A DNA stretch of 64,000 nt from Halothiobacillus sp. (GTDB lineage: Bacteria > Pseudomonadota > Gammaproteobacteria > Halothiobacillales > Halothiobacillaceae), in assembly GCA_016278265.1 (NCBI GenBank), contig JADQCE010000001.1, positions 744,001-808,000 on the forward strand. Direction: 5' to 3'. The translations under genes were made by a program, and so were the position numbers. Shown here piece by piece: positions 1-64,000 of this stretch. Numbering within the stretch: the first letter of the stretch is position 1; every line of letters begins with the position of its first letter. The notes under the pieces were generated by a model. The model worked only from the letters and a program-made list of their open reading frames with translations. It did not search any database and had not been told where the DNA came from.

Positions 1-566
1 TCGAAGGCGTCATTGATCACCAGCACCTTCTCGATACGGTGCTTGTGCAGGAGGGCCTCGACTTCCTTACGGCTGGCGCCTTCCTTGACGGTGACCAACT
101 GCTCCTTGCCGGTCATGATGTTGGCCACCGCCTGGTCGAGATTCTGTTCGAAGCGCAGGTCGCGACTGGTGACGATGCCCACGAGGAGGCCTTCGCTGAC
201 CACCGGCACGCCACTGATGGAATGATCGCGCGTGACCTTGAGCACGTCGCGGATGCTGGTCTCCGGGGTGACCGTGATCGGGTCCTTGATCACACCCGAT
301 TCGTGTTTCTTCACCCGACGGACATGCTCGGCCTGCTGTGCGACCGTCATGTTCTTGTGGATGATCCCCATGCCGCCTTCCTGGGCAAGCGCAATCGCGA
401 GGCGCGCCTCGGTGACCGTGTCCATCGCCGAGGAGATCAGCGGGATATTGATTTCGATATTACGGGTCAGGCGCGTGACGAGTGACACGTCCCGGGGCAG
501 CACCGAGGAGCGGGCCGGAATGAGCAACACGTCGTCGAAGGTGAGACCTTCCTCGAGGATTCGCAT
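1..566 (-). CDS. guaB: IMP dehydrogenase, N-terminal part (runs off left edge)
   Basis: Catalyses NAD-dependent oxidation of IMP to XMP, the first committed step of GMP synthesis, in the cytosol. The visible ~188 residues start [15 protein letters not shown] and contain [16 protein letters not shown] and [10 protein letters not shown], the family's N-terminal barrel segments. The paired CBS domains follow, with SGVPVV and an [11 protein letters not shown] stretch. The ATG at 566 fits the usual family N-terminus exactly. The catalytic cysteine loop and the C-terminal half lie outside the window. A near-consensus promoter sits about 40 nt upstream. Identification is secure; nothing can be said about the missing part. 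Confidence 0.97.
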
Positions 567-606
567 GGTTGGGGGACTCTTGCGGATGATAGAAAGTGTC
601 CGCGCA

Positions 607-635
607 ATTATAGTGACCTGCGCGCGATGGGTAAA
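607..635 (-). promoter_or_regulatory. sigma70-type promoter of guaB
   Basis: On the minus strand a TTTACC -35 (630-635) and a perfect TATAAT -10 (607-612) are separated by 17 nt. Transcription would start around 600, leaving a ~35 nt leader before guaB. The match is seen directly in the sequence; activity is inferred. Confidence 0.65.
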
Positions 636-704
636 CGTCCGCATAGCTCGATCGCCCGTTCAGGTACTATCCGGATGCGGCTTTGGCTGGATAAGAGGGG
701 GTTG

Positions 705-734
705 TTGGCATCCCGAGTTTGATTGCGCTAAAGT
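705..734 (+). promoter_or_regulatory. candidate sigma70 promoter of the small exported protein gene
   Basis: TTGGCA (705-710) and TAAAGT (729-734) are spaced by 18 nt. They lie about 42 nt upstream of the ATG of the next gene, back to back with the guaB promoter. Reasonable hexamers, but in GC-rich DNA such matches also occur by chance. Confidence 0.4.
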
Positions 735-776
735 CGGACTCGCTACCAGAGCAAACCACCTAGGAGGCAGTAAATA

Positions 777-1097
777 ATGATTAAAACAGCACGCGTTGTT
801 GCCGCAGCAGCGGGCTTTGCCCTGATCGGTTCGGTTGGCATGGCCAACGCCGCCAGCGAAGCAGACTACGAGAAGGCCAAGCAAGAAGCGCAGGCCGCCA
901 TTGACGCCGTTCAGGAGAAAGGTTACCTACCGTGGAGCCCGCACCCGAAGAGCGACCTGTTCGGCGATGCCGACAAGCTGGCCAAGAAGGGCGATTACGA
1001 GAAGGCCATCGAGAAGGCCGAGTACATCGAGGAGCTGCAGGCACTGGCCGAGAAGCAGTGGGCCGAGCAGGACGCCGGTCCGTACAAGGCCTGGTAA
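777..1097 (+). CDS. small exported protein resembling SoxXA-binding protein
   Basis: A 106-residue protein with a signal peptide (cut probably after MANA or MANAA near residue 26). The mature part of ~80 residues is Ala/Lys/Glu-rich and helical. It has a KGYLPWSPHPKSD stretch and then a DKLAKKGDYEKAIEKAEYIE helix. This helix-turn-helix layout, with an aromatic patch followed by D-x-x-K-A-x-x-x-G-D-Y-x-K-A, is like the small periplasmic SoxXA-binding proteins (SoxK/SAXB) that assist the SoxXA thiosulfate-oxidation cytochrome. That family assignment is by eye. There are no Sox genes beside it. The start is fixed by an excellent ribosome site (AGGAGG at 762-767). A terminator follows, so it is a monocistronic, probably well-expressed gene. 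Confidence 0.6.
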   Translation: MIKTARVVAAAAGFALIGSVGMANAASEADYEKAKQEAQAAIDAVQEKGYLPWSPHPKSDLFGDADKLAKKGDYEKAIEKAEYIEELQALAEKQWAEQDAGPYKAW

Positions 1098-1161
1098 GGG
1101 CTTGAAGGTTCGGGTCGGCCCTGACGGGCTGGCCAACCGCCAGAAACAGCAAGACACCCCG

Positions 1162-1189
1162 GGCCGCGAGCGTTGTTCGCGGCCTTTTT
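1162..1189 (+). terminator. intrinsic terminator
   Basis: GGCCGCG (1162-1168) pairs with CGCGGCC (1178-1184) around a 9-nt loop, followed by TTTTTC. It separates the small exported protein gene from xseA. Confidence 0.75.
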
Positions 1190-1251
1190 CGTGCCCTAAA
1201 CTCCGGGGCGACCCGAGTCCCCTTCGTTTTTTCTCATCACGGACCACACCC

Positions 1252-2784
1252 ATGTCATGTCCCACCGGATCCACCGCGCTGTCGGTCACCCAGATCAATA
1301 AGCAGGCCGGCGATTTGCTCGGTCAGGTGTTCGGGGTGGTCGAGGTGATCGGCGAGATCAGTGAGCACAAACGGGCGGCGTCGGGCCATCACTACTTTGC
1401 GCTCAAGGATGATCGCTCGCAGTTGCGCTGCGCCTTTTTTCGCGGCAACGCCATGCGCAATGCTCACCCTTTGCGCGAGGGCGAGGAGGTGGTCGTCACG
1501 GGGCGGCTGGGAATCTACACCGAGCGCGGTGCCTACCAGCTGATCGTCCAATCGATTGCGCCGGCGGGTGAAGGCCGGTTGGCCGCCGAGTTCGAGCGGC
1601 TCAAGCAACGCCTGCTGACCGAGGGATTGTTTGCCGCAGAGCACAAGCGGGACACGCCCGAGTTGCCGCGACATATCGCCGTGATCTCCTCGGACACCGG
1701 TGCGGCGATCCACGACGTGCGCGTCACCCTGGCCCGTCGCCTGCCGCTGGCACGGGTCACGCTGTTCCCGGTGCGGGTACAGGGCAGCGAGTCCGCCGGT
1801 GAGTTGTGTCAGGCGGTGTCGCAGCTCACGAGTGATGTCTTCGATGTCGCGTTGATCGTACGCGGTGGTGGGTCGCTCTCGGATTTGTGGTCGTTCAACG
1901 ACGAGACGCTGGTCCGTGCCCTGTACGACTGCCCCGTGCCCGTGATCAGCGGGGTTGGCCACGAGACCGATACCACGCTCTGCGATCTGGTTGCCGATCG
2001 GCGGGCGGCCACCCCGACGGGGGCCGCGGAACTGGCCACGCCGATCACGACCCATGACATGCGCCAACGTATCGGGCGGTTGGCCGATCTGGCCCGGATG
2101 CGCTGGGAGGGGCGGCTGCAGGCCGAGTCGCAGCGTCTCGACGGGCTGGCGCGGCGACTCGAACGGGCCGGACCGGTCGAACAACTTCGGTTCGGCCGGT
2201 ATCGACTGGCCGGACTGGGCGCGCCGCTGCGACACGCGGTCGAACGTCGCGTCGCCCAGGGACGTGAGCGTGCCCACGGTTTACGCCGACGCCTGGAAGG
2301 CGCGCATCCCCGCCGGCGGCTCGAGGGGCTCAGGGAGCAATTGGTGGGGCCGGCGAGCCGGTTGCATCGATGCATTGCCGAAATCAACTCCGTCGAGCGT
2401 GAGCGTGTGGCCACGCTCTCCCGGCGTCTGCTGGTGAGCCGAGAGCGGCTGATGCCTCGCTGGCGAGCCCGGCTTGATGCCACGCGGCTTGATCCCCGCA
2501 GCCTCGAGCGCCGTCTGAACGAAGAGCGCACGCGGCTTGCCGGGTTGGCCCGTCAGCTCGAGGCACTCGGTCCGCGCCAGGTCCAGCAGCGGGGATATGC
2601 CCTGGTCGAGGCACGCGGTGAGGGCCGAGGTGACGGCCCGGGCGTGTTGATCAAGCGGGCCGCGGAGGTCGAGCGGCTGGGTGGTGCCACGGGCCGATTG
2701 CCGTTGACCATTCGGTTCGCTGACGGTGACGTGGCGGTGGACTGGACCGGCCCGGCAGCCGGCGAGCCTTTATCGGACTCCTGA
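1252..2784 (+). CDS. xseA: exodeoxyribonuclease VII large subunit
   Basis: Large subunit of exonuclease VII, which degrades single-stranded DNA from both ends together with XseB (not in the window). The N-terminal OB-fold begins LSVTQINKQAGDLLG near residue 10, with YFALKDDRSQLRCAFFRG. The catalytic domain contains IAVISSDTGAAIHDV, LIVRGGGSLSDLWSFND and SGVGHETDTTLCDLVADRRAATPT. A long coiled C-terminal region (about 275-440) ends in the conserved tail. At 510 residues it is somewhat longer than the ~450 of E. coli because of the coiled part. The frame is open far upstream, but only the ATG at 1252 gives the normal N-terminus; another ATG at 1257 is out of frame. Confidence 0.95.
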   Translation: MSCPTGSTALSVTQINKQAGDLLGQVFGVVEVIGEISEHKRAASGHHYFALKDDRSQLRCAFFRGNAMRNAHPLREGEEVVVTGRLGIYTERGAYQLIVQSIAPAGEGRLAAEFERLKQRLLTEGLFAAEHKRDTPELPRHIAVISSDTGAAIHDVRVTLARRLPLARVTLFPVRVQGSESAGELCQAVSQLTSDVFDVALIVRGGGSLSDLWSFNDETLVRALYDCPVPVISGVGHETDTTLCDLVADRRAATPTGAAELATPITTHDMRQRIGRLADLARMRWEGRLQAESQRLDGLARRLERAGPVEQLRFGRYRLAGLGAPLRHAVERRVAQGRERAHGLRRRLEGAHPRRRLEGLREQLVGPASRLHRCIAEINSVERERVATLSRRLLVSRERLMPRWRARLDATRLDPRSLERRLNEERTRLAGLARQLEALGPRQVQQRGYALVEARGEGRGDGPGVLIKRAAEVERLGGATGRLPLTIRFADGDVAVDWTGPAAGEPLSDS

Positions 2785-2844
2785 TAACCCGATAACCTCG
2801 GGGCCGGTTTCCGCGGTGTCGTGTTCCGCAAACGAGCTGATCGT

Positions 2845-5718
2845 TCAGCTCGGAGAGTTGCGCTCCATGGCTTGCAGCTGTTCCTCGATCCACTGGCGCG
2901 CCGGGACGGGGCGGGCAAAGCAGAAACCCTGGAACCGGGTGCAGTCGTTTGCCTTGAGGTAGTGGAACTGCGCGCAGGTCTCCACGCCCTCGGCGACCAC
3001 CTCGATGCCCAGGCGTGAAGCCATGGCGAGAATCGCCTCGACCATGGCGGTGTCGCCAGGGCTGCCGGGGACGTCATCGACGAAGCTCTTGTCGAGCTTG
3101 ATCTCGTTCAGCGGCAGGCGCTTGAGGTAGGCGAACGAGGAATAGCCGGTGCCGAAGTCGTCGATCGAGAAGGTCAGGCCCAGAGCGGCCAAAGCGCGCA
3201 TGCGTTCGATGGCATCGGAGGCGTGGCTGACCAGCATGTTCTCGGTGATCTCGATCATCAGGTGCGCCGGGTCGATGCCGGTCTGCTCGATGGTTTGCCT
3301 CACGCGGTCGACGAAGTCGGGCGTGCGGAACTGGCGCGGACTGACGTTCACCGAGATGTTGAGATGTTTCTGCCCAGGCGGCGTGGATTGCTCAAGACCA
3401 TGCAGCAGTTGGCAGGCCTCGCGCAGCACCCATTCGCCGATGGCAATGATCTGACCGGATTCCTCGGCGACCGAAATGAATTCCGCCGGCGAGACCAGCC
3501 CGCGCACCGGATGACGCCAGCGCAGCAGGATCTCGGCCCCGACTACCACCTCGTCGCGATCGACCTGCGATTGCAGGTGCAATTCGAACTCGCCGCGTTC
3601 CAGTGCCTGCTTGAGCTCCTGTTCGAGCCGGTAGCGGCGGGTCACTGACTCGACCATGCCGGACTCGAAGTTCACCAGGTTGTTACGCCCCGCTCGCTTG
3701 GCCTGATACATCGCGACATCCGCCTCGCGTATCAGCTCCTCCGCGTTGTCGACCTTGCCGGCGAACAGGGTCAGGCCCACGCTGGCGGTTGCCAGGTGGC
3801 GAAAGTCCTGGAACTCGAACGGTTGTTCCATGGCATGGCGCAACTTGTCGGCCAGCGCCGTCGCGCTTTGGCGCGCCCCATGGATGTCGTGCGCCATCTC
3901 AGGCACCAGCACCAGGAATTCGTCGCCACCCAGTCGGGCCACCGTGTCGGTATCGCGGACCAGGCCGGATAACCGCCGCGCCACCTCTATCAAGACTTGG
4001 TCACCAAGCGAATGACCGTACAGATCGTTGATTTGCTTGAATTCGTCCAGGTCGACGAAGAATAGCGCCCCGACGCCACCATGGCGTTTTCTTTGCCGGA
4101 TGGCCTGATCGACGCGATCGAGTAACAACGCGCGGTTCGGCAGGTCGGTCAGCCCGTCGTGATAGGCCAGCCGTTCGAGCTGGGCGGCGGTTTCCTTGTC
4201 TGCGGTGACATCGACGCATTGCCCCATGACGCCCATGAATGCGCCCCGGCTGCTGAAGCGGGGCGTGCCCTTGGCGAGCAACCAGCGGTATTCGCCGCTG
4301 TGATGGCGCAATCGATATTCACGCGTAAACGAGACCCGGCGCTCGTAGGCCGAGACGATCACCTGTTGCAGTGCGGGCAGATCCTCGGGATGGACGGCCT
4401 GCTGCCAATCGTCGTTCAATGCCTGGTTGGGGGGCAGGCCGGTGAAGGTCAGCCAGGGACGATTGACGTAGTCGCGCTTGCCGTCGAGATCGGCCGTCCA
4501 GATCAGCGCCTGGCCATTGTCGGCCAGCGTGCGGAAGTGCTGTTCGCTCTCGGCAAGCGCTTCGCGCAGGCGATATTCCTGGCTCATGTCGTGGAAGACG
4601 AGGACCACGCCCACTAGCGAGCCGTCGTCTTGCTGGATCGGTGCGGCGCTGTCGGCGATATGGTGGCGATTGCCTTGGCGATCGGTGAGCACGGTGTGGT
4701 TCGCCAGCCCCACCAGGGTGCCTTCGGCGAGTACCTGGCGGATCGGGATGGCCACCGGACGATCGTCATTGGCATGGCAAATCACGAAGACCGCCTCGAT
4801 GGGCTTGCCGATCGCCTCCTCGCGCGACCAGCCGGTCAGCCGTTCGGCCACCGGGTTCATCAGCGTGATCATGCCGTCAAGATCGGTGGCGATCAGGCCA
4901 TCGCCGATCGAGTCGAGGGTGACGGCGAGACGTTTTTCGCTTTGCAGCAGTTGATCGCGTGCCTCGCCGATCGCACGTGCCATGGCGTTAAAGCCCTGCG
5001 CCACGGCAGCGATTTCGCTGCAGCCGCGCTCGGACAGACGGACGTCGAGGTTGCCCTGACGCAGGCGCATTGCCGCATCACGCAGGCGTCCCAGCGGGCG
5101 AGTGATCTGGCTGTTGAGCACCCAGGCGGTCAGCAGGATGATCAGTAGCATCATGCCAGCCTCGGGGAGGCGCGCGAGGATGGCCTCGTTGCGGATCCGG
5201 GCGAGCGAGGCAGTCAGGTCCATGCGCACGCAGACCACGCCCCGGCTTTCCGAGCGCGGGCGGCCGGAAAGGACGGGCAATTCGAAGGATTGCAACGCCC
5301 GAAGGGTCTGTTCCCCGTCGAGCTGGTTCAGGTTGGGTAAGCGCTGATCCTGTTGATCGGTAAAGGCGGTGAGGTCGAGCTCGGCAAACAGCTCATCGAC
5401 CGGTTTGCCTTGCCAGGTTTGGTAGGGCGATACCAAAACCTCGCGATCGGGTCCGATCGCGATCAGCATGTCGACGCGCGGATCGGTCAAGATGCTGCTG
5501 ACGCGAGCCTTGAGTAGGCCGGTGCCCTCCAGCCCGCCTTGCTCGATGGTGCGTGCGATCTCGGTGGTGTAGCCGAGCAGCCGCTGGCTGGAGTCGGCCA
5601 TGAAGATGGCCGAGCGATTGTGGATGCCGTTGATCAGCGAGACGGCCGTGATCAGGAGGAACAGCAAGCTCAGCCCCAGCGGGACCATCAGTCGCAGTGA
5701 CAGCCGCGGCAACGTCAT
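2845..5718 (-). CDS. membrane sensor with HAMP, two PAS, GGDEF and EAL domains
   Basis: A 957-residue bifunctional c-di-GMP enzyme. TM1 is at ~11-30, a periplasmic loop at 31-185, TM2 at ~186-202, HAMP at 203-256, PAS at 265-385 and 395-510, GGDEF at 517-680 and EAL at 690-945. The cyclase active site is intact (LGGDEF at 596-601) with an RDTD inhibitory I-site five residues before it. The phosphodiesterase motif reads EIL (729-731) instead of EAL. ITEN, DDFGTGYSS (853-861), KLDKSFV and EGVET are all present, so hydrolysis is plausible. The ATG overlaps the stop of the upstream binding-protein gene by 4 nt (ATGA), so the two are translationally coupled. The binding protein probably supplies the signal to the periplasmic loop. 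Confidence 0.92.
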   Translation of the reverse strand: MTLPRLSLRLMVPLGLSLLFLLITAVSLINGIHNRSAIFMADSSQRLLGYTTEIARTIEQGGLEGTGLLKARVSSILTDPRVDMLIAIGPDREVLVSPYQTWQGKPVDELFAELDLTAFTDQQDQRLPNLNQLDGEQTLRALQSFELPVLSGRPRSESRGVVCVRMDLTASLARIRNEAILARLPEAGMMLLIILLTAWVLNSQITRPLGRLRDAAMRLRQGNLDVRLSERGCSEIAAVAQGFNAMARAIGEARDQLLQSEKRLAVTLDSIGDGLIATDLDGMITLMNPVAERLTGWSREEAIGKPIEAVFVICHANDDRPVAIPIRQVLAEGTLVGLANHTVLTDRQGNRHHIADSAAPIQQDDGSLVGVVLVFHDMSQEYRLREALAESEQHFRTLADNGQALIWTADLDGKRDYVNRPWLTFTGLPPNQALNDDWQQAVHPEDLPALQQVIVSAYERRVSFTREYRLRHHSGEYRWLLAKGTPRFSSRGAFMGVMGQCVDVTADKETAAQLERLAYHDGLTDLPNRALLLDRVDQAIRQRKRHGGVGALFFVDLDEFKQINDLYGHSLGDQVLIEVARRLSGLVRDTDTVARLGGDEFLVLVPEMAHDIHGARQSATALADKLRHAMEQPFEFQDFRHLATASVGLTLFAGKVDNAEELIREADVAMYQAKRAGRNNLVNFESGMVESVTRRYRLEQELKQALERGEFELHLQSQVDRDEVVVGAEILLRWRHPVRGLVSPAEFISVAEESGQIIAIGEWVLREACQLLHGLEQSTPPGQKHLNISVNVSPRQFRTPDFVDRVRQTIEQTGIDPAHLMIEITENMLVSHASDAIERMRALAALGLTFSIDDFGTGYSSFAYLKRLPLNEIKLDKSFVDDVPGSPGDTAMVEAILAMASRLGIEVVAEGVETCAQFHYLKANDCTRFQGFCFARPVPARQWIEEQLQAMERNSPS

Positions 5719-6674
5719 GGCCCCTCCGGCAGGAAGCGCGCCGTGGCGAGATTCGACAAGTCGGGAACCTGCTCGATCAGCGCGTTGGATTGCATGATCT
5801 CGGCGACGGTTCTCGCGGCCTCGCGCAATGGCGTGGCCGGGGGCTCGAGCCAGGCGTGATTGTCATTCAGGCTCAGCAGGGCGATCCCCCGGAAGGCTTC
5901 GGCCGTCTGTTCAACCGTCAGCCCCAAGCGCGGCGCCATGAGGCGGTGGGCGCGCCCCGGGCTTGATTTCACCACGGCGAGGGCCTCGAAATAGGCCGAC
6001 AGCAGGTCGGCGAGTGCCTTTGGCTGGCGGTTGACGGCATGGTCGCTGACCGCCAGCACGTCGACGATCAGGCCCGGGAAGGCACTGCTGTCGTGAAGGC
6101 GGGTGGCACCGAGGGCGGCCAGTCGTGAGGCGAACGGCTCGTAACTGATCACCGCGTCGATGGCGCCTTCCTGGTAGGCGGACAGCTGGCCACTGCCAAT
6201 GACGGGTACGCGGATCACGTCGTCGGGGGAGAGACCGGCCGCCTCGAGCGACTTTCTCAGCATCAGGGCACCGGCGGCGGTCTCTTCGACGCCGATACGT
6301 CGGCCGGCCAGGTCCTCGAGTCGATCGATACCGGGACGCGCCATGACAACGTCGGCGCCCTGGGAGGTGTCGAACACGAGGGCGATGCTTACCGGGATGC
6401 CGCCGGCACGGGCGAGGATGAATTCGTCGAGGGTGAGCGTGGCGACCTCGACTTCACCGGAGGCCAGCTGCATCAGGCTGTTGGTATTGGAGGGGGACTC
6501 GATCAGGCGGATGCGGTCGGGGGGCAGCAGGTCGAGTTCGCGGGCGAGGAACAACGGCTCGTAACCGACCCAGGTGATGCCGGAGACCCGCAGTAGTGGT
6601 TCTCGGCCTTCACAACCCAGTAGGGCGGCGAGCGGGGCGAGTGCGCCGGTGACGAGAAACTGCCTGCGTTCCAT
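5715..6674 (-). CDS. ABC-type substrate-binding lipoprotein (NMT1/ThiY-like), probable sensor partner
   Basis: A 319-residue periplasmic binding protein with a twin-strand Venus-flytrap fold. The signal peptide ends in a lipobox (ALLGC, Cys ~21), so it is anchored as a lipoprotein. Characteristic segments are WVGYEPLFLARELDLL, the SNTNSLMQLASGEVEVA hinge and EGAIDAVISYEPFASRL, typical of the nitrate/sulfonate/thiamine-precursor (NMT1, SsuA, ThiY) group. No ABC permease or ATPase gene accompanies it. Instead it overlaps the GGDEF/EAL gene by 4 nt. I infer that it senses a small ligand for that enzyme rather than importing it. The ligand cannot be read from the sequence. Confidence 0.85.
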   Translation of the reverse strand: MERRQFLVTGALAPLAALLGCEGREPLLRVSGITWVGYEPLFLARELDLLPPDRIRLIESPSNTNSLMQLASGEVEVATLTLDEFILARAGGIPVSIALVFDTSQGADVVMARPGIDRLEDLAGRRIGVEETAAGALMLRKSLEAAGLSPDDVIRVPVIGSGQLSAYQEGAIDAVISYEPFASRLAALGATRLHDSSAFPGLIVDVLAVSDHAVNRQPKALADLLSAYFEALAVVKSSPGRAHRLMAPRLGLTVEQTAEAFRGIALLSLNDNHAWLEPPATPLREAARTVAEIMQSNALIEQVPDLSNLATARFLPEGP

Positions 6675-6807
6675 GGCAGATGCCCTCCTTGTGGGGCGTC
6701 GTTGTCCTTGTCCGACCTACCGCCGTTGCCACGATCTCATGGAAACGGCGGTGGCCGCGTTATCCCCCCCTTTGTCCGCCGGGACGCGGCGGTATCAACA
6801 GGCCGGC

Positions 6808-7551
6808 TCAGAAATCCTCGGGGTGGTTACCTGCCAACTGTAGCTCATTGGCCTCGGCGGCGCGTCCCCCGCCGACGTACTTGCGCGCCCAGAACACGTT
6901 GTCGAGGCTAGCGAACGAGACCGTCTTGCCGCTTGAGGGGGCGTGGATGAAACGATCGCCGCCGACGTAGATGCCCACGTGATCGATCCGTCTGCCGTCC
7001 AATCGGAAGAACACCAGATCGCCTGGGCGCAGCGCGTCGCGCTCGATTCGGGTGGTGGCACGGTACTGCTGCACGGAGGTGCGCGGCAGCTCGATGCTTG
7101 CCGCCTGGTAGGCGTGCTGGGTCAGGCCGCTGCAATCAAAGCCGTTCTCGGCGGACTCGCCGCCCCAGCGATAGGGCGTGCCCAGTTGGGCGACCGCCTG
7201 GATCACCGCCTCGATGGCCCGCGGGTGCATGCCGGACAGGGTGTCGATGGTTTCGAGCGGATCATAGGGCAGGTCGTTGTGGCGTCGCTGGGCCTGATCG
7301 AGCAGCTCGGCCGCTTGTTGGGCCTTGCTGGCTTGATCGCTGCCGCTGTTCGGTCCGTGAGTGAGTTGAGTGGCGCAACCACTGGCCAAGGTGACGACCA
7401 GTCCCAGCCCGGCCCAGCTCAACAGGATGGACGGCCCCCAGCGCCGACGGGACTTATGGCCTGGGGGGGCGGTCGGGTTTTCCCGCCGGTCATGGGCCGG
7501 CGGGCGTTGCCCATTGGGGGTGCGGTGGCGCTCAGCGACGCCGGATTTCAC
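6808..7551 (-). CDS. NlpC/P60 family lipoprotein, peptidoglycan endopeptidase
   Basis: Cell-wall hydrolase that should cut the peptide stem of peptidoglycan (gamma-D-Glu/diaminopimelate type). The C-terminal domain has the full NlpC/P60 triad: the Cys in FDCSGLTQHAY, the His in RIDHVGIYVGG and the His in RFIHAPSSGKT. The N-terminal hydrophobic segment ends in LASGC, a lipobox, so it is probably anchored as a lipoprotein. The start is uncertain. I use the GTG at 7551, inside the 3' end of rlmL (20 nt overlap); an ATG at 7614 would add 21 residues to an already long n-region. Neither has a strong ribosome site. Confidence 0.88.
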   Translation of the reverse strand: MKSGVAERHRTPNGQRPPAHDRRENPTAPPGHKSRRRWGPSILLSWAGLGLVVTLASGCATQLTHGPNSGSDQASKAQQAAELLDQAQRRHNDLPYDPLETIDTLSGMHPRAIEAVIQAVAQLGTPYRWGGESAENGFDCSGLTQHAYQAASIELPRTSVQQYRATTRIERDALRPGDLVFFRLDGRRIDHVGIYVGGDRFIHAPSSGKTVSFASLDNVFWARKYVGGGRAAEANELQLAGNHPEDF

Positions 7552-9802
7552 AGACAAATCGCCGCTCCGGCGTGCGTGCGAAATCCTTCGGCAGCGTTTT
7601 TCTCGAAATATCATCGATTTGGAATCGCTTCTCGACAGAAGGCTGCAATGTAAACCCTTTGCGGTTGTTTGAAAAGACAAGTACGCCACCCGGGGCGAGG
7701 TGGGGCATGCAGGCCTCGATCAACTCGGGGTGATCCCGCTGGACGTCGAGCGTGTCTTCCATCGACTTGGAATTGGAGAAGGAAGGCGGGTCGAGAAAGA
7801 TCACGTCAAAGCGTTCTGCGGCCGGCGGCTGGTGGTCGAGCCAGCGCAGCACGTCCGCCCGGAGCAATTGGTGACGCCCGTCCACGGCGATTCCGTTGAG
7901 CTCGAAGTTGCGCTCGGCCCAGTCGAGGTAGGTATTGGAAAGATCCACCGACGTGGTGGCTTTTGCCCCGGCAACAGCGGCGCGCACCGAGGCGCTGGCG
8001 GTATAGCAGAACAGGTTCAGCAGGCGCTTGCCTCGGGACAACTCGGCGATGCGGTCGCGTACCAGGCGGTGATCGATGAACAGGCCGACATCGAGGTAGT
8101 CGGTGAAATTGATCACCAGCCGGGTGTCGCGTTCGCGCAGGACACGCTCGATGTGTTCCCCACCAAGCCGACCGTACTGCTGTCGACCGGACTGACGCGA
8201 GCGCTGGCGCACCACGACGCAGTCCGGGTCGATACCCAGCGTGTCGACCGCCGCGGCCGTGGCGGCAGCCAGGCGTCCTCGGGCCTTTTGTGGGTCGATC
8301 TGCTTGGGTGCCTGGTATTCCTGGATGTCCAGCCACGTCTGGTCGTCCTCGGTGCGGTACCAGTCCACGGCCAGCTTGAAGTCGGGCAGGTCGGCATCGT
8401 AGATGCGCAGGGCGTTGTCGCCCTGCTTGATCAGCGACTTGCGCTGCTTCCAGTTCTTGCCCAGGCGGTTGGCGAAGTCGGCGGCGTCGTACTCGCCGCG
8501 GCGGCCTTGCTCGATCAACCGGCCGGCCAATGCATGCGGTCCGGCGGCGCGGCGCACGCTTTTCTCCGAAAACTGGCCTCGCAGGAATTCCACCTCGACG
8601 CCCCCGTGGAGCACCATGAGGCGCTTTTCGAAACGCAACGGCCAGGTCAGCTCGCTTTCCGCGGCGCGCAGGATGCCCCAGTACCAACCGGGCAGGCATT
8701 CCACCCAGCGCGAGCACAAGGCGCTCCACTCGGATTGGTCCAGCGAGGCGTCGATGCGTTGGCCGAACGGCACGTTGCTGATCAGCAGACCGGTCTCGAC
8801 GGCTTGAAGTTCGGTGGGGCAGGGCGCGCGGAAGCTGTCGGCGTGGATCAGCTCGATCGCCTCGCCGAGGCCGGCAGACTCGATATTGGCGTGTGCGGCG
8901 GCGAGCTGCAGTGGGTCGCGGTCCTGGCCGACGATGGTAAGCGCGCCGCGCGCCGGCGGGTTATCGAGCCAGCCCCGGGCGGCGTCATCGAGGATCGCGT
9001 CGCGGGAGGCCGGCAGATGACCTTTCCAGGCGGGCGAGCCCAGCCGTCGACGACGCAGGGCGGCCGGCATGCCCCAGAGCGACAGGGCCGCCTCGACCAG
9101 GAAGGTGCCCGAGCCGCACATCGGATCAAACAGGCCACCGCCGAGGCTCGCCACCTGCGGCCAGCGCGCCCGCCACAACAGGCCGGCGGCCAGGTTCTCG
9201 CGCAGGGGAGCCTCGCCGCCATCGACGCGGTAGCCGCGGCGGTGCAGCGAGCCGTTGGACAGCTCGATGGCGAGACTGGCCTGACCGTTGCCGGAGACAT
9301 GGCAGTGCAGGCGCAGGCCGGGGGTCTCGCTGTCGATGTCCGGGCGTCGGCCGGTGGCCTCGCGGAACTGGTCGACGATCGCATCCTTCACCCGGGTCGC
9401 AATGAACCCCGTGTGGCGGAGGGCGTCGTTGCCGCCGGTGGCCGAAATCGAGAGGCTGTCGGTGGCGGCGAGATGAACCGACCAGTCGACCGAGTTGGCC
9501 AGCTCGTAGAGCTCGTCGGCCTGGGCGGCCGGCCCCCGCGCGATCGGCAGGTAGACGCGCCCGGCGATCAGGCTGTCGGCAAGCACGCGATAGACCGCCT
9601 CGACGGGGAGGTCGGCACTTGCCCCGAACGGCCGATCGCTGAACGGCTCGCCGGTCAGATGGCGCAGTTCCTCGGCCAGGGCGGTCTCCAGGCCGGGTGG
9701 GGCGATGACTTCCACCGACCAGAGCCCGGCCTGGTCCCGTTCAGGGGACGGCTCGGTGCCGGGGGCGGACAAGATAGGGGAGGGCGCGTCGGAATCAGTC
9801 AT
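7532..9802 (-). CDS. rlmL: bifunctional 23S rRNA methyltransferase RlmKL (m2G2445, m7G2069)
   Basis: Two methyltransferases in one 756-residue protein that modify 23S rRNA during ribosome assembly. The N-terminal THUMP domain (about 25-170) is followed by the RlmL domain, with SAM motif FDPMCGSGTFLVEAAL (~225). The C-terminal RlmK domain has LLNLFCYTASASVRAA and FDVIFLDPPSFSNSK. The RlmL catalytic motif, normally NPPYGER, reads SNVPFGQR here; the proline after Asn is replaced by Val. Length is slightly above E. coli (702). It is followed, with overlap, by the NlpC/P60 gene. Confidence 0.93.
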   Translation of the reverse strand: MTDSDAPSPILSAPGTEPSPERDQAGLWSVEVIAPPGLETALAEELRHLTGEPFSDRPFGASADLPVEAVYRVLADSLIAGRVYLPIARGPAAQADELYELANSVDWSVHLAATDSLSISATGGNDALRHTGFIATRVKDAIVDQFREATGRRPDIDSETPGLRLHCHVSGNGQASLAIELSNGSLHRRGYRVDGGEAPLRENLAAGLLWRARWPQVASLGGGLFDPMCGSGTFLVEAALSLWGMPAALRRRRLGSPAWKGHLPASRDAILDDAARGWLDNPPARGALTIVGQDRDPLQLAAAHANIESAGLGEAIELIHADSFRAPCPTELQAVETGLLISNVPFGQRIDASLDQSEWSALCSRWVECLPGWYWGILRAAESELTWPLRFEKRLMVLHGGVEVEFLRGQFSEKSVRRAAGPHALAGRLIEQGRRGEYDAADFANRLGKNWKQRKSLIKQGDNALRIYDADLPDFKLAVDWYRTEDDQTWLDIQEYQAPKQIDPQKARGRLAAATAAAVDTLGIDPDCVVVRQRSRQSGRQQYGRLGGEHIERVLRERDTRLVINFTDYLDVGLFIDHRLVRDRIAELSRGKRLLNLFCYTASASVRAAVAGAKATTSVDLSNTYLDWAERNFELNGIAVDGRHQLLRADVLRWLDHQPPAAERFDVIFLDPPSFSNSKSMEDTLDVQRDHPELIEACMPHLAPGGVLVFSNNRKGFTLQPSVEKRFQIDDISRKTLPKDFARTPERRFVCEIRRR

Positions 9803-9863
9803 GGCAAAACAAGCGAGTCTACCGGAATGGCGAGTTCATTCCGATCGTTTTCGGCGCCGGTCG

Positions 9864-10664
9864 TCATGGGGTGGCGGGGCCGCGAACGAGGTGCAGGCGG
9901 GATTCGAACCGACCCTCGAAGTGGGCATCGAGCGTCACGCCCCGTGGGTTCGCCTTGATTGCCAAACCGGGTTGTGCGGGCGGCTCGCTTTTCTGCAGGG
10001 CCAGCATCCCCTCGGGCCAGCTCACTTCCAGGCGCACCTGCATTGGGTAGTAGCCGTCGAGAAAACGCCGCATGAAGGGACCATTGTCGACCACGTAACC
10101 TGCCTTGTCCGGGTGCGGCAGGATGGCGAGCACCTCGGCCTCGACGCAAAGGCTGGCGCCGCGCTCGATCTCCCTCATCTGCACGCTGGGTCCATCGACT
10201 TCGGCCTGCCCGACGCCGTCGCGACCGGTGATGCGAATGTCGCGCGTGCGCTCGCCGTCGTAGACGATCTGCACCGCCGTGGCCGGGTCGAGGTTGTGGT
10301 GGCACTGGTGCATCCGGGCCCAGCCGTTGGCAAGGGTTTCCCATGCCATGTCGATTCGTTTTTCCATGCGTGCGGAATCCGGGGAAGGCTCTTGTTGCAG
10401 GAAAACGAGCTCCCCCTCGTTGACGTTGCGCGCACGTTCCATCTGGCGCTCGCGTTCCTCGGCGGCTTCCCAGGCGGCCTCCCACTCGGCCTCCCACTCG
10501 GCCTCTTGGCTCGATGGTTCCGAATCGGCCGCGATCGCAGGCGTGGCGACCAGGGCGAGACTGGCGAACGCGAGGCTTGGGACGGCCGCGGATTTCATGA
10601 GCTGTCGTGCCATGAACCGCGGCGGTCGAATGAATAGATGCATCAAACGGGGGCTAATCGGCAT
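9864..10664 (-). CDS. exported protein of unknown function with Glu/Trp repeat
   Basis: Not recognised. The 266-residue product has a long basic n-region and then a signal-peptide core (VPSLAFASLALVATPAIAA). A charged helical segment with short repeats EAEWEAEWEAAWEA follows, encoded by a 12-bp tandem repeat. The C-terminal ~180 residues look globular and secreted (MHQCHHNLDPATAVQIVYDGERTRD..., then GYYPMQVRLEVSWPEGML). The ATG at 10664 has GGAG 8 nt upstream. Inner ATGs at 10613 and 10598 would give a more usual signal peptide but lack ribosome sites. It is divergent from the next gene, which is also an exported, helix-rich unknown. Confidence 0.7.
   Translation of the reverse strand: MPISPRLMHLFIRPPRFMARQLMKSAAVPSLAFASLALVATPAIAADSEPSSQEAEWEAEWEAAWEAAEERERQMERARNVNEGELVFLQQEPSPDSARMEKRIDMAWETLANGWARMHQCHHNLDPATAVQIVYDGERTRDIRITGRDGVGQAEVDGPSVQMREIERGASLCVEAEVLAILPHPDKAGYVVDNGPFMRRFLDGYYPMQVRLEVSWPEGMLALQKSEPPAQPGLAIKANPRGVTLDAHFEGRFESRLHLVRGPATP
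10475..10505. repeat. 12-bp tandem repeat inside an exported-protein gene
   Basis: The unit CGGCCTCCCACT occurs twice and then partly a third time. In the coding frame it produces the EAEW/EAEW/EAAW run. Copy number could vary by slippage without shifting the frame, since the unit is four codons. Confidence 0.8.
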
Positions 10665-10825
10665 GGATGCACTCCGTGGGGGCTTGGGTAGACGTTTGGC
10701 GGGTCTCAGGAAAATAGACCACGAACAACGGGGTGATCGACGTGGCGAAACAGGGGGGAGCTGACTATTGTCATTTGGGGGGAAGGTGCCCCCATGTCGT
10801 CCTCGTCAACGGGGAGGAGGAAGTG

Positions 10826-11305
10826 ATGAGCAAGACAATGGTTTCGACCGCCGGCGCAATCGCCTTGGCGGTAGGCTTGGCGTTGCCGACGATTACGCTG
10901 GCACAAAGCAATCTGGCCGATCCGCCGGTCTATGGTGGCCAGTTAATGACCGAACAGGAACGTCTCGAGTACCGGGAGCAAATGCGCGAAGCACAGACCG
11001 TCGAGGAGCGAGAGCAATTGCGATCCGAGCACGTCGAGCGCATGCAGGAACGTGCCCGCGATCAGGGCGTGACCCTGCCCGCCGACCGTCCCGGTGCAGG
11101 CATGGGGCCACAGGGTGACACCGAGCGGGATAGACGAATGATGCAGGATGATCGAATGCAGCCTCGCGATGGCCAGGGCCAGGGCCAGGGCCAGGGCATG
11201 GAAGAGCGCTACCGTGAAGAGCATCAGGAGCAGCGCCGTGAACACATGATGGAGAATGATAATTACCGAGGTGGCTCGGGCATGGGCGGCGGTGGACGCA
11301 ATTGA
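10826..11305 (+). CDS. small exported Glu/Arg/Met-rich protein of unknown function
   Basis: A 159-residue product with a clear signal peptide (cleavage near TITLAQ). The mature part has a MTEQERLEYREQMREAQTVE block followed by REQLRSEHVERMQERARDQG and VTLPADRP. This pattern recurs in conserved small periplasmic proteobacterial proteins that have no assigned function. The C-terminal third is low complexity (GQGQGQGQG, Met/Arg/Glu-rich, Gly tail). The start is fixed by GGGGAGGAGGAAGTG just upstream of the ATG; the frame opens earlier at 10733 but without a ribosome site. A strong terminator follows, so it is monocistronic. Confidence 0.75.
   Translation: MSKTMVSTAGAIALAVGLALPTITLAQSNLADPPVYGGQLMTEQERLEYREQMREAQTVEEREQLRSEHVERMQERARDQGVTLPADRPGAGMGPQGDTERDRRMMQDDRMQPRDGQGQGQGQGMEERYREEHQEQRREHMMENDNYRGGSGMGGGGRN
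11171..11197. repeat. 6-bp tandem repeat (GGCCAG x4)
   Basis: Four perfect GGCCAG copies plus GGC encode Gly-Gln dipeptides in the small exported protein. The frame is preserved whatever the copy number. Confidence 0.85.
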
Positions 11306-11396
11306 GTCGGTCAACGGACGCGTGATCCGTCTGCGATCTTTGTATTGAGCGGGATCGGTCTCTATCTGGGCCCACATGCCCTCGGTAACTCGACAG

Positions 11397-11430
11397 CCCC
11401 GGCAGGATGACCTGCCGGGGTTTCTCGTTT
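11397..11430 (+). terminator. intrinsic terminator
   Basis: CCCCGGCAGG (11397-11406) pairs perfectly with CCTGCCGGGG (11411-11420) around an ATGA loop, followed by TTTCTCGTTT. It ends the transcript of the small exported protein gene. Confidence 0.85.
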
Positions 11431-11583
11431 CTCAGTGAGTCGACCTTGAACATGAGTCCGGTGATATCCGGGCAAATTGGCGACCGGCTCGCCGTCAGCC
11501 GTCGAGATGGATTATTGTTGCCGTTGCGCGCACGGTCTCGAGACCGCGGCGTGCAGAGCAGGCAAACCAACCACGGAGAGCGC

Positions 11584-13251
11584 ATGTCCGCCGCACCGAT
11601 CGCCAACGAACCATCGGCAACGAGCGACCACGCCGGCAGCGCCCAAGGGGCCCGAACCCGCCGGGCCAACGAATCCGCCCTGCTGGACATCCGCGATCTC
11701 AATGTCAGCGTCGGGCAGGCGTCGATCGTGCGAGGCGTCTCTCTGCATCTCGACCGCGGCGAGCGGCTGGCCCTGGTGGGTGAGTCGGGTTCGGGTAAAA
11801 CCGTCACCGCGCTCTCGATACTGCGGCTTTTCGATGCCGCCGATGCCTCCATGCAGGGAGAGATCCGCTTCGAGGACGAGGATGTCCTCACTATGAGCAT
11901 GCCGCAGGTGCGGCGCCTGCGCGGTGGTCGAGTCGGGATGATCTTCCAGGAGCCGATGACCGCGTTGAACCCGCTCAAGACGATCGGCGCGCAGATCGCC
12001 GAGGTGTTGGTGCGCCACCTGGGGCTGGGCGGGCAGGCGTTGCGTCGACGGGTGCGCGAACTGCTCGATCAGGTGCGCTTGCCTGAACCGGAGCGGGTGA
12101 TGCGGGCCTTGCCGCACCAGCTCTCCGGCGGGCAGCGCCAACGCGCCATGATTGCCATGGCCATCGCCTGTAACCCCAGTCTCGTGATTGCCGACGAGCC
12201 GACCACGGCACTGGATGCCGGCTTGCGCAAGACCATCATGGACCTGCTGGTCGAGTTGCAGCAGCGACTGGGCATGAGCTTGTTGCTCATTACCCACGAC
12301 CTGCCGGTGGTGCGACGTTATGCCGATCGGGTAATGGTGATGCGAGATGGGCGCATCGTCGAGGCGGGCCCCACCGATGCGATCTTTAGCCGCCCGAAGG
12401 ACAGTTATACCCAGACCTTGCTGGAGGCACGCCAGGTCGCGCCCATGATCGGCCCGATCGAGGAGGGCGCCGCCGAGCGACTGCGCTGTGCAGGGTTGAG
12501 CGTGACGGTCGGCAAGCGGCGCTGGTTCGGGCCCGATACGCGTAGCGAGATACTCAAGGGGATCGATCTTGCCCTGCATGCCGGTCAGACGCTGGGCGTG
12601 GTGGGCGAGTCCGGTTCCGGCAAGACGACGTTGGCGTTGTCACTGCTGCAATTGATGGACGGGGCCGAGGGGGCCGTGTGGCTCGCCGGCCGCCGGGTGG
12701 ACGGCTTGCGTGAAAAGCAGTTTCGTCCGTTTCGACGTGATCTGCAGGTGGTGTTCCAGGATCCTTACGGCGCGCTATCGCCCCGCATGAACATCGCCCA
12801 GATCGTCGGCGAGGGGCTGGATGTCCACGAAGCCAGTCTCACGAGCGGCGAGCGGCATCGGCGCATCGAACGGGTGCTCGAGGAAGTGGGTCTCGATCCA
12901 GCGGTGATGTCGCGTTACCCGCACGAGTTTTCCGGTGGACAACGGCAGCGGATTGCCATTGCCCGGGCCCTGATTCTCAAGCCCAAGGTGCTGATCCTGG
13001 ACGAGCCGACCAGCGCGCTCGATGCGGCTGTGCAGTTGCAGGTACTGAGCCTGCTGCGGGATTTGCAGGCCGAGCACGATCTCACCTACTTGTTGATCAC
13101 CCACGATCTCGCCGTGGTGCGTGCGTTGGCCCACCGGGTGATCGTGATGCTCGAGGGGGAGGTGATCGAGTCTGGCCCGACCGGGGAGTTGCTTGATTCA
13201 CCCGGCCATGAGTACACCCGTCAGCTGATCGACAGTGCGCTGATGGCCTAA
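11584..13251 (+). CDS. double-ATPase ABC protein, oligopeptide/microcin C type (YejF-like)
   Basis: Both ATPase halves of an oligopeptide-type importer are fused in one 555-residue cytoplasmic protein. Domain 1 (about 35-285) has GESGSGKT, LSGGQRQRAMIAMAI and VIADEPTTALD. Domain 2 (about 305-550) has GESGSGKTTLALSLL, FSGGQRQRIAIARAL and LILDEPTSALDAA. Both have full Walker A, signature and Walker B motifs, so both should hydrolyse ATP. This is the YejF/DppD-DppF architecture. No permease or binding-protein gene is adjacent, so the membrane partner must be elsewhere. The ATG at 11584 has ACGGAG 8 nt before it. The gene overlaps its convergent neighbour at the stop codons. Confidence 0.9.
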   Translation: MSAAPIANEPSATSDHAGSAQGARTRRANESALLDIRDLNVSVGQASIVRGVSLHLDRGERLALVGESGSGKTVTALSILRLFDAADASMQGEIRFEDEDVLTMSMPQVRRLRGGRVGMIFQEPMTALNPLKTIGAQIAEVLVRHLGLGGQALRRRVRELLDQVRLPEPERVMRALPHQLSGGQRQRAMIAMAIACNPSLVIADEPTTALDAGLRKTIMDLLVELQQRLGMSLLLITHDLPVVRRYADRVMVMRDGRIVEAGPTDAIFSRPKDSYTQTLLEARQVAPMIGPIEEGAAERLRCAGLSVTVGKRRWFGPDTRSEILKGIDLALHAGQTLGVVGESGSGKTTLALSLLQLMDGAEGAVWLAGRRVDGLREKQFRPFRRDLQVVFQDPYGALSPRMNIAQIVGEGLDVHEASLTSGERHRRIERVLEEVGLDPAVMSRYPHEFSGGQRQRIAIARALILKPKVLILDEPTSALDAAVQLQVLSLLRDLQAEHDLTYLLITHDLAVVRALAHRVIVMLEGEVIESGPTGELLDSPGHEYTRQLIDSALMA

Positions 13252-14403
13252 ATAGGCGAGTCCGGCCTGGATAAGGCGGATCGGGATGCCGTTGGTTCGA
13301 TGATCTCGATCACGTCATCCACCCCATTGATGGCGATGCGGCCGCGGCCGGCTGCCTTGGCGGCATAGAGCGCCTGGTCGGCCCGACGTAACAGCTCTTC
13401 GCCGTTGTCATCCCCGCGCGGTGGCTCGAGGCTGGCAACCCCGATACTGGTGCGGGTGTCGCAGGGGGCGAAATCGGTGCGTTCCACGGCATCGAGAACC
13501 CGCCTGGCTACATCGGCGGCCGCTCGACGGTCCGCCAACGGCAGGATGATGGCAGATTCATCACCCCCGTAGCGGGCCATGAAATCAGTGGGCCGCGAGA
13601 CCGAGCGCAGGATGTCGGCGAAGGTGCGAATGACCCGGTCACCGACCTGGTGGCCGAATTGATCGTTGCAGGGTTTGAATCGATCGAGATCGAGGATTAC
13701 CAGCGACAGCGGGCTCTCGTGGTCACGGGTCAGGAGCAGATCTTCGTCCAGCCGCGCGTCGAAGGCCGATCGATTCCCGAGTCGCGAGAGGTTGTCGGTG
13801 TCGGCCCGGACCCGCAGTTCCCCGGCGAGGGCTTCCAGCTCGTGGTTGCGGTGCTCAAGATAAGCCAGGATCACCTCGCGCTCTTCTTCTTCGCGGTGCA
13901 ATTGTTGTTCGCGCTGCCCCAGTTCTATCAGCCGCATCACCTGGCGAGCGAGGGCGTCCAGCGTTTCGCGTTGCGCATCGTCGAGCGTGCGTGGCTGATG
14001 GTCGACCACGCATAGCGTGCCGAGCGCCAGCCCGTCACTGGTAACCAGGGGGGGCGCCATAATAGAAGATGGTGGCTGGGTCGGCATCGACGACATTGGG
14101 GTTGTCGGCGAAGCGAGGATCGTGACGGGCGTCGGGGACGTAGGTGGCGCGGTCCGGCGTGAGAATCGCATGGGCACACAAGGTCTGGCCACGCTCGGTC
14201 TCCCCGAACGTGGCGCCATCCACCGACTTGAACCATTCCCGGTCCGTGTCGATCAGCCCAATCAACGCCAGCGGAGTGCCGGCGATGTAACGAGCAATAC
14301 GCGTCAGATCATCGAACGACGCCTCGGAAGACGTGTCGAGGATATTGAGACGCCGCAGGGCCTCGACTCGTTCGCTTTCGTTGACCGGTACTGCTGGCTG
14401 CAT
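13248..14403 (-). pseudogene. GAF-GGDEF diguanylate cyclase gene, frameshifted in a 7-G tract
   Basis: Two frames together encode one GAF-GGDEF protein. The first starts MQPAVPVNESERVEALRRL at 14403 and contains most of the GAF domain (TPLALIGLIDTDREWFKS, GQTLCAHAIL, YYGAP), then runs into a stop at 14035. The second resumes exactly there with PLVTSDGLALGTLCVVD, a coiled segment and the GGDEF domain. The switch point is seven G at 14048-14054 (C on the coding strand). Deleting one base restores a 384-codon reading frame. The GGDEF domain has DLDRFKPCNDQFGHQVGD and an RPTD I-site, but the signature reads GGDES. Possible causes are a real mutation, phase variation or an assembly error; the sequence cannot tell which. 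Confidence 0.85.
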
Positions 14404-14445
14404 GGGCCTCCGTCCGAGTCGGGGGCGTCCACGATTGGAGGTGGA

Positions 14446-15663
14446 TCAACCCTCGAAGCGCTGCATTACCAACGAGGCGTTGGTGCCGCCGAAACCAAAG
14501 CTGTTGGAAAGGATCGTGTTGATCCGCTGACCTTCGAGCTTCTCCGTGGCGATGTTGGCGTTTTCCGCCTCCGGCTCGAGGGTCTCGACGTTGGCCGAGG
14601 CGGCGACGAAGTCGTTTTGCATCATCAGCAGCGAGTAGATCGCCTCGTGGACGCCAGCGGCACCCAGCGCGTGGCCGGAGAGCGACTTGGTCGAGGTGAC
14701 AATGGGCTGATGCTCACCGAAGACCTCGGTCATCGCTTGGAGTTCGCGCAGGTCACCGACCTTGGTGGAGGTGCCGTGGGCGTTGACGTAGTCGATCGGT
14801 GCCTCGACGGTGGCTAGGGCCTGCTGCATGCAGCGCACGGCGCCTTCGCCTGACGGCTGGACCATGTCGTAGCCGTCGGAGGTGGCACCGTAACCGGTGA
14901 CCTCGGCAAGGATGGTTGCACCACGGGCCTGGGCATGCTCGAGCGACTCGAGCACAACCATGCCGCCACCGCCGGCGATCACGAACCCATCGCGATCGAC
15001 GTCGTAGGGCCGCGACGCCTTGTCGGGCGTGTCGTTGAAATTCGAGGACAGGGCGCCCATGGCGTCGAACATCGCCGACAGCGACCAGTGCAGTTCCTCG
15101 CCGCCCCCGGCAAAGATCACGTCCTGCTTGCCGAACTGGATCTGCTCGACGCCGGCACCGATGCAGTGCGCGGAGGTCGAGCAGGCCGAGCTGATCGAGT
15201 AGTTGATACCCTTGATCTTGAATGGCGTGGCCAGACAGGCCGAGGTGGTCGAACCCATGGTGCGGGTGACCATGTAGGGGCCGACCCGCTTGATGCCCTT
15301 TTCCCGGGCGATGTCGGCGGTAGCGACGATATTCTCGCAGGACGAGCCACCCGAGCCGGTGATCAGGCCGGCGCGCGGATTGGACACCTGCTCTTCGGTC
15401 AGGCCGGATTGCTCGATCGCTTCTTTCATCGCCAGGTAGTTGTAGGCGGCCGCCGACCCCATGAAACGCAAGAGTTTGCGATCGATGTGCTCGGCAGGGT
15501 CGATCTTGAGTGTGCCGGCCACGTGGGACCGGAAACCGTGCTCGACCTGCTCGGGGTTGCGTTCGATACCCGAACGGCCCTCTTGGAGCGAGGCGAGCAC
15601 CTCTTTGCAGTTGTTGCCCAGGCTGGACACGATGCCCATGCCCGTGATGACGACTCGGCGCAT
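14446..15663 (-). CDS. fabB: 3-oxoacyl-ACP synthase I
   Basis: Condensing enzyme of type II fatty-acid synthesis that elongates acyl-ACP with malonyl-ACP and is needed for unsaturated fatty acids. At 405 residues it matches E. coli FabB. The Cys-His-His triad is complete: Cys161 in [10 protein letters not shown], His in [11 protein letters not shown] and His in [12 protein letters not shown]. The glycine-rich [13 protein letters not shown] closes the C-terminus. It starts 7 nt after the fabA stop, so the two form an operon, as in other gammaproteobacteria that make unsaturated fatty acids anaerobically. Confidence 0.97.
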
Positions 15664-15670
15664 TGAGTAG

Positions 15671-16189
15671 TTACTCCGAAAGTGCTTCTGTGCTGGTAAA
15701 CAGTCCTACCCGAAGATCTTTGGCTTCGTAGATGACGACACCGTCGCAAAGCATTTGCGCATCGGCAATGCCCATCGTGAGCTTGCGCATGATGACGCGC
15801 TTCATCTGCACACGATATTCAACCTTCTTGTTTCTCGGCAAGACCTGTCCCGAGAATTTTACATCACCAACGCCCAAAGCGCGCCCGTGGCCCTTGCCGC
15901 CACTCCAGCCGAGGAAGAAGCCGACCAGCTGCCACATGGCATCCAGGCCCAGGCAGCCCGGCATCACCGGGTCGCCCTCGAAATGGCAGGCGAAGAACCA
16001 CAGATCCGGATGGATCTTCAGTTCCGCCCGCATCTCGCCCTTGCCGTATTCGCCACCCTCGTCGGTGATCAGGTCGATCCGATCGAACATCAGCATCGGC
16101 GGCAGCGGCAGTTGCGCGTTGCCGGGCCCGAACATCTCGCCCTTGGCGCAGCGAATCAGGTCGTCGTATTCGAAGGTCGATTGGGACAT
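15671..16189 (-). CDS. fabA: 3-hydroxydecanoyl-ACP dehydratase/isomerase
   Basis: Dehydrates 3-hydroxydecanoyl-ACP and isomerises trans-2 to cis-3-decenoyl-ACP, the branch point to unsaturated fatty acids. The product is 172 residues, the same as E. coli. The active site is visible as [24 protein letters not shown] (split here: His69 and Asp83). The ATG at 16189 has AGGA 5 nt upstream. The frame is open further upstream, but those extra residues have no counterpart in the family. It is followed directly by fabB. Confidence 0.97.
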
Positions 16190-16330
16190 GGTATTCCTGG
16201 CGCAAAAACGCGGATGGTACCGCAATACGCGCTCGTACGCAGCCCGCGGCAAATCACACGGCGCGTCGGTAAATGGTTTGGCATATGATCACCTGTGTCC
16301 TTGTCAAAGACAACGAGTGGAGGTGACAAG

Positions 16331-16801
16331 ATGAAAGGACGTGTCGACAAAGCGGTCGCGGGCCTGATGGCATTGCTGCTGGCCCCGGGCCTGGCATTGG
16401 GGACGGCGCAGGCCAGCGAGGACGAACACGATGCCAGCGGCGTGCACGAATTCCACGAAACCATGGAGGAACTGGGCGAGCACGCCGAGCAGATCGTCAA
16501 GGCCATCAACCATGAAGACTGGCAGTGGGTGGCCAAAGAGGCGCGTGCCATCGCGGAGCACCCGCGCCCGCCGGCCGAGGAGCGCCAACGCATCATGGCG
16601 TTCGCCGGGGATCGTCGGGCCGAGTTCCAGGAAGCCGATCACGCCGCCCACGAGGCGGCGGCGACGCTTGCCGACGTGGCGGATGCCGGCGACGGTCGCG
16701 AGGTCATTCGAGCGTTTGCCGACCTGCAAGCCACCTGTCTCGATTGTCACGCGAGTTTCCGAGATGATTTCCGCCAGCACTTCTACATGGGGAGCAAGTA
16801 G
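16331..16801 (+). CDS. cytochrome c'-type (class II) monohaem c-type cytochrome
   Basis: A 156-residue periplasmic haem protein. It has a signal peptide (cleavage near GTAQA) and then a four-helix pattern. The single haem site CLDCH lies near the C-terminus, in the context DLQATCLDCHASFRDDFRQHF, the hallmark of class II cytochromes c and c'. Members bind NO or take part in electron transfer and stress defence; which applies here is not visible. The start is fixed by GGAGGTGACAAG before the ATG. An inverted repeat TTGTC-AAA-GACAA (16301-16313) sits in the leader just before the ribosome site. It is divergent from fabA. Confidence 0.85.
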   Translation: MKGRVDKAVAGLMALLLAPGLALGTAQASEDEHDASGVHEFHETMEELGEHAEQIVKAINHEDWQWVAKEARAIAEHPRPPAEERQRIMAFAGDRRAEFQEADHAAHEAAATLADVADAGDGREVIRAFADLQATCLDCHASFRDDFRQHFYMGSK

Positions 16802-16847
16802 GGGCAGGCAGATGGCGCCCTTCGTCGATGCCTGACCTTGTGGCTGC

Positions 16848-16898
16848 AAAAGGCCGTCTCGTCTTCATCCCGTCGGGGTGGGGGCGGGCGGCCTTTTT
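16848..16898. terminator. possible bidirectional terminator between convergent genes
   Basis: AAAAGGCCG (16848-16856) and CGGCCTTTTT (16889-16898) are complementary across a 32-nt loop. A- and T-runs on the outer sides would serve both the cytochrome gene and the convergent DUF423 gene. The long loop lowers confidence. Confidence 0.5.
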
Positions 16899-16904
16899 CG
16901 TTGC

Positions 16905-17312
16905 CTACGCGCGCCGCTTGACCACGAGCAGCCCGGTCAGCCAACCGATCCAGCCCACCATCAAGAACAGGCCGCCGATGGGCGTGATCGGGCCGGGCCA
17001 GGATTGCCCGAACAAGGTGAGCGCGTACAGACTGCCACTGAATAGAATAATGCCGATCAGCCAGGCCGTCGCGATGGTCAGTCGCCAGCGGGTCTGGGCG
17101 GGCCAGTAGGCCAGCTGCATCAGTGCCAGGGTGTGCACGAAGTGCAGCAAGCTGGCGGTATCCACCTGCCGTTGGGCGTCCAGTGCGGTTGGTGCCATCG
17201 GGCCGTGCGCGGCCACGGCGGCCAGCCCGACCGCGATCAGGCCGCTGAGCAGGCCGACGGCCAGCACTCGTCGGTCTACGAAGTGGCCTTGATGGCCGGG
17301 GGTGTCCGGCAT
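16905..17312 (-). CDS. DUF423 family small inner-membrane protein (YgdD-like)
   Basis: A 135-residue membrane protein with four predicted hydrophobic segments: VLAVGLLSGLIAVGLAAVAA, LHFVHTLALMQLAYW, IATAWLIGIILFSGSLYAL and GGLFLMVGWIGWLTGLLV. The AAHGPM motif and the late GSLYALTL and TPIGGLFLMVGW segments match the DUF423 family. The biochemical function of this family is unknown. It lies upstream of, and convergent with, the cytochrome gene. Confidence 0.85.
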   Translation of the reverse strand: MPDTPGHQGHFVDRRVLAVGLLSGLIAVGLAAVAAHGPMAPTALDAQRQVDTASLLHFVHTLALMQLAYWPAQTRWRLTIATAWLIGIILFSGSLYALTLFGQSWPGPITPIGGLFLMVGWIGWLTGLLVVKRRA

Positions 17313-17342
17313 GCTGTTGGCTCCGGTGCGGTGAGTAGAGGA

Positions 17343-17522
17343 TCAGAACTCGTCGATCATCTGCGTGCGCAGTCGGCGTTCCTCGAGAAGGTCGTCGACT
17401 TGGCGCCGAGCATCCTTCCTGCCCTTGATGCTGTCGAGCAGGGAGTCGTTGTTCTGCTCGTCGTCATCGATGTCCGCATCGTTCCAGTCGTCGAGATCCT
17501 GATAGTCGTTTTCTTTGCTCAT
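17343..17522 (-). CDS. small acidic protein with basic C-terminal helix (PA3496-like)
   Basis: A 59-residue reading frame from ATG at 17522, with an AGGCAGG ribosome site upstream, to TGA at 17343. The N-terminal half is very acidic (DYQDLDDWNDADIDDDEQNND). The C-terminal half is a predicted helix RKDARRQVDDLLEERRLRTQ. The pattern of an acidic tail followed by RRxVDDLLEERRLR matches a widespread short gammaproteobacterial family (Pseudomonas PA3496-like) reported as a putative envelope-integrity factor. It is oriented with the DUF423 gene 30 nt downstream and may be cotranscribed with it. Real by codon use and ribosome site; function unknown. Confidence 0.7.
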   Translation of the reverse strand: MSKENDYQDLDDWNDADIDDDEQNNDSLLDSIKGRKDARRQVDDLLEERRLRTQMIDEF

Positions 17523-17852
17523 GATGTACCTGCCTGATCAACACGTTCAAGGCAACCTCCGAGAGAGGTCGCGTTGGCATCGATCGACGGTCATGGCCAA
17601 GTCCTGCAGGCCATCATGGGTCCCGGGGCATTTCCCGGGCCGGCGCCCCGTCCGCGGGGATGACCAGCCGATTTCCGGCGATTTATACCGCGTTTTTTCA
17701 GCTGCTCAAAGCAGATTGTTCATCGCGCCGAGGCACGCATGGGGCGGGCCTTGCGGCGATGCAACAGTCGGTCTCGGAAAGCCTTGAAAATGGGCGTGGC
17801 GAAGGTTTTCGAAGGAGCGCAGGAAAAAGGGTTTCTTTGGCGAGGCGGGGGG
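17523..17852. other. intergenic region downstream of fis, no gene seen
   Basis: About 330 nt. I see no convincing reading frame. It contains two GC-rich hairpins, CCCGGG/CCCGGG (17622-17639) and CCCCG/CGGGG (17646-17659), an A/T-richer stretch around 17685-17720, and no clear poly-T terminator for fis. A promoter for the small acidic protein gene must lie here, but no strong hexamers stand out. Confidence 0.5.
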
Positions 17853-18161
17853 TCAGATCAGGTCGTGGTCGCGCAGTTTCTTTCGCAGCGTGCTGCGGTT
17901 GATCCCCAGGCAGGTGGCCGCCCGGCTCTGGTTGTGGTCGCAGCGTTCCAGCACGCGGGCGAGCAGGGGGCGTTCCACCTGACCCATGACCAATTGGTAG
18001 AGGTTGCTGGGCTGATCTTCCTCGAAGGCATCCCAGAGGATGTCGAGCGCGTCGATGATGGTCTCGTGCACGTCGTGGTGACACTCGGCGGCACGACGGG
18101 CGCTGCCGTTCAGCGACGACAGGTTGGGCTGGGAGGTGGCGGTGCTGGATGAGTAGGTCAT
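17853..18161 (-). CDS. fis: DNA-binding nucleoid protein Fis
   Basis: A 102-residue dimeric DNA-bending protein, a global regulator of rRNA, growth-phase and recombination functions. The C-terminal helix-turn-helix is clear: VERPLLARVLERCDHNQS then RAATCLGINRSTLRKKLRDH. The N-terminal ~25 residues are Ser/Thr-rich, like other Fis proteins outside the enterics. It lies 113 nt downstream of dusB, the universal dusB-fis arrangement, and is probably read through from it. The ribosome site is weak (AAAGAAT). Confidence 0.94.
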   Translation of the reverse strand: MTYSSSTATSQPNLSSLNGSARRAAECHHDVHETIIDALDILWDAFEEDQPSNLYQLVMGQVERPLLARVLERCDHNQSRAATCLGINRSTLRKKLRDHDLI

Positions 18162-18274
18162 TATTCTTTTTCAACAACGCGGCATGGGGGCGGACAGGAC
18201 CACGAGACGACGGGGCGAACGGATCACTCCGTGGTCGTCCCGATGTTTCCTCGATCGAGCGTTCCGTTGGCCGT

Positions 18275-19345
18275 TCAGGCGCTCAGGTCAGCGGAGGTGC
18301 TCGATACGCTGCGAAGCTCGGCCTCCCGCCGGTCAAGCCACCGGCGCTGGGACTCGATGGTCTCCAGTCGGTTGAACTCCTTGCGCGTCCCTTCGTCAAT
18401 CGGTAGCTGCGAAGAATACCACCCCCAGTGCTTCCTCGCGATGCGCACGCCCATCACATTTCCGTAATGGCAATAAATATTCTCGAATTGCGCGCGCACA
18501 AAGCCCATGACCTGGATCGGCGCCGGGTCGGGCTGGACGCGGCGGCCTTCCAGCGCGGCACGAAGCTGGCCGAATAGCCAGGGGCGACCGAAGGCGGCAC
18601 GACCGATCATCAGTCCGGCGGCACCGGTTTTTTCCAGCACGTCGAATGCCTTGTCCACCGAGTCGATATCCCCGTTGGCCAGCACCGGGATGCGGCGTTC
18701 GGCGACCACCTGCGCGATGGTGTCGTATTCCGCCTCGCCGAGGTATTTCTGCGCGCGGGTGCGGCCATGAATCGAGAGCATCGCGACGCCGTTTTCTTCG
18801 GCGATGCGGGCAATCTCGGGGGCATTGCGCCAGGTCTCGTCCGGTCCGGTGCGCATCTTGAGCGTGATGGGGCAGGGCACGGCATTGACCGTCGCCTCGA
18901 GCAGTCGGGCGATCGTATCGGGCTCGGCCATCAGCGCCGAGCCGGCCGCCTTTCGGCAGACCTTCTTGGCCGGGCAGCCGAGGTTGAGATCGATCAGTTG
19001 CGCGCCGTCGCGGTAGGCCTGCTGCGCGGCCCGGGCGAGATCGTCTGGTTCGTTGCCCAGCAATTGGACCGCGCGCGGCTCTGGGTCATCGGCGCGTATG
19101 CGGCGCTGCTCGCTCTTGCGGGTATGCCGCAGTTCGGGCTTGCTGCTGAGCATCTCGTTGATCACCAACCCGGCACCTTGGTCGAAACACAGCTGGCGAA
19201 ATGGGCGGTCGGAGATGCCGGCCATGGGCGCGAGCGCCAGGGGAAACTCGATCTGCAGGTGCTCGTCGCGGCCGATCAACTCGATCGGCGCAAGACGCGC
19301 TGCGGACGCGGTTTCGGTTGGCTTGTCAGGGTGTACGGACGTCAA
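18275..19345 (-). CDS. dusB: tRNA-dihydrouridine synthase B
   Basis: FMN- and NADPH-dependent reduction of uridine (position 17 in E. coli) to dihydrouridine in tRNA. LALAPMAGISDRPFRQL and NLGCPAKKVCRKAAGSALM (catalytic Cys) are diagnostic. IHGRTRAQKY and LANGDIDSVDKA form the phosphate-binding part, and the C-terminal helical domain is present. The frame begins only at a TTG (19345), inside the last codons of dctM (20 nt overlap), with a weak ribosome site. A second TTG 28 codons later is equally weak. The N-terminus is therefore uncertain by about 28 residues. Followed by fis. Confidence 0.93.
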   Translation of the reverse strand: MTSVHPDKPTETASAARLAPIELIGRDEHLQIEFPLALAPMAGISDRPFRQLCFDQGAGLVINEMLSSKPELRHTRKSEQRRIRADDPEPRAVQLLGNEPDDLARAAQQAYRDGAQLIDLNLGCPAKKVCRKAAGSALMAEPDTIARLLEATVNAVPCPITLKMRTGPDETWRNAPEIARIAEENGVAMLSIHGRTRAQKYLGEAEYDTIAQVVAERRIPVLANGDIDSVDKAFDVLEKTGAAGLMIGRAAFGRPWLFGQLRAALEGRRVQPDPAPIQVMGFVRAQFENIYCHYGNVMGVRIARKHWGWYSSQLPIDEGTRKEFNRLETIESQRRWLDRREAELRSVSSTSADLSA

Positions 19346-20708
19346 GGGTCTCGGGCAGCCAGGTGACGATCTCCGGGAAGATGACCAACAGGGCCAGCAC
19401 GGCGATCTGGATGGCGATGAACGGCAGGACGCCGCGATAGATCTGGGCGGTGCGAATGCTGGCCGGCGCGGCCCCGCGCAGGTAAAACAACGAGAAGCCG
19501 AACGGCGGGGTGAGGAAGCTCGTCTGCAGGTTGACCGCGAGCAGGATGCCCAGCCAGATCGGATCGATACCCATCATCAGCAGCACCGGTGCGACGATCG
19601 GTACCACCACGAAGGTGATCTCGATGAAGTCGAGCATGAAGCCGAGCAGGAACACGATCACCATGACGCCCAGCAGGGCGGTCATCGCCCCCCCCGGCAG
19701 GCCCGAGAGCAGGTCATGGACCATCTCGTCGCCACCAAACCCGCGGAAGACCAGCGAGAAGATCGAGGCGCCGATGAAGATCATGAACACCATCGCGGTG
19801 ACGCGCAGGGTGGCGGTCAGGCTCTCGTGCAGCACCGGGAAGGTCAGGCGTCGTTTGGCCAGCGCGAGCAGCAGGGCGCCGACCGCGCCCACGGCGGCCG
19901 CCTCGGTCGGCGTGGCGATGCCGCTCATGATCGAACCGAGCACCAACACGATTAGTCCGATCGGCGAGGCCAGGGCGATCAGTAACCGGCTGATCGGTGG
20001 GCGCTCGGCCAGTTCCGCCTCGGACAGCCCCGGCACCCGCTCGGGCTGGCGCCAGGCCACGAACAGGATGTAGCCGGCGTAGGCACCCACCAGGATCAGC
20101 CCGGGGATCAGTGCCCCGGTGAACAGGTCGCTCACTGCGACCGTCTCGGGGGAGAAGATGCCTTGCTCGAGCTGCGCCTGGGTGTAGGCGTTGGAAAGCT
20201 GATCGCCCAGCAACACGAGGATGATCGAGGGCGGGATGATCTGTCCCAGCGTGCCGGCGGCGGCCACCGAGCCACTGGCCAGTCGCGGGTCGTAACCGCG
20301 GCGCAGCATGACCGGCAGGGCGATCAGTCCGAGTGTCACCACGGTGGCACCCACGATGCCGGTGCTGGCGGCGAGGATGGCGCCAACGAGCATCATGGAT
20401 AGCCCCAACCCTCCCGGGCGGCGGCCGAACAATGCGCTCATGTTCTCGAGCAGGTCATCGGCGACGCGGGCCTTTTCCAGCAGCATGCCCATCAGCACGA
20501 ACAGGGGCACGGCGACCAGCGTCTGGTTGAGCATGATGCCGAACAGGCGATTGGGCATCGCGCCCATCAGACCGTGATCGAACATCCCCAGCAGGGTGCC
20601 TAGCCCCGCGAACAGCAATGAGACGCCGGCCAGCACGAAGGCGACCGGAAAGCCGCTCATCAGGGCGGCGAAGGTGGTCAATACCATCAGGAGCAGCAGC
20701 CATTCCAT
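19326..20708 (-). CDS. dctM: TRAP transporter large permease subunit (DctM)
   Basis: Large membrane subunit of a tripartite ATP-independent periplasmic transporter, coupling solute uptake to the Na+/H+ gradient. A 460-residue protein with about a dozen hydrophobic segments. DctM-type motifs include PLFVLMGMLLEKARVADDLL, GIVGATVVTLGLIALPVMLRRGYD, SGSVAAAGTLGQIIPPSIILV and the C-terminal TPPFGFSLFYLRGAAP. The start is 3 nt after the dctQ stop. The substrate-binding subunit DctP is not in this window, so the substrate is unknown. Confidence 0.93.
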   Translation of the reverse strand: MEWLLLLMVLTTFAALMSGFPVAFVLAGVSLLFAGLGTLLGMFDHGLMGAMPNRLFGIMLNQTLVAVPLFVLMGMLLEKARVADDLLENMSALFGRRPGGLGLSMMLVGAILAASTGIVGATVVTLGLIALPVMLRRGYDPRLASGSVAAAGTLGQIIPPSIILVLLGDQLSNAYTQAQLEQGIFSPETVAVSDLFTGALIPGLILVGAYAGYILFVAWRQPERVPGLSEAELAERPPISRLLIALASPIGLIVLVLGSIMSGIATPTEAAAVGAVGALLLALAKRRLTFPVLHESLTATLRVTAMVFMIFIGASIFSLVFRGFGGDEMVHDLLSGLPGGAMTALLGVMVIVFLLGFMLDFIEITFVVVPIVAPVLLMMGIDPIWLGILLAVNLQTSFLTPPFGFSLFYLRGAAPASIRTAQIYRGVLPFIAIQIAVLALLVIFPEIVTWLPETLDVRTP

Positions 20709-20711
20709 GCC

Positions 20712-21278
20712 TTACATGCCTTCCTTGATCGAGCCGTGCTCCGGTTCGGTTGGGCGCTGGTCGCGCAGCACGGCCACGTGGCGCAGCAGTTCGACCAGCC
20801 CCTGCCAGAAAAGCAGGGCGGGCATGATAATCAGCAGGGTCTTGAGGACATACAGCAGCGGGATGCCGCCGGGCTCGGGTGAGCCTTCGCGCATGGCCCA
20901 GCTGTTGCCGACGTACTCGAAACTGGAGAATGCGATAAACAGGCAGACCGGCCAGAGCAATACCACGACGCCGATGATCTCGATCCAGGCGCGGGTCTTG
21001 GGCGAGGCGCTGCGAGAGAGTACGTCGACGCGGACATGGCCGTCGTGGCGATAGGTGTAGCCCATGGCGAGCATGAACATCAGTGCGAACCAGTACGTGA
21101 TCGATTCGGAGAGCCACTGGCTGCTGTCCGACAGGCCATAGCGCAACGCAACGACACCGAATACCGTAAGCGTCAGAACCAGGCCCAGCCAGGCGACCAG
21201 GCGCCCGGTCCACTCATTGACCCGGTCCAGACGGTCGACCAGTCGGCTCAGCCGGCAGGATGTTTCCGATTGGCTCAT
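20712..21278 (-). CDS. dctQ: TRAP transporter small permease subunit (DctQ)
   Basis: Small four-helix membrane subunit that pairs with DctM. 188 residues with four hydrophobic segments (about 30-50, 70-90, 105-125, 145-165) and the family pattern WLSESITYWFALMFMLAMGYTYRHDGHVRVDVL. The frame runs further upstream, but the ATG at 21278 has AGGTGA 4 nt before it and the longer version does not look like protein. Its ATG shares a base with the thrB stop (TGATG), indicating translational coupling. Confidence 0.9.
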   Translation of the reverse strand: MSQSETSCRLSRLVDRLDRVNEWTGRLVAWLGLVLTLTVFGVVALRYGLSDSSQWLSESITYWFALMFMLAMGYTYRHDGHVRVDVLSRSASPKTRAWIEIIGVVVLLWPVCLFIAFSSFEYVGNSWAMREGSPEPGGIPLLYVLKTLLIIMPALLFWQGLVELLRHVAVLRDQRPTEPEHGSIKEGM

Positions 21279-22252
21279 CAGCTCACCTGTGCGGGCTGGT
21301 TGGACCTGATCCATTCGCCAGCGGCGGTGCCGGCGGCTCGGTGCGCCTCGAGGATGCGGCGAAACGGCGTCGGGTCCTTGATGTAGGTCATCTCGCCGGC
21401 ACGCGGAAAGTATTGATCCTGCATGCGCGAGACCCAGAAACGCAGGGCCGCGGCGCGCAGCAGGCCCGGCCAGGCCGCCTGTTCGGCGGTGGTGAAGGGG
21501 CGTTCGGCGAGATAACCGGCCAGCAGTGCATCGCGCTCGGCAGCGCGCGATTGGCCCCATTCGTCCACGCACCAGTCGTTGAGCGTCACCGCTAGATCGT
21601 AGGCGAATACATCGGTACAGGCGTAGTAAAGATCGATGATGCCGGTCAGTTCACCGTCATCGAACAGGGCGTTGTCGCGAAACAGATCGGCGTGGATCGC
21701 CCCTTCTGGCAGCCCGGCGCGCGACTGCTCCTGTTGAAAGGCGATCTCGTCGTCGAGCAGCGCGAGTTCGTCGTCGCTGGCCTTGCTGTGGAGCTGTTGA
21801 GTGACGCCCTCGGCCCAGGCGAGATCACGATCGGGGGCCCGATATTCCGGGAAGTCGGCGGAGACGCGATGAAAGCGCGCCAGCGTTCGACCGATCTCGG
21901 CACAGGCGGCCGTGTCCGGGTGGTCGAGCGACGCGCCATTCAGTCGCTGGACCAGGGCGGCCGGTTTGCCGTTGAGTTCGGTCAGGTAGGCCCCGTCACG
22001 GGTGGGTACCGGGTGGGCCGTGGGGATGTCGTGTTCGGCGAGGTAGGCCATCAGATCGAGAAAGAACGGCAGCTCGTCGGCCCCGTGATTCTCGAACAGG
22101 GTCAGCACAAAGCGGCCGCCGGTCGTGGTGACGAAGTAGTTGGTGTTCTCGATCCCGGCGGCAATGCCCCGGTGCTCGACCCGTTTACCGCAGTCGAACT
22201 GGGTCAGGAAGGTGTCGAGTTGATCGGTATCGACCTTGGTAAAAACCGACAT
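21278..22252 (-). CDS. thrB: homoserine kinase, choline-kinase-like (ThrB2) type
   Basis: ATP-dependent phosphorylation of homoserine in threonine synthesis. The protein starts MSVFTKVDTDQLDTFLTQFD and has the aminoglycoside-phosphotransferase fold: GIENTNYFVTT, FVLTLFENH and the catalytic GAIHADLFRDNALF followed by GIIDLYYAC. At 324 residues it matches the Pseudomonas-type enzyme rather than the GHMP-family E. coli ThrB. I start it at the ATG at 22252, where the family N-terminus begins. It ends inside the first codon of dctQ; no other threonine gene is near. Confidence 0.93.
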   Translation of the reverse strand: MSVFTKVDTDQLDTFLTQFDCGKRVEHRGIAAGIENTNYFVTTTGGRFVLTLFENHGADELPFFLDLMAYLAEHDIPTAHPVPTRDGAYLTELNGKPAALVQRLNGASLDHPDTAACAEIGRTLARFHRVSADFPEYRAPDRDLAWAEGVTQQLHSKASDDELALLDDEIAFQQEQSRAGLPEGAIHADLFRDNALFDDGELTGIIDLYYACTDVFAYDLAVTLNDWCVDEWGQSRAAERDALLAGYLAERPFTTAEQAAWPGLLRAAALRFWVSRMQDQYFPRAGEMTYIKDPTPFRRILEAHRAAGTAAGEWIRSNQPAQVS

Positions 22253-22301
22253 GACGGTCTCGTTCGTTGTTTGGGTTTGCCCAGATTTCCGTGGTCTCGG
22301 C

Positions 22302-23021
<720 letters not shown>

Positions 23022-23170
23022 GCAAAACCGCGCAAGACTGAGGTGTCCCCAGGGGATTCCCCCAAGGTATTCAGTGGATACTCAGTGGCTTTCGACCCGT
23101 CGGCGACGGGGCTGGCTGTGGCATAGTACCCGCCTAGTATCCACGGAATTTAAAAGGGGCAAATCCTACC

Positions 23171-25885
23171 ATGTCCGACCGCAACGGACCCGTGATTCTC
23201 GTCGACGGCAGTTCCTTCCTGTTTCGCGCCTTTCACGCGCTACCGCCGCTTACCGCGCCCGACGGCGCACCCACCGGCGCGATTCACGGCGTGGTCAACA
23301 TGCTCCTAAAGATGCGTCGCGAGGCCGATCCCAGCCACATGGCCGTGGTATTCGATGCCCCGGGCAAGACCTTTCGGAACGACATCTATCCCGAGTACAA
23401 GGCCCACCGCCCGCCACTGCCCGACGACCTGCGCGTGCAGATCGAGCCGGTTCACGCATTGGTCCGCGCCTTGGGTTTTCCGCTCCTGTGCATCGATGGC
23501 GTGGAGGCGGATGATGTCATCGGCACCCTGATGCACGAGGCGCGCGAGAACGACGAGGAGGTGATCGTCGCCACCGCCGACAAGGATTTCGCCCAGTTGG
23601 TGGCACCCAGCGTGACCTTGGTCAACACGATGAGCAACAAGACCACGGACGTCGCGGCCGTCGAGGAAAAGTACGGCATCACCCCGGCGCAGTTCATCGA
23701 CTTTCTCGCCCTGGTGGGCGACAAGGTCGACAACATCCCCGGCGTACCGGGTTGCGGGCCCAAGACGGCCACCAAGTGGATCAACCAGTACGGCTCGCTC
23801 GACGAGATCATCGCGCATGCCGAGTCCCTCAAGGGCAAGGTGGGTCAGTCGCTGCGCGATTCGCTCGCGTTCCTGCCCACCAGCCGGGAACTGGTGACGA
23901 TCCGCACCGATTGCGAGCTGCCGGTTACCCTCAACGAGCTGGTGATCGAGCCGGCGGACGTTCAGACCGGCCTGGCACTAGCCGATCGCTACGGCCTCAA
24001 CTCGCTGCGTCGCTGGTTCGGTGAGCAGGGGCTCGAGGAAGGCGAGTCGGTCGCGGCGACGGCAGAGCGCCCCGAGGTCGAGTACCACACGGTGACCGAT
24101 CTCGACACGCTGGATGCCTGGATCACGCGGATCGAGGCGGCCCCGCGCGTGGCCTTCGACACCGAGACCAATTCGCTCGAGCCGATGCAGATGGCGGTGG
24201 TCGGGCTGTCGTTCGCGATCGATCCCCACGAGGCGATCTACGTCCCCTTGCAGCACGTCGATGCCCACGGGGAACGGATCGAGCCACAATTGGCGCGCGA
24301 CACGGTGCTTTCCCGAATCAAGTCTTGGCTGGAAGACGATCGTCCCACCAAGATCCTGCAGAACGCGAAGTTCGACATGCACGCGCTCGCCAATCACGAC
24401 ATCACCCTGCGCGGGCTGGTCGACGACAGCATGCTCGAGTCCTATGTGCTCGATCCGACTGCCTCGCGCCACGACATGGACACGCTCGCCTCTCGGGAGT
24501 TGGCGCACCAGACCACCACCTTTGAGCAGGTGGCGGGCAAGGGCGCCAAGCAACTGACCTTCGATCAGGTCGCGATCGACGTGGCTGGCCCGTACGCCGC
24601 CGAGGATGCGGACATCACGCTGCAACTGGCCGATCGCCTGCGGGCGCGGTTGGCCGAGGTGCCCACCCTGATGACGGTCTACGAGGAGATCGAACGCCCC
24701 TTGGTGCCGGTCTTGTTCACCATGGAGCGTGCCGGTGTGGCGATCGACAGCGAGCAGTTGGCGCGCCAGGGGGAGGCCATCGCCGAACGGATCGCCACGA
24801 TCGAGATGGAGGCCCAGGAAATCGCCGGCGAGGCCTTCAACCTCGGCTCGACCAAGCAGCTCAAGGCGATCCTGTACGAGCGCATGGGCCTACCGGTGAA
24901 GGTCAAGACGCCCAAGGGCGAGCCGTCGACCAACGAAGAGGCATTGTCGGCGCTGGTGGATGAGCATCCGTTGGCGCAATTGATCCTCGACTATCGTGGC
25001 CTGACCAAGCTCAAGAGCACCTACATCGATCGCCTGCCCGAGCGCATCGATCCCGACACCGGACGTGTGCACTCGATGTTTCACCAGGCGGTAACGGCCA
25101 CCGGGCGCCTGTCATCGTCGAATCCCAACCTGCAGAACATTCCGGTGCGCACCGAGGAAGGCCGGCGGATTCGCAAGGCGTTCGTCGCCACGCCCGGTCA
25201 CCAGCTCATCTCGGCGGACTATTCGCAGATCGAGCTGCGCATCATGGCGCACCTGTCGGGTGACGAGGGGTTGCTGTCGGCCTTCGAGCACGGCGAGGAC
25301 ATCCACCGGGCCACCGCTCGCGAGGTATTCGCCGACGGTGGCGAGGTAAACGACGACCAGCGTCGCGCGGCCAAGGCGATCAACTTCGGCCTGATCTACG
25401 GCATGTCGGCCTTCGGGCTGGCGCGCCAGATCGGGGTGGGGCGCACCGAGGCGCAGAATTACATCGATCGCTACTTCGCCCGTTACCCCGGCGTCGCGCG
25501 CTACATGGACGAGACCCGTCGGCAGGCGCACGAACACGGTTATGTCGAGACGGTCTTCGGTCGACGGCTGTATCTGCCCGAACTCAAGAGCCGCAACGGC
25601 CAGCGCCGGCAGTACGCCGAACGCACGGCGATCAATGCCCCGATGCAGGGCACGGCCGCCGACATCATCAAGCGGGCCATGCTGGCCCTGCATGAGAGCG
25701 TGGTCGTGCCCGGTCGCGCCCGGATGATCATCCAGGTGCACGACGAGCTGATCTTCGAGGTGCCGGCCGGTGAGTCCGAGTCGTTGGCCGACGAGATTGA
25801 GAAAACCATGATTGCCGCCGCCGAGCTACGGGTGCCGTTGGAAGTGGGGATTGGTATCGGGGAAAGTTGGGACGAGGCGCATTGA
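23171..25885 (+). CDS. polA: DNA polymerase I
   Basis: Repair and Okazaki-fragment-processing polymerase, 904 residues. The 5'-nuclease domain (1-~300) has VVFDAPGKTFRN, VEADDVIGTL and ATADKDFAQLV. The 3'-5' exonuclease is complete: FDTETNSLEP, NAKFDMHAL and YAAEDADITLQL. The polymerase domain has motif A DYSQIELRIMAHLSGD, motif B RRAAKAINFGLIYGMSAFG and motif C QVHDELIFEVP. All three activities look intact. The start ATG follows a purine-rich AAAAGGGGC. A strong hairpin terminator lies 80 nt after the stop. Confidence 0.98.
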   Translation: MSDRNGPVILVDGSSFLFRAFHALPPLTAPDGAPTGAIHGVVNMLLKMRREADPSHMAVVFDAPGKTFRNDIYPEYKAHRPPLPDDLRVQIEPVHALVRALGFPLLCIDGVEADDVIGTLMHEARENDEEVIVATADKDFAQLVAPSVTLVNTMSNKTTDVAAVEEKYGITPAQFIDFLALVGDKVDNIPGVPGCGPKTATKWINQYGSLDEIIAHAESLKGKVGQSLRDSLAFLPTSRELVTIRTDCELPVTLNELVIEPADVQTGLALADRYGLNSLRRWFGEQGLEEGESVAATAERPEVEYHTVTDLDTLDAWITRIEAAPRVAFDTETNSLEPMQMAVVGLSFAIDPHEAIYVPLQHVDAHGERIEPQLARDTVLSRIKSWLEDDRPTKILQNAKFDMHALANHDITLRGLVDDSMLESYVLDPTASRHDMDTLASRELAHQTTTFEQVAGKGAKQLTFDQVAIDVAGPYAAEDADITLQLADRLRARLAEVPTLMTVYEEIERPLVPVLFTMERAGVAIDSEQLARQGEAIAERIATIEMEAQEIAGEAFNLGSTKQLKAILYERMGLPVKVKTPKGEPSTNEEALSALVDEHPLAQLILDYRGLTKLKSTYIDRLPERIDPDTGRVHSMFHQAVTATGRLSSSNPNLQNIPVRTEEGRRIRKAFVATPGHQLISADYSQIELRIMAHLSGDEGLLSAFEHGEDIHRATAREVFADGGEVNDDQRRAAKAINFGLIYGMSAFGLARQIGVGRTEAQNYIDRYFARYPGVARYMDETRRQAHEHGYVETVFGRRLYLPELKSRNGQRRQYAERTAINAPMQGTAADIIKRAMLALHESVVVPGRARMIIQVHDELIFEVPAGESESLADEIEKTMIAAAELRVPLEVGIGIGESWDEAH

Positions 25886-25965
25886 TATGCGTGCCCGAGT
25901 CGATACTCGTCGGAAACGACGGGCCATTGAGTTAGGGCAGAGTTAAGCCCGGTGAGTTAATGCAA

Positions 25966-26003
25966 AAAGCCCGCTGTCGCGTTTTCGCGCCAGCGGGCTT
26001 TGT
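25966..26003. terminator. bidirectional intrinsic terminator between polA and the EAL gene
   Basis: AAAGCCCGCTG (25966-25976) is perfectly complementary to CAGCGGGCTTT (25991-26001), with A-runs on the left and T's on the right. It can stop polA transcripts and those of the convergent gene. Confidence 0.85.
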
Positions 26004-26027
26004 CGTTCTCGACAGCGTGCCGTGGGG

Positions 26028-28604
26028 TCAGTCCGCCTTACGGCTGGGCTGGATATCGGGCACCGGGTACCTGGGCATCTGCCCGTGCATGAACTCGCCG
26101 TCCCAGTAGTCCTCGTCGAAGGGGCGGGAGAAGACGAAGCCCTGGACCTGCAGCCGACTGCCGAACTTGCGCAATTCGACCAGTTGTTGCTGGGTTTCGA
26201 CGCCTTCGACGACCACCTCGAACTCGAGTTTTTCGGCCATCGCGAGAATCGATTCGAGCAACTTGCGAGCATCCTCGCTGCGCTCGATCTCGTCGACGAA
26301 CTGCTTGTCGATCTTGAGTTTCGATATCGGCAGGTTGTTGAGATAGGCCAGGGACGAATGCCCGGTGCCGAAGTCGTCGATGGCGATGGCAAAACCATGC
26401 ATTGCCAGCTGGTGCAGCCGTTCGGCCAGCAGGGTCGGATCGGAGCCGAAGTCGCTCTCGGTGATCTCGAGTACGATCGAGGAGGTTGGCAGACTAGCGC
26501 TCTTGGCCAGATGGATCAGTCGTTCCTCGACCTTGTCGAGCAACAAGAGCTGTGGTGGCACGTTGATCGAGATAGTGAGTTCTTGACCGGCCTGGCGCTG
26601 CCAATCCGCCACGCGCCGGCAGGCATTGTTGAGCGCCCATTCGGTGAACTCGCCGATCAGGTTGTGCTCCTCGGCCAGCGGGATGAATTCGGCCGGTGAG
26701 ATCCAGTCGCCACGGTACCGCCAGCGCATCAGGGCCTCGAAGCCGACCAGCGTGCCACTGGCAAGTGAAACCTGTGGTTGGTAATGCACCCGCAACTCGC
26801 GGTTGCCGAGCGCCTTGCCGAGTGCCTGGGTCAGTTCGAAACGCCGTTGCGCCGCGTGGGTATGCCCCCCCGCGTGCCCGATGATCCGATTGCCACCTTC
26901 GACCTTGGCCTGCGAAAGGCCGTTGTCGGTAATGCGTAGCAGCTCCTCGGCAGTCTGTCCCTCGACCGGGAACTGGGCCGAGGTGACGCTGGCTCGGATA
27001 TCCAATCGGTAACCGGCCAGCTCCACACGTTGGGTGATGTGGGCATGGGCCTGGCGCATGACCTCCTCAACCGTGGATTCGAGCTCGGCGGCACTGTCGG
27101 CGAAGACCAGGAACGCGAACTCGTCACCGTCGATGCGCGCGAGCAAGGCATGTGGGTTAGTGATCTCGGCCAGGCGATCACCCATCACCCGCAGGATGCG
27201 GTCGCCGAATCGGCGACCCAGTGCCTCGTTGAACGCCGTGAAGCCATCCAGGCCCAGGGCGATCAGGGCAAACGGCTGATCCGGGTGGGTCTGGATCTGG
27301 GCATCGACCTGCTGCACGAAGTAGGCGCGGTTAAGCCGGTCGGTGACCCGATCCAGGCGGGCCAACGCGAGCACCTCGTTCTCGCGGGCGCGGATTTCGG
27401 TGTGGTCGTTGATCACCACGATCACGTGGCCGCGTTTCTCGCGCGGCTCGCCGACCAGCCGGATGGAGACCAGCGCGATCAGCGTCCTGTCGTCTTCCGG
27501 GCGGGTGAACTCGATCTCGCTGCGCCACTCGCCTTTTTCCAACACGTGTTTCCAGATCGGGGCAATCACGTGGCTGGGCTGGTCGAGCAGGATCTCGAGG
27601 AGCGGTCGTTCGGCAAGCTGGGTGGAGCTTAATGACAGCAAGGACTCGGCTGCCGGGTTGGCTCGGTTGACGAACCCCTGAATGTCGGTCACGAGCACCG
27701 CCTCCTGAACCTCGTCGAAGACCGACGCGGTCAGGGCCAATGAATCCTCGGCGCGCCGTCGACTCAGCGATTCCTTGTCGTGCTTCTTGAGCATCGCCTG
27801 GAGCTGCTCGCGGGAGTTGGACAGGCTGACCAGCGAGCTGCGGAACTGTTGCACGGCCCGCGCGATCCGCCCCAGTTGGTCGCGACGCTTCTGCTGGGTA
27901 CCGGCGCTGGCCTGCTGGCCGGCGACGATGCGCTCGGTGATATCGGCCAGCTGCCGAATCTGCCGGTTGGTCAGCCAGAGCACCAGCACCAGGAGCAGGG
28001 CCTGCAGGGCGACGAACACGATCAGGACGAGCTGGTAATTGTCGGTGACTGCCGCATTCGCGCTCCGGATGGCCCGCGTGGTGTCTTCGAGTTCGTCGTT
28101 GGCTGCATCAATCAGCCCGCCGAACCCGTCGGTCATGATCGCGGCTCGTTGTTCGGCCAGACGGGACTGGATGCGCGCCACTTGGTCACGCGGGGCCGAG
28201 GCGATGTTCTGATTCGCTTCGACCAGGCTACCTGCCTGCGTTTCGATCGAATCGGCGAGCCGATTGATGGCGCCGGGATGGTTTTCCCGCAATGGTGCGA
28301 GTGCCACGCTGCCGCGAATGGCGGAGGCGATCTGGGTGAGTTCAGTGCGCAGGTCCGAGACATCGCGGCGCGCGCCCGGCGTGAATCCGGCTACCTCGCG
28401 TTCGACCTTGGCAGCGATGCTGGCGTATTCATTACGGATCTGTTCGATCGACTTGTGCGTCTCGACAAAGCCGTGGCTGGCCTCGGCGAAGGTCTCCACG
28501 TTCGACTGGGCCAAACTGCCCAGGTAGAAGACCAGGCCGGCACTGAGGGCCAGCTGGGCGAGGATGAAGAGCAGAAATTGCAGCGGCAGGGGGAGCAGTC
28601 GCAT
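26028..28604 (-). CDS. membrane PAS-GGDEF-EAL protein, probable c-di-GMP phosphodiesterase
   Basis: An 858-residue protein: TM at 9-31, periplasmic helical domain at 32-189, TM at 190-212, cytoplasmic linker, PAS at 290-405, GGDEF-like at 410-570, EAL at 590-835. The GGDEF domain looks inactive. The signature reads DGDEF (492-496), the metal-binding Asp region is LGLDGFTAFNE instead of DxDxFKxxND, LTGLPNR is replaced by VTDRLNR, and there is no RxxD I-site. The EAL domain is complete: EAL at 623-625, LEITES, DDFGTGHSS (743-751), KLKIDKQFV, EGVET and QGFVFSRP. I infer a phosphodiesterase in which the degenerate domain is regulatory. The start ATG at 28604 precedes TM1 directly. Confidence 0.9.
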   Translation of the reverse strand: MRLLPLPLQFLLFILAQLALSAGLVFYLGSLAQSNVETFAEASHGFVETHKSIEQIRNEYASIAAKVEREVAGFTPGARRDVSDLRTELTQIASAIRGSVALAPLRENHPGAINRLADSIETQAGSLVEANQNIASAPRDQVARIQSRLAEQRAAIMTDGFGGLIDAANDELEDTTRAIRSANAAVTDNYQLVLIVFVALQALLLVLVLWLTNRQIRQLADITERIVAGQQASAGTQQKRRDQLGRIARAVQQFRSSLVSLSNSREQLQAMLKKHDKESLSRRRAEDSLALTASVFDEVQEAVLVTDIQGFVNRANPAAESLLSLSSTQLAERPLLEILLDQPSHVIAPIWKHVLEKGEWRSEIEFTRPEDDRTLIALVSIRLVGEPREKRGHVIVVINDHTEIRARENEVLALARLDRVTDRLNRAYFVQQVDAQIQTHPDQPFALIALGLDGFTAFNEALGRRFGDRILRVMGDRLAEITNPHALLARIDGDEFAFLVFADSAAELESTVEEVMRQAHAHITQRVELAGYRLDIRASVTSAQFPVEGQTAEELLRITDNGLSQAKVEGGNRIIGHAGGHTHAAQRRFELTQALGKALGNRELRVHYQPQVSLASGTLVGFEALMRWRYRGDWISPAEFIPLAEEHNLIGEFTEWALNNACRRVADWQRQAGQELTISINVPPQLLLLDKVEERLIHLAKSASLPTSSIVLEITESDFGSDPTLLAERLHQLAMHGFAIAIDDFGTGHSSLAYLNNLPISKLKIDKQFVDEIERSEDARKLLESILAMAEKLEFEVVVEGVETQQQLVELRKFGSRLQVQGFVFSRPFDEDYWDGEFMHGQMPRYPVPDIQPSRKAD

Positions 28605-28648
28605 TCGGGTCGTCCTGAGTCCGAGGAGATTTGTCCGTCGTCGTGCGT

Positions 28649-29110
28649 TTACACGGCGTGCGACGAGTTTCGCGCAAGGCTATCACCGAGTCCAGCGGCG
28701 ATCGGCTGAACCCGGGCCAGTTGTTCGATGGGTTCCATCGGCTCGCGTTCACCGGCGCCCCAGACCACCCCCGGCCAGGCCGCGTCGTCGACGAATCGGA
28801 CCACGCAATGCAGATGGAGCTGCTCGACCAGGTTGCCGATGGCACCGACATTTAGCCGGTCCGGATGGTAGAGCCGCTCGAGGGTTTCGCTTAACGCCTG
28901 GAGACCGACGAGCGTCTCCTCGCGCCAGTCGGTCGGGAGTTCATGCAATTGCTCGGCATCAGGACACATCGGCACGATCAGGGCCCAGAGAAATCGTCGG
29001 TCGTTGATCAGCCGGTATTGCAGTCGGCCGTGATTGAGCAGCGGGACACTGTCGGCCAGAAGGCGCGGGTGCAGACGCCATTCAGAGGCGGTTTGGTGAG
29101 GGTCGGTCAT
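28649..29110 (-). CDS. HIT domain protein, likely nucleotide hydrolase
   Basis: A 153-residue protein starting MTDPHQTASEWRLHPRLLAD. The HIT signature near residue 100 is QLHLHCVVR, i.e. HxHxxxR rather than the classic HxHxHxx; this variant is seen in many gammaproteobacterial HIT proteins annotated as diadenosine tetraphosphate hydrolase-like. Substrate unknown. Its ATG overlaps the motB stop by 4 nt (ATGA), so it is cotranslated with the motor stator genes. No functional link is obvious. Confidence 0.83.
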   Translation of the reverse strand: MTDPHQTASEWRLHPRLLADSVPLLNHGRLQYRLINDRRFLWALIVPMCPDAEQLHELPTDWREETLVGLQALSETLERLYHPDRLNVGAIGNLVEQLHLHCVVRFVDDAAWPGVVWGAGEREPMEPIEQLARVQPIAAGLGDSLARNSSHAV

Positions 29111-30060
29111 CGCGTGTCCTCCGGGTTGGCCGGTAATTCCAACACCAGATCGACGCGGCGGTTCTCGGCGCGGCCGGTGTCGGTGTTATTCGTGGTGATC
29201 GGCTGGGTGTCGGCCAGACCCACGGCGAGCAGGCGGCGCGGACGGATGCCCCCCTCGATCAATTCGCGGACCACCGCCGCGGCTCGTGCCGCGGACAATT
29301 CCCAGTTGGAGGGGTAGCGCCAGGTCTGGATGGGCCGGTTGTCGGTATGGCCTTCGACGGTGATCCGATAGTCACTGTCGTCAAGGCGTTCGGCCAGCCG
29401 AGAGAGCAGGTCGCGGCCCGCTCCCGAGAGGCCGGCCTCGCCCGTGGCGAAAAGGATGTTGTCCTTGACCCGCAATTGCACCCGGTCGGCGATCGTAGAG
29501 ACCTCGACGTCGTCGCCCATGTCCTCGAATTGCCCGGCCAAGGCTCGGGCCTGGTCATCGGAGTCGTTGTTGTTCGCGTCGTTGGCCGCACCGGCTGGCA
29601 CCTCGGGGTGTTCCTGGTGGGATTCGGCATCACCGGGTTCGGCGAACAGTTTCTCGTGACGCTCACCGATCAGGGCATCGCCACTGGCCGTACGGGCATC
29701 CGGGTTCGGCTTGTCACCGCCGATGATGATCTCGGGCGGGTCGGTGTCGCCCGTGGCGTCGCTGGCTGCCGGACGGTCGGTGTTCGCCGGCTGGTCCGCC
29801 TGCGCGCCGCTGCCCGGTTCCATCGGGTTCTGTGCCTTGTGCTGGTAGGCATAGGCGGCAAGGAGGACGAACAGGGTCAGCAGGAGGGTCATCAGGTCAA
29901 CCATCGTCAACAGCCAGTAGTTCTGGTCGTCCTCGACCTGGCGAGCGTCGGGTTCCCAGCCCTCGCTCCATGGCCGGCCTCCGTCACGGGCGGCCGCGGC
30001 CACGCGCGCCTCCTGAAGCTCGAGTTCCTGGGCGCTGGGGTCGGCGCTCACGCTGTTCAC
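29107..30060 (-). CDS. motB: flagellar/motility stator protein MotB (PomB-like)
   Basis: Peptidoglycan-anchoring stator subunit of the flagellar motor. One transmembrane helix near 48-68 contains the critical ion-binding Asp55 in LLTMVDLMTLLLTLFVLL. A long acidic, Asn/Pro-rich linker (about 75-185) leads to an OmpA/MotB domain with FATGEAGLSGAGRDLL, VEGHTDNRPI, NWELSAARAAAVVREL and ENRRVDLVL. 317 residues. The start is a GTG (30060) within the motA stop (GTGA); a second in-frame GTG is 3 codons on. Ion specificity (H+ or Na+) cannot be read. Confidence 0.9.
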   Translation of the reverse strand: MNSVSADPSAQELELQEARVAAAARDGGRPWSEGWEPDARQVEDDQNYWLLTMVDLMTLLLTLFVLLAAYAYQHKAQNPMEPGSGAQADQPANTDRPAASDATGDTDPPEIIIGGDKPNPDARTASGDALIGERHEKLFAEPGDAESHQEHPEVPAGAANDANNNDSDDQARALAGQFEDMGDDVEVSTIADRVQLRVKDNILFATGEAGLSGAGRDLLSRLAERLDDSDYRITVEGHTDNRPIQTWRYPSNWELSAARAAAVVRELIEGGIRPRRLLAVGLADTQPITTNNTDTGRAENRRVDLVLELPANPEDTR

Positions 30061-30923
30061 TCGCTCGCTTGTCTCGGCCGGCGGCGCGGACTCTCGGCCC
30101 GGCCATTCGATCGACCCTTGGCACGGTTGCCTTGGGCACGTTTTTGGCGATCGCCGTCACGCAGCTCGTCCTCGCTCTGCGCGAGGAACGAGCCCAGCGT
30201 CTCGCGGATGAAGGCCGGCGAGCGCTGTTCCTGCATCAGCAGCACGCCTTCGACCATCATGTTCATCAGCATCACGCGTTGCTCGGTACGCCGCTCGAGC
30301 TTGAGTGCGATCGGCTTGAACAGCATGTTCGACAAGAGGATGCCGTAGAGCGTCGTGATCAGTGCCAGCGCCATGTTGGTGCCAATGGCGGCGAACTGGT
30401 CGGCGTCCATGGCCGACAGCATGTTGATCAGCCCGAGCAGGGTGCCGAGCATGCCGAAGGCCGGTGCAAAGGTCGCCATGGTGCGGAAGATCTGGGCCTC
30501 GGCCCGTTCGCGGGCGCGCATGCGGGAGATGCGCCATTGCATCAGGGTGATCAGATCCTCGGAGGACGCCCCGTCGAGCACCATCTGCATGCCCGAACGC
30601 AGAAACGGATTCTTGATGTGGTCGAGCTTCTCGTCGGCCCGGCTGATCTGGCCCTGGAGCTTGAGCTTGGACACCTCGACCAGTTCGTTGATGTCGCGTT
30701 CGGCGTAGAGGCGCTCGTTCTTGAGCACGATGCCGAACACGCGGAACACGCGCAGCACCTCGTGCAGCGGGTAACTCACCAGGGTGGCCGCCACCGTGCC
30801 GCCGACGACCAGCATCAGGCCCGGCAGGTTGAGGAAGTTGGAGGGGTCCTCGGCGGACAGGCCAATGGCGGCGATCACGATGCCCAGGCCGGAAAACATG
30901 CCGAGTAAGGTGCTGGGATTCAA
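30057..30923 (-). CDS. motA: flagellar motor stator protein MotA (PomA-like)
   Basis: Four-helix membrane stator subunit that drives rotor torque with MotB. 288 residues. Hydrophobic segments lie at ~1-20, 30-52, 148-168 and 180-202. The cytoplasmic loop contains RISRMRARERAEAQ, and MATFAPAFGMLGTLLGLINML precedes TM3. The first codon is a TTG (30923); MNPSTLLGMFSGLGIVIAAIG matches the MotA N-terminus, so I accept it. The ribosome site is modest (GAGG 10 nt before). A 6-3-6 inverted repeat GTTGGC-GAT-GCCAAC (30942-30956) lies immediately upstream. The basic C-terminal tail is unusually long. Confidence 0.92.
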   Translation of the reverse strand: MNPSTLLGMFSGLGIVIAAIGLSAEDPSNFLNLPGLMLVVGGTVAATLVSYPLHEVLRVFRVFGIVLKNERLYAERDINELVEVSKLKLQGQISRADEKLDHIKNPFLRSGMQMVLDGASSEDLITLMQWRISRMRARERAEAQIFRTMATFAPAFGMLGTLLGLINMLSAMDADQFAAIGTNMALALITTLYGILLSNMLFKPIALKLERRTEQRVMLMNMMVEGVLLMQEQRSPAFIRETLGSFLAQSEDELRDGDRQKRAQGNRAKGRSNGRAESPRRRPRQASE

Positions 30924-31157
30924 AGGTCTCGGTCCTCGGAGGTTGGCGATGCCAACGGTGACAACGGCAGCGTGAACGATAGCATTCCGGCGGGGCTCAC
31001 CGAGTCGACTGGCGCGCGTCTCCGGCTTGCCGGCGTGACCGTCTGATGCCGACGGGCGTTCAGCCTCCCGTAAGCGTGGCGGTTATCCTTATAGATCGAC
31101 CGCTGGGGCGTATTCTTGAGTCCTGACGTCACTCCAATGGCTTAGCGGAGACTCACT

Positions 31158-31985
31158 TTGGATCGAATTGATACCCATTGCCACCTGGAAGCGGCCGCGT
31201 TTGCCGACGACCTCGACGAGGTGCTCAGGCATGCGCTTGCCAACGGGGTAACCGGGATCGTGGCCGTGGGGGTGGCTCCGGCCGACTTTGCCGATCAGTG
31301 TCAGGCCATGACGCAGGCCCGCGCCGAGGGACTGTCAGCCTGGGGGGCATTCGGCACGCATCCGTGGTGGAGTGATCGAGTAGGGGTCGATGAGGCCCTG
31401 GCGGGTCTGGAGCGGCAGTGGCACACGGACGAGCGGCCCATCGCGGTGGGCGAGATCGGCCTGGATTTCGCGCAGGCGGACCTCGATGCCGACGTGCAGA
31501 ACGCGCTGTTTACCGCGCAACTCGACTGGGCCGCCGAACGCGACCTGCCGGTGATCCTGCATGAACGCAAGTCCGCCGATCGATTGGTGTACTGGCTGCG
31601 CCGCCATCGCCATGCCGGTGGCGTGGTCCACGGGTTCACCGGCTCACCCCAGCAGGCACAAGCCTTTATCGAGCAGGGATTTCACATCGGCGTGGGCGGG
31701 GCGATCACGCATCCCGGCGCCCATCGCATGCACCGGATGATGCGCGATCTGCCGCTGGATTCACTGGTGCTGGAAACCGATGCCCCCAATCAGCCCGGCC
31801 ATGATCATCGCGGCGAGCGCAATCTGCCCGGGTACCTGCCCGAGAACCTGGCCAGCCTGGCCGAGTTGCGCGGGATGGAGGCGAACGAGTTGCTCGAACG
31901 TATCAATCGCAACACCCGGCAATTGTTCAAGGAACGACTTGGCTACAATGCTGGCGATTCAAGCCAACGGACCGAGCCAAAGTGA
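31158..31985 (+). CDS. TatD family metal-dependent DNase
   Basis: TIM-barrel hydrolase of the TatD family, reported to act as a 3'-5' exonuclease/DNase in the cytosol. Metal ligands are visible: THCHLEA, GEIGLDF, the His in VILHERKSADRL, the His in VVHGFTGS, and the Asp in LETDAPNQP. 275 residues, typical length. The start is a TTG at 31158 with GCGGAG 8 nt upstream; no ATG fits. It overlaps tcdA by 4 nt (GTGA). Confidence 0.9.
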   Translation: MDRIDTHCHLEAAAFADDLDEVLRHALANGVTGIVAVGVAPADFADQCQAMTQARAEGLSAWGAFGTHPWWSDRVGVDEALAGLERQWHTDERPIAVGEIGLDFAQADLDADVQNALFTAQLDWAAERDLPVILHERKSADRLVYWLRRHRHAGGVVHGFTGSPQQAQAFIEQGFHIGVGGAITHPGAHRMHRMMRDLPLDSLVLETDAPNQPGHDHRGERNLPGYLPENLASLAELRGMEANELLERINRNTRQLFKERLGYNAGDSSQRTEPK

Positions 31986-32719
31986 CTGCCATCAATCCCG
32001 TCGACGAACGTACCGAACTGCTTATCGGAGAGGAGGGTCTCCAACGCCTGCGTGCCGCGACCGTGCTGGTCGCGGGCCTGAGTGGTGTCGGCGGCGCCGC
32101 CGCTGAGTCACTGGCCCGTGCCGGGGTGGGGCGGCTGATCCTGCTGGATCACGACCAGTTCGTCGACTCCAATCTCAACCGCCAGTTGCTGGCTACCGGT
32201 GAGGTGATCGGCCGGGGCAAGACCGAGGTGGCGGTCGAGCGCCTGGCATCGATACGTGACGACATCGAACTCGTGCCCAGTCCGGACTTTCTCGACGTCT
32301 CGGGGGTAGAGGCATTCCTCGAGCAGCATCAGCCGGATTTCGTCGCCGACTGCATCGACTCGATCGCGGTCAAGGCGAGGCTGCTGGCCGTGGCGCGCGA
32401 GCAGGGGCGAGGCACGTTTACCGCCCTGGGCGCCGGCAATCGCCTCGATCCGCGCCAGATGGAGGTCGGGCGGCTCGATCAGGTGCATGGCTGCGGACTG
32501 GGTTCCGTGCTGCGGCGCAAGCTGAGGAAGGCGGGCGCGCCGGTGGATTTCCCCGTGGTCTATTCGACCGAAACACCACGCAAGCCCGCTCCCCATGAAC
32601 CGACCGAAGACGGCAGCCAACCGCGTGCAGTCAACGGCACCATCAGTTACCTGCCCAACCTGTTCGGCCACATGGTAGCCGGCGAGATCATTCGTCGTCT
32701 GTTGGGTGGAGAAGGCTGA
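31982..32719 (+). CDS. tcdA: tRNA threonylcarbamoyladenosine dehydratase (TcdA/CsdL)
   Basis: E1/ThiF-like ATP-dependent enzyme that cyclises t6A to ct6A in tRNA. AGLSGVGGAAAESLARAGVG is the nucleotide-binding loop; LLDHDQFVDSNLNRQ and VADCIDSIAVKARLL are typical, and YSTETPRKPAP near the C-terminus is distinctive of the family. 245 residues. The start GTG overlaps the tatD stop, so both come from one message. It ends 16 nt from the convergent pyrC' gene. Confidence 0.88.
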   Translation: MTAINPVDERTELLIGEEGLQRLRAATVLVAGLSGVGGAAAESLARAGVGRLILLDHDQFVDSNLNRQLLATGEVIGRGKTEVAVERLASIRDDIELVPSPDFLDVSGVEAFLEQHQPDFVADCIDSIAVKARLLAVAREQGRGTFTALGAGNRLDPRQMEVGRLDQVHGCGLGSVLRRKLRKAGAPVDFPVVYSTETPRKPAPHEPTEDGSQPRAVNGTISYLPNLFGHMVAGEIIRRLLGGEG

Positions 32720-32735
32720 GCGCCGACCTCGACAC

Positions 32736-34106
32736 TCACTGCTCGCGCAGGAACACGCGCCGGCCGTTGACCCAGGTGGTCTCCACCTGATGGGCGAAGT
32801 CCCAGCCGATAAATGGCGTGTTCTCGCCGGCGCTTGCCATGCCGGTCGAGCCGAGGCTCCACATGGCATCGGGGTCGATCAGGGCGAGATCGGCGCGCTG
32901 GCCCACGGCGATCGATCCGGAATCCGACAGGCCGAACAGGGCGGCGGGGCGCGTGGTCAGTGCGTCGATGGCACGATCGAAATCGAGCACGTCTTCCTCG
33001 ACCAGCTTGAGCACCAGCGGCAGCAGGGTCTCGAGGCCCGAGATGCCGGGCTCGGTCTCCGGGAAGGGGGCGAGCTTGGCATCCGGCTCGTGCGGTTGGT
33101 GATCGGAAACCACCGTGTCGATGAGGCCCTCGGCGAGCCCGCGGCGTAGCGCATCGCGATCGCGAATGGTCCGCAGTGGCGGGATGACGTGGGCGTTGGG
33201 ATCGAGCGCGTCGGTGTCCATCTCGGTGAGCCAGAGATGATGGGCGGACACGCCCGCCGTGATCGGGAGTCCATCCGCCTTGGCCCGCTCGATCAACTTG
33301 AGCGCCGCGGCCGAGGAGAGCTGCGGCACGTGCACCCGCGCGCCGGTCTCGCTGATCATGGCGATCAGTTGCGCCAGTGGACCCGTCTCGGCGGAAACCG
33401 GCAGGCCCGGCAGGCCGAGGCGCGTGGCCACGGCGCCATCGTGGGCGCAACCCCGCTCGGACAATGAGGGGTCCAGCGGCTGGAGCAGCACCTGCAGATC
33501 GAAGGTCGCGGCGTACTCCAGCGCCCGGCGCATCAGGCGCAAGTCCTGGAAGGGATAGTGGGCATTCGAGATCGCGACGCAGCCACCGGCGTCCAGCGCC
33601 GCCATCTCGGCAAGCAGCTCGCCGCCCAGTTGCTGGGTCATCGCGCCGATGGCGACCACTCGGGCACGACCGGCCAACTGGGCGCGGCGCTTGATATAGC
33701 GCGCGACCGCGATCGTATCGAGGACAGGGATGGTGTCGGGCGGCATGACCACCGTGGTGATCCCGCCGGCGACGGCGGCGGCGCTCTCGGTGGCGATGGT
33801 GGCCTTGTGCTCATGGCCCGGCTCGCGCAGGCGCGCCCAGCCGTCGATAACGCCGGGAATCAGCCAGTGGCCCTCGGCACAGACATGTTCGGCGGTGTCT
33901 GTCGGCCAGTTGCCGGGTGCCTCGCCGATACCGACGATGCGCCCATCGCCAAGGTAGATGTCGCTGGTGGTATCGAGCCCATTGGACGGATCACGCAGCC
34001 GCGCGCCGCGGATGACCCAGCGATCGCAGTCGATACCCGGGCGACAGCCCTCCGGGTGGCGTACCGGGTCGTGGTCGATGCCGAGGTTCTCGGGTGCGTC
34101 CTTCAT
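32736..34106 (-). CDS. pyrC': dihydroorotase-like, catalytically inactive aspartate carbamoyltransferase partner (PyrC')
   Basis: Amidohydrolase-fold protein of 456 residues that in Pseudomonas-type operons forms the structural partner of aspartate transcarbamoylase instead of acting as dihydroorotase. The metal-binding HxH of true dihydroorotases is lost: the position reads D88-GWARLREPG, with Trp90 and Arg92 replacing the histidines. The later motif is SDHQPHEPD. The ATG at 34106 sits in the pyrB stop (ATGA), with GGAGA upstream. A genuine PyrC must be elsewhere. Overlapping order pyrB-pyrC' agrees with the Pseudomonas arrangement. Confidence 0.9.
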
Positions 34107-35116
34107 GCGTTCTCTCCGCGGTTGGCGCTCATGCACAGGCTCATTACGGCCATGCGCACCCCGATGCCATTGGATACCTGCTCGAGGATCACCGACTGGG
34201 GGCCGTCGGCCACCGATGATTCGATTTCCACGCCGCGATTGGCCGGGCCCGGATGCATGACGATGGCATCGGGCTTGGCCCAGGCGAGCTTTTCCTCGGT
34301 CAGGCCGTAGAGACGGTAGAACTCCTCTTCGCTGGGCAGCAGGCCCGCCTCCATGCGCTCACGCTGCAGGCGAAGCATGATGATCACATCGACGTCCTTG
34401 AGGCCCTCGCGCATGTCGTGGAACACGCGCACGCCGAGTTTCTCGATGTGGGTGGGGAGTAACGTGCGTGGGGCGATTACGCGCAGCTCGCCGACATTGA
34501 GCGAGTTGAGCACGTGCATCTGCGAGCGGGCCACCCGGGAATGGCGGATGTCGCCGACGATCGCCACCCGCAGGGGCGTGAAATCCCCCTTGTGCCGGCG
34601 GATGGTGAAGGCGTCGAGCAGGGCCTGGGTCGGGTGCGAGTGCCAGCCATCACCGGCGTTGAGTACCGAGACGTGCGGGGCGACGTGGCGGGCGATGAAG
34701 TGGGCCGCGCCCGACTGCTCGTGGCGGACGACGAACATGTCGGCCTGCATTGCCTCGATATTGCGCAGGGTGTCGAGCAGGCTCTCGCCCTTCTTGGTGG
34801 CGGACGTGGCGAGATTGAGGTTGAGTACGTCGGCCGACAGGCGCTTGGCGGCGAGCTCGAAGGTGGTACGAGTCCGGGTCGAGGACTCGAAGAACAAATT
34901 GACCACGGTCCGCCCGCGCAGCAGCGGCACCTTCTTGATCTCGCGATCGGTGACCGAGACGAAGCCCTCGGCGGTATCGAGGATGCGCGTGATCCACTGC
35001 GGGCCAAGCCCCTCGATCGTCAGCAGGTGGCGCAGATGGCCCTGTTCATCGAACTGGATCGCCCAGGGATCCGGGGCAAATTTCGGGATCTTGGGGCGGA
35101 CGAATTTAACGGCCAT
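34103..35116 (-). CDS. pyrB: aspartate carbamoyltransferase catalytic subunit
   Basis: Condenses carbamoyl phosphate with aspartate in de novo pyrimidine synthesis. [19 protein letters not shown] (carbamoyl-phosphate site), the [16 protein letters not shown] loop, [10 protein letters not shown] and [10 protein letters not shown] are all present. 337 residues, with a longer N-terminus than E. coli PyrB (311), typical of the class that binds PyrC'. Starts 5 nt after pyrR. Confidence 0.96.
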
Positions 35117-35121
35117 GGCGC

Positions 35122-35643
35122 TCAGCCCTCCTTGCTGCTGACGAGGCGGGCGGTCATCGGGTCCGGCCCGTCGACGTGGATCTGCTCGTCGGGACCGAGG
35201 TTTAGCTCCTGGCCCGCCCAGTCCGCGCAGATCGGCAGTTCACGGCCATCGCGCTGGTAGAGAACGGCCAGGGCGATGCGGCGTGGGCGACCATAGTCGA
35301 ACAGCTCGTTCATCGCGGCGCGCACCGTGCGGCCGGTGAACAGCACGTCGTCGACCAGGATGATATCCCGACCATCGACATCCACCGACAAGTCCGAGGG
35401 ACTGACCTGGGGATGCAGGCCAAGGGTATTGAAATCATCACGATAGAAGGTGATGTTCAACCGGCCCAGCGGTTCGCTGCAGCCCAGTGCGCGGTGCAGG
35501 GCGTCGGCCACCCAGACCCCGCCGGTATGAATACCCACGATCAATGGATCGACCAGAGTGCCATCCTGCCGATCCGAGCGGATCTGGACCTCGAGACGGT
35601 CGATGGCCTCGTTGACGGGCAGCAGGCGGTCGGTCTGAGTCAT
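35122..35643 (-). CDS. pyrR: PyrR, bifunctional pyrimidine regulatory/uracil phosphoribosyltransferase protein
   Basis: A 173-residue phosphoribosyltransferase-fold protein. The PRPP-binding motif [19 protein letters not shown] is perfect and the fold elements [14 protein letters not shown] and FYRDDFN fit. In Bacillus it attenuates pyr operon RNA; in Pseudomonas-like operons (yqgE-ruvX-pyrR-pyrB-pyrC') it is thought to regulate pyr genes. I saw no anti-terminator stem-loop in the 5-nt gap to pyrB. The ATG at 35643 begins [12 protein letters not shown]; upstream codons in frame have no family match. Confidence 0.9.
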
Positions 35644-35683
35644 CGTTGGGATGTCCGGGTGAGGTTGATGGTGCCGAATTGTA

Positions 35684-36238
35684 TCAACGCTGCGACGTGG
35701 CGGGAGGGTCGACCAGGTTTTGCGTGACCTCGGCCTTGGTGACCGCCTCCATCGAACGCGGCGCCGGCTGGTTGAAGAAGGTGTCGAGAATGACCGCGGC
35801 CGCCATGGCGTCGATCTGGCCTTGATCGCGTTCGACGGCACGGCGACCCAGCCGGTGCACCAGGCGTTCGGCGGCCTGTTCGGAGCTCAGGCGTTCATCG
35901 ACGACGAATACCGGCAGACGCAGGCGCTCTCGCAGACGATTGCCGAAGCGGCGGATGGCAGCAGCCTGAGGGTAACAGCGTCCCGCGTCGTCGATTGGCC
36001 AGCCGAGCACCAGCGCATGGGGCTGCCACTCGGCGATCAACGCCTCGATCGCCGTCCAGTCGATCTGGTCGGCGTTGCGGTTATGAAGGGTCGTGAGTGG
36101 GCGGCCGGTACCGATCCGGCGGCCGCCCACGGCGATGCCGATGCGCCACTCGCCGTAATCGAACCCCAGGGCCAAGGAATCGGCCAGGGAGCCGGCCAGG
36201 GAGTCGGGTGCTGGCGAGGCAGAGTCCATGGTGGACAT
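35684..36238 (-). CDS. ruvX: RuvX/YqgF, putative pre-16S rRNA nuclease
   Basis: RNase-H-like fold enzyme proposed to trim 16S rRNA precursors. FDYGEWRIGIAVGGRR contains the first catalytic Asp. VLGWPIDDAG, VVDERLSSEQA and DAMAAAVIL hold the remaining acidic residues. At 184 residues it is longer than the ~138 of E. coli, with an N-terminal extension rich in Ser/Ala and a C-terminal extension. The ATG at 36238 shares its base with the yqgE stop (TGATG); an inner ATG at 36229 is also possible. Confidence 0.9.
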   Translation of the reverse strand: MSTMDSASPAPDSLAGSLADSLALGFDYGEWRIGIAVGGRRIGTGRPLTTLHNRNADQIDWTAIEALIAEWQPHALVLGWPIDDAGRCYPQAAAIRRFGNRLRERLRLPVFVVDERLSSEQAAERLVHRLGRRAVERDQGQIDAMAAAVILDTFFNQPAPRSMEAVTKAEVTQNLVDPPATSQR

Positions 36239-36801
36239 CAGGCGTGGCCGGCCTCGCCGGAGAGCAGATTGATGTCGATGCCAAGCTGGCTCGCCGCGGT
36301 CGTCCAACGCTCCTCGATCGGCTGATCGAATAGGATCTCCTCGGTGGCCTCGACATTGAGCCAGCTGTTCTCGGCGATCTCGCGATCCATCTGCTCACGG
36401 CTCCAGCCGGAATAGCCCAGCGCGACGATCGCCTGCTTGGGACCGGCACCGTCGGCCAGCGCCTGGAGAATGTCCTTGGACGTGGTCAGACCGATGCGAT
36501 CGGTCACCTCGAGCGTCGACTCCCAGCCGCCGTGCGGGGCGTGCAGGACGAAGCCCCGCTCGAGGGCGATTGGCCCTCCCATGAACACCTGCCGGCCCCG
36601 AACGTCGGGGTCGGTGCAGGTGATGCTCATGTGGTCGAGGATGTCGCCGAGGTCGAGCTCCAGCGGGCGATTGATGGTGATGCCCATCGCGCCCTCGTCG
36701 TTGTCTTCGCAGATGTACGTCACGCTGTGGCTGAAGTTGGGATCCTCCAGGTTGGGCATGGCGATCAGGAGCTGGTTGGTCAGCGAGCTATTTTCTTGCA
36801 T
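36238..36801 (-). CDS. yqgE: UPF0301 protein YqgE
   Basis: A conserved bacterial protein of unknown function, 187 residues. Family landmarks are SLTNQLLIAMPNLEDPNFSHSVTYICEDND, GAMGITINRPLE, GGPIALERGFVLHAP and ALGYSGWSREQMDREIAENSWL. First gene of the yqgE-ruvX-pyrR-pyrB-pyrC' operon; coupling to ruvX is tight. Confidence 0.92.
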   Translation of the reverse strand: MQENSSLTNQLLIAMPNLEDPNFSHSVTYICEDNDEGAMGITINRPLELDLGDILDHMSITCTDPDVRGRQVFMGGPIALERGFVLHAPHGGWESTLEVTDRIGLTTSKDILQALADGAGPKQAIVALGYSGWSREQMDREIAENSWLNVEATEEILFDQPIEERWTTAASQLGIDINLLSGEAGHA

Positions 36802-36879
36802 GGTCTCCCCAGTGTTGGTGGCGGGCGCGCGGCCTTCAAGTCCGAGGGCGGCAAGCGCTTAAGGCCAGAGCCTCTTGCC

Positions 36880-37848
36880 TCAGCGGCTCGTCCCGCCGCG
36901 GCGGGTGGGCGCGGCGCCGGCCTTGCGTCGCGAGGAGGCCGGCTTGATGGTCGTTTCGCGCTTGAGCGAATGGCTGACCGGGCCGGCACTCTTGCTACTC
37001 CCGCCGCGGCGGGGCTGGGCGCCCTTGCTGTCACGCACCGATTGGCCGGCCTTGAACGGCTTGTGGGCGCGGCGCGCGTCGTGGCGTCCCAGTGTCTTTT
37101 GCCGGGTCTCGGCCTTGAGGCCCACCAGTTCGGCCAGTGCCCCCTGAGTTTCGGGTTCGAGTTCCTGGACCTTGCCGGGCCGCAGGCGCGGCGGGAGGGT
37201 CACCCCGGCGTAGCTGATGCGGATCAGCCGGGATACCGCTCCATTGACGGACTCGATCATGCGCCGCACCTCGCGGTTGCGCCCCTCGTGCAAGGTGACG
37301 TGGTACCAGTGGTTTTGCCCCTGGCCGCCGGCATCGACCAGCCGCTTGAAGCTGGCCGGCCCGTCCTCGAGTTGGACCCCTTCGAGCAGTTGTTTCTGCT
37401 GTTCGTCGCTCAGGCCACCGAACACGCGAACGGCGTAGGTGCGTTCGATGCCGTAGCTCGGATGCATCAGTCGATTGGCCAGCTCGCCGTCGTTGGTCAC
37501 CAGCAGCAGACCGCTGGTGTTGAAGTCGAGTCGACCGACCGTGATCCAGCGACCCTCGCGGATCGGCGGCAGGTTTTCCGCGACCGTCGGCCGACCCTGG
37601 GGATCGTGATTGGCCGTGATCTGTCCTTCGGGCTTGTGATAGATCAACACGCGGCGGACCGGTCGCACATCGGGTACCTGAAGGCGTCGATCACCCATTT
37701 CGATAATGTCGCCGGGCCCGGCCTGGTCGCCGAGGCTCGCGGTCTGGCCGTTGACGCGGATCGCGCCCTCGGATATCCAGTTCTCGATCTTGCGACGCGA
37801 GCCCAGCCCCATGGCTGCGAGGACCTTCTGCAAGCGCTGTTTTTCCAT
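36880..37848 (-). CDS. rluB: 23S rRNA pseudouridine2605 synthase
   Basis: Pseudouridine synthase of the RsuA/RluB group. The N-terminal S4 RNA-binding domain starts MEKQRLQKVLAAMGLGSRRKIE. The catalytic motif VGRLDFNTSGLLLVTNDG carries the essential Asp, followed by MHPSYGIERTYAVRVFG and VTLHEGRNREVRRMIE. The C-terminal ~80 residues form a Lys/Arg-rich, low-complexity tail, as in E. coli RluB. Ends 78 nt before yqgE. RluB and RluE-type annotations overlap, but the S4 domain favours RluB. Confidence 0.92.
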   Translation of the reverse strand: MEKQRLQKVLAAMGLGSRRKIENWISEGAIRVNGQTASLGDQAGPGDIIEMGDRRLQVPDVRPVRRVLIYHKPEGQITANHDPQGRPTVAENLPPIREGRWITVGRLDFNTSGLLLVTNDGELANRLMHPSYGIERTYAVRVFGGLSDEQQKQLLEGVQLEDGPASFKRLVDAGGQGQNHWYHVTLHEGRNREVRRMIESVNGAVSRLIRISYAGVTLPPRLRPGKVQELEPETQGALAELVGLKAETRQKTLGRHDARRAHKPFKAGQSVRDSKGAQPRRGGSSKSAGPVSHSLKRETTIKPASSRRKAGAAPTRRGGTSR

Positions 37849-38178
37849 GGGTATCTCCTCGAGTCGCGGTGGCGATTTCCCGCGGCATTCATCCGCGTGA
37901 TATTCGCCATAAAAAGGCCATACATTCTATCAGGTTCGTCTCGTCCGACCGACGGAACTGCGTTGGGGCGGCGTGCGCGATGATGAACCTGGAGACACGA
38001 ATAGACGAGTGGGGCGCTTTGCGCCTACGCTTGGGCTCGGTAGTTGATAGCGTTTGCAGCGATGATCCCTTGCCGGGGCGAGATCCCTGGTGGTAACCAG
38101 TCGTGCTGCCGCCGTCGATATTCCCCGTCCGATCAAACCACCGAGATCGCCCGGTTCATGCCAGAGAAAGGTTCGTCC
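37849..38178. other. divergent intergenic region between rluB and mlaE
   Basis: About 330 nt. It holds the promoter region for both genes. A 38-codon frame at 37981-38096 (MMNLETRIDEWGALRLRLG...) has no ribosome site and is probably not a gene. A small AT-richer patch at 37905-37932 carries an extended -10 on the minus strand. I see no regulator sequence I can name. Confidence 0.45.
37924..37932 (-). promoter_or_regulatory. extended -10 element of the rluB promoter
   Basis: On the minus strand TGA followed by TAGAAT (37924-37929) matches an extended -10 (TGnTAnAAT). The -35 position, 17 nt upstream, is poor. Transcription would begin near 37917, leaving a 70-nt leader. Confidence 0.35.
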
Positions 38179-39318
38179 GTGAGTCCGCAGCCTCGCATCG
38201 CCCTCGACCGGGGCGATGACGATCGGTGGTGCCTGCAGCTGGCCGGTGAATGGACCCTGGCGCAGTCTGACGTCCTTTCGGCAATCGATCGCTCGCTTCC
38301 CGCCGGGTTCGCTGACGCGGACGAGACCGGGAAGTCGATTCGGGTTGGAGGGGAGGTCGACGCACTCGACAGCGCGGGGGCACTTAGGCTTGCGCGGATC
38401 GTCGACCAGTTGGAGCAGGGCGGCGCGACCGTGGATCTCGGGCCGTTGCCTCAATGGCAGCGCAACCTGATCGAGTTGCTCAAGGGGCGGTTGCCGCCAC
38501 CGAAAACGCCCCGACCGCCCCGCGAAGGCGTGTTGGCGAAAATCGGCCGGGCGACCGTCGCCAAACTCACCGAGGGCAATGCCTTTCTGGCGTTTGTTGG
38601 CGAACTGGTGGTGCGCGGTGGCAAGCTGCTCGCTTTCCCCTGGCGCATCCGCTGGCGCGAGGTGGCTGCCGAGATCGAGGCAGCCGGCTTGCGTGCGTTG
38701 GGTATCGTCGGCCTGCTGTCGTTCCTGGTTGGCATGGTGATGGCCTACCAGGCCGGCGCGACCCTGGCCGATTTCGGCGCCAACATCCTGATCGTCAACC
38801 TGGTTGCCATCATCACCCTGCGCGAGATGGGGCCGCTACTGACCGCGATCATCGTCGCCGGGCGGACGGGATCCTCGTACACCGCGCAACTGGGTACCAT
38901 GCGGATCACCGAGGAGATCGACGCACTGCGGTCGATCGGCATTTCCCCATTCGACATGCTCATCCTGCCCAAGATCATCGCCCTGATGGTGGTGCTGCCC
39001 CTGCTGACGGTGTTCGCCAACCTGCTGGGGTTGTTGGGCGGGGCGGTGGTCGCGGCCTACCGCTTCGAGGTGAGTTTTGCCGTCTATTTCGATCGTTTGC
39101 CGGAGGTGGTCGACCTGACCACCCTGATGCTCGGGCTGATCAAGACACCGGTATTCGCCATCGCGATTGCGCTGATCGGGTGCATGCAGGGCATGCGTGT
39201 CGCCGGTAGCGCGCTGGCCGTCGGCCGGGCAACCACGGTGAGCGTGGTGCAGGCCACCTTTCTGGTAATCGTGCTGGATGCCGCGTTTTCCGTGCTCTTC
39301 AATTTGATGGGGTACTGA
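38179..39318 (+). CDS. mlaE: phospholipid ABC transporter permease MlaE with N-terminal STAS domain
   Basis: Inner-membrane permease of an Mla-type (MCE) lipid transporter. The first ~115 residues form a STAS-like domain (WCLQLAGEWTL, then DALDSAGALRLARIVDQLEQ), comparable to MlaB. The remainder is the six-helix MlaE permease (EIEAAGLRALGIVGLLSFLVG, GPLLTAIIVAGRTGSSYTAQLGTMRITEEID, LMLGLIKTPVFAIAIALIGC). About 379 residues. I choose the GTG at 38179 with AAAGG upstream; an ATG at 38158 (seven codons longer) has a poorer ribosome site. First gene of a four-gene operon mlaE-mlaF-mlaD-lipoprotein. Confidence 0.9.
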   Translation: MSPQPRIALDRGDDDRWCLQLAGEWTLAQSDVLSAIDRSLPAGFADADETGKSIRVGGEVDALDSAGALRLARIVDQLEQGGATVDLGPLPQWQRNLIELLKGRLPPPKTPRPPREGVLAKIGRATVAKLTEGNAFLAFVGELVVRGGKLLAFPWRIRWREVAAEIEAAGLRALGIVGLLSFLVGMVMAYQAGATLADFGANILIVNLVAIITLREMGPLLTAIIVAGRTGSSYTAQLGTMRITEEIDALRSIGISPFDMLILPKIIALMVVLPLLTVFANLLGLLGGAVVAAYRFEVSFAVYFDRLPEVVDLTTLMLGLIKTPVFAIAIALIGCMQGMRVAGSALAVGRATTVSVVQATFLVIVLDAAFSVLFNLMGY

Positions 39319-39323
39319 CTGGA

Positions 39324-40157
39324 ATGGTGTCCACCTCCCAAAGCCCAGCTCGGAACGAGTCCACGGCACCGGTTGCTCGGATGAGCGCTATTCGCAATTG
39401 TTTTGGCGAGGAGTGTGTCCACGAGGACTTGGACCTCGAACTTCCGCCGGGGCGCATCATCGCCCTGGTCGGCGGATCGGGGAGCGGCAAGACGGTCCTG
39501 TTGCGCACCCTGTCGATGCTGCGGCACCCCGATGCGGGGCAATTAGAGCTGTTTGGCGAGGATGCCCTCGCGGTAGGCGAACGGGCTCAACGTGACCTGC
39601 GGCGGCGGATTGGACTGTTGTTCCAGGGCGGGGCGCTGTTCACCGCCCTGACGGTGCTGGAAAATGTCATGCTGCCACTGCGTGAACACACCTCGATTCG
39701 TGGACGCTGGCTGGAAGAACTGGCGATGAGCAAGGTGCTGCTTGCCGGCTTGCCGGCCGATAGCGCTGTGAAGTATCCGGCCGAACTCTCCGGTGGCATG
39801 GTCAAGCGCGCGGCTCTGGCGCGTGCGCTGGCGCTCGATCCGCGCCTGCTGATCCTTGATGAGCCGACCTCGGGGCTCGATCCGATCGCCGCGGCGGGGT
39901 TTGATGACCTGATCCGCGAACTGACCGATTCGCTCGGGCTGACAGTTATACAGGCCACCCATGATCTCGATTCGATCTGGCGTGGCTCGGACGCGGTGGC
40001 CTTTCTGGCTCGAAAGCGCGTGCTGGCCTTTGCCCCGGCGGCCGAGCTGGCGCAACGTGACGAGCCGGAACTGGTTGCCTATTTTCGCGGCAGTCGATCG
40101 GCGGAATATGCCAAACTCGAAGCGAGTCAGCCGGGGATAAACCGGGGGAGCAGCTAG
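39324..40157 (+). CDS. mlaF: phospholipid ABC transporter ATPase MlaF
   Basis: Cytoplasmic ATPase of the lipid transporter. Walker A GGSGSGKTVLLRTL, signature LSGGMVKRAALARAL, Walker B LLILDEPTSGLDP, H-loop QATHDLDSIW. The MVKRAALARALALDP segment is typical of MlaF. 277 residues. It is 5 nt after mlaE and 9 nt before mlaD, so cotranscription is nearly certain. Confidence 0.94.
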   Translation: MVSTSQSPARNESTAPVARMSAIRNCFGEECVHEDLDLELPPGRIIALVGGSGSGKTVLLRTLSMLRHPDAGQLELFGEDALAVGERAQRDLRRRIGLLFQGGALFTALTVLENVMLPLREHTSIRGRWLEELAMSKVLLAGLPADSAVKYPAELSGGMVKRAALARALALDPRLLILDEPTSGLDPIAAAGFDDLIRELTDSLGLTVIQATHDLDSIWRGSDAVAFLARKRVLAFAPAAELAQRDEPELVAYFRGSRSAEYAKLEASQPGINRGSS

Positions 40158-40166
40158 GGCGCGATC

Positions 40167-41138
40167 ATGGAATCAAAGGTCAACTACAGCATCGTGGGCT
40201 TGTTCGTCGTGCTGTTGTTCGGCGCGTCGGCGGTAACCGCTTGGTGGCTTTACAGCGGCGGTTCGTCACGCGAGTACAGCCCGTATCTGGTCTACGCCAC
40301 CGACAGCGTCTCCGGCCTCAATAGCGACAGCCGCGTCTACTACCATGGGGTGGACGTGGGCTACGTGGACGAAATCCGCATCGATCGCCGCAACCCGGAC
40401 AATATCCGGATTCGGCTGCTGATCGATCAGACCGTGCCCATTCGCGCCGATACCAGCGCCCAGTTGCAACCTCAGGGCGTCACGGGCCTGAGCGTGCTCA
40501 ACCTCAAGGGCGGCTCGGCCAAGGAAGATCTCCCGGCCGCCCCGGATGCCTGTTGCCCGCTAATTCCCTACGAGCCGTCGCTGTTTTCCAAGCTCGAAGG
40601 CGGGTTAAACGACACCATGGTGCGGCTGGTCGCGATCAGCGAACGCATCGACCGGTTGTTGCGCGAGGAAAACCTGCAGGCGGTCGAACGCACCGTCGCG
40701 AATCTGGACCAGATCACCGGTACGTTCGCCGAGGAGCGCGAGTCGCTGCGCTCCTTGCTGAAAAATGCCTCGCGTACTGCGGAGAATACGGCCGAGCTGA
40801 CCGAGAATGGCGAGCGACTGCTCGCCCGGGCCGACGGCACCATGGACTCACTCGATGAGGCGATCGGCAAGTTCTCGGTCACCATGGACACGTTCGACCA
40901 GACGGCAGACCGGGTAGCCACGGCCGCCGAGGTGACGGTGGGCTTCAGCCAGGCGGGTGAACGGGCCGCCGACGAAATCTCGCGCCAGACGCTGCCCGAC
41001 ATCAGTCTGCTGATCCGTGATCTTCGAGACTTGTCTCGCCGACTCAGTGACTTTACGTCGACGCTGGATAACGATCCATCGCGGGCCATCTTCGGTGGTG
41101 ACCAGCGCGCGCCGGGGCCCGGTGAGGCGAACCGTTAA
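40167..41138 (+). CDS. mlaD: MCE-domain lipid-transport protein MlaD
   Basis: One N-terminal transmembrane helix (~9-29), then an MCE domain: VSGLNSDSRVYYHGVDVGYV, then VPIRADTSAQLQPQGVTGLSVLNLKGG. A long helical C-terminus with periodic acid/amide pattern follows (about 150-320). It forms the ring that funnels lipids across the periplasm. 323 residues is longer than E. coli MlaD (183), because of the coiled helical tail. No mlaC follows; instead a lipoprotein gene does. Confidence 0.92.
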   Translation: MESKVNYSIVGLFVVLLFGASAVTAWWLYSGGSSREYSPYLVYATDSVSGLNSDSRVYYHGVDVGYVDEIRIDRRNPDNIRIRLLIDQTVPIRADTSAQLQPQGVTGLSVLNLKGGSAKEDLPAAPDACCPLIPYEPSLFSKLEGGLNDTMVRLVAISERIDRLLREENLQAVERTVANLDQITGTFAEERESLRSLLKNASRTAENTAELTENGERLLARADGTMDSLDEAIGKFSVTMDTFDQTADRVATAAEVTVGFSQAGERAADEISRQTLPDISLLIRDLRDLSRRLSDFTSTLDNDPSRAIFGGDQRAPGPGEANR

Positions 41139-41173
41139 ACGCGAGTCGCGACCTGAACCAGGATGAGAGAAAA

Positions 41174-41854
41174 ATGAACCACCTTGTTGAAACAAAACCG
41201 GATTCCGGTCTTGCGCGCCTAGTGGTGACGCTCGGGGTTGCGCTGCTCTTGGGGGGCTGTGCCGTCTTGCCGGAACGGGATGGGGAGCCGCAGCAGTGGC
41301 GGCTGGTGGCGTCGGATCCGGTGGTGGAGGTTGCTGACATCAGTGAACCGGTGATCGTCCGTTTGATCGAGACGCGCGCCGCCAGTGCAATCGACCGACG
41401 AGACATGGCCTACAGCCGTGGTCGTCAGTCGCTTGCCTACTACCGCGACAATCGCTGGGCCAGTCCGCCCGGCATGATGCTCAACGAAATCATCGACGAA
41501 ACCCTCTCGACCCAGCCCTGGGTGAGAACCGTTATCCGCGGTGGGGCGCGTGTGCCCTCCGATCTGAGCCTGTACTGCGAGCTCCAGCGCCTGGAGCATC
41601 AACTTGGCCCCAGAGGGGCAGGGCAGAAGCAGGGAGAGGTGCAGATGAAAGTGGCCTGCAGCTGGTATCAGGCCGCCGAGCGGCAATTGGTCGAGGCCAT
41701 GATCTTCGATGAAACCATCGAGCTCGAGACCAATGACGCCGAGCACTACGCCGCGGGCGCTCAAGCCTTGGTCGACCAGTTGATGACACGACTTGCTGCC
41801 CAGGGGGCACCGCTCGCCGCGACTACCGCCTCATTGCCCGTAGAGAACGATTGA
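41174..41854 (+). CDS. ABC-type transport auxiliary lipoprotein (PqiC-like)
   Basis: A 226-residue outer-membrane-type lipoprotein. The signal peptide ends in LLLGGCAV with the lipid-attachment Cys near residue 29. Distinctive family features are VIVRLIETRAASAIDRRDMAYS, YYRDNRWASPPGMMLNEIIDETL and a C-terminal helix. This matches the ABC-type transport auxiliary/PqiC family, which associates with MCE proteins at the outer membrane. It is the fourth gene of the operon and probably docks the MlaD-type conduit. Confidence 0.82.
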   Translation: MNHLVETKPDSGLARLVVTLGVALLLGGCAVLPERDGEPQQWRLVASDPVVEVADISEPVIVRLIETRAASAIDRRDMAYSRGRQSLAYYRDNRWASPPGMMLNEIIDETLSTQPWVRTVIRGGARVPSDLSLYCELQRLEHQLGPRGAGQKQGEVQMKVACSWYQAAERQLVEAMIFDETIELETNDAEHYAAGAQALVDQLMTRLAAQGAPLAATTASLPVEND

Positions 41855-41860
41855 CGCCAA

Positions 41861-42571
41861 TTACCGGATTGATTTGGTCTCCTGGTACCACGCATCGGGA
41901 ATCGGCAGATGACCGGTCTTGACCCAGATGGTGCAGCCGGTCTCCGAGTAGGGCTGGTGCAGGCTCCAGTGCGAGTTGCGTAGCCAGGTCCCGGCGGGAT
42001 AACGACCGTACTCGTCGGCGAACGTCCCTTCCAGTACAAAAATCTCCTCCCCACCGAAGTGATGGTGCGGTTTGAAATGCGTGCCTGGCGCCCATCGGAC
42101 CAGGGCGGTGTGCTCGCCCTCGAACCCGGCCAGCGGCATGACTTCCAGGCCCTCGACCAGTCCCGGTTGCCAGGGCGTGGCTTTGGTATCCACCACCACC
42201 TGTTCGCGCTCACGCGGGTCGAGGTGATGGAGCTTTACCAGGATCACGCAACCATCCGGCGCGCTCGGGCTATGGCGCGAGCCGGGCGGATTGCGTACGT
42301 AGTGACCGGCGGGATAGCAGCCACGCTCGTCGCAGAAGGCACCCTCCAGCACCAGGAACTCCTCGCCCCCGTGAGGCACATGCTCGGGAAACGCTGCGTC
42401 GGGCGCGAAACGCACCAAACTGGTTGCCCGCGTGCCGTCGCCGCCCTCGCGTTCGATCAGCTTGCGTTCCACGGTCGGTTCCGGAGATTCCACCCAGGGC
42501 AGGGCGTTGGTGTCCACGAGGGCACGTTCAAATAGGTCGGCGTGCAGGGGTGTCAGCGGGTGTTCGGTCAT
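41861..42571 (-). CDS. double-cupin protein, ChrR-like
   Basis: A 236-residue protein built of two cupin repeats. Each repeat has a metal-site pattern: H-x-P-H-GGEEFLVLEG with CDERGCYPAGHYVRNPPGSRHSP in the first; FKPHHHFGGEEIFVLEG with ADEYGRYPAGTWLRNSHWSLHQP in the second. The motifs resemble the ChrR/anti-sigma cupin group, but no zinc-binding anti-sigma domain or sigma factor is next to it. A metal-dependent dioxygenase or sensor role is possible; function unassigned. The ATG at 42571 is chosen; the frame also begins at a TTG 15 codons earlier. It is convergent with the Mla operon. Confidence 0.85.
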   Translation of the reverse strand: MTEHPLTPLHADLFERALVDTNALPWVESPEPTVERKLIEREGGDGTRATSLVRFAPDAAFPEHVPHGGEEFLVLEGAFCDERGCYPAGHYVRNPPGSRHSPSAPDGCVILVKLHHLDPREREQVVVDTKATPWQPGLVEGLEVMPLAGFEGEHTALVRWAPGTHFKPHHHFGGEEIFVLEGTFADEYGRYPAGTWLRNSHWSLHQPYSETGCTIWVKTGHLPIPDAWYQETKSIR

Positions 42572-42623
42572 GGCGAAGTATTCAGTGGGTTTGGCCGGCG
42601 GAGTGTAGGCGCTCAAGGCAAAA

Positions 42624-42661
42624 AAAACCGCGATCCCGGGCAGCTCGGGGTCGCGGTTTTT
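42624..42661 (-). terminator. intrinsic terminator downstream of the RND operon
   Basis: On the minus strand ACCGCGACCCCG pairs with CGGGATCGCGGT (one G-T wobble) around a 7-nt loop, followed by a long T run (A run at 42621-42627). It lies after the RND pump gene and before the cupin gene. Confidence 0.8.
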
Positions 42662-42707
42662 GGTTTGTGGTGGTCTGGCGGGTCGGCCTGAGTCGTCAGG
42701 CCGCGGA

Positions 42708-45700
42708 TCATGCCGCCCGGGCCTTTTTCTTTTCGGCCTTGATCTGCTGATCGAGCTGCCAGAAGTAGTACATGATCGGGATCACCAGCAACGTCAGCAT
42801 GGTCGAGGCGAAGGTGCCGAAGATCAGCGAGACGGCCAGTCCACCGAAGACGGGGTCGGTGATCATGATGGCCGAGCCGAACATGATGGCGAGCGCGGTG
42901 AGCAGGATCGGACGGAAGCGCACCGCGCCGGCCTCGAGTACCGATTCCTTCAATCCGTAGCCTTGCTTCCGGTAGTCGAGGATGAAGTCGATCAACAGCA
43001 ACGAGTTCCGCACCACGATCCCCGCCAGCGCGATGAAACCGATCATCGACGTGGCGTTGAACGGCATGTCGAACAGCCAGTGACCCGGGAAGATGCCGAC
43101 CAGGGTGAGCGGAATCGCGCCCATCACGATCACCGGCAGCATGAACGACTGGTAGTAGGCGACCAGCAGCAGGTAGATGAAGACCAGTGCGACGATGAAC
43201 GCCGCCCCCAGGTCACGGAAGACGTCGAGGGTCAGCCGCATGTCACCGCCCCAGAGCACCTGGTAGCCCTCGAGGTCATTCGGCTGGGTGTCGAAGAAAC
43301 CGAGGTTGCCGGTGCTGATCTCGACGTTGTCGTCCAGTTCCATCTCGTTGAGCCACTTGTTGAGTGTCAACGTGGCGTAGACCGGGCTCGAACCGAGCAG
43401 ATCGCCCTGAACGAAGACCACCGGGTGCTGGTCACGGTCCATGATCGGCTTGGTGACCGTCCCTTCGCGGATGTCGACCAGGTTGCCGATCTTCACCGCT
43501 CGGCCTTCGGGGGTGGTAACGGTCAAATCGCGAATCTGGCGGATCCAGGCGCGGTTGGCCTGATCGAGTCGCAACACGATATTGACCGGCTCGGAGGTGT
43601 CGGTGTCGTGCACCGTGCCGAGCGTTTGCCCGTTGACGTACTCGTGGACCACCTTGGCGATCTGTGCCGGGGCGATGCCCGACTGCAACGCCTTGGTCTG
43701 GTTGACCTCGATACGGTATTCCGGCGCATCGGCGGTGATCGAATCGTCGACGTTGATCATGCCGTAGACATTGTCGAAGCGCTCGCGCACCTGTCCGGCG
43801 ATATCGCGCAGGGTGTCGTAGTCCGGACCGTGGATGCGGGCGAGTACCTGTGCGCGAACCGGCGGACCGGGCGGTGTCAGGAACAGTTTGATAGCCGAGT
43901 CCGCGTACTGCTCGCGCACCGGCGCGAGCTGCTCCCACATCTCCATGGCGACTTCACTGGTCACGGGCCGATGGTGTCGATCGACCAGGTTGACGCGAAT
44001 CTGCGCCATGTTGGGCGCCTGGCGCATCATGTCGCCACGGACCATACCGGCGAAGGTCAACGGCCCCGTACGACCGACGTAGGTCTGGTAGTCGGTCACG
44101 TACTGGTTCCGCGAGACGACACCACCGACCGCATCGGCGATCAGCGACGTGCCTTCGGTGGCCGTGCCTTCGGGGGTGTTGACCTCGAGCAGCAAGGTGT
44201 CGACGTTGCCCTCGGGCAGCATCTTGAGGCTCACGCCGGCCGGCGAAAGCGGGCCGTTCATGCCCGCGTCACGGACAAACTGCCATGCCGGCATCAGCAT
44301 CGAGGCGATCATCAGGCCAAGCACGAACAGGAGGAACGCCAGCGAGAACATTCGCGAACCGAGCAACGGCTTGGTGACGCGCTTGTAGTTGCGCATCAGC
44401 CAGTCCTCGTGGTGTGGATCGCCTTCGAGGGTTTGGCGTTTGGCGAGCGCCTTGCGGGCCTTCGGGCCCAGCCAGCGGTATGCCGTCCAGGGCACGATGA
44501 TGTAGGCCAGGATCAGCGAGGCGATCATCGCGATCGAGACGTTGATCGGGATCGGCAGCATGAACGGCCCCATCATCCCCGAGACGAACGCCATCGGCAC
44601 GAAGGCGAGGATGACCGCCAGGGTCGCGATGTTGGTCGGGTTGCCGATCTCGTTGGTCGCCTTCACCAACAGGTCGGAGAATGACGGCTCCTTGCCCGCG
44701 TGCATGTGCCGGTGGATGTTCTCGATCACCACGATCGCGGCATCGACCAACAGGCCCAACGACAGGATCAGGCCGAACAGTGAAATACGGTTGATGGTCT
44801 GACCGAAGATCCAGCCCACCCCGAGAACCACGAACAGCGTCAACGGCACCGTCAGGGTGACGATCAGCGCCTCGCGCCAGCCGAGGAAAAAGAACAAGAT
44901 GATCAGCACCACCAGCACGGCTACGCCGAGATGTTCGATCAGGGTGTTGACCGCATCGTCCGCCCGATCACCGTAGTCACGGGTGATGGTCAGGTCGACC
45001 TGCTCCGGGAGCAGTTCGCGCTCGATCACCGCAAGCTTTTCCTTGACCGCGGCGGCGACCGTCACCGCGTTGGCTCCCGCGCGCTTGCCGACGGTGACGG
45101 TCACTGCCGCCGTGGGGTCGCCCGCCCGCTTGCCCATGTCGTTGGCCGGCCCGTAGGCGTGGGTGGTGTACTGGTCATTCTCCTCGGGGGTGTATGAAAT
45201 GTTGGCGACCTGGGCGAGATAGATCGGTCGCTGCTCGTGCTGACCAATGACGAGGTTCTCCAGATCTTCCGGTCCGGTGAAGGCCGCATCCGTGCGCAGA
45301 CGGAATTCCCGGTTGTCGTGGGTCAGTGCGCCACCCGGCAGTACGACATTGGCGCCCTGGAGCATCTCGCTCAGATGGGTCATCGATATGCCGGTGGCCG
45401 CCAGGCGCTGCGGGTCGATGTCGATCGCCAGCACGCGGCGGTGGCCGCCGATAACCTCGCTGGCACCCACCTCTGGCACGTTCTGGACCTGCTCAAGCAC
45501 GCGCTGGCCGACCTCGCGCAACTGGGTGCTGTCCAGTTCCTCCGAGCTCAGGGTGAGGCTCATGATCGGCACGTCGGTGATGCCGATGCTCTTGACCAGC
45601 GGCATGCTGGTGTTGGGTGGCAGACGGTCGAGATTGCGGGAGATCTCGTTGTACAACCGCAGCAGGCTCGCCTCCTCGTCGCTACCCACCTCGAACTGCA

Positions 45701-46019
45701 CGGTGACCATCCCCAGATCGTCCATGGCCATCCCGTAGGTGTGCTCGACACCCTTGAGGCGCGCCATCAGCGCCTCGAGTGGCTTGACCACTTGATCTTC
45801 AATCTGGGCGGCGTCGTTGCCCGGCCGCTGTACGAAGATCTGCGCACCGGGGACCACGATTTCCGGGTTGTACAGGCGCGGGGTAATCAGGACTGCCATC
45901 AAGCCGAACAGCGTGATGGCGATCATGATCAGGGCGGTGATCTTGGAGTAGAGGAAGCTGTTGGCAAGCCGGCCGGCGAGATTCAGCTTCGGCTCCTTGG
46001 CGTTGTTCGTCTGGCTCAT
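42708..46019 (-). CDS. RND efflux transporter inner-membrane subunit
   Basis: Proton-driven tripartite efflux pump subunit, 1103 residues. Hydrophobic segments in two six-helix halves enclose large periplasmic loops (about 60-345 and 600-890). The TM4 proton-relay motif is GLLVDAAIVVIENIHRHM: one Asp is kept, and the second Asp of AcrB is replaced by Ala, as in many heavy-metal and other non-AcrB RND members. The second-half TM10-11 segment ALAGIVVRNSLLLIDFILDY is present. Substrate unknown; neither heavy-metal nor multidrug signature dominates. The ATG overlaps the MFP stop by 4 nt. Third gene of the tolC-MFP-RND operon. Confidence 0.93.
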   Translation of the reverse strand: MSQTNNAKEPKLNLAGRLANSFLYSKITALIMIAITLFGLMAVLITPRLYNPEIVVPGAQIFVQRPGNDAAQIEDQVVKPLEALMARLKGVEHTYGMAMDDLGMVTVQFEVGSDEEASLLRLYNEISRNLDRLPPNTSMPLVKSIGITDVPIMSLTLSSEELDSTQLREVGQRVLEQVQNVPEVGASEVIGGHRRVLAIDIDPQRLAATGISMTHLSEMLQGANVVLPGGALTHDNREFRLRTDAAFTGPEDLENLVIGQHEQRPIYLAQVANISYTPEENDQYTTHAYGPANDMGKRAGDPTAAVTVTVGKRAGANAVTVAAAVKEKLAVIERELLPEQVDLTITRDYGDRADDAVNTLIEHLGVAVLVVLIILFFFLGWREALIVTLTVPLTLFVVLGVGWIFGQTINRISLFGLILSLGLLVDAAIVVIENIHRHMHAGKEPSFSDLLVKATNEIGNPTNIATLAVILAFVPMAFVSGMMGPFMLPIPINVSIAMIASLILAYIIVPWTAYRWLGPKARKALAKRQTLEGDPHHEDWLMRNYKRVTKPLLGSRMFSLAFLLFVLGLMIASMLMPAWQFVRDAGMNGPLSPAGVSLKMLPEGNVDTLLLEVNTPEGTATEGTSLIADAVGGVVSRNQYVTDYQTYVGRTGPLTFAGMVRGDMMRQAPNMAQIRVNLVDRHHRPVTSEVAMEMWEQLAPVREQYADSAIKLFLTPPGPPVRAQVLARIHGPDYDTLRDIAGQVRERFDNVYGMINVDDSITADAPEYRIEVNQTKALQSGIAPAQIAKVVHEYVNGQTLGTVHDTDTSEPVNIVLRLDQANRAWIRQIRDLTVTTPEGRAVKIGNLVDIREGTVTKPIMDRDQHPVVFVQGDLLGSSPVYATLTLNKWLNEMELDDNVEISTGNLGFFDTQPNDLEGYQVLWGGDMRLTLDVFRDLGAAFIVALVFIYLLLVAYYQSFMLPVIVMGAIPLTLVGIFPGHWLFDMPFNATSMIGFIALAGIVVRNSLLLIDFILDYRKQGYGLKESVLEAGAVRFRPILLTALAIMFGSAIMITDPVFGGLAVSLIFGTFASTMLTLLVIPIMYYFWQLDQQIKAEKKKARAA

Positions 46020-47164
46020 GACGATGCATCACCCTCGCTTGCGTGGCTCGGTACGACCTTGACGCCGTTGGCCAGTCGACCCTGGGCCTCGGTAATCACG
46101 CGGTCGCCGTCACGCAGGCCCGCCAGCACGACCACCTCGCCGGCACGCTCCTGACCGACGCGGACAATGCGGAACCGCGCCCGATCCTCCCCGTCCAGTA
46201 CGAACACGCCCTGCATGCCGCCGCGATCGTGGATGGCGCCCTTCGGTACCAGGATCGCCGCCTTCTGGTCGAGAACCACCCTCACGGTGACGAAATTGCC
46301 CGGCGTCAGGGACAGGTCGGACGGCACGCTCAGCTTGACCGTGTGAGTGCGGGTGATCGGATCGGCGGCCGACACCAGCCGCAGTACCTCGGCGGAGAAG
46401 GAGGCCGGGTTGCCGTCGTTGTCGCGGTAGCCCACCTCGAGCGTGTCGCCTTCGGACAGTCGCGAGTAGGCCTGGTCGTCGACCTCGACCTGTATCTCGC
46501 GATCGCCGCTGCCCATCAGCATCAGCAAAGGCTGTCCGGGGGTGGCCAGCTGGCCGGGATCGACCATGCGCTGGACGATGGTCCCGGCGAACGGGGCGCG
46601 GATCTGGGCGTAATCAACCTGCGACTGCGCCTGCTCGACCGCGGCCTGGGCGGCCTGGTAATCCCCCTGGGCCACCTGGTAGGCCGTGCGCATCTGCTCA
46701 AACTGCTGCTTGGGTACGGCGTTCTGCTCGTAAAGCCGCTGGAATCGTTCGTAGTTACTGCGCGCGTTCGCCAGCCCGGAGCGGGCCTTCGCCAGTGCCG
46801 CTTCGGCCTGACGGATCTGTGTGTCGACGTCGCTCTGATCGATGGTGAGCAGCGGTTGATCCTTTTCGACGCTCTCGCCCTCGCGGACGTTGATTTCCCG
46901 CACGTAGCCCATCATCCGCGAGGCGATCGGCGATTGGTCACTGGCGATCACCGTGCCGGGGAAGAGTGCCGTGTCGTCGACCTGGCCGGCATCCACGGTG
47001 ACCCAGTCGGCCTGGATCTCGTTCTCTGCACCGGCCGGCGGTTGCTCGGTCGGCTCGCCACCACAGCCGGCCAGCAGAAGGCCGGCGAGCAGGGGGGCGA
47101 CCAGCCGGCGGGGGCGCCGATGGTCTGTGACCGGGGAGAGGGGATGTGTCGCTTGCTGCATCAT
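46016..47164 (-). CDS. RND periplasmic adaptor (membrane-fusion) lipoprotein
   Basis: Connects the pump to the outer-membrane channel. The signal peptide ends in a lipobox LLLAGC (Cys ~34). The lipoyl-like domain (PIASRMMGYVREINVREGESV... DQSDVDTQIRQAEAALAKARS), a coiled hairpin of helices, and the beta-barrel/MP domains (YAQIRAPFAGTIVQRMVDPGQLAT; GNFVTVRVVL) are visible. 382 residues. The start codon is one of two consecutive ATGs at 47164/47161. Ends in the first codons of the RND gene. Confidence 0.92.
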   Translation of the reverse strand: MMQQATHPLSPVTDHRRPRRLVAPLLAGLLLAGCGGEPTEQPPAGAENEIQADWVTVDAGQVDDTALFPGTVIASDQSPIASRMMGYVREINVREGESVEKDQPLLTIDQSDVDTQIRQAEAALAKARSGLANARSNYERFQRLYEQNAVPKQQFEQMRTAYQVAQGDYQAAQAAVEQAQSQVDYAQIRAPFAGTIVQRMVDPGQLATPGQPLLMLMGSGDREIQVEVDDQAYSRLSEGDTLEVGYRDNDGNPASFSAEVLRLVSAADPITRTHTVKLSVPSDLSLTPGNFVTVRVVLDQKAAILVPKGAIHDRGGMQGVFVLDGEDRARFRIVRVGQERAGEVVVLAGLRDGDRVITEAQGRLANGVKVVPSHASEGDASS

Positions 47165-47221
47165 CGATGGATCTCGTTCGTTGGATCGCAATAGGTACCG
47201 CGGTCGGGGGGTGCCGACCGG

Positions 47222-48808
47222 TCAGGATTCGGAGGTGTCCAGTGCCGCTTGCACGCCGTCGGCGCGCACGGACTCGACCCGCTCGGGGCCGAGTTCGCCC
47301 AGCGCCAACCACAGGGCGGCGCGCTGCATGGTGCGTTGAAAACGGGCGCGGATCAGTTCGGCGCGGGCGTTGTCCAGCTCGGTCTGCGCGGCGAGCAGCT
47401 CGGTCATGGTCGCCAAGCCCTGCTGGTAGCGCAGTTTCTCCAGGCGCACGGCCTCTTCGCTCTGGTTGATGGCCAGGCGACGGACCTCAACGCGCTTTTC
47501 CGCCATGTTGGCCTCGCGCCAGATCTTGCCGACCTGGCCGATCAGCTTGTCGAGGGCCTGCTGGCGTTCGGCGAGGCTGGCGTCGACCTTCGCCTGGGCC
47601 CGATCGACCTTGCCCGAGCGGGCGCCGAAGTCGAACACCCGCCAGGTGAGCACGCCCCCGACGGTGTAGCTGTCGTTGCGCAGACCGAGCGTGTCGTCGT
47701 TGAAGTCCTGCTGTGCCATCAGGTTGAACTGCGGCTTGAAGTCCGCCCGTGCCACGTCGACCTCGGCGCGAGCCGCGGCGATGCGACCACGCAGCGCCTG
47801 GATGCGCGGGTTGTTGGACAGCGCCAGTTGACGAGCCTCGTCGAGCGTGGTCTCGGGCAGGGAGACGTCGATCGCCTCGTTAAGATCGATTTCCTGGCGG
47901 GTGTCGATGCCGGTCAGCACCTTGAGGCCATCGGTGGCGTTGGCGGCCTGGTTGCGCGCGTTCTCGACGTCGAGTTCACGCTCGCCGAGATTCACCTGGG
48001 CCTTGAGCAGGTCGGACTTAGTGACCACGCCTTCGTCATAAAGATTCTGGGAGAGATCACGGAAGGAATTGGCCGCTTGTTGGGCCTGGCTTGCGACCTC
48101 GACAAAGGCCTCGGCGGTGTTGATGCCGGCGTAGGCCTCGACGGTATGGAGTACCAGTTGCTGACGGGCGGCCTCGTCACCGGATTGCGCGGCCTGCAGC
48201 AGCGCCTGGGCCTGGGTGCGCATCTCGCGGATCTTGCCGCCGTTATAGATCGGGATGGAAAGCTTCAGCGAGGTCTGGAAATTGTGGTGCCAGCCGGGGT
48301 CGTTGAGATTGTCCGGCTCGGTTTCCAGGGCCGCGGGCAGGTTGGCTGGGTCGTTCGCGTAGGTTTGGAAGAATTCACCGGCACCAAAGTCGTTGAAGTT
48401 CGCCTGCTCCTGCTGCAGCTTCATGCCGAAGACGTTCAGTGGGTTGTTCGACCCCATCACGCCGAACGACAGGTCCAGCGTGGGCAGTAGATTGCCGTTG
48501 GCCTGTTCGATTGCCGCGCGGGCCTCGGCGATGCGCGCCTGGGAGATGTCCACGGCGGCGTTCTGGCTGAGCGTGCGCTCGACCGCATCATCAAAGGGAA
48601 GGGTCAGCGTTTGCTGGCTAACGCTCGCCGGGGTGTCGGCGGTGAAGGCGATTGCGTCGTCTTCGCTGGCCATCGCGTGGCCGCTGACGGACAGGGCGAG
48701 GACGATGGCGGCCGAGAGCAATCGCTGCGGCCGGGCCGGGATGAGGAGGCGAGCCTGCGGAAAGCCATACTCGCTCGTTGAACCCAGGGTGTGGTTGCTG
48801 CGCGCCAT
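47222..48808 (-). CDS. TolC-family outer-membrane efflux channel
   Basis: Outer-membrane factor of the tripartite pump, 528 residues. Two repeated helical/beta units: LSIPIYNGGKIREMRTQAQALLQ and RVFDFGARSGKVDRAQAKVDASL are the conserved F/Y-x-x-G motifs of OEP repeats. A signal-like segment (RLLSAAIVLALSVSGHAMA) lies about 30 residues in. The ATG at 48808 has AAGGA before it; earlier ATGs in frame (48850, 48865, 48910) would give a less plausible leader. First gene of the operon. Confidence 0.92.
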   Translation of the reverse strand: MARSNHTLGSTSEYGFPQARLLIPARPQRLLSAAIVLALSVSGHAMASEDDAIAFTADTPASVSQQTLTLPFDDAVERTLSQNAAVDISQARIAEARAAIEQANGNLLPTLDLSFGVMGSNNPLNVFGMKLQQEQANFNDFGAGEFFQTYANDPANLPAALETEPDNLNDPGWHHNFQTSLKLSIPIYNGGKIREMRTQAQALLQAAQSGDEAARQQLVLHTVEAYAGINTAEAFVEVASQAQQAANSFRDLSQNLYDEGVVTKSDLLKAQVNLGERELDVENARNQAANATDGLKVLTGIDTRQEIDLNEAIDVSLPETTLDEARQLALSNNPRIQALRGRIAAARAEVDVARADFKPQFNLMAQQDFNDDTLGLRNDSYTVGGVLTWRVFDFGARSGKVDRAQAKVDASLAERQQALDKLIGQVGKIWREANMAEKRVEVRRLAINQSEEAVRLEKLRYQQGLATMTELLAAQTELDNARAELIRARFQRTMQRAALWLALGELGPERVESVRADGVQAALDTSES

Positions 48809-49145
48809 GCTGCGTGTCCTTGAATGCGGTTGCGGAGAGTCCGGAGACATCGTTCGCGTTTCCATGTGGGCCGCTGACTTGGGCCGGCGGGCAGCCCGGT
48901 TGCGGTCCATCCCTCATGGGAACGCGGACTCTATCAGTAAATGCTAATATATGAAACCCGCGTGGTAATTCCTATAGATGGGATGCTAGCACGTGGGTTC
49001 GTGCCTGCCTGTCATATCAGTACTTTGCGAGATACTTATAGAGAGTGGGTCATGCTTGCGTGGCGGCCGTTGGGTTAATCGGTATCATCGCGCTTCCCGT
49101 CCTGACGGTCGGGCTTGAGCGAAAGCAATTCGAGGGGAGTGGGGC
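48809..49145. other. AT-richer divergent promoter region between tolC-like gene and truA
   Basis: 337 nt without a coding frame I believe. The central part (48930-49030) is clearly AT-richer than its surroundings. It contains two direct copies of TATCAGTA (48932-48939 and 49015-49022) and two CACG.. / CGTG.. patches. These may be operator or promoter sites for the efflux operon. No regulatory gene lies next to it. Confidence 0.45.
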
Positions 49146-49934
49146 ATGCGGTTGGCCATGGGGGTCGAATACGATGGCGGGCGTTATCACGGCTGGCAGC
49201 GCCAGTCGCACAGCGATTCCGTGCAGGAGCGCGTCGAGCGGGCGATCAGTCGCGTGGCCGATGGCCCCGTCGAGGTGGTCTGTGCGGGCCGTACCGATCG
49301 CGGCGTGCATGCGACCGGGCAGGTGATCCATTTCGACGTGGAGGTCGAGCGGCCACTTTACGGCTGGCAGATGGGCACCATGCAGCACTTGCCGCGTGAT
49401 ATCACCGCCCTGTGGGTCCAGGAGGTGGACGAGTCCTTTCACGCGCGCTTCTCCGCCACGGCGCGCGATTACCGCTACTGCCTGATCAATCGATCTACCC
49501 GACCGGCGATCGCCGCAGGGCGGCTGAGCTGGTGGTATCGCCCCCTGGACGAGACGCTCATGCAGGCCGCCGCCGACCGCCTGCTGGGCGAGCACGACTT
49601 TTCCAGCTTCCGTGGCAAGGACTGCCAGGCGCATTCCCCGGTGCGCACCGTCGAGCGCATCGATGTCACCCGCCAGGGGGAATACCTGTTCATCGACGTG
49701 CGGGCGAATGCGTTCCTGCACCACATGGTCAGAAACATCGTCGGCAGCCTGTTTGCCGTGGGGACGGGCGAGCGATCGGTCGAGTGGATCAGTGAGGCGC
49801 TGACGGCCCGCCATCGAGAGGCCGCGGGTATTACCGCCCCGGCGGATGGGCTATATCTCACCGGGGTCGTGTACCCGGCGGCATACAGCCTGCCAACACA
49901 GCCGCGTCGGCCGCTGTTCGAACAAGTGGGCTGA
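49146..49934 (+). CDS. truA: tRNA pseudouridine(38-40) synthase
   Basis: Modifies uridines 38-40 in the tRNA anticodon arm. GRTDRGVHATGQV contains the catalytic Asp; HDFSSFRGKDCQAHSPVRTVE, FLHHMVRNIVGSLFAVG and AGITAPADGLYL are typical TruA segments. 262 residues. The ribosome site GAGGGGAGTGGGGC directly precedes the ATG. First gene of the truA-trpF-trpB-trpA-accD-folC-dedD-cvpA-purF cluster. Confidence 0.96.
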   Translation: MRLAMGVEYDGGRYHGWQRQSHSDSVQERVERAISRVADGPVEVVCAGRTDRGVHATGQVIHFDVEVERPLYGWQMGTMQHLPRDITALWVQEVDESFHARFSATARDYRYCLINRSTRPAIAAGRLSWWYRPLDETLMQAAADRLLGEHDFSSFRGKDCQAHSPVRTVERIDVTRQGEYLFIDVRANAFLHHMVRNIVGSLFAVGTGERSVEWISEALTARHREAAGITAPADGLYLTGVVYPAAYSLPTQPRRPLFEQVG

Positions 49935-50007
49935 CCTCTGGCGGATTCGTTTGTCCATTCGACAAGTCAGTGCGGCCCAGCGGGGAGTCGAGAGCCCTCG
50001 GGAATCC

Positions 50008-50016
50008 TGCTAGAAT
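50008..50016 (+). promoter_or_regulatory. candidate extended -10 promoter upstream of trpF
   Basis: TGC-TAGAAT (50008-50016) fits an extended -10; no good -35. It is about 55 nt upstream of the trpF start. Another feature, TTGTC-N5-GACAA (49952-49966), lies 40 nt further upstream. Confidence 0.4.
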
Positions 50017-50071
50017 CCGCGGCCCCAATTATCTTTCTTAAGTCATCTTTCTCTCGAGGGCCGACAAACCG

Positions 50072-50702
50072 GTGGACACCAGCCGAACACGGGTCAAGAT
50101 CTGCGGAATCACGCGCCTGGCCGATGTCGAGGTCGCCGTTGCCGCTGGGGCCGACGCACTGGGCTTTGTGTTCGTGGCTGCCAGCCGGCGCTCGATTCGG
50201 CTAGAGGCCGCCCGTGACCTGGTGGCCCGGGTGCCGGCCTTCGTCCAGACGGTGGCCCTGTTCGCCGATCCCACGGTGGATTGGGTCGAGGCCGTTATCG
50301 ACCAGGTTGGGCCGGATCTGCTTCAGTTCCATGGCAGCGAGACGGGACGTTTCTGCCGGCAGTTCGGCCGCCCCTATGTCAAGGCGGTCAGTGCCGATCT
50401 GGATGACGAGGCGCGTCGCCGGGTCATGCAGGACCACCATACGGCGCGCGGCTTTCTGATCGACAGCCATGCGGCCAGCGGACTGGGCGGCACCGGTCAT
50501 ACCTTCGACTGGAGTCGCTGGCCGCAGGACCACGGCCGGGACCGCCGACCCTGGATACTGGCGGGCGGCCTGTCGCCCGAGAACGTGACCGAGGCAATAA
50601 CCACACTGTCGCCTTACGCCGTGGACGTCTCCAGTGGGGTCGAAGAGGCGCCGGGCATTAAGTCGGCCGACAAAATTCATGCATTCATGCGAGGGGTAGG
50701 GC

Positions 50703-50722
<20 letters not shown>
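50072..50722 (+). CDS. trpF: phosphoribosylanthranilate isomerase
   Basis: Third step of the tryptophan branch, an Amadori rearrangement, in the cytosol. The first beta strand carries [11 protein letters not shown] with the general-base Cys; [42 protein letters not shown] and AGGLSPENV are typical. The phosphate-binding C-terminal [15 protein letters not shown] is complete. 216 residues. The start is GTG (50072). It overlaps trpB by 20 nt. trpC, trpD and trpE are not in this window. Confidence 0.95.
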
Positions 50723-51940
<1,218 letters not shown>

Positions 51941-51944
<4 letters not shown>

Positions 51945-52789
51945 GTGAGACGACGAAGCAACCCACGAGCCGGCTCGCGACCCTGTTTGAGCGTCTCAAG
52001 GGCGAGAATCGCGCGGCACTAATCCCCTACATCACGGCCGGTGATCCGGCTCCGCGCGCAACCGTCGAGTTGATGCATGCGATGGTCGAGGGCGGGGCGG
52101 ATGCCATCGAGATCGGCGTGCCGTTCTCCGACCCCATGGCCGATGGGCCGGTCATCCAGGCGGCGCACGAGCGCGCCCTGAAGTCAGGACTGGGACTGCG
52201 TGGCGTGATCGAGCTGGTGGCCGAGTTCCGGCAACGTGATGCCGAGACGCCGGTGGTGCTGATGGGCTATCAGAACCCGATCGAGGCGATGGGTGTGGCC
52301 GCCTTCGTCGACAAGGCGGCGTCAGCCGGGGTGGACGGTGTGCTGACGGTCGACCTGCCGCCGGAAGAGGCCGACGAGTTATCCGCGGCGATGGGCGAGC
52401 GGGGCATGGCGCCGATCTTCCTGCTCGCGCCGACTACCAGCGCGGGGCGCACCCGCGAAGTGGCGAGCAAGGGCTCGGGCTTCGTCTACTACGTGTCGCT
52501 CAAAGGCGTCACCGGGGCGGCCAACCTGGACACCGATGCCCTGGCCGCTCAGGTCGAGGGCATTCGCGAGGCCTGCGCGTTGCCGGTGGGTGTCGGGTTT
52601 GGCATTCGCGATGCCGAGACCGCCGGGCAGGTCGGCCGGGTGGCCGATGCGGTGATCGTCGGCAGTGCGATCGTCCGCCTGATCCACGAGCAGACCACCG
52701 CGGCCGGCGGTATGAACGCCCAGGTGCTGGAGACGGTGCGCGGTTTTCTCGCCGAATTACGCTCGGCGGTGGAAACCGCACGGCAGTGA
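51941..52789 (+). CDS. trpA: tryptophan synthase alpha subunit
   Basis: Cleaves indole-3-glycerol phosphate and channels indole to TrpB. The catalytic Glu and Asp are in [62 protein letters not shown] and [14 protein letters not shown] follow the TIM barrel. 282 residues. GTG start in the trpB stop codon, giving tight translational coupling as in other trpBA operons. Confidence 0.97.
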
Positions 52790-52803
52790 CAAAACACAAG
52801 TGA

Positions 52804-52838
52804 GGGCGGCCCACCGCGGATAATGCGTGGGGTCGCCC
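52804..52838 (+). other. imperfect GC-rich stem-loop in the accD leader
   Basis: GGGCGGCCCACCGC (52804-52817) can pair with GCGTGGGGTCGCCC (52825-52838) over a 7-nt loop with two mismatches. It is not followed by a T run, so it is unlikely to be a simple terminator. It could stabilise or attenuate the trpA-accD message. Confidence 0.4.
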
Positions 52839-52870
52839 CCAGATCGACATCATTCTGGGAGAGTTCGAGC

Positions 52871-53755
52871 ATGAGCTGGCTGGACAAGCTGATTCCATCA
52901 CGCATCCGCACGGAGAGCACCGGCAAGCGCGGTGTTCCGGAAGGACTGTGGGTCAAGTGCGACGGCTGCGATGCGGTGCTCTACCGCGAAGAGCTGCGTC
53001 GCAACCTCGAGGTCTGCCCGAAGTGCGGCCATCACATGCGCATTGCCGTGCGGGCACGGCTTGATGCCTTTCTCGATTCCACCGGTCGCGAGGAGCTGTT
53101 CACCGATATCTCGCCGGTGGACATGCTGAAATTCCGTGACCAGAAGAAGTATCGAGATCGCATCAGCGCCAGTCAGAAGAAAACCGGCGAACGCGACGCG
53201 TTGGTGGTCATGCGTGGCAGCACCGATGGCGTGCCGATAATCGCCGCGGCCTTCAACTTCGCCTTCATGGGTGGTTCGATGGGCTCGGTGGTTGGCGAGA
53301 AGTTCGTGCGGGCCGTCGAGGCGGCGATTCAGAACCGCTGTGCGCTGGTGGTGTTCACGGCCTCGGGCGGCGCGCGCATGCAGGAGGCGCTGTTCTCCTT
53401 GATGCAGATGGCCAAGACCTCCGCGGCGTTGACCCGTCTGTCGAAAAAGCAATTGCCCTTCATCGTGGTGCTGACCGACCCGACCATGGGTGGGGTCTCG
53501 GCCTCGCTGGCCATGCTCGGTGACGTGCAGATCGCTGAACCGAACGCCCTGATCGGCTTTGCCGGCCCCCGCGTGATCGAGCAGACGGTGCGAGAAACAC
53601 TTCCCGAAGGTTTCCAGCGCAGTGAGTTCCTGCTTGAACACGGCGCGATCGACATGATCGTGGACCGTGAGGAACTGCCGCAGACGATAGCCTTGCTGGT
53701 CGCGAATCTGCAGAAGAAGGATCTTCCTCGCGAGACGACCCGCGCGGCTTCGTGA
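52871..53755 (+). CDS. accD: acetyl-CoA carboxylase carboxyltransferase beta subunit
   Basis: Forms, with AccA, the enzyme that carboxylates acetyl-CoA to malonyl-CoA. A zinc ribbon near the N-terminus is complete: [16 protein letters not shown] and [11 protein letters not shown]. The carboxyltransferase core has [55 protein letters not shown] and [21 protein letters not shown]. 294 residues. The ATG at 52871 follows GGGAGAGTTCGAGC and begins with the expected [12 protein letters not shown]. Confidence 0.97.
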
Positions 53756-53810
53756 TAGCGATTGCCGCCACGCAAACCGTCCATCACCGGACAAGTCGAG
53801 ACGTGATGCC

Positions 53811-55109
53811 GTGACTCGCTCGGTCGACGACTGGCTCGAGGCCTTGTTGCAGCGCGACCCCAACCGGATCGTTCCGGGGGTCGAACGCTGTCGGCGGATC
53901 ACCCGCGACCTGTTGGGGGTTCGTCCCCAGGCGAGCGTGATCACCGTCGCCGGTACCAACGGCAAGGGCTCGAGCGTGATGATGGCCAGCGCGATCTGCC
54001 GTGCCGCCGGCTATCGCGTTGGCAGTTACACCTCGCCGCATCTGGTGGATGTGCGCGAGCGTTTTCTAATCGACGGCGAGATGGTCGATTCAGCCGCGTT
54101 GGTGCGAGCCTTCGAGCGCATCGACGCCCATCCGGACAGCGGGGCGCTGACCTACTTCGAGTGGCTGACCGTGGCCGCGTTTCTGGTGTTCGCTGAGGCG
54201 GGCGTCGATGTCTGGGTGCTCGAGGTCGGGCTGGGCGGTCGACTGGATGCGGTCAATGCCCTGGATGCCGATCTTGCCCTGATCACCGCGATCGGGCTCG
54301 ATCACCAGGACTGGTTGGGCGAGGGGCGCGAGGCGATCGCCCGCGAGAAGGCAGGCATCCTGCGCCGCGATCAGCCGGCGGTGTATGTCGATCCGGAGCC
54401 CGTCGAGGCAATCCGGGAGTCGGCCGCCCGGATTGGGGCGGATCTGTTGTGTCTCGGCCAAGATTTCGCTGTGTCGGCCACTTGCCCGCGATCGGCGACC
54501 GAGACGCGGCCGGTCTTTGGCCTGGTGCGTGACGGGCAGGTCGTCTGCCTGCCGCAACCGGCGCTGATGGGGCGTCACCAGTGGAATAATGCCGCGGGTG
54601 TCGTTGCGTTGTTGCAACACCCGCGTAGCCCGCTCACCATCCCGGATGAAGCGGTTTTCGAGGGGCTGGCGACGGTGCGTTTGGCGGGTCGCCTGGAGCA
54701 ATTTATCGACCACGGGCGGACGGTGATCTTCGACGTGGCCCATAATGTCGAGGCAGCAGACGCGCTCGCCGCGTCGCTGGCCGATCCGCCAGCCGGCAGG
54801 CGACTGGCGGTGTTCTCGGCGCTGGATGACAAGCCGATCGAAGCAATCGCAGAAACATTGGCTGGCTGTTTCGATGCCTGGTGGATTGCCCCGCTCAAGG
54901 AACCACGGGCGGCGGACGTAGGTCGGATCGAGGCGGCCTTGATTCAAGCCGGCGTGAAGCGTGTGCACCGTGAAGCCGACTTGGCCGGTGCGTATAATGC
55001 CGCGCTTGCGGAGGCCCGAGAAGGGGACGAGATCGTGGTGTTTGGTTCGTTCCACGTGGTTGGTCCATTGCGGGCTCGACTGGATACGCGAGAGAATGCG
55101 GGGCATTGA
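53811..55109 (+). CDS. folC: folylpolyglutamate/dihydrofolate synthase
   Basis: Makes dihydrofolate and adds glutamates. VAGTNGKGSSVMMASAICRAAGYRVGSYTSPHL carries the P-loop and omega motifs (shown in parts: TNGKGSS, YTSPHLVDVRERF). EVGLGGRLDAVNAL and GLDHQDWLGEGREAIAREKAGI follow. 432 residues. The start is a GTG at 53811; no in-frame ATG fits better. Lies between accD and the SPOR gene, as in most gammaproteobacteria. Confidence 0.95.
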   Translation: MTRSVDDWLEALLQRDPNRIVPGVERCRRITRDLLGVRPQASVITVAGTNGKGSSVMMASAICRAAGYRVGSYTSPHLVDVRERFLIDGEMVDSAALVRAFERIDAHPDSGALTYFEWLTVAAFLVFAEAGVDVWVLEVGLGGRLDAVNALDADLALITAIGLDHQDWLGEGREAIAREKAGILRRDQPAVYVDPEPVEAIRESAARIGADLLCLGQDFAVSATCPRSATETRPVFGLVRDGQVVCLPQPALMGRHQWNNAAGVVALLQHPRSPLTIPDEAVFEGLATVRLAGRLEQFIDHGRTVIFDVAHNVEAADALAASLADPPAGRRLAVFSALDDKPIEAIAETLAGCFDAWWIAPLKEPRAADVGRIEAALIQAGVKRVHREADLAGAYNAALAEAREGDEIVVFGSFHVVGPLRARLDTRENAGH

Positions 55110-55149
55110 CGCCGAGCGGTCGCACCGCCCCCGAAGCAAAGAGGACGCC

Positions 55150-55902
55150 GTGGCAGAGCAAACCGAATCAAGCTGGACCGAATCGCGCTTCCGCCAACGG
55201 CTGGTGGGGGCCTCAGTGGTGGTGGCGCTGGCCGTCCTGCTGTTACCGCTCTGGCTCGATGGCAGCGGCATCGACAGCCTGAGGGTGCAGTCGGCACCCG
55301 AAAAACCCACGGTGGAAGGCGAAGAGCGTATCGAGGTCCCCCAGCCGCCCGGTGAAACGGGCGAGCCGCTGGAAAATCCGCCGACCTCGCTGTTCCCTGA
55401 CCAGACCCCGATCGAGGCCCGCGAAGGAGGCGAAACGATCCCGTATCCGTCCGAGTCGGAGGCGCCTTCCCCGAAAGAGGTCGAGTCGGCTTCCACTGTC
55501 GAGGAGAGCGCCGACGATCAAACGAGCGCCCCGGAGGCCGCGGAGGCCACTAGCGTCCCGGAGGCCACCACTCGGGATGAGCCGGATGAGTCGTCTGCTG
55601 AGCCGGAGGCCTCCACATCGGAATCGGATTCGGTATCGTCGGCTGAGAGTCTCCCGGAAATCTCGGCCAACGGGGAATACGTGGTCCAGTTGGGCAGCTT
55701 TTCCGACGAGCGCAATGCGCGCGCCCTGGCCAAGTCGGTCGAGTCCTCGGGATTCGATGTGTCGGTCACACCGCTGTTCTCCGAGCAGGGCACGGTCTGG
55801 CGTGTGCGCGTCGGGCCGTATGCCACCCGTGATCTGGCTGGCGAGGCCACCGAACGTCTCCGCCAGCGTATCGGCCGGGACGGATTGGTGATGACCAAGT
55901 GA
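55150..55902 (+). CDS. dedD: SPOR-domain membrane protein (DedD-like)
   Basis: A 250-residue division-related protein. One transmembrane helix (about residues 20-38: LVGASVVVALAVLLLPLW), a long acidic Ser/Glu/Pro-rich periplasmic linker (about 60-165) and a C-terminal SPOR domain (EYVVQLGSFSDERNARALAKSV and WRVRVGPYATRDLAGE). SPOR domains bind denuded glycan strands at the septum. The GTG start at 55150, preceded by AAAGAGGACGCC, is preferred over an ATG at 55096 that overlaps folC. Linker length and charge are typical for DedD. Confidence 0.9.
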   Translation: MAEQTESSWTESRFRQRLVGASVVVALAVLLLPLWLDGSGIDSLRVQSAPEKPTVEGEERIEVPQPPGETGEPLENPPTSLFPDQTPIEAREGGETIPYPSESEAPSPKEVESASTVEESADDQTSAPEAAEATSVPEATTRDEPDESSAEPEASTSESDSVSSAESLPEISANGEYVVQLGSFSDERNARALAKSVESSGFDVSVTPLFSEQGTVWRVRVGPYATRDLAGEATERLRQRIGRDGLVMTK

Positions 55903-55945
55903 GCCATGCGAGGACCCGTGCGGCTGGCATGGTGAGGAGACGACC

Positions 55946-56434
55946 ATGACGATGGTTGACTGGATCCTGCTGGCAATCGTCCTGATATCCACGGCGATTG
56001 CGCTGGTACGCGGGTTCGTCAAGGAGGTGATCTCGCTGATCACCTGGTTGGCGGCCTTTGGCATCGCGCTGGCGTTTTCGCAGACCGCGTCGGTCCTGGT
56101 GCCCGAGGCGGTGGATATCCCGTCGGCTCGGGTGGCGATCGCCTTCGTGGCCCTGTTCGTCGTGGTGCTGATCCTGGGGGGGATCATCAACTGGGCGATC
56201 TCGAAACTGGTGGAAACCACGGGTCTGTCAGGCACGGATCGGTCGGTGGGCATGGTGTTCGGTCTGCTGCGCGGCGTGCTGATCGTCGCGGGACTGCTGC
56301 TCCTGGGCGGGTTCACGGCCTTGCCGCAGGAGGCATGGTGGCAGACCTCGAAACTGATACCGCATTTCCAGGTGGTGGCCGAGTGGCTGCTGGCGGTCAT
56401 GCCGGCGGACGTCGCCCGCAACGTGCAGTGGTGA
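55946..56434 (+). CDS. cvpA: colicin V production family membrane protein CvpA
   Basis: A 162-residue inner-membrane protein with four hydrophobic segments (5-25, 30-48, 65-86, 103-123). DWILLAIVLISTAIALVRGFVKEVISLITWL is the family pattern (shown in part: LVRGFVKEVISLITW). Its direct role is not settled; it is required for colicin V production in E. coli and is linked to envelope stress. The ATG at 55946 follows GGTGAGGAGACGACC. A second ATG lies two codons on. Confidence 0.9.
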   Translation: MTMVDWILLAIVLISTAIALVRGFVKEVISLITWLAAFGIALAFSQTASVLVPEAVDIPSARVAIAFVALFVVVLILGGIINWAISKLVETTGLSGTDRSVGMVFGLLRGVLIVAGLLLLGGFTALPQEAWWQTSKLIPHFQVVAEWLLAVMPADVARNVQW

Positions 56435-56613
56435 CAACCAATCTTTTAAGAACGTGGTGGCGTGCAGGATGCGTGTTGCCTACGGGGATCTCCCGAATCG
56501 CGCCGGACCGGTCGGTCGACCGCTCCGGCGTCGCCGTTTCGGCCTAGGGCGGGAAGGCCCGAGCCGAGGCTTTTTGACTTTTTGCACGGTTACACACCGA
56601 GGTGGTTTGACGC

Positions 56614-58149
56614 ATGTGCGGCATTATTGGGATGGTGGCGAAATCGCCGGTCAATCAGGCGCTGTATGACGGGCTGACGGTCCTCCAGCACCGAGGTCAG
56701 GATGCGGCAGGCATCCTTACCTGCGACGAGGAACGGCTTTTTCTCCGCAAGGAAAACGGTCTGGTCAAGGACGTCTTCCACACCCGTCACATGCGCCAGT
56801 TGATGGGCAACATGGGAATCGGCCACGTTCGTTACCCGACGGCCGGCTGTGATTCCTCTGCCGAGGCGCAGCCGTTTTACGTCAACGCGCCCTTCGGTAT
56901 CGCGATGGGACACAACGGCAACCTCACGAATGTCGACGAGTTGCGTGCGGCGGTGGTCGCCGAGGATCGGCGTCATCTCAACACCAACTCCGACTCCGAG
57001 GTGCTCCTCAACGTCTTTGCCCACGAGTTGGGCGCGATCGCCAAGGCACAGCCCTCTGCCGATGACGTGTTCGCCGCGATCACCAACGTGCATCGCCGCG
57101 CCCGTGGCGCCTACGCCGTGATCGGCATGATCGTCGGTGAAGGCGTGTTCGCCTTCCGTGATCCGCACGGCATCCGCCCGGTCTGTTATGGCAAGCGTGA
57201 GACGGAAAACGGCACCGAGTACATGATCGCTTCCGAGTCGGTGGCCATCGAGGCGGGTGAGTTCGAGCTCGTACGTGATCTGGCCCCCGGCGAGGCGATC
57301 TACATCTCGCGTGACGGCGAGGTCAGCTTGCGTCAGTGTGCCGATGACCCGCAGTACGCCAGCTGCATCTTCGAATACGTCTACCTGGCACGCCCCGATT
57401 CGATCATCGACGACGTGTCCGTGTACCGGGCGCGCATGCGCATGGGCGAGATGCTGGCCGAGAAGATTCAGCGCGATTGGGCCCATCATGATATCGACGT
57501 GGTGATACCGATCCCCGACACCAGTCGGACGGCGGCACTCGAGATCGCGGTCAACCTCAATCTCAAGTACCGCGAAGGCTTCGTCAAGAACCGCTACATT
57601 GCGCGGACCTTCATCATGCCGGGACAGGCCAAGCGCAAGCGCTCGGTACGCCAGAAGCTCAACGCGATCGACCTGGAATTTCGTGGCAAGAACGTGCTGC
57701 TGGTTGACGATTCGATCGTGCGCGGCACCACCTCCAGCGAGATCATCCGCATGGCTCGCGAGGCGGGCGCCAAGAAGGTCTTCATGGCCTCGGCCGCCCC
57801 GGCGGTGCGCTACCCGAACGTCTACGGCATCGACATGCCGGCGGCGGACGAGTTTGTCGCCCATAACCGCGACGTCGACGCGATTCGCGATGCGATCGGT
57901 GCCGATGACCTGATCTACCAGGATCTCGAGGACCTCAAGGAGGCCGTGCGCCTGGGCAACCCGACCCTGGAACAGTTCGACTGCTCGTGTTTCACCGGCG
58001 ATTACGTCACCAACGACATCGATAGCGATTACCTCGACAACCTGGCGAGCAACCGTGCCGACAGCGCTCGTGACCAGGAAAACGGCGCTGCCGGGGCATC
58101 ACGCCGCTCCCGCGATATCGTCTCCGTCGGTCTCTACAATGACCAGTAG
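56614..58149 (+). CDS. purF: amidophosphoribosyltransferase
   Basis: First committed step of purine synthesis, glutamine + PRPP to phosphoribosylamine. The N-terminal nucleophile Cys2 (MCGIIGMV) is exposed after Met removal. [12 protein letters not shown] and [19 protein letters not shown] belong to the glutaminase; [20 protein letters not shown] is the PRPP-binding motif. 511 residues. Ribosome site GAGGT. Its last 11 nt overlap the L,D-transpeptidase gene. Confidence 0.97.
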
Positions 58150-58837
58150 CCGACCCGCGGGTGGGTGGAATGTGGTCCGTTGGTTCGCCCTTTCTTTGGC
58201 CCTGTTCGTCACCATGGGGCTGGGTTCTGCTGCCGCAGTCGCCTCGACGGGTGAGGGTTCATCAATGAGCGCGCCCGAGACGACCGTGCCCGATCGCGTT
58301 ACGCGTTCGGCCACCGCCATGGCCGAGCGGCTGGCCGCCTCCGCCGAACCCGGTGGGCAGGCCATGGTTGTGGATGTCCCCAGCCAGCAGCTCTACTTGT
58401 TCGAATCCGGGGAACTGGTCGGCAGTTTCCCGGTGTCGACCGCCGAGCGGGGCACGGGCAACCAGGAAGGCAGCCTGCAAACGCCGCTGGGGCTGCACCG
58501 GGTGGACGAGAAGATCGGCGCGGATGCCCCTCGAGGCATGATCTTCCGTGCTCGCCAGCCGACCGGTGAACTGGCCGAGATACTCGAGGGCCCAGAGGAG
58601 CGCGCCGCTCGTGACGACGTAACCACCCGCATCCTGTGGCTCGAAGGCCTGGAACCTGGCGTCAATCAGGGCGGGGACGTCGACTCCAAGCAGCGCTACA
58701 TCTACATCCATGGCACCCCGGAGGAGGGACGCATCGGTCGTCCCGCCTCGCATGGCTGCGTGCGTATGACCAATGCCGACGTGATTACCCTGTTCGACCG
58801 CGTCCAGGAAGGCGCGCTGGTCGACATCATCGAATAA
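58139..58837 (+). CDS. L,D-transpeptidase (YkuD family), exported
   Basis: Periplasmic cell-wall enzyme making 3-3 peptide cross-links or attaching proteins. The catalytic motif is complete: [27 protein letters not shown], i.e. HGT...SHGCVRM with the Cys nucleophile. The N-terminus has a long signal-type segment ([21 protein letters not shown]). The YkuD domain begins near [21 protein letters not shown]. 232 residues. The ATG at 58139 lies within the end of purF; no strong ribosome site, so translational coupling is likely. Confidence 0.87.
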
Positions 58838-58873
58838 GAAGCAACGACCAACCGTTTTTCGGAGACCCGATCC

Positions 58874-60739
58874 ATGCCCGATTATCGTTCCAAGACCACC
58901 ACCCACGGCCGCAATATGGCCGGTGCCCGCGCCCTGTGGCGCGCGACGGGCGTGAAGGACGACGATTTCGGCAAGCCGATCATTGCGATCGCCAACTCCT
59001 TTACCCAGTTCGTGCCGGGTCATGTCCATCTCAAGGACATGGGCCAGTTGGTGGCGCGCGAGGTCGAGAAGGCCGGCGGGATCGCCAAGGAATTTAACAC
59101 CATCGCCGTGGATGACGGCATCGCGATGGGTCACGGCGGCATGCTGTACTCGCTGCCCAGCCGCGACATCATCGCCGACTCGGTCGAGTACATGGTCAAT
59201 GCCCACTGCGCGGATGCGCTGGTGTGCATCTCCAACTGCGACAAGATCACCCCGGGGATGCTCAACGCCGCCATGCGGCTGAACATCCCGGTGGTGTTCG
59301 TCTCCGGCGGGCCGATGGAGGCGGGCAAGACGCGCCTCTCGCCGGATTCCGACGAGGTGATCAAGCTCGACCTGGTCGATGCCATGGTCAAGGCGGCAGA
59401 CGATTCGGTCTCCGACGAGACGCTGGCACAGATCGAACGGTCGGCCTGCCCGACCTGTGGATCGTGCTCGGGCATGTTCACGGCCAACTCGATGAACTGC
59501 CTGACCGAGGCCCTGGGGCTCTCCTTGCCGGGCAATGGCTCGTTGCTGGCCACGCACGCCGATCGCCGCGAGCTGTTCCTCGAGGCCGGCCGCCAGATCG
59601 TGCGCCTGGCCAAGGAGCACTACGAGAACGACGCGGCTGATGTGCTGCCGCGTTCGATCGCCACACGCGAGGCCTTTGAAAATGCCATGGCGCTCGACAT
59701 CGCCATGGGCGGCTCGACCAATACCGTGCTGCACCTGCTGGCCGCGGCGCGCGAGGGCGAGGTCGCCTTCGACATGACCGACATCGACCACATGAGCCGC
59801 AAGATCCCGCATCTGTGCAAGGTGGCGCCGAGCACGGCGCAGTACCACATGGAAGACGTGCACCGGGCCGGTGGCGTAATGGCGATCCTGGGCGAGCTCG
59901 ATCGGGCCGGTTTGCTGCACAACGACATCCCCACCGTGCACAGCAAGACCATGAAGGATGGGCTCGACCGCTGGGATATCGCCCGCGAGACGGCCTGCGA
60001 CGAGGCCAAGAGCCGTTATTTGGCCGGTCCGGCCGGTATCCCCACCCAGACGGCGTTCTCGCAGGACACCCGCTGGCCGAGCCTGGACATCGATCGGTCC
60101 AAGGGCTGCATTCGCGACTACGAACACGCCTATTCCAAGGACGGTGGTCTGGCCGTGTTGTTCGGCAACATCGCCCGCGATGGCTGCATCGTCAAGACCG
60201 CTGGCGTGGATGAATCCATCCTCAAGTTCACCGGCCGCGCGCGTGTCTTCGAGTCGCAGGATGCCGCCGTCGAGGCGATTCTCGATGACCGGATCGTGCC
60301 GGGCGACGTGGTGGTGATCCAGTACGAAGGCCCCAAGGGTGGGCCGGGCATGCAGGAAATGCTCTACCCGACCAGCTACCTGAAGTCCAAGGGGCTGGGC
60401 AAGGACTGCGCGCTGCTGACCGACGGGCGGTTTTCCGGTGGGACCTCGGGGCTGTCCATTGGTCACGCCTCACCCGAGGCGGCCTCCGGGGGCGAAATCG
60501 CCCTGGTCGAGGAGGGGGACACCATCGTGATCGACATCCCCGAGCGCACGATCCATTTGGATATCAGCGATGCCGATCTGGCTCACCGTCGCGAGAAGAT
60601 GGTCGAGCGCGGTAATGCCGCCTACAAGCCGGTCAACCGCGAGCGATACGTCAGCCAGGCGCTCAAGGCCTATGCGGCCCTGACCACCTCGGCCTCGCTG
60701 GGTGCGGTGCGCGATCTCTCGCAGATCGGCGTGAAGTAA
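58874..60739 (+). CDS. ilvD: dihydroxy-acid dehydratase
   Basis: Iron-sulfur enzyme of branched-chain amino-acid synthesis, dehydrating 2,3-dihydroxy-isovalerate and -methylvalerate. The cluster cysteines lie in [13 protein letters not shown] and [41 protein letters not shown] and [23 protein letters not shown] are diagnostic. 621 residues, similar to E. coli (616). Oxygen sensitivity is typical of the 4Fe-4S form. ATG at 58874 after CGGAGACCCGATCC. Confidence 0.97.
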
Positions 60740-60743
60740 GCCG

Positions 60744-61424
60744 GTGACGGCCGGGACCTACATCCCGCCGGCCTTCCGCCAGGACGACCCGGCGGTGCTG
60801 GCCGACGTGGTGGCAAGCCACCCGTTCGCCGCGCTGGTGCTGGCCAATGAAGGGCAGATGCGATGCGTGCATCTGCCCTTTCTGCGTTTTGGCGAGGCCG
60901 CACGAGCCGAGACCTGGCGATTCGAATCGCACCTGGCACGGGCGAATCCCGTGGCCGAGGCACTGGCTGGTGGCCGGGAAGCCCAGGCGATCCTGATCTT
61001 CACCGGCCCGGATGCCTATGTTTCTCCACGTTGGTACGTGGATGCCCGCGAGACCAGTGTGCCGACCTGGAACTACCAGGCGGTTCATGTGCGCGGCACG
61101 GTCCGACTCGCCGGCGAGGGCGATCCGGGCTGGCTCGACCGGCACCTGCACGATCTGATCGATACCCACCAGGATCGAATCGGGGGTGACCCCTTCGACT
61201 GGGATCATCTGCCGGAAAGGCAGATCGCCGGCATGAAGGCGGCGATCGTCGGCATCGAGTTGCTGCCCGAGCGGATCGAGGGCATCGAGAAGCTGGGGCA
61301 GAACAAGACGGCTGCCGACCGTGGCGGGGTAATTGCCGGGCTCGAGGGGCGATCGGACCACGAATCGAGTGCCATGGCCGAGCTGATGTCGCTGCGTGAA
61401 TCGGCTGGTGATGCGGGTCGATAA
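60744..61424 (+). CDS. FMN-binding negative transcriptional regulator, PaiB-like
   Basis: A flavin-binding split-barrel protein of 226 residues. Typical PaiB segments: YIPPAFRQDDPAVLADVVASHPFAALV, SPRWYVDARETSVPTWNYQAVHVRG (shown in parts) and MKAAIVGIELLPERIEGIEKLGQNK. In Bacillus PaiB is a regulator of proteases and sporulation; in other bacteria the role is unclear. GTG start, 5 nt after the ilvD stop (60743 nearest), thus cotranscribed with ilvD. Confidence 0.85.
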   Translation: MTAGTYIPPAFRQDDPAVLADVVASHPFAALVLANEGQMRCVHLPFLRFGEAARAETWRFESHLARANPVAEALAGGREAQAILIFTGPDAYVSPRWYVDARETSVPTWNYQAVHVRGTVRLAGEGDPGWLDRHLHDLIDTHQDRIGGDPFDWDHLPERQIAGMKAAIVGIELLPERIEGIEKLGQNKTAADRGGVIAGLEGRSDHESSAMAELMSLRESAGDAGR

Positions 61425-61480
61425 AACCTTAATTAATGTCGAGATAAACCGAGCAAGCATCTGTCTGTAAAGACGTAATC

Positions 61481-62257
61481 CTAGTTCGATTTGATGCGAT
61501 GCAGGATGAGTTTCGGTAGCCGCGGCAGCCAGCCCGCGAGCAGCCGCAGGTGCATCCAGATCAGCAACCGGTTGTCCCGCCCGTAGCGAAAGTGCGACAC
61601 GCCGTCGTCCCCGGCCGCGAAGTATTGCACCGGCGCGTCGACATTCACCGGGATGAGCCCACGCCAGACCAGGCGCACGGCGGCCTCGGGATCGAAATCA
61701 AAGCGTCGCATCCAGCGTGTGCCTTCCATCACCGCGATCAGGTCATCGATCGGGTAGACGCGCATGCCGAACAGCGAGTCTCCGATGCCCGCCCAGGCCG
61801 TTTCCAGATTGGCCCAGAAATTCGAGACCTTGCGTCCGTGGACCCGCAGTGCCGGGGCATCGGCCGAGAACACCGGCCGGCCGAGGATCAGGGCATTGGG
61901 GTGTTCCCGAGCGCACTCGATGAAGGCGGGGATCCGTTCCGACGGGTGCTGACCATCGGCGTCCAGGGTCAGGGCGTGGGTGAAGCCAGCTCGGCGCGCC
62001 GCCTGGATGCCGGTAAGGATCGCCGCCCCCTTGCCCCGGTTTGTTTCATGGTGGAGCACCTGCACCCGCTCGTATTCCGTGGCCAATTGGGCCAGTCGCT
62101 CGCGGGTTGCCGGTTCGCTGCCATCATCGACCACCCAGACCGGGAGTCCATCTCCGTGCGCCAAGGCATCACGCACGGTGGTTTCGATCCGTGGGCCAGG
62201 GTCGTAACACGGGATCAGGATCAGAGGTCGCAGGGAAGGGGTGGCGGATTCGTTCAT
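61481..62257 (-). CDS. glycosyltransferase family 2
   Basis: A 258-residue GT-A enzyme using a nucleotide sugar. VWVVDDGSEPATRERL, TNRGKGAAILTGIQAARR and LTLDADGQHPSERIPAF (with the DxD-type metal motif) are clear. The C-terminal region ends KLILHRIKSN and has no membrane helix. It overlaps the acyltransferase gene by 4 nt. In aryl-polyene clusters a GT2 gene accompanies an acyltransferase; the acceptor here is unknown. Confidence 0.88.
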   Translation of the reverse strand: MNESATPSLRPLILIPCYDPGPRIETTVRDALAHGDGLPVWVVDDGSEPATRERLAQLATEYERVQVLHHETNRGKGAAILTGIQAARRAGFTHALTLDADGQHPSERIPAFIECAREHPNALILGRPVFSADAPALRVHGRKVSNFWANLETAWAGIGDSLFGMRVYPIDDLIAVMEGTRWMRRFDFDPEAAVRLVWRGLIPVNVDAPVQYFAAGDDGVSHFRYGRDNRLLIWMHLRLLAGWLPRLPKLILHRIKSN

Positions 62258-63018
62258 GGCGTACCGAGTTGTCGTTCGAAGCAATGCTGCCAGTCAAGGG
62301 CCGCCTGATGGGGGCTGTGATCCCGCGTTTCGTCTGGCAGGTTCGTGAGGGTGTCAACGTGCAAGTGGACGGGGAGTCGCGGCAGTTGCCACACCGGGAG
62401 CGCCTTGGTTAGCAAGGGGCGATCGTAACGGAACACGAACGCGTGCAGCGGGACATGGGCTCGGCGGGCGAGCATGAACGGCGCCGGCTGAAACGGGCCG
62501 GTCGCTTTGTCGGCACCGGTCGGACTGCGCGATCCCTCGGGGAACAGCAGTACGTGACAGCCGTTGCGGATGGCCTCGCGCGCACCGAGCATCATCTCGA
62601 CCGGGCGGTCGTTGGGCAGGTAACCGGCCAGTCGAGCGGGCAGGGCGAACAACGGATTGCGCAACAGCCCGGCGCGCATCACACAGACGACATTGGGGGC
62701 ATGCGAGAGGACGATCAGGGCATCGAGCAACGAGGGGTGGTTGGCCACGATCACCCCGGCGGGGGCCTCCCGCAGCGTGTCGAGCGCGCGGCTATCGACG
62801 CGCAAGACGCCAATCAGTGTGAGCCACACCCGGTAAGCGTGCATGGCGTGGTGGATCAACCGGCGCGCCGCCGCTCTCCGAGCGGGCCGCGGAAGGAAGA
62901 CGATGACCAGCGCGATCGGCAGCCAACCGATCAGCAGCAGTGCCAGTCCGCCGTGTCCCAACGGCCCGGCGAGGGTCCGATGCACCGCGCGCAACAAGCC
63001 TCTCAGTCGCGTGTTCAC
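62254..63018 (-). CDS. PlsC-type acyltransferase
   Basis: A 254-residue lysophospholipid/LPLAT acyltransferase. The HX4D motif is NHPSLLD; the later motif is LLFPEGSRSPTG. An N-terminal hydrophobic stretch (LALLLIGWLPIALVIVFL) anchors it. The start is a GTG overlapping the upstream gene (GTGA), and the end overlaps the glycosyltransferase (ATGA). It probably acylates a lipid carrier or polyene product rather than a phospholipid, but this is by context. Confidence 0.85.
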   Translation of the reverse strand: MNTRLRGLLRAVHRTLAGPLGHGGLALLLIGWLPIALVIVFLPRPARRAAARRLIHHAMHAYRVWLTLIGVLRVDSRALDTLREAPAGVIVANHPSLLDALIVLSHAPNVVCVMRAGLLRNPLFALPARLAGYLPNDRPVEMMLGAREAIRNGCHVLLFPEGSRSPTGADKATGPFQPAPFMLARRAHVPLHAFVFRYDRPLLTKALPVWQLPRLPVHLHVDTLTNLPDETRDHSPHQAALDWQHCFERQLGTP

Positions 63019-64000
63019 AGTTCCGGCCAGGTGTCCCGGGTTGCCTCGGCCCCGTGCCGCGACTGGCGCAGGGTCGCCTCGATTTCCACCAACAGATCCT
63101 CGCGGCAGATATCGGCCTGCAGATAGACCCGTCTCGCGCGCCTATCGATCAAATCGTCGATCTGTTCACGAACGAGCAGCAGGTGCTCGGGATGGCGCAG
63201 GTAGATCCGCAGCAGGCTCGCCTCATCCCAGGCAAATCGGGGCTCACTTGTTTGCCGTTTGCCGTTGGCCTCTTGTAGCACGGCCTCGAGGTTCGCAATT
63301 GTCTCCCGGGTCTGCGTGACCACGTCACCGTGGTGACGGGTCTCGTGGCCGACGATCGAGGCGGTACCCGAGATGAACAACCAGTCATGCCGTTTGCCCC
63401 GGGCCAGCGCCGCTCGCGCGAACAGTGGGCTTTTCGGGCCGTAGCGTTCGGGGTAATCCCAGGCACTGATCTGGCGCGGGTTCTCGATCCGCTCGGCCGG
63501 GGTGTCGGCGGCGAGGTAGATCACGCGACCGGCAGTGCCGCTGGGGCTGCCCAGCGCACAGGCGGCCGGTGCGGACCGGGCGGGTCCCTGTTTGGCCCAT
63601 TCGAAGGCGTTTGCCCGGCCCTGGTTGAACAGGCGATAGCGCTCGAGGCCGGTGGTCGTGTCGATGGCGTTGATCGCGGGGATGTAGTGCCAGACCCGCC
63701 ACAGGTGGGGCGTTTTCTCGCCGTGCAGGCGGGCGAACAGTTGTCGGTAGGCGGTCTCGGTCCCCTGGGTGAGCCCGTCAGTTTCATCCAGTGGGATGCT
63801 GCCGAACAGCCAGCCTTCGGCGCGTGCCAGGCATTCGTCGGCGTGGTGTCGGGTGGTGACCGTCCCCGGGGCAAGGAATCCCTCCAGGAGGTCCTCGAGA
63901 TTGCCGTCAAGCACGGCCAGCGGCAAGGTCCCGAGGCATCCCCTTAACTCCTCCGGATGGCTGCCCGGCGTGCCAAGCGCCCCCAATCGTCGCTCGGGGG
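63015..64000 (-). CDS. chorismatase/XanB2-like protein, N-terminus beyond the window
   Basis: At least 328 residues in an open frame to the right edge. Features: WLFGSIPLDETD, YIPAINAIDTTTGLERYRLFNQGRANAFEWA, GSPSGTAGRVIYLAADTPAERIENPRQISAWDYPERYGPKSPLFARA (parts only) and ISGTASIVGHETRHHGDVVTQTRETIANL. These are the hallmarks of the FkbO/Hyg5/XanB2 family, which splits chorismate to give 3-hydroxy- or 4-hydroxybenzoate-type starters. XanB2 is the first enzyme for xanthomonadin/aryl-polyene. No in-frame stop occurs before the edge; a TTG at 63986 is not a convincing start. Which chorismatase subtype cannot be decided. Confidence 0.82.
   Translation of the reverse strand, partial: PERRLGALGTPGSHPEELRGCLGTLPLAVLDGNLEDLLEGFLAPGTVTTRHHADECLARAEGWLFGSIPLDETDGLTQGTETAYRQLFARLHGEKTPHLWRVWHYIPAINAIDTTTGLERYRLFNQGRANAFEWAKQGPARSAPAACALGSPSGTAGRVIYLAADTPAERIENPRQISAWDYPERYGPKSPLFARAALARGKRHDWLFISGTASIVGHETRHHGDVVTQTRETIANLEAVLQEANGKRQTSEPRFAWDEASLLRIYLRHPEHLLLVREQIDDLIDRRARRVYLQADICREDLLVEIEATLRQSRHGAEATRDTWPEL

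Follow-up and report, generated by a model that had tools for sequence, protein, structure and literature searches.

An NMT1-type binding lipoprotein as the probable co-receptor of an overlapping GGDEF/EAL sensor gene in Halothiobacillus

Introduction

Periplasmic binding proteins can act as the ligand-reading subunits of membrane sensor kinases, as LuxP does for LuxQ and TorT does for TorS. To our knowledge, most c-di-GMP enzymes are without a known signal. One described system that pairs a binding protein with a GGDEF-EAL enzyme is NspS-MbaA, whose genes overlap by 3 bp in Sinorhizobium meliloti and by 16 bp in Vibrio cholerae and which was reported from less than 1.4% of 16,076 proteobacterial genomes (PMC9993111). 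In RmcA of Pseudomonas aeruginosa, the periplasmic-binding-protein fold controlling the c-di-GMP enzyme is an SBP_bac_3 domain inside the sensor protein itself, and a review states that, of the 27 families in this clan, only SBP_bac_3 has been studied in c-di-GMP networks (PMC8846402).

Here we describe a gene pair from Halothiobacillus sp., located in a stretch of 64,000 nucleotides (the window). As in NspS-MbaA, the binding-protein gene overlaps the downstream sensor gene, and the sensor resembles MbaA in having two transmembrane (TM) helices, a periplasmic domain, and HAMP, GGDEF and EAL domains (PMC9993111). Unlike NspS, which is a relative of PotD and PotF, the window protein is of the NMT1 type and has no PotD-family match, since its Pfam matches were limited to NMT1, NMT1_2 and a Phosphonate-bd below threshold. 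Its branch also differs from NspS-MbaA in having kinase partners, and, of 397 Pseudomonadota genomes sampled, 47 carry it (its own genome included), a proportion to be set against the reported figure of less than 1.4% with the proviso that our search was the more sensitive. The kinase partners are a likeness to LuxP-LuxQ and TorT-TorS. However, LuxP and TorT belong to binding-protein families unrelated to that of the window protein, and here a single NMT1-type family serves kinases and c-di-GMP enzymes alike. Control of a c-di-GMP enzyme by this fold, proposed here, would be as in RmcA (PMC8846402), but the window encodes its binding protein as a lipoprotein apart from the sensor, whose outer domain is Cache-like; both features distinguish the pair from RmcA.

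Gene order at the locus

The gene for the proposed co-receptor, an NMT1-type solute-binding lipoprotein (5715..6674, reverse strand; 319 aa, ATG start; PF09084, 3e-17), shares a four-nucleotide stop/start overlap, ATGA (5715..5718), with the membrane sensor enzyme gene on the same strand (2845..5718; 957 aa, ATG start). The initial annotation had recognized a lipobox-bearing protein overlapping the sensor gene by 4 nt, and the ORFs agree with it to the nucleotide. Its phrase "fused by overlap" is correct for the genes, which overlap, but not for the products, as there is no fused protein. The upstream neighbour of the pair is an NlpC/P60 gene (6808-7689, reverse strand; Pfam), and a converging gene (835-2784, forward strand) lies past the 3′ end of the sensor gene. 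Neither an ABC permease nor an ATPase gene adjoins the pair in the ORF list of the window, as had also been noted earlier; in the first 14 kb, the nearest ABC gene codes for a double ATPase (11407-13251) and is 4.7 kb and several genes away. No RNA families or tRNAs were found within the window, and a scan of a virus collection found no relatives.

The sensor enzyme

Two TM helices, at about residues 8-30 and 182-200, flank an outer domain of ~150 residues. The model of this periplasmic domain (about residues 34-180; 5179..5619, reverse strand; pLDDT 90.1) resembles the WalK sensor domain (4ywz; Z 13.2, rmsd 3.2 over 133) and CitA (1p0z; Z 11.7, rmsd 3.8 over 124), and on this modelling the domain is predicted to have a single-Cache/extracytoplasmic-PAS fold. 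No Pfam Cache match to the outer domain was found by sequence. The remaining domains, all encoded on the reverse strand, are HAMP (residues 201-250; 4969..5118; PF00672, 5.4e-13), a first PAS (263-378; 4585..4932; PF00989, 2.4e-26), a second PAS (417-497; 4228..4470; PF08447, 1.1e-22), GGDEF (518-680; 3679..4167; PF00990, 5.9e-45) and EAL (700-937; 2908..3621; PF00563, 2.6e-73). Thus, Pfam matches and TM prediction agree on the two-TM HAMP-PAS-PAS-GGDEF-EAL architecture initially assigned. In a motif scan the GGDEF motif is complete (RDTDTVARLGGDEF at 588), with an RxxD inhibitory site five residues ahead of it, and all EAL motifs were found (ExLxR, NVS, EITE, DDFGTG, KxDxSF, AEGVE and QGF). 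The catalytic motifs of both domains are thus intact.

The binding lipoprotein

The lipoprotein begins with a signal peptide (MERRQFLVTGALAPLAALLGC; 6612..6674, reverse strand) in which sequence and pattern tests reveal a twin-arginine-like RRQFL followed by the lipobox LLGC, ending in Cys21. The RRQFL element was absent from the initial annotation. Cys21 is near-invariant across 62 homologues, and pattern tests found lipoprotein signals in 35 of 51 members of the sensor branch versus 4 of 46 in the ABC-coupled set.

The structure model (pLDDT 93.4) has TauA as its closest solved structure (6ssy; Z 33.3, rmsd 2.0 over 285), and the fold is that of TauA, SsuA and guanidine-type NMT1 importer proteins. 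The score against the NMT1/THI5-like family PF09084 is 63.7 bits, with a gathering score of 20.5. Scores for narrower subfamilies fall below their curated cut-offs, namely those for aliphatic sulfonate SsuA (TIGR01728; 101.4 bits versus 163.5), taurine-binding TauA (TIGR01729; 44.4 versus 304.25) and the "urea" ABC binding protein (TIGR03427; 75.4 versus 333.9). The most conserved residues are T81, D83, E84, S104, G106, D108, E130, P180 and D205, positions that are partly common to ABC-coupled importer proteins. T81, D83 and E84 of the TLDE motif (residues 81-84; 6423..6434, reverse strand) are the same in all 62 close homologues, and S104 and D108 of the D-x-S-x-G-x-D motif (residues 102-108; 6351..6371, reverse strand) are present throughout both the sensor branch (52/52) and the ABC-coupled set (46/46).

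Conservation of the pairing

The pair is kept in 8 of the 10 other genomes of the genus, indicating that the pairing is not due to chance. Likewise, 8 of these 10 have a paralogous second pair, in which the outer domain of the sensor is of the phosphonate-binding type. In named genomes, the following ORF is present for 79 of the best 80 of 492 relatives, and the identical 4-nt overlap recurs in 49 of 79 homologous pairs (25 of 47 in another set). Pfam matches among 76 partners (75 full-length plus that of the window) include GGDEF in 42, EAL in 37, HisKA in 29 and HATPase_c in 28; this tally covers 25 of 30 families, the other five being rare. Four partners cut by a contig end (L118, L133, L143 and L155) and L098 were left out of the scan, and L106 and L119 were kept although truncated or mis-framed. 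Sensor partners carry either c-di-GMP or histidine-kinase outputs. Because about a third of the homologues pair with histidine kinases, the binding protein seems to be a general sensor partner. The earlier proposal that the pair turns a small-molecule signal into a c-di-GMP change is favoured by a branch that is entirely sensor-coupled, but needs correcting in that c-di-GMP is not the sole output. The 111 ORFs flanking 29 kinase-type loci code mostly for further signalling proteins (15 Response_reg, 4 HD_5), and the 25 of their 115 families considered show no metabolic theme.

A profile search of 397 evenly drawn Pseudomonadota genomes returned 105 matches, two of them in the genome studied here. 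All 52 branch members, that of the window included, adjoin a membrane sensor, lying directly upstream of it wherever sampled, and none adjoins an ABC gene. The sister branch in the same sample has 46 ABC-coupled members, 5 unassigned and 1 other. The initial annotation had named as the outcome that would count against it a family mostly beside ABC genes; the sampled branch members proved to be sensor-coupled without exception. Beyond the genome studied, the pairing occurs at 51 loci, spread over 46 of the remaining 396 genomes. Existing annotation, such as that of Niveispirillum cyanobacteriorum, presents genes of this kind as parts of ABC transporters.

On the binding-protein tree, outer-domain type changes 2 times and output class 12 times (shuffled means 23.3 and 27.3, respectively). 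This count used 89 labelled rows and omitted those whose outer domain or output could not be labelled clearly; labels here and in an earlier tree followed our own hydropathy, motif and profile rules. That earlier tree omits L039, L040, L042, L043 and L044, which are identical to named loci, and L059 had no local match. The split of the sensor branch from its sister is weakly supported (SH-aLRT 77), and profile A4 was built up from sensor-coupled seeds; neither outer-domain profile matched at 13 of the 52 sensor-labelled loci. The binding protein tracks the outer-domain type of the sensor rather than its output, a pattern that fits the docking of a co-receptor on that domain, in the manner of NspS-MbaA. 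However, tight gene linkage would favour the same pattern, because the binding-protein gene abuts the end of the sensor gene that encodes the outer domain, and recombination at the far end could preserve the association without any function. Three cases labelled "sensor upstream" (L212-L214) were considered as exceptions to this caveat and were set aside, as a sensor-type outer domain also lies directly downstream.

Proposed function and alternatives

We estimate a probability of about 80% that the lipoprotein serves the overlapping gene's sensor as a dedicated co-receptor, is not an importer part, and steers the balance between GGDEF and EAL activities. Having lost its importer, it most likely signals the presence of an outside chemical and does not serve nutrient uptake. 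For this function we infer ligand binding, docking and the direction of the switch. After export, for which the Tat route is probable in this case, the lipoprotein would be lipid-anchored at a membrane, where it may close on a small extracytoplasmic ligand. In its ligand-bound form it could then dock on the Cache-like outer domain. TM2 and HAMP would relay the signal, and the cytoplasmic PAS domains would supply extra inputs; the outcome would be a shift in the balance of c-di-GMP synthesis by GGDEF against breakdown by EAL.

It is unlikely, but conceivable, that the two genes are merely co-expressed, with the sensor reading its own ligand through its Cache-like or PAS domains and the lipoprotein having some other role in the periplasm, for instance to sequester that compound or deliver it. 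The outer domain does resemble direct ligand binders such as CitA, and the sensor has two cytoplasmic PAS domains. Adjacency alone can also mislead, given that binding proteins encoded beside AgtS and AruS of P. aeruginosa did not interact with the sensor domains of those kinases, so that adjacent pairs of this sort can lack a functional link (PMC11113362). Against this, the persistence of the pairing across those 51 loci and through changes of output domain exceeds what co-expression alone needs.

Slightly less probable still, the lipoprotein may scavenge for an ABC importer whose genes lie elsewhere, and its position next to the sensor would be historical. Importer binding proteins share its fold and are able to serve distantly encoded permeases, and the genome has 15 BPD-type permease matches. 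Yet only two NMT1-type permease-like places were found there, and both have a binding protein of their own alongside (L005, 2070-3110; L156, 7145-8578). The ABC-coupled NMT1 proteins seen here adjoin permease and ATPase genes, unlike the window protein and every branch member in the phylum sample. Based on the genome-wide permease search and the neighbour tallies, we rejected import as the main function. A constitutive structural subunit that fixes the sensor in one state after losing ligand binding is very improbable, for although the fold is not exclusive to importers (the enzymes Thi5 and DszB are among the structural matches), the most conserved motif positions are partly those of ABC-coupled importer proteins, as expected if the pocket has been kept.

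Candidate ligands

The sulfonate, nitrate-like anion or thiamine precursor initially suggested for the co-receptor is unsupported. The protein scores far below the SsuA and TauA cut-offs, and in alignments the residues of its conserved motifs, which are acidic, are not those of TauA and SsuA. Given these acidic residues, the ligand may be a nitrogen compound, either cationic or neutral. Proteins encoded at guanidine-I riboswitch loci also have the D-x-S-x-G-x-D motif and D205. Such riboswitches were found at 5 of 11 ABC-coupled outgroup loci, at 2 of the 20 ABC-coupled phylum-sample loci scanned (of 46) and at none of the 19 sensor-branch loci scanned (of 51); the phylum-sample counts make guanidine a weak lead.

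Concluding remarks

In the open-licence literature we found no earlier description of an NMT1-type binding protein paired with a GGDEF sensor, nor of an orphan substrate-binding protein with a histidine kinase. The NMT1-type sensor-partner branch is apparently an undescribed, widespread variant of binding protein-sensor pairs, and annotation as ABC transporter parts hides a signalling system in 47 of the 397 sampled Pseudomonadota genomes. A separate binding protein accompanies the whole family and is open to purification and screening, which makes the family's signal directly testable. As a tentative extension that is rather unlikely to hold in full, the family may consist of NMT1-fold lipoprotein co-receptors that act as a portable reading head on c-di-GMP enzymes and histidine kinases in Pseudomonadota and some Desulfobacterota, all reading one conserved ligand, most likely a guanidine- or urea-like small cationic or neutral nitrogen compound. 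If so, these bacteria would share a signal that has not yet been named.

The lipoprotein-sensor gene pair

The two open reading frames lie on the minus strand at 5715-6674 (lipoprotein) and 2845-5718 (sensor) and have 4 nucleotides in common, confirming the arrangement described in the initial annotation. The 319-residue lipoprotein matches the NMT1-type family PF09084 with 63.7 bits (cut-off 20.5), and its lipoprotein signal, which is genuine as judged by sequence, carries a twin-arginine-like motif in a pattern test. Pfam assigns HAMP, two PAS, GGDEF and EAL domains to the sensor, and all GGDEF and EAL motifs sought in a motif scan are present. The named relatives listed that are closest to the window protein come from Guyparkeria species (82% and 73% identity), and on this basis the window probably belongs to a Guyparkeria genome.

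Upstream of the pair is an NlpC/P60 gene, preceded by a larger gene that we take to be rlmKL; beyond the sensor, a convergent gene is presumably xseA. Near the 5' end of this converging gene, a 106-aa protein with a signal peptide (777-1097, plus strand) had no match in a Pfam scan. Within 8 kb of the pair, and outside it, are a putative double ABC ATPase (11407-13251, plus strand) and a predicted further GGDEF-type protein (13248-14219, minus strand).

The model of the binding protein (pLDDT 93.4) has as its best match the importer binding protein TauA, with 20% identity and an rmsd of 2.0 over 285 residues (Z 33.3). The modeled outer domain of the sensor (pLDDT 90.1) matches extracytoplasmic PAS/Cache domains, with Z 13.2 and an rmsd of 3.2 over 133 residues for WalK and Z 11.7 and an rmsd of 3.8 over 124 for CitA.

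A paralogue with 40% identity is encoded in the same genome (C6:819732), where it likewise overlaps a GGDEF sensor gene by 4 nucleotides. The outer part of this second sensor begins with a substrate-binding-like domain. Both pairs are retained in 8 of the 10 other genomes of the genus, and the exceptions are one 64%-complete genome and one genome with a weak match only. The second pair (4778-9346 of locus L004) is preceded by what we take to be a periplasmic rhodanese-like protein and followed by a 1211-aa PAS protein with EAL-like motifs at its C-terminus.

Gene associations of homologues

Matches with E values of 1e-40 or better were found in 84 of 397 genomes drawn evenly from the phylum. 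Neighboring genes were scored with profiles for all 103 matches outside the window's own genome, yielding 52 with sensors, 46 with ABC genes and five with neither. The 40 top-scoring matches are all sensor-coupled, although this ranking is no independent test of the hypothesis because the search profile was seeded with sensor-coupled proteins. Unlike the ranking, the tree and the neighbor scoring are independent tests.

In a tree of these 103 proteins and the window protein, one side of a weakly supported branch (77) holds 52 proteins, exclusively sensor-coupled, and the other holds 46 ABC-coupled proteins, five without an assignment and L259, which has a sensor upstream. The neighbor label changes only twice on the tree, versus shuffled means of 35.2 for the sensor group and 34.2 for the ABC group, scored separately. 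ABC genes lie beside none of the 52 members of the sensor branch. With the window counted, this branch is present in 47 of the 397 genomes. On the ABC side, a small NMT1-type group (L254, L260 and L247) adjoins neither ABC nor sensor genes, and the gene upstream of its relative L259 is of the GGDEF type.

Export signals also differ. Of 51 branch members, 35 carry our lipoprotein pattern, versus 4 of 46 ABC-coupled proteins, and a looser pattern gave 41 of 52 versus 8 of 46. A twin-arginine-like motif occurs in 46 of 80 close relatives (the best 80 of at least 492) versus 4 of 51 in the phylum sample, and therefore this trait is confined to the neighborhood of the window protein.

The close relatives came from a scan of named genomes with a ten-sequence profile, which yielded at least 492 relatives; the best 80 of these were taken further. 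Exactly 4 nucleotides are shared with the following ORF in 49 of 79 pairs from this set. Among 76 partners scanned with Pfam (the window sensor and 75 from named genomes), GGDEF is found in 42, EAL in 37, HisKA in 29, HATPase_c in 28, HAMP in 52 and a phosphonate-binding-type domain in 20, and the families listed include no permease or ABC ATPase.

Exchange of sensor outputs

The outer domains are of two types, one of about 150 residues as in the window sensor (type A) and the other of the phosphonate-binding type with about 290 residues (type B), to which the second sensor of the window's genome belongs. Each type is found with c-di-GMP outputs and with kinase outputs. Across 89 labeled rows of the binding-protein tree, outer-domain type changes twice (shuffled mean 23.3) whereas output class changes 12 times (shuffled mean 27.3), and thinning to 76 rows leaves both counts unaltered. 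By this difference, the binding protein and the outer domain together behave as a single module that is combined with exchangeable outputs, with the caveat of physical linkage, as the binding-protein gene adjoins that end of the sensor gene which encodes the outer domain.

Importers and the candidate ligand

The window's genome carries 15 BPD-type permease matches. Two of these resemble the NMT1-type permease, and both have their own adjoining binding protein.

Residues T81, D83, E84, S104, G106, E130, P180 and D205 are invariant in 62 of 62 close homologues, and D108 is retained in 61. These positions would line the predicted cleft, judging from the fold family. All 52 members of the wider sensor branch retain S104 and D108. 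D83 (35/52), E84 (41/52) and E179 (32/52) are only partly kept, and therefore the pocket may differ among members. Alignments indicate that TauA and SsuA lack most of these conserved residues, and the window protein scores below the curated cut-offs for both. The proposal of a nitrate-like or sulfonate ligand is disfavored by the acidic character of the conserved residues, which does not by itself name the ligand.

The D-x-S-x-G-x-D motif and D205 also occur in ABC-coupled proteins, some of them at guanidine-I riboswitch loci. Such riboswitches adjoin ABC-coupled NMT1 importers at L070, L074 and L075, with two per locus at L070 and L074 and an additional guanidine-II switch at L075, which is from the window's genus.

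Relation to known systems

The NspS-MbaA system has the same gene layout as the window pair (PMC9993111), but its binding-protein family is unrelated to the NMT1-type family. A review gives SBP_bac_3 as the sole family of its clan studied in c-di-GMP networks (PMC8846402). Other reports describe receptor binding by substrate-binding proteins of at least 13 families (PMC9602780) and a counter-example in which neighboring binding-protein and kinase genes encode products that do not interact (PMC11113362). Word searches of open-licence literature found no account of an NMT1-type lipoprotein co-receptor family.

A similar pair, with genes 9 nucleotides apart, is on an alphaproteobacterial plasmid of Niveispirillum cyanobacteriorum (L290, 4890-8291), annotated as 'ABC transporter substrate-binding protein' and 'EAL domain-containing protein', with a globin-coupled sensor upstream.

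The class of mechanism first proposed, in which the binding protein would serve as a sensing partner, is well supported by comparative evidence. The finding is better framed as a family, wherein NMT1-type lipoproteins would act as co-receptors for membrane sensors. The window pair would be a c-di-GMP member of this proposed family.

Follow-up and report, generated by a model that had tools for sequence, protein, structure and literature searches.

A probable halogenated aryl polyene gene cluster in Guyparkeria and related loci in other halophilic sulfur oxidizers

The window, the whole 64,000-nucleotide stretch of DNA that was analysed, corresponds to positions 744001–808000 of contig C10 in a genome of 2.73 Mb. 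Three adjoining genes lie at its right edge (window coordinates):

61481–62257, minus strand: GT2 glycosyltransferase, dolichyl-phosphate-mannose-synthase-like (ATG at 62257; PF00535, E=6.5e-23)
62254–63018, minus strand: PlsC-type acyltransferase (GTG start; PF01553, E=1.1e-13)
63015–64000 and past the window end, minus strand: chorismatase, XanB2/ArcB/Hyg5-like (PF21168 N-domain, E=3e-29; TIGR04444, E=2.3e-61)

As described in the initial annotation, the three genes run in one direction and overlap by 4 nt each, at 62254–62257 (GT2/PlsC) and 63015–63018 (PlsC/chorismatase); all three open reading frames are on the minus strand. The likely start of the chorismatase is an ATG at 64037, 37 nt beyond the window end, and the acyltransferase carries its HxxxxD motif as HPSLLD. 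GT2 is the last gene of a unit running from a halogenase through the chorismatase and acyltransferase to the glycosyltransferase. Chance occurrence of the three genes was rejected; the family matches are far beyond chance. The left neighbors, ilvD and a gene for an FMN-binding protein, are ordinary and lie on the opposite strand, which places the cluster edge at about 61480.

The remaining cluster genes occupy C10 808040–823120, equivalent to window positions 64040–79120 (C10 coordinate minus 744000), and are followed by a tRNA gene (C10 coordinates):

808040–809497, minus strand: flavin halogenase
810009–810764, plus strand: PAP2
810761–811993, plus strand: ketosynthase (KS), CSSS active site at 175
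811990–812796, plus strand: chain length factor (CLF)-like half-length KS, adjoining the KS gene
812810–813553, plus strand: ketoreductase (KR; PF13561)
813585–814307, plus strand: polysaccharide deacetylase
814332–814781, minus strand: presumed dehydratase, named by conserved position only
814793–817219, minus strand: MMPL exporter (PF03176)
817216–817833, minus strand: LolA-like carrier (PF19574)
817836–818831, minus strand: LpxL-type acyltransferase (PF03279)
818828–819178, minus strand: ApeI-like dehydratase (weak sub-cut-off ApeI/FabA match, E=2.7e-4)
819178–820626, minus strand: AMP ligase (PF00501)
820623–821321, minus strand: membrane protein, presumably COG4648/ApeG-like, named by position (nothing above cut-off in Pfam)
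821288–821569, minus strand: acyl carrier protein (ACP; PF00550)
821620–822885, minus strand: FabF-like second KS (CASA, HGTAT, GHAMG)
about 822878–823114, minus strand: second ACP (PF00550)
823251–823341: tRNA-Ser(tga), followed by pal, the right flank of the cluster

The initial annotation had proposed that the window stops at the edge of an aryl polyene cluster whose polyketide- or fatty-acid-like genes would lie to the right. Such genes are present in the next 20 kb: three KS-family proteins, a ketoreductase, dehydratase-like proteins and two ACPs lie within 15 kb, together with the predicted AMP ligase, the halogenase and a LolA/MMPL export system. The partner genes are on the expected side but do not make up a single upstream operon. 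Instead, there are three transcription units, from halogenase to GT2 (minus strand), from PAP2 to deacetylase (plus strand) and from second ACP to presumed dehydratase (minus strand). Both ACPs have the DS(I/F) motif and the acyltransferases have HxxxxD. The LolA-like protein also matches NF053544, flexirubin LolA2, with a score below cut-off, and we take the second KS to be ApeR-like. The presumed dehydratase had no match in Pfam, NCBIfam or the PDB, and no regulator was seen in the cluster. The rings of arcuflavin and xanthomonadin are usually O-methylated; no methyltransferase was found within the cluster.

In two PDB entries, the KS matches one chain and the CLF-like protein the other. The KS best matches are 7f28 chain B (E=3.2e-76) and 6qsp chain A (E=7.4e-69), and those of the CLF are 7f28 chain A (E=3.6e-7) and 6qsp chain B (E=1.7e-7). 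These entries, labelled by the search tool only as ketoacyl synthases or uncharacterized, are presumably aryl polyene KS:CLF complexes. A KS with CSSS next to a half-length CLF-like partner is the arrangement that we took to mark a xanthomonadin/arcuflavin-type system. As for the conserved CLF glutamine, Q166 in Lysobacter ORF16, no glutamine is shared by >90% of 21 CLFs aligned without the Lysobacter sequence.

The halogenase matches CndH (3e1t, E=3e-51), PltA (5dbj) and CmlS (3i3l) in the PDB. It keeps GGGPGGS, Lys109 and, at 264, the WxWxIP motif (WFWFIP); nine relatives show no change at the key motif residues. A flavin-dependent halogenase with WxWxIP and the catalytic lysine was the feature sought for a halogenated xanthomonadin. 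In a class sample of 370 genomes, a chorismatase occurs in 67 and a close halogenase in 33. Outside this order, 29 genomes of the sample carry the halogenase; it directly adjoins the chorismatase in 15 of them, and in one more the two are 5 kb apart. Many other chorismatases of the class sample stand alone. A chorismatase alone is therefore too little to support the cluster call made in the initial annotation, which is justified by the neighboring genes. Plasmid searches returned no close plasmid-borne copy of the cluster, only distant halogenases and chorismatases, the best at about 54%.

The TIGR04444 (FkbO/Hyg5) score of the chorismatase is below the TIGR cut-off, indicating a related subgroup, and its best PDB match is Hyg5 (5ag3, E=3.7e-40). 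Gly224 and Cys311 correspond to Gly240 and Cys327 of Hyg5, while FkbO (4bps) has alanine at both positions; glycine and cysteine at such positions are described as residues of the CH-Hyg5 subfamily (PMC7170507). The pair is common to all 24 relatives checked and therefore separates the enzyme from FkbO, rather than Hyg5 from XanB2. Judged by sequence, this is a 3-hydroxybenzoate-forming type, for which 3-hydroxybenzoate (3-HBA) alone and 3-HBA with 4-hydroxybenzoate (4-HBA) look the same. The hydroxybenzoate starter enzyme of the initial annotation is thereby retained and refined to this type. When chorismatases are compared, Guyparkeria sp. LH_M38 (94%) and Guyparkeria sp. SCN-R1 (89%) come out as the nearest named relatives, and we therefore treat the source genome as Guyparkeria, a halophilic sulfur-oxidizing genus. 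Among Guyparkeria species the chorismatase diverges faster than its neighbors, with 55–66% identity in G001–G003 compared to 80–86% for the adjacent halogenase and 75–92% for the KS.

Gene order is conserved in Guyparkeria and partly in Halothiobacillus. Four Guyparkeria genomes (G001, G002, G003 and G005, which is SCN-R1) have the same gene order and orientation, and GT2 keeps its position at 71–90% identity in four genomes of the genus. Where the flanks were read, the Guyparkeria cluster lies between ilvD/FMN-binding and pal. A genome of a neighboring genus (G017) has the whole gene set with an insertion, and in G012, taken as Halothiobacillus neapolitanus, the cluster is split into two loci. 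A recent horizontally inserted island at tRNA-Ser is unsupported, since the GC content of the cluster (63–68%) is unremarkable and its place is the same throughout Guyparkeria. One genome of the genus, the 99% complete G004, is without the cluster. On contig C17 of G004, the tRNA-Ser(tga)–pal–nadB site is flanked by restriction-modification-like and phage-like (terminase-like) open reading frames.

Comparison to characterized systems indicates that this is a further xanthomonadin/arcuflavin-type aryl polyene cluster, a type that is itself already known. The closest parts list is that of arcuflavin from Azoarcus sp. BH72, in which the halogenase arcA adjoins the XanB2-type chorismatase arcB and the deacetylase is arcN (PMC3949708). 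Both systems have a halogenase beside a XanB2-type chorismatase, a glycosyltransferase, acyltransferase, KS, CLF-like partner, KR, dehydratases, AMP ligase, ACP, LolA, exporter and polysaccharide deacetylase. However, the Guyparkeria cluster is continuous where Azoarcus has two unlinked clusters, lacks visible MipA, Na/H antiporter, methyltransferase and two-component genes, and adds a FabF-like KS and another ACP. With the Xanthomonas xanthomonadin (pig) cluster and the Lysobacter yellow pigment, which has largely the same parts list (PMC3691225), it shares a 3-HBA-forming chorismatase, the CSSS KS with half-length CLF-like partner, GT2, LolA and, in Xanthomonas, the halogenase; it differs in gene order and in the second KS/ACP pair. 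The aryl polyene clusters of E. coli and Xenorhabdus (PMC8253772) likewise have a KS:CLF pair, second KS, two ACPs, COG4648-type membrane protein, acyltransferases and an RND-type exporter. Compared to these, Guyparkeria has the chorismatase and halogenase but no recognized ApeB-type methyltransferase or ApeK-type thioesterase.

Together, these findings make it very probable that the three edge genes form the left end of a complete cluster of ~17.6 kb (C10 805481 to about 823120) for a xanthomonadin/arcuflavin-type aryl polyene, probably halogenated and expected to be a yellow membrane pigment. Using homologues as a guide to each step, as well as to the ring substitution pattern, lipid anchor and pigment function, we infer the following pathway. 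The chorismatase would convert chorismate to 3-hydroxybenzoate and probably 4-hydroxybenzoate, which the AMP ligase would load onto an ACP. Iterative malonyl extension by KS/CLF, the ketoreductase and the two dehydratase-type proteins would give a fully conjugated polyene, and the flavin halogenase would halogenate the aryl ring. The LpxL-like and PlsC acyltransferases and GT2 may then couple the resulting polyene acid to a lipid or glycolipid of the membrane, with the MMPL exporter and LolA-like carrier transporting the product to the outer membrane, where the pigment could serve as an antioxidant or light screen. The open-access papers searched contained no data on pigments, transcripts or mutants of Guyparkeria.

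The chorismatase could instead mainly supply 4-hydroxybenzoate for ubiquinone, its pigment neighborhood being secondary, a reading to which we give somewhat less than an even chance. Across 27 genomes of the order, none has both chorismatase and UbiC (PF04345): 16 carry just the chorismatase, 5 just UbiC, and 6 lack both. In addition, G018 has a chorismatase and no CLF, in G011 the two are far apart, and in the class a chorismatase commonly stands alone. However, UbiC status tracks genus boundaries and may therefore reflect a single evolutionary event, and the 99% complete G004 has neither gene. Moreover, the Guyparkeria chorismatase sits in a 4-nt-overlap unit with an acyltransferase and a glycosyltransferase behind the halogenase, a place kept across the genus. 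A dual role in pigment and ubiquinone synthesis, as described for XanB2 (PMC3949708), is a mild form of this alternative that is compatible with an aryl polyene cluster, and the mutual exclusion of UbiC and chorismatase fits such a role. Three genomes (G004, G013 and G015) have neither UbiC nor chorismatase, though they are at least 98% complete.

An arcuflavin/flexirubin-like product, with the polyene esterified to a dialkylresorcinol, is improbable as an alternative to a lipid-anchored xanthomonadin. Azoarcus makes such a hybrid with a very similar gene set (PMC3949708), but no dialkylresorcinol genes (darA/darB) were recognized among the open reading frames of the Guyparkeria cluster or of a further 20 kb to the right. 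We consider a decayed or silent remnant, as might be suspected from G004, with no cluster and restriction- and phage-like genes at its tRNA-Ser/pal/nadB site, most improbable, because every gene of the cluster has an intact reading frame, catalytic motifs are present, and conservation between species extends down to about 50–65% identity.

Natronochrome and chloronatronochrome, aryl polyenes, offer a comparison for the halogenated aryl polyene favored here. Thioalkalivibrio sp. K90mix makes natronochrome, a membrane-bound yellow pigment whose genes, as of 2011, "remain to be identified" (PMC3368412); the names of both pigments are from Takaichi 2004, as cited in PMC3368412 and PMC5345834. A CLF is present in 15 of 30 Thioalkalivibrio genomes, K90mix (G397) included, where it belongs to the following feature:

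C1 488,937–499,345, minus strand: related aryl polyene locus of K90mix, a compact set with no halogenase (KS at C1 491,686–492,870)

This natronochrome producer, a related halophilic sulfur oxidizer, thus has an aryl polyene cluster with a 12-gene core in the order ACP–COG4648–AMP ligase–dehydratase–acyltransferase (LpxL-type)–LolA–MMPL–KS–CLF–dehydratase–KR–GT2. Unlike in Guyparkeria, the Thioalkalivibrio unit showed neither a second KS/ACP nor PlsC, the chorismatases are elsewhere in the genome (G222, G373), and the halogenase occurs only in some genomes. G222 and G373 have two chorismatase genes each, one beside a UbiE-like methyltransferase gene and one beside mutM. Eight of the 15 cluster-bearing genomes have a halogenase (G222, G398, G399, G401, G403, G406, G412 and G420). 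Its motifs are intact, its distance from the CLF is about 9 kb in all eight, and in the four loci read it adjoins the ACP gene divergently. The K90mix plasmid pTK9001 (NC_013930), with whose sequence the second contig of G397 begins, carries annotated type IV CRISPR csf1–csf3 genes at 64224–66712.

On this gene content, the K90mix cluster is a good candidate for the natronochrome genes, and presence or absence of the halogenase fits as a candidate switch between chloronatronochrome and natronochrome. We think it reasonably likely that, in halophilic and haloalkaliphilic sulfur oxidizers, xanthomonadin-type aryl polyene clusters underlie the yellow membrane pigments, giving natronochrome without the halogenase and chloronatronochrome with it, and that the Guyparkeria/Halothiobacillus product is an undescribed halogenated relative. 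Among the open-access papers searched, none was identified that connects aryl polyenes with Thioalkalivibrio or Guyparkeria.

These findings matter mainly for the genus in which the cluster occurs, for its intact halogenase and for the candidates they offer for the natronochrome genes. Halogenated aryl polyene pigments would be extended to chemolithoautotrophic halophilic sulfur oxidizers, in which they are unreported in the open-access literature searched, and natronochrome, for which the K90mix genome paper stated the genes as unidentified, would gain named candidates. A single halogenase gene, present or absent, directly predicts for each strain whether its pigment should be chlorinated. 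In the ubiquinone synthesis of this order, UbiC may also have given way to the XanB2-type enzyme.
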